Shown here one piece after another: positions 1 to 5,880 of a stretch of DNA of 5,880 bases. The notes below the pieces were generated by a model. It was not told where the DNA came from. It saw only the letters and a list, made by a program, of their open reading frames with translations, and did no database searches. The position numbers were made by a program, and so were the translations under genes. Each line of letters opens with the position of its first letter. The stretch's first letter is position 1. The DNA is from Bacteroidales bacterium (GTDB lineage: Bacteria; Bacteroidota; Bacteroidia; Bacteroidales; F082): positions 1-5,880 of the forward strand of contig JAILDR010000178.1 of assembly GCA_024689285.1 (NCBI GenBank), in the 5' to 3' direction.

Positions 1-67
1 TCCGCAATCTTGGTGAAGCTTTAGCCTGCTCGGTCAATTGATCCAATATAGCTTGTGTGATAACCAT
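1..67 (-). CDS. WbuC-family cupin, N-terminal fragment (second paralog, cut by window edge)
   Basis: Reading leftward from the ATG at 67-65 gives 22 residues, beginning MVITQAILDQL and ending QAKASPRLR, before the window ends. They align without gaps to the N-terminus of the complete WbuC cupin at 603-196: 14 of 22 residues are identical, including MVI, the LD pair, QAK and SPRLR. This is the conserved WbuC N-terminal region that precedes the cupin barrel. The barrel and its metal ligands lie outside the window, so activity cannot be judged. The gene follows the first wbuC on the same strand with a gap of about 128 bp, so the two look like a tandem paralog pair. No Shine-Dalgarno sequence is visible. 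The family occurs in O-antigen and capsule clusters and its reaction is not established. The call rests on the paralog match over a short stretch. Confidence 0.75.
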   Translation of the reverse strand, partial: MVITQAILDQLTEQAKASPRLR

Positions 68-80
68 CCTGGTAATAAAA

Positions 81-133
81 TGAGCATCTAAGCAACTAAG
101 CTGTAAGCAAAAATAAGCCGTAAGCATCTAAGC
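81..133. repeat. Degenerate GCTTA-type short repeat in the wbuC leader (copy A)
   Basis: On the plus strand this stretch is built from variations on TAAGCATC, CTAAGCA and TAAGCCG units, 7-8 bp each; on the minus strand they read GCTTAGAT or GCTTACG. It fills most of the space upstream of the partial wbuC start. The related copy at 603-640 sits at the same place upstream of the other wbuC gene. No function is assigned. Confidence 0.7.
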
Positions 134-134
134 C

Positions 135-168
135 ATCACCACCTCGGCCAAAACAAATAACTGCAAAA
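135..168. repeat. 34-bp conserved spacer block, copy A
   Basis: This block contains CTCGGCCAAAACAAATAACT and differs from 641-674 at one position in 34. Both copies lie upstream of a wbuC start, next to GCTTA-type repeats. A weaker match follows on the left-to-right reading (181-200 against 686-705, 17 of 20 identical). Here that second match overlaps the end of the complete wbuC gene. The block may be a duplicated leader or a regulatory element. Confidence 0.8.
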
Positions 169-195
169 ACCGCCAAACGCCTTTCAAAATCGCTT

Positions 196-603
196 TCATT
201 TTTTCACCGGGATTTCAAGTATGCCCTCAATTTCATGCGGCACGTATGGCCCTTCCTTGCATTCAAAAATAACGGAGCCTGGCTCTAAGGCTTCTACAGT
301 GTGCCACACGTTCTTTTCCACGTTCACGCCATAACGGCCTTCTGTTGGGGAAATGACGTGGTCTTCAATGATAGAACCATCGTCGTTGAAGGTTGTGATA
401 CGGATTTTGCCACGTAATACCACAAACGATTCCTCTTTCTTAGGATGCCTGTGAATGGGAATATCTGCACCAGGTTCAACAGCATTCAGGAAACGGTGGC
501 ACTTGTCCTCCAAGCTTTGGTGAATGTTCAAATTCATCCGCAATCGGGGCGAGTCCTTAGCTTGGGCTGATAAACCGTCTAAAACCTTATCGTCGATAAC
601 CAT
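196..603 (-). CDS. wbuC: WbuC-family cupin-fold metalloprotein
   Basis: This is a 135-residue cytoplasmic single-domain cupin. The cupin motif 1 is clear: G45, five residues, H51-R-H53, four residues, E58, six residues, G65, so H51, H53 and E58 are the expected metal ligands. The motif 2 histidine is H101 in NVWHTVEAL. The N-terminal SPRLRMNLN segment is typical of WbuC. I start at the ATG at 603-601. An upstream in-frame ATG at 624 would add seven residues (MLRCLRL) encoded entirely by the GCTTA repeat, and the MVI start matches the neighbouring paralog exactly. The stop is TGA at 198-196. WbuC proteins are found in O-antigen and capsule loci, but their reaction is not established. The gene lies between the mutarotase (gap of about 122 bp) and a second wbuC. 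Family assignment is strong; function is open. Confidence 0.9.
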   Translation of the reverse strand: MVIDDKVLDGLSAQAKDSPRLRMNLNIHQSLEDKCHRFLNAVEPGADIPIHRHPKKEESFVVLRGKIRITTFNDDGSIIEDHVISPTEGRYGVNVEKNVWHTVEALEPGSVIFECKEGPYVPHEIEGILEIPVKK

Positions 604-640
604 AAGCCGTAAGCATCTAAGCATCTAAGCACCTAAGCAA
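603..640. repeat. Degenerate GCTTA-type short repeat at the wbuC start (copy B)
   Basis: The stretch contains repeated TAAGCATC and CTAAGCA units on the plus strand, related to 81-133. The segment ATAAGCCGTAAGCATCTAAG is shared exactly by both copies (113-132 and 602-621). Here the repeat abuts, and slightly overlaps, the wbuC ATG, so any native leader or ribosome binding site in the last 35 bp has been replaced or masked by repeat. Confidence 0.75.
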
Positions 641-674
641 ATCACCATCTCGGCCAAAACAAATAACTGCAAAA
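641..674. repeat. 34-bp conserved spacer block, copy B
   Basis: This is the second copy of the block at 135-168 (33 of 34 identical). Read on the minus strand it contains CAGTTATTTG, with a TTTTTGAAAG further upstream. In both copies a TTTG lies 22-23 bp before GTTATTTG, which loosely resembles the Bacteroides promoter arrangement (TTTG, then TAnnTTTG). The match to consensus is poor, so a promoter role is only a possibility. Confidence 0.75.
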
Positions 675-725
675 CTGACACACATCTTTCAAAAACGCTG
701 TCAATTCCATTCTAAAACACCGTGG

Positions 726-1049
726 CTAAAATATTTTTTCCATCATCTGCCACTTCTCGTCGCTCCTGGCATCGGCTTTGCAGCCTTGGAATTGGCTTAC
801 GTAAGCCTCCCATTCGGCTTGACGAGGAAGAGTGGCGAGACGAGCCATGTCGCGTTGCCAGTCGAAGTCATCCACGGTGTCGCAAATCATAAAGAGACTT
901 CTCCCCTTGCGGTAGATTTGCATATCGAGGATGCCTACTTGCCGTTGGCCATCGATAATCTCTGGCCATACATGGGCGTGAGCTTCCACATATTTCGCAA
1001 TCATTTCCTCGTCATCAACCAAGGTCAACGTCTGACAATATCTTTTCAT
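726..1049 (-). CDS. RhaM-like L-rhamnose/L-fucose mutarotase family protein
   Basis: This 107-residue protein belongs to the L-rhamnose mutarotase (RhaM, formerly DUF718) family, whose members interconvert the alpha and beta anomers of a 6-deoxy sugar in the cytoplasm. The motif Y20-x3-H24-x3-W28-P-E30 matches the Y-x3-H...WPEL motif of E. coli RhaM, which carries the catalytic Tyr and His. W64, W80 and the C-terminal SDEKWQ segment also fit, and the length is close to the usual 104. I start at the ATG at 1049; a GTG at 1079 would add ten residues but falls in the CACAGAT repeat. It lies 53 bp downstream of the kinase/nucleotidylyltransferase fusion. Anomeric kinases need one anomer, so it probably supplies that enzyme (inference). 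L-fucose is as likely a substrate as L-rhamnose, given fcl nearby. Confidence 0.85.
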   Translation of the reverse strand: MKRYCQTLTLVDDEEMIAKYVEAHAHVWPEIIDGQRQVGILDMQIYRKGRSLFMICDTVDDFDWQRDMARLATLPRQAEWEAYVSQFQGCKADARSDEKWQMMEKIF

Positions 1050-1078
1050 AATCTCACACTGAATAATGTTTTTTGTCA

Positions 1079-1105
1079 CACAGATAGCACAGATATCACA
1101 GATTA
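1079..1105. repeat. Three CACAGAT copies at exact 9-bp period
   Basis: CACAGAT starts at 1079, 1088 and 1097, an exact 9-bp period (CACAGATAG, CACAGATAT, CACAGATTA). The left end lies in the mutarotase leader. The right end contains the TAA stop of the fusion gene (1105-1103). It is followed directly by the GC palindrome at 1106-1118. It is not part of any recognised RNA or operator family. Confidence 0.75.
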
Positions 1106-2287
1106 TCGCCTGCGGCGAATTGTCAATCTAATAGCTTCTTTATGTTCATTAGCAAATGTTTCAGTGTCTTCTACCACACAGGCGAGATAGCCACCACCTC
1201 CTGCTCCGGGCATCTTATATGCCATTACGAGTTTTTCGTATTTTTCGATGTAGGATGGAACCGTGCCTTGTATCATAGCAGGAAACATTGCCACTTGCGC
1301 CTCAAATGAGGCTTTATAGGCTTTCGCAAATGCTTCCAAGTTCAGGTTTATTATCGCTTCCCAGCAGTCGTCGGCAGCTTTTGCCAATGCCTGAACTTTT
1401 GGTAAAGTGATGTCTTTTCCTTCCACTACGGAGCAGCCTGGCTTACGGGGTTCCATGGGAATCATCACCAAGTGCGACTCTAACCAGCTCAACACGGCCT
1501 CGTCGTTGCAGGTCTCAATCTTCTCCGGCCAAAAGCGATTGTTGTAATAGTGGCGGCAGAGGCCGGGGATGCAGATGCCTATCGAGTCTTGGGCACCACT
1601 GATGATACCGTCTGAACGCTCTGGGTTGTTCTCATAGCAGAATACAAGGCGGGCCAAGGTTTCGGGTTCCATGTCGGGCAACTCCAACGGCCAAATCTTC
1701 TTGATCATGTTCCGTGTGGAAGTACTCAATCCGCAACGTTCTCGCACCTCAAATGTAGGCTCCAAACTGATGGTGATAGCCCAACCTGGGGCATAACACG
1801 AAACATACGGTTGGTCAATCCAAGTCCCTGCCAAGTCCAATCGTGTGGGAATCCGGCAGAGTTGCTCCTTGATGGCAGTGCTTGAATGGGCTTCCAAACC
1901 CTTGTGCGGGTCGCGTTTCAGCACCACATATTCCATGTCTCGCTCCTCACAGAACTTCCGCTTCTCTTCTGAGGCTCCGTCTTCGTTCACCACCAAAATA
2001 TCAGGCTTCAGAAAATCGACTGTCGGCACAAAGTCCATGATGCCGCTGCCAGCGTTGATGTAAGCATCCTTCACATAGCGAATGGCCTTCACCATGAAGA
2101 GGCGGTCTTGCTCGTTCCACAGCGTCTTATGCCCTTTGTAGTGCAAGATAGTCTCATCCGAGCCTATACCCACATACAGGTCGCCATACTCAGCCGCCTG
2201 ACGGAAGAACTCCACATGTCCCGAATGGAGCAAATCATAACAACCACTAACGAAAACCTTTGGTTTCTTTGAAAGTTCAAAGTTCAT
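1103..2287 (-). CDS. Fused TagD-like nucleotidylyltransferase and GHMP-family sugar kinase
   Basis: The 394-residue protein has two domains. Residues 9-143 are an HxGH nucleotidylyltransferase of the TagD/RfaE-domain-II type: VFVSGCYDLLHSGH (H21, H24), DRLFMVKAIRYV at 61-72, R125, and SSTAIKEQL at 135-143 in place of the usual ISTT motif. Residues 145-394 are GHMP-kinase-like: RIPTRLDLAGTWID at 145-158, GLSTSTRN at 186-193 as a likely ATP loop, GAQDSIG at 231-237 as in fucokinase and HddA, and GAGGGGYLA at 361-369. About 30 residues separate the first two kinase motifs, clearly fewer than I expect in HddA or fucokinase, so the kinase is compact. It probably phosphorylates a free sugar and activates it with a nucleotide, a counterpart of Fkp or HldE; substrate and nucleotide are unknown. 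Residues 1-6 (MNFELS) and the RRRR tail are encoded by flanking repeats. Confidence is high for domains, low for substrate. Confidence 0.85.
   Translation of the reverse strand: MNFELSKKPKVFVSGCYDLLHSGHVEFFRQAAEYGDLYVGIGSDETILHYKGHKTLWNEQDRLFMVKAIRYVKDAYINAGSGIMDFVPTVDFLKPDILVVNEDGASEEKRKFCEERDMEYVVLKRDPHKGLEAHSSTAIKEQLCRIPTRLDLAGTWIDQPYVSCYAPGWAITISLEPTFEVRERCGLSTSTRNMIKKIWPLELPDMEPETLARLVFCYENNPERSDGIISGAQDSIGICIPGLCRHYYNNRFWPEKIETCNDEAVLSWLESHLVMIPMEPRKPGCSVVEGKDITLPKVQALAKAADDCWEAIINLNLEAFAKAYKASFEAQVAMFPAMIQGTVPSYIEKYEKLVMAYKMPGAGGGGYLACVVEDTETFANEHKEAIRLTIRRRR
1106..1118. repeat. GC-rich palindrome TCGCCTGCGGCGA inside a gene end
   Basis: This 13-bp inverted repeat has 5-bp arms (TCGCC and GGCGA) around TGC. 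Its 11-bp core occurs again in the opposite orientation at 3771-3781. Here it encodes the terminal RRRR of the fusion protein, immediately before the stop. There is no T-run on either strand next to it, so it is not a standard intrinsic terminator. Confidence 0.7.
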
Positions 2288-2288
2288 A

Positions 2289-2310
2289 GTTTATAGTTTA
2301 AAGTCAGTTT
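2289..2310. repeat. 20-22 bp element, left arm of pair flanking the S23 gene
   Basis: The first 20 bp read GTTTATAGTTTAAAGTCAGT. The reverse complement of 2715-2736 matches the full 22 bp with one difference, so the two form inverted arms around the S23 gene. A direct near-copy with one difference in 20 lies at 3711-3730. The element abuts the ATG of the fusion gene at 2287. Confidence 0.8.
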
Positions 2311-2324
2311 AATCAGTTGAAAGT

Positions 2325-2693
2325 TTATTCAGTCGATGGTTTATAAGAGTTTTGGAGTCCTGAAAGAAGACGAGCATCCTCTTTAATAAGTTCATCCATA
2401 CTCATTCGATCTTCAGTAGTAATGTAGCCAAGTTCCTCCGCAATTTCAAACTGCGAGGAAACCTCCATAAGAGAGCCAAAGGCTACTTCTATGAAATGTG
2501 ACTTGTCTTTTACTGAATAACGATTTACCCCCTCAGCTATATTCGAGGTAATAGAAACAGAAGCTCGTCTCAGTTGGTCGCACATGGCATAACGCTCCTC
2601 AACTGGGAATTTTTTCAGTAGTTTATACGTCCTTTTAACTACTTCCTTTGCTTTCTGATAGGCTATCAACTTTCTATACCCAAATACTTCCAT
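2325..2693 (-). CDS. Four-helix-bundle protein, 23S rRNA-intervening-sequence (S23) family
   Basis: The 122-residue all-helical protein carries the family hallmark QLRRASVSITSNIAEG at 40-55, an N-terminal YRKLIAYQKAKEVV helix (the family usually has WQKA), and the FIEVAFGSLMEVSSQFEIA helix at 67-85. No signal peptide or membrane segment is seen. The family was first seen as an ORF inside intervening sequences of 23S rRNA genes, but stand-alone copies are common in Bacteroidetes and their function is unknown. It interrupts an otherwise sugar-metabolic run, 59 bp after fcl and 37 bp before the fusion gene, and is bracketed by a 22-bp inverted repeat. Its TAA stop (2327-2325) lies in repeat sequence. 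It may have been inserted as a cassette rather than serving the pathway. The start at 2693 gives the usual length. Confidence 0.9.
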   Translation of the reverse strand: MEVFGYRKLIAYQKAKEVVKRTYKLLKKFPVEERYAMCDQLRRASVSITSNIAEGVNRYSVKDKSHFIEVAFGSLMEVSSQFEIAEELGYITTEDRMSMDELIKEDARLLSGLQNSYKPSTE

Positions 2694-2700
2694 ACTTTTT

Positions 2701-2750
2701 CAACTATAAACTTAAAACTGACTTTCAACTATAAACATTCAACTTTCAAC
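2701..2750. repeat. Tandem CTTTCAACTATAAAC-type repeats with right arm of the inverted pair
   Basis: CAACTATAAAC occurs at 2701-2711 and again at 2726-2736, with related TTCAAC units up to 2750. The segment 2715-2736 is the right inverted arm matching 2289-2310 (21 of 22). It occupies the fcl-S23 gap, and the array reaches the fcl stop codon at 2755-2753. Confidence 0.75.
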
Positions 2751-2752
2751 TA

Positions 2753-3694
2753 TCAGCGCTCCGCCCTGAAAGGATTTTGTAAAAAATCCTGATAGGCGAG
2801 CGCAATACCGTCTTCCAACTCGGTCTTGTACGTCCAACCCAGTTTGGCGGCTTTGCTCACATCCAAAAGCTTCCTTGGGGTGCCGTTCGGGCGGGTGGTG
2901 TCCCACTCGATGCGGCCTTTGTAGCCTACCACTTTGGCCACCAGCTCGGTCAGGGACTTAATGGTCAGTTCCTTGCCAGTGCCGGCATTGACGGTTTCGT
3001 TTCCACTGTAGTTGTTCATCAGGAATACGCAGAGGTTGGCCAGGTCATCCACATAAAGAAACTCGCGCAAAGGGCTGCCGTCGCCCCAGCAGGTGACGCT
3101 CTCCAAACCGGCCTCTTTCGCCTCATGGAAACGACGTATCAATGCGGGCAACACATGGCTGTGCTCGGGATGATAGTTGTCGTTGGGGCCATAGAGATTC
3201 GTCGGCATTACAGAGATATAGTCGGTGCCGTACTGGCGGTTGAGGTACTCGCAGTATTTCAGGCCACTGATTTTGGCTAATGCGTAGGCCTCATTGGTCT
3301 TCTCCAGCTCGCTGGTCAGCAGGCAGCTTTCGGGCATAGGCTGAGGAGCCATACGGGGATAGATGCAGCTGCTGCCGAGGAATTCCAACTTCTTGCAGCC
3401 ATTTTTCCAAGCAGCATGGATGACGTTCATCTCCAGAATCATGTTGTCGTACATGAAGTCGGCCAGGGCCGATTGGTTGGCCACGATGCCACCCACCTTG
3501 GCTGCCGCCAGAAACACATATTCAGGCTTCTCCTCGGCAAAGAACTTCTCCACCGCCTCCTGACGGGTCAAATCCAGTTCCTTGTGGGTGCGAGTAATAA
3601 TATTGTTATAGCCTTGACGCTGTAATTCTCTCACGATAGCTGAGCCAACCATACCACGGTGGCCCGCCACATAAATCTTCGAATCCTTATTCAT
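2753..3694 (-). CDS. fcl: GDP-L-fucose synthase (GDP-4-keto-6-deoxymannose 3,5-epimerase/4-reductase)
   Basis: The 313-residue extended-SDR protein uses NADPH to epimerise and reduce GDP-4-keto-6-deoxy-D-mannose to GDP-L-fucose in the cytoplasm. The Rossmann motif G11-HRG14-MVG17 is present. The active-site set known from E. coli Fcl (S107, C109, Y136, K140, H179) is all present one position later: S108, C110, Y137, K141 and H180 in HPEHSHVLPALIRR. NLYGPNDNYHP and REFLYVDDLA are further family signatures. Length is typical, and the ATG at 3694 places the glycine motif correctly. It lies 147 bp downstream of manC on the same strand. Gmd, which makes its substrate, is not in the window and is often adjacent in other genomes. 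The TGA stop is at the edge of a repeat array. The assignment is very secure. Confidence 0.97.
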   Translation of the reverse strand: MNKDSKIYVAGHRGMVGSAIVRELQRQGYNNIITRTHKELDLTRQEAVEKFFAEEKPEYVFLAAAKVGGIVANQSALADFMYDNMILEMNVIHAAWKNGCKKLEFLGSSCIYPRMAPQPMPESCLLTSELEKTNEAYALAKISGLKYCEYLNRQYGTDYISVMPTNLYGPNDNYHPEHSHVLPALIRRFHEAKEAGLESVTCWGDGSPLREFLYVDDLANLCVFLMNNYSGNETVNAGTGKELTIKSLTELVAKVVGYKGRIEWDTTRPNGTPRKLLDVSKAAKLGWTYKTELEDGIALAYQDFLQNPFRAER

Positions 3695-3710
3695 TTTTTT
3701 AAAGTTTAAT

Positions 3711-3730
3711 GTTTAGAGTTTAAAGTCAGT
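3711..3730. repeat. 20-bp element, left arm of pair in the fcl-manC gap
   Basis: GTTTAGAGTTTAAAGTCAGT differs from the element at 2289-2308 at one position. The reverse complement of 3799-3818 resembles it with three differences, so the two form an imperfect inverted pair, with a continuous 12-pair run (one G-U) if transcribed. The pair encloses 68 bp that contain the GC palindrome. Confidence 0.75.
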
Positions 3731-3769
3731 GGTGAGTGTATAGTTTTTAGTTTTAAGTTACTTGAAACT

Positions 3770-3782
3770 CCGCCGCAGGCGG
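3770..3782. repeat. GC-rich palindrome CCGCCGCAGGCGG between inverted arms
   Basis: This has 5-bp arms (CCGCC and GGCGG) around GCA. Its core CGCCGCAGGCG is the reverse complement of the core at 1107-1117. It stands out as GC-rich in an AT-rich gap. No T-run follows on either strand, so a terminator is not supported. Confidence 0.7.
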
Positions 3783-3798
3783 CACTATCAACTTGTGA

Positions 3799-3840
3799 AC
3801 TGACTCTAAACTATCAACTATCAACTCTAAACTATCAATT
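3799..3840. repeat. 20-bp element (right arm) plus AACTATCAACTCTAAACT-type repeats before the manC stop
   Basis: ACTGACTCTAAACTATCAAC at 3799-3818 is the inverted partner of 3711-3730. Its reverse complement differs from the 2289-2308 copy at two positions in 20. AAACTATCAA recurs at 3808-3817 and 3829-3838, ending next to the manC TAA at 3844-3842. Together with 3711-3782 this accounts for almost all of the 147-bp fcl-manC gap. Confidence 0.7.
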
Positions 3841-3841
3841 A

Positions 3842-4885
3842 TTATTCTGCTGAAAACTCTCTTATTCTTTGTTCTTCGCTGCGTTTGCACACGAGTATTT
3901 GTCCGTTCTTTTCGCTCACGATGTAGCCGTCCAGGCCTTGCAGCACCACCTTCTTGGCATCTTCGGCATGGACTACGCAATTCGAGCATTCGTATAGCTT
4001 AATATTGCCCACGGCACCATTGCCGTTGGTATCTTTTGTTAGCTTGTCGTGAAGTGAGGCCCAGTTGCCGAGGTCGCTCCAACCAAAGTCAGCAGGATGG
4101 GTATATACCTTGCCATCTGCGGCTGCGGGTTCCATCACCGCAAAGTCGATGGAGATTTTTTCGCAATTGGGGAATATGCCAGCCACATCACCAGTTGCGG
4201 CAATCTTGTCCATATCAGCTGCAATGTTGGGCTTGTATTTCAGAATGCTTTCAGTGATGGTGTCGATGTTCCATACAAAGATACCGGCATTCCAAAGGTA
4301 GTTGCCTGCTTTTAAGTATTTCTCAGCGGTTTCAAGGTTGGGTTTTTCCTTGAAAGATGCGACGGCCTGGATTTCGGGGGATTCCGCATCAGGTGCGGAA
4401 TGAGGCATGGCCTCAACGTAGCCGTAGCCCATCTCAGGTCTGGAAGGCTTAATACCGATGGTCACAATGGCGTTATTACCCTCGGTAAAAGACAAAGCGT
4501 TCTTAATCACTCTGCGGAACTCTTCGGGGTTCATCACCACGGCATCGGCAGGAGTGACTACCACGTTGGCTTGCGGGTCTTCTTTCTTAATGCTCCAGCA
4601 AGCCCAAGCGATGCAGGGGGCAGTATTTCGTGCGGCAGGCTCGGCCAAGATATGCGAAGCGGGCATATCGGGAATCTGTTGCTTTACGATGTCAACGTAG
4701 GCGGCATTGGTCACCACCCAGAAGTTGCTCATCGGGGCAATGCCTTTGAAGCGATCTACGGTCAATTGAATCAGCGTGCGACCGCAACCCAAGATGTCAA
4801 TAAACTGTTTCGGATATTCAGGGGTGCTAAGGGGCCAGAAACGGCTTCCTACGCCACCAGCCATGATAACTACATGATTGTTCAT
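3842..4885 (-). CDS. manC: Mannose-1-phosphate guanylyltransferase (GDP-mannose pyrophosphorylase)
   Basis: The 347-residue enzyme converts mannose 1-phosphate and GTP to GDP-mannose, the precursor of GDP-L-fucose. The nucleotide-binding signature MAGGVGSRFWPLSTPEYPKQF begins at residue 8. EPAARNTAPCIAWA at 82-95, GYGYVE at 153-158, FKEKP at 178-182, NAGIFVW at 199-205 and FGWSDLGNW at 267-275 follow in the family order. It ends at about 347 residues, so it is the single-function form without the C-terminal phosphomannose isomerase cupin found in longer AlgA/ManC types. In the usual PADH motif it reads TPADAVV at 111-117, with Ala for His; the Asp is kept. It lies 141 bp downstream of the epimerase gene and upstream of fcl. 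The ATG at 4885 is the first residue of the expected fold. The assignment is secure. Confidence 0.96.
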   Translation of the reverse strand: MNNHVVIMAGGVGSRFWPLSTPEYPKQFIDILGCGRTLIQLTVDRFKGIAPMSNFWVVTNAAYVDIVKQQIPDMPASHILAEPAARNTAPCIAWACWSIKKEDPQANVVVTPADAVVMNPEEFRRVIKNALSFTEGNNAIVTIGIKPSRPEMGYGYVEAMPHSAPDAESPEIQAVASFKEKPNLETAEKYLKAGNYLWNAGIFVWNIDTITESILKYKPNIAADMDKIAATGDVAGIFPNCEKISIDFAVMEPAAADGKVYTHPADFGWSDLGNWASLHDKLTKDTNGNGAVGNIKLYECSNCVVHAEDAKKVVLQGLDGYIVSEKNGQILVCKRSEEQRIREFSAE

Positions 4886-4934
4886 ATTATATAAGTTTCA
4901 AGTTTCAGGATTATTCGCTTCATTTATTATATTT

Positions 4935-4955
4935 CAAAGGTGCTCATGACCTTTG
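4935..4955. other. Perfect 7-bp hairpin (CAAAGGT/ACCTTTG) in the manC leader
   Basis: CAAAGGT, a 7-nt loop and ACCTTTG form a perfect inverted repeat 50 bp before the manC ATG. On the minus strand the right arm is followed by AAATATAATAAATG, not a T-run, so a terminator is unlikely. Its TTTG lies 21 bp before TAATCCTG, a poor match to the Bacteroides -33/-7 pair. It may be a leader structure or an operator; support is weak. Confidence 0.4.
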
Positions 4956-5040
4956 GTTCAAGTTTTAAGTTTAACGGTTCAAGGTTCAAGAGTTTAAGAG
5001 TTTAAGCAGTTTAAGGGTTTAAGAGTTCAAAAGTTCAAGG
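4956..5040. repeat. Tandem TTTAAG/TTCAAG repeat array between the epimerase and manC genes
   Basis: The array is a near-continuous run of GTTTAAGA, GTTCAAG and similar 7-10 bp units (for example AGAGTTTAAGAGTTTAAG near 4990-5005). It extends into the 3' end of the epimerase gene, encoding the last residues LNF and the TGA stop. A matching CTTAAACC fragment directly precedes the epimerase ATG at 5873-5880. No promoter or RNA was recognised in it. Confidence 0.8.
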
Positions 5041-5872
5041 TTATAGAATAACGGAACTCAAAGCTCTTGCCAGATTCAAGGCTGTGGATGCAATCGCGCT
5101 CGGAAATATCGCCTTTGAATCCGGCATTATCGGCAATGCCACACCAAGGTTCGATGCAGACAAACGGACAGCCTGGCTTGTTGGGCGCCCACAATCCAAA
5201 GGCATCGGCTTGCTGACAGCTGACTGTCAACACTCTCTTGCCTTGCTTGTCGAATAATGCCACTTTGGCCACCTGCTGTGCCTCAAGCAATATGGCATCG
5301 TCGGCAAATGTAGTGTCGGTCAAAGCAAGTATGCCTTTATTATTCAATAGCGTCTTGGGTTGACTATAATGGGCTCTCAAACCGTTTACAAGGGTACTAA
5401 ACAACATTGGTGAAACAACGTTGTCATTAGCATCATAGCACATGATATAGCCATGAATTGCGTCTTTAGCATCATATTCTGGCAACAGGAAAGCGGGATG
5501 TGCACCTATTTGGAAGTACATGGTATCATCGCCACGGTTCGTTACCTGCCAGTTGCAGGTCAGCGTGTTGCCGTCAACCAGATACTTCACAGCCAACTCG
5601 TAAGCGTAAGGATAGTCGTCTCGGCTATTTTCCGTCAACACATACTTGCCATCCTGCTCCACAAACTCAGTATCACGAGCAAAACCATGCTGCTTCATGG
5701 TGTATTCATGGCCATTAACACGCAAATTGTCGTCAGCAAGCTTTCCAACAATCGGGAACAATATCGGTGCGCGACGGCCCCAAAACTTTGGATCGCCTTG
5801 CCATAGGTACTCGCGACCGTTGGCGGTAATGTTTTGTAGTTCTGCTCCTTTATGTGAAACAGTGATATGCAT
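5027..5872 (-). CDS. Aldose 1-epimerase family protein, LacX-like
   Basis: This 281-residue galactose-mutarotase-fold protein has the LacX-type pattern: YLWQGDPKFWGRRAPILFPIVGKL at 22-45, QHGFAR at 61-66 (H62), GAHPAF at 123-128 (H125) and EPWCG at 241-245 (E241). The family catalyses or is thought to catalyse anomer interconversion of hexoses in the cytoplasm, using His and Glu as acid and base; the substrate of LacX-like members is usually unknown. The start MHITVSHKGAEL lacks about eight residues seen before this strand in typical members. A TAA lies in frame two codons upstream (5878-5876), so no longer start is available. The last residues and stop come from the TTTAAG/TTCAAG array. It is the first gene of the run in this window; a link to GDP-fucose is not required by the sequence. 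Confidence 0.9.
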   Translation of the reverse strand: MHITVSHKGAELQNITANGREYLWQGDPKFWGRRAPILFPIVGKLADDNLRVNGHEYTMKQHGFARDTEFVEQDGKYVLTENSRDDYPYAYELAVKYLVDGNTLTCNWQVTNRGDDTMYFQIGAHPAFLLPEYDAKDAIHGYIMCYDANDNVVSPMLFSTLVNGLRAHYSQPKTLLNNKGILALTDTTFADDAILLEAQQVAKVALFDKQGKRVLTVSCQQADAFGLWAPNKPGCPFVCIEPWCGIADNAGFKGDISERDCIHSLESGKSFEFRYSITLNF

Positions 5873-5880
5873 GGTTTAAG

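Follow-up and report, generated by a model that had tools for sequence, protein, structure and literature searches.

A compact HxGH nucleotidylyltransferase-GHMP kinase fusion in Bacteroidales as a predicted L-fucose salvage enzyme

Introduction

In gut Bacteroidota, fucose salvage is the known role of a bifunctional enzyme, Fkp (L-fucokinase/GDP-fucose pyrophosphorylase). HldE (RfaE), a heptose kinase/heptose-1-phosphate adenylyltransferase, starts with a PfkB-type sugar kinase, to which an RfaE domain II-type HxGH nucleotidylyltransferase is fused. In the Fkp kinase site described by Lin et al. (PMC11982464), fucose is touched by R592, W599, D601, T602, Q761 and D762, S719 serves as a metal (Mg) ligand, variants E751A and D762A are inactive, and the modelled adenine is surrounded by D644, M645, P666, I669 and L722. 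All 17 residues that were checked agree between the published Fkp and that of genome G239.

Here we describe a 394-amino-acid protein encoded in a 5,880-nucleotide stretch of Bacteroidales DNA (contig JAILDR010000178.1; hereafter, the window). In it, an RfaE/TagD-type nucleotidylyltransferase is fused to a divergent GHMP kinase, and its gene lies next to that of a mutarotase. A search of an open-licence literature collection, with no preprints and few subscription journals, yielded no account of a fusion of this kind, and the available portion of the text of PMC12732313 contains none of the terms nucleotidylyltransferase, mutarotase and Prevotella.

Results

The minus strand of the window carries seven genes, running from a galM-like gene (5027-5872) to a WbuC cupin gene (196-624). 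Between them lie a mannose-1-phosphate guanylyltransferase-like gene (ManC; 3842..4885; PF00483, and TIGR01479 at 248 bits, below its cut-off of 373), the gene for GDP-L-fucose synthase (Fcl) of the de novo pathway (2753..3694; NF047922 at 481 bits, slightly below the curated cut-off of 500), a 23S rRNA IVP-type four-helix-bundle gene (2325-2693) between fcl and the fusion, the fusion itself (1103..2287), and a RhaM-family mutarotase gene (726..1049; 107 amino acids from the likely ATG, the longest open reading frame being 726-1079). The fusion reading frame and its HSGH motif lie where the original prediction had placed them. The nucleotidylyltransferase half occupies residues 10-143 (1859..2260, minus strand), with HSGH at residues 21-24 (2216..2227, minus strand), and the kinase half occupies residues 145-394 (1106..1855, minus strand).

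Relatives were collected by protein searches with three queries, namely the window protein and homologs from two other loci (L088, 37% identical; L084, 45% identical). The best 120 relatives per query gave 360 listed proteins; thousands more matched at an E value of 0.001, possibly including other HxGH proteins. All 360 are 368-418 amino acids long and carry PF01467, under source names such as "cytidyltransferase-like" and "adenylyltransferase/cytidyltransferase family protein" ("FAD synthase" in two cases). From a scan of species genomes, the best 80 loci were taken as close loci; judged by their titles, these come mostly from Bacteroidales of the guts of ruminants and other herbivores. Alignment A1 (n = 101) was built from 89 of the 360 listed proteins, sequences from 11 of the 80 loci and the window protein itself; alignment A2 combines the window protein with 73 of the 360.

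The predicted compact HxGH nucleotidylyltransferase/GHMP kinase fusion beside a mutarotase is confirmed. CTP_transf_like (PF01467) covers residues 13-141 in the profile search (E = 6.7e-15). The HxGH motif and a Rossmann-like fold are both present in the first half, whose fold is that of TagD by profile and fold comparison; solved folds matching it include TagD, Fom1 and HldC. H21, G23 and H24 are each kept in at least 97% of the 101 A1 sequences, and the sugar-1-phosphate model TIGR02199 matches all 101 aligned members at an E value of 0.001 or better. The best fold match of the kinase half is the heptokinase WcbL. Neither Pfam GHMP_kinases_N nor GHMP_kinases_C passes its threshold in the window protein; PF08544 appears at an E value of 0.01 or better in 41 of the 101 A1 members. 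None of the PDB chains listed has its best-scoring stretch across both halves.

Like Fkp (NF009948, Bacteroides fragilis), the fusion has its nucleotidylyltransferase first and its GHMP kinase second, and the kinase halves are related. Residues 301-377 are similar to the last part of the Fkp kinase, and they alone account for the match of NF009948 to the window protein (38.2 bits, against a curated cut-off of 721). Fkp has 949 amino acids and a pyrophosphorylase with a left-handed beta-helix, whereas the fusion has 394 and an HxGH domain (PF01467). Because it fails the Fkp cut-off and contains no pyrophosphorylase fold, the fusion is not Fkp. The original description of it as a possible non-homologous counterpart of Fkp therefore holds for the nucleotidylyltransferase half, which is unrelated to that of Fkp, but not for the kinase half, which profile and fold kinship show to be homologous to the Fkp kinase. 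HldE shares the joining of a sugar kinase to an RfaE domain II-type HxGH nucleotidylyltransferase, but in the fusion the kinase is GHMP-type and placed second: it aligns with GHMP kinases rather than with PfkB kinases, and NF008454 covers the HxGH part only (residues 11-72). The GHMP heptose-7-phosphate kinases HddA and WcbL resemble the fusion in overall kinase fold and in motifs 1-3. The one HddA used for comparison, from locus L101, differs in having no fused nucleotidylyltransferase, in a motif spacing of 105 against 41, and in a glycine where Fkp and the fusion have the motif-1 tryptophan.

The three GHMP motifs occur in order in the kinase half: the substrate motif, the P-loop and the C-terminal glycine motif. 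Within motif 1 (RLDLAGTWIDQP, residues 149-160; 1808..1843, minus strand), R149, W156 and D158 correspond to Fkp R592, W599 and D601. Motif 2 (RCGLSTSTR, residues 184-192; 1712..1738, minus strand) is a variant P-loop, RxGxxxSxR, found in all 360 listed relatives, and its S190 corresponds to Fkp S719; it was paired with GSGLGTSS through the alignment with HddA, the alignment with Fkp having left motif 2 unpaired. The stretch ENNP (residues 219-222; 1622..1633, minus strand), in which E219, N220 and P222 are invariant in A1, was matched by eye across about four inserted residues, so that E219 is probably the counterpart of Fkp E751. Within GAQDSIG (residues 231-237; 1577..1597, minus strand), Q233 and D234 correspond to Fkp Q761 and the general base D762, and motif 3 follows as GAGGGGY (residues 361-367; 1187..1207, minus strand). 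R149, W156, D158, S190, Q233 and D234 are each kept in at least 97% of the 101 aligned members, and the position of Fkp T602 is held by an invariant glutamine in the fusion family. Fucose-contact and catalytic residues are common to both proteins, and the same overall conversion is likely.

The surprising part of the finding is the apparently missing adenine pocket. From the motif-1 arginine to the motif-2 serine there are 41 residues in all 360 listed relatives, compared to 127 in Fkp, 105 in the HddA and 100 in one galactokinase, which bears out the short motif spacing noted originally. (The Fkp of locus L121 is a 525-amino-acid fragment cut by the edge of its stretch, with the kinase covered.) The 86 residues by which this spacing falls short of that in Fkp include D644, M645, P666 and I669, and with them all but one of the five residues modelled as contacts of adenine; in place of the remaining one, L722, most relatives have N, R or K (326 of the 355 read). 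Judging from the alignment and from models, with the Fkp contacts themselves being modelled, the adenine-pocket segment between motifs 1 and 2 seems to be missing from the kinase half. The site thus looks preserved at its sugar and phosphate-transfer ends but lost at the end that would bind the base. On whether this is a kinase fold without an ATP site, a point raised in the original prediction, the evidence is divided: the segment with four of the five adenine contacts modelled for Fkp is missing, but the P-loop serine, the catalytic aspartate and the sugar site are kept. A kinase of this make-up raises the question of its phosphate donor, which experiments could address directly.

The adjoining protein is a RhaM-like mutarotase, as predicted: PF05336 (RhaM) matches at 100 bits (cut-off 23.4), and the intact Y/H pair can be read from the alignment with its PDB match. 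That match, the L-fucose mutarotase 7byu, resembles it in family, Y/H pair and length, though the sequence match is weak (E = 6e-4, 23.1 bits) and an L-rhamnose mutarotase (2qlx) is nearly equal in score (21.1 bits, E = 0.0025). Both PDB matches below an E value of 1e-3 are L-fucose mutarotases (7byu and 7byw), and the L-rhamnose mutarotase model TIGR02625 reaches 13.5 bits against a cut-off of 99.6. Four genomes (G413, G376, G388 and G411) have whole-genome mutarotase matches with one stop codon inside each.

When the genes around the fusion in the 80 close loci listed were clustered, the L-fucose permease FucP (50 loci), mutarotase (41), GMD (36) and Fcl (33) came out as the commonest after the fusion. 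Six marker genes were then counted within 6 kb of the fusion at BLAST bit thresholds of our choosing (FucP, 120; mutarotase, 40; GMD, 250; Fcl, 220; GME, 250; FucI, 400). At these thresholds, FucP occurs in 51 of the 80 loci, mutarotase in 47, GMD and Fcl in 34 each and any marker in 67; among the 57 loci flanked on each side by 6 kb or more, the counts are 38, 40, 29 and 28, with any marker in 49 and none in 8. The curated FucP cut-off was applied to six loci: the representative from L037 scores 588 bits against the equivalog cut-off of 280.4, and the FucP-like genes of L103, L116, L117, L118 and L119 exceed it as well, four of them narrowly. In three close loci (L041, L051 and L075), genes labelled by eye as galactokinase-like, nucleotidyltransferase-like and GMD-like epimerase recur jointly near the fusion.

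Nineteen more distant loci were taken, with proteins 36-57% identical to the window protein: 4 places in the phylum sample outside the anchor genome, 5 further genomes from the order of G177, 5 further genomes from the 267-genome class sample, and 5 of the 6 less similar matches in the family sample (G300, G317, G323, G350 and G377, with G354 omitted). Every one has at least one marker gene, L133 having the mutarotase alone; the counts are mutarotase 16, FucP 13 (one doubtful, a transporter of L136 with 26% identity), GMD 5, Fcl 5, GME 3 and FucI 2, and the GME-like gene of L104 (42.8% identical) fell under the threshold and was left uncounted. In L119 and L120, the fusion belongs to an operon-like row that also contains a regulator judged DeoR-like by eye, an FGGY kinase, a class II aldolase and an L-fucose isomerase (1066 and 1056 bits, respectively; cut-off 850); neither the kinase nor the aldolase reaches a fucose-specific cut-off. 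Genes for GH29 alpha-L-fucosidases are found no more than 6 kb from the fusion in L119, L128, L129, L131, L132 and L136, PF01120 having matched all eight candidate genes chosen by eye. Context thus strongly supports the salvage module for a free sugar that the original prediction proposed, through FucP, mutarotase and GMD/Fcl and, elsewhere, FucI and GH29.

Co-occurrence was counted in 149 genomes of a single GTDB family, that of the L001 source genome, which is itself among them. The fusion was scored as present in 25 (E value of 1e-68 or better; G358, a weak match to a stand-alone kinase, was excluded). FucP passes its cut-off in 24 genomes, 22 of the 25 with the fusion and 2 of the 124 without, and the mutarotase in 27 (23 of 25 and 4 of 124); Fisher values are about 1e-20 for both, with genome kinship ignored. 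Together with the 47 close loci and the 16 distant ones, these 23 genomes extend the mutarotase linkage beyond the genome in which it was first noticed. L-fucose isomerase, over its cut-off in 4 of the 149, shows no significant association (2 of 25 versus 2 of 124; Fisher, 0.13). Both FucP genomes without the fusion are isomerase genomes, and hence all 24 FucP genomes hold either the fusion or L-fucose isomerase. The fusion occurs without FucP in G300, G330 and G429 and without the mutarotase in G330 and G366, genomes that may be incomplete.

Fkp passes its cut-off in none of the 149 family genomes, the control Bacteroides ihuae being positive. In a class sample of 267 genomes, the fusion was found in 6 (one being the anchor, which is always drawn) and Fkp in 5, with no genome holding both; chance alone would give only about 0.1 double holders, so mutual exclusion of the two is not proven by this. 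As the fusion is about as frequent there as Fkp and no genome has both, annotation by Fkp alone would miss about half of the candidate salvagers in this sample. Elsewhere, anchors included, the fusion was found in 2 of 119 genomes of the class around G036 (E value of 1e-40), in 7 of 164 from the order of G177 and in 4 of 296 in the phylum sample, where a fifth match is an Fkp.

Discussion

We consider it likely that the fusion is a bifunctional salvage enzyme, acting as L-fucose 1-kinase and NDP-sugar synthase, and that it probably works like Fkp. FucP would import free L-fucose and the mutarotase would interconvert its anomers; the GHMP-type half would then phosphorylate L-fucose at C1, and the HxGH half would couple the sugar-1-phosphate to a nucleotide to give NDP-L-fucose. 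This is most likely GDP-L-fucose, which the Gmd/Fcl pathway encoded nearby also yields. We infer the reaction, sugar, nucleotide and phosphate donor from what is observed, namely relatedness in fold and profile, conserved residues, the lost segment, the gene neighbourhoods and the co-occurrence counts: L-fucose as the sugar is well supported, bifunctionality is fairly supported, and GDP is favoured as the nucleotide only by the neighbouring genes. If the activity is as predicted, this 394-amino-acid enzyme could offer a compact way to produce activated fucose.

The nucleotide is where a competing reading has most room. In the same module, the HxGH half could use CTP or ATP, giving CDP- or ADP-L-fucose held apart from the de novo GDP-fucose pool; this is possible, if clearly the less probable course. 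Its appeal lies in the ADP- and CTP-type HxGH models TIGR02199 and TIGR01518, which both match all 101 aligned members, and in the solved folds of TagD, Fom1 and HldC. Set against these are GMD and Fcl, no more than 6 kb away in 29 and 28, respectively, of the 57 fully flanked close loci, the presence of GME, whose substrate is a GDP-sugar, beside the fusion in all three loci of one subfamily, and the absence of the term CDP-fucose from the open-licence literature searched. A different sugar, such as L-rhamnose or a heptose, appears very unlikely. The RhaM Pfam family of the mutarotase, the RfaE-type match and WcbL as best fold match would suit it, as would the L119 locus, whose FGGY kinase scores best as a rhamnulokinase (470 bits; cut-off 528) and whose aldolase passes no fuculose-aldolase cut-off. 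However, FucP over its curated cut-off, FucI, GH29, GMD and Fcl near the fusion all lower its standing, as do the tryptophan at the position that stacks on fucose in Fkp and the two L-fucose mutarotases that lead the PDB matches, though an L-rhamnose mutarotase follows at an E value of 0.0025.

The missing segment bears on the kinase half itself. Its absence in all 360 listed relatives could mean that this half is inactive and merely binds fucose or fucose-1-phosphate, while another kinase, e.g., a stand-alone HddA-like one, feeds the nucleotidylyltransferase. Stand-alone frames, mostly of about 345 amino acids, that strongly match the kinase region of the Fkp profile do exist in 75 of the 149 family genomes, but only in 8 of the 25 with the fusion compared to 67 of the 124 without, and the invariance in A1 of the catalytic aspartate, the Mg-binding serine and a P-loop glycine would be unexpected in a dead domain. 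We therefore regard an inactive kinase half as unlikely. For an active L-fucose kinase half, which we prefer, ATP is doubtful as the phosphate donor. We speculate, at long odds, that this half takes PPi from the fused nucleotidylyltransferase, or another small phosphate donor, and not ATP as usual; besides the lost adenine segment, this reading draws on R184, R192 and R281, invariant in A1 and gained at and beyond the P-loop. Were it true, one NTP would pay for NDP-fucose, and a GHMP-fold kinase would be independent of the nucleotide base.

One subfamily may use L-galactose in place of L-fucose. In all three of its loci, a GDP-mannose 3,5-epimerase (GME) and a LacI-like gene (by eye) stand beside the fusion. 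The epimerase of L105 (6832-7833) matches PDB 2c59 at an E value of 4e-95, those of L116 (3863-4867) and L117 (9386-10405) are each 81% identical to it, and L105 has GH95, GH88 and GH28 genes too. Such a branch is plausible because Fkp itself accepts L-galactose, with an affinity about 100-fold lower. The subfamily thus suggests a possible route from L-galactose to GDP-mannose, of which we found no description in the open-licence literature, taken without preprints.

A few further observations concern the window. Of the 80 close loci listed, 18 have an IVP-type gene no more than 6 kb from the fusion, at varying positions. Intergenic gaps hold AT-rich repeats with a period of about 8 bases (GTTTAAGA-like) and one 33-base repeat, at 4976-5046, 2276-2308 and 3698-3730. 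At the left edge (1-201 and 505-706), pieces duplicate the beginning of the WbuC cupin gene together with its leader, which suggests a second cupin copy; two WbuC-like genes are present in L001 as well.
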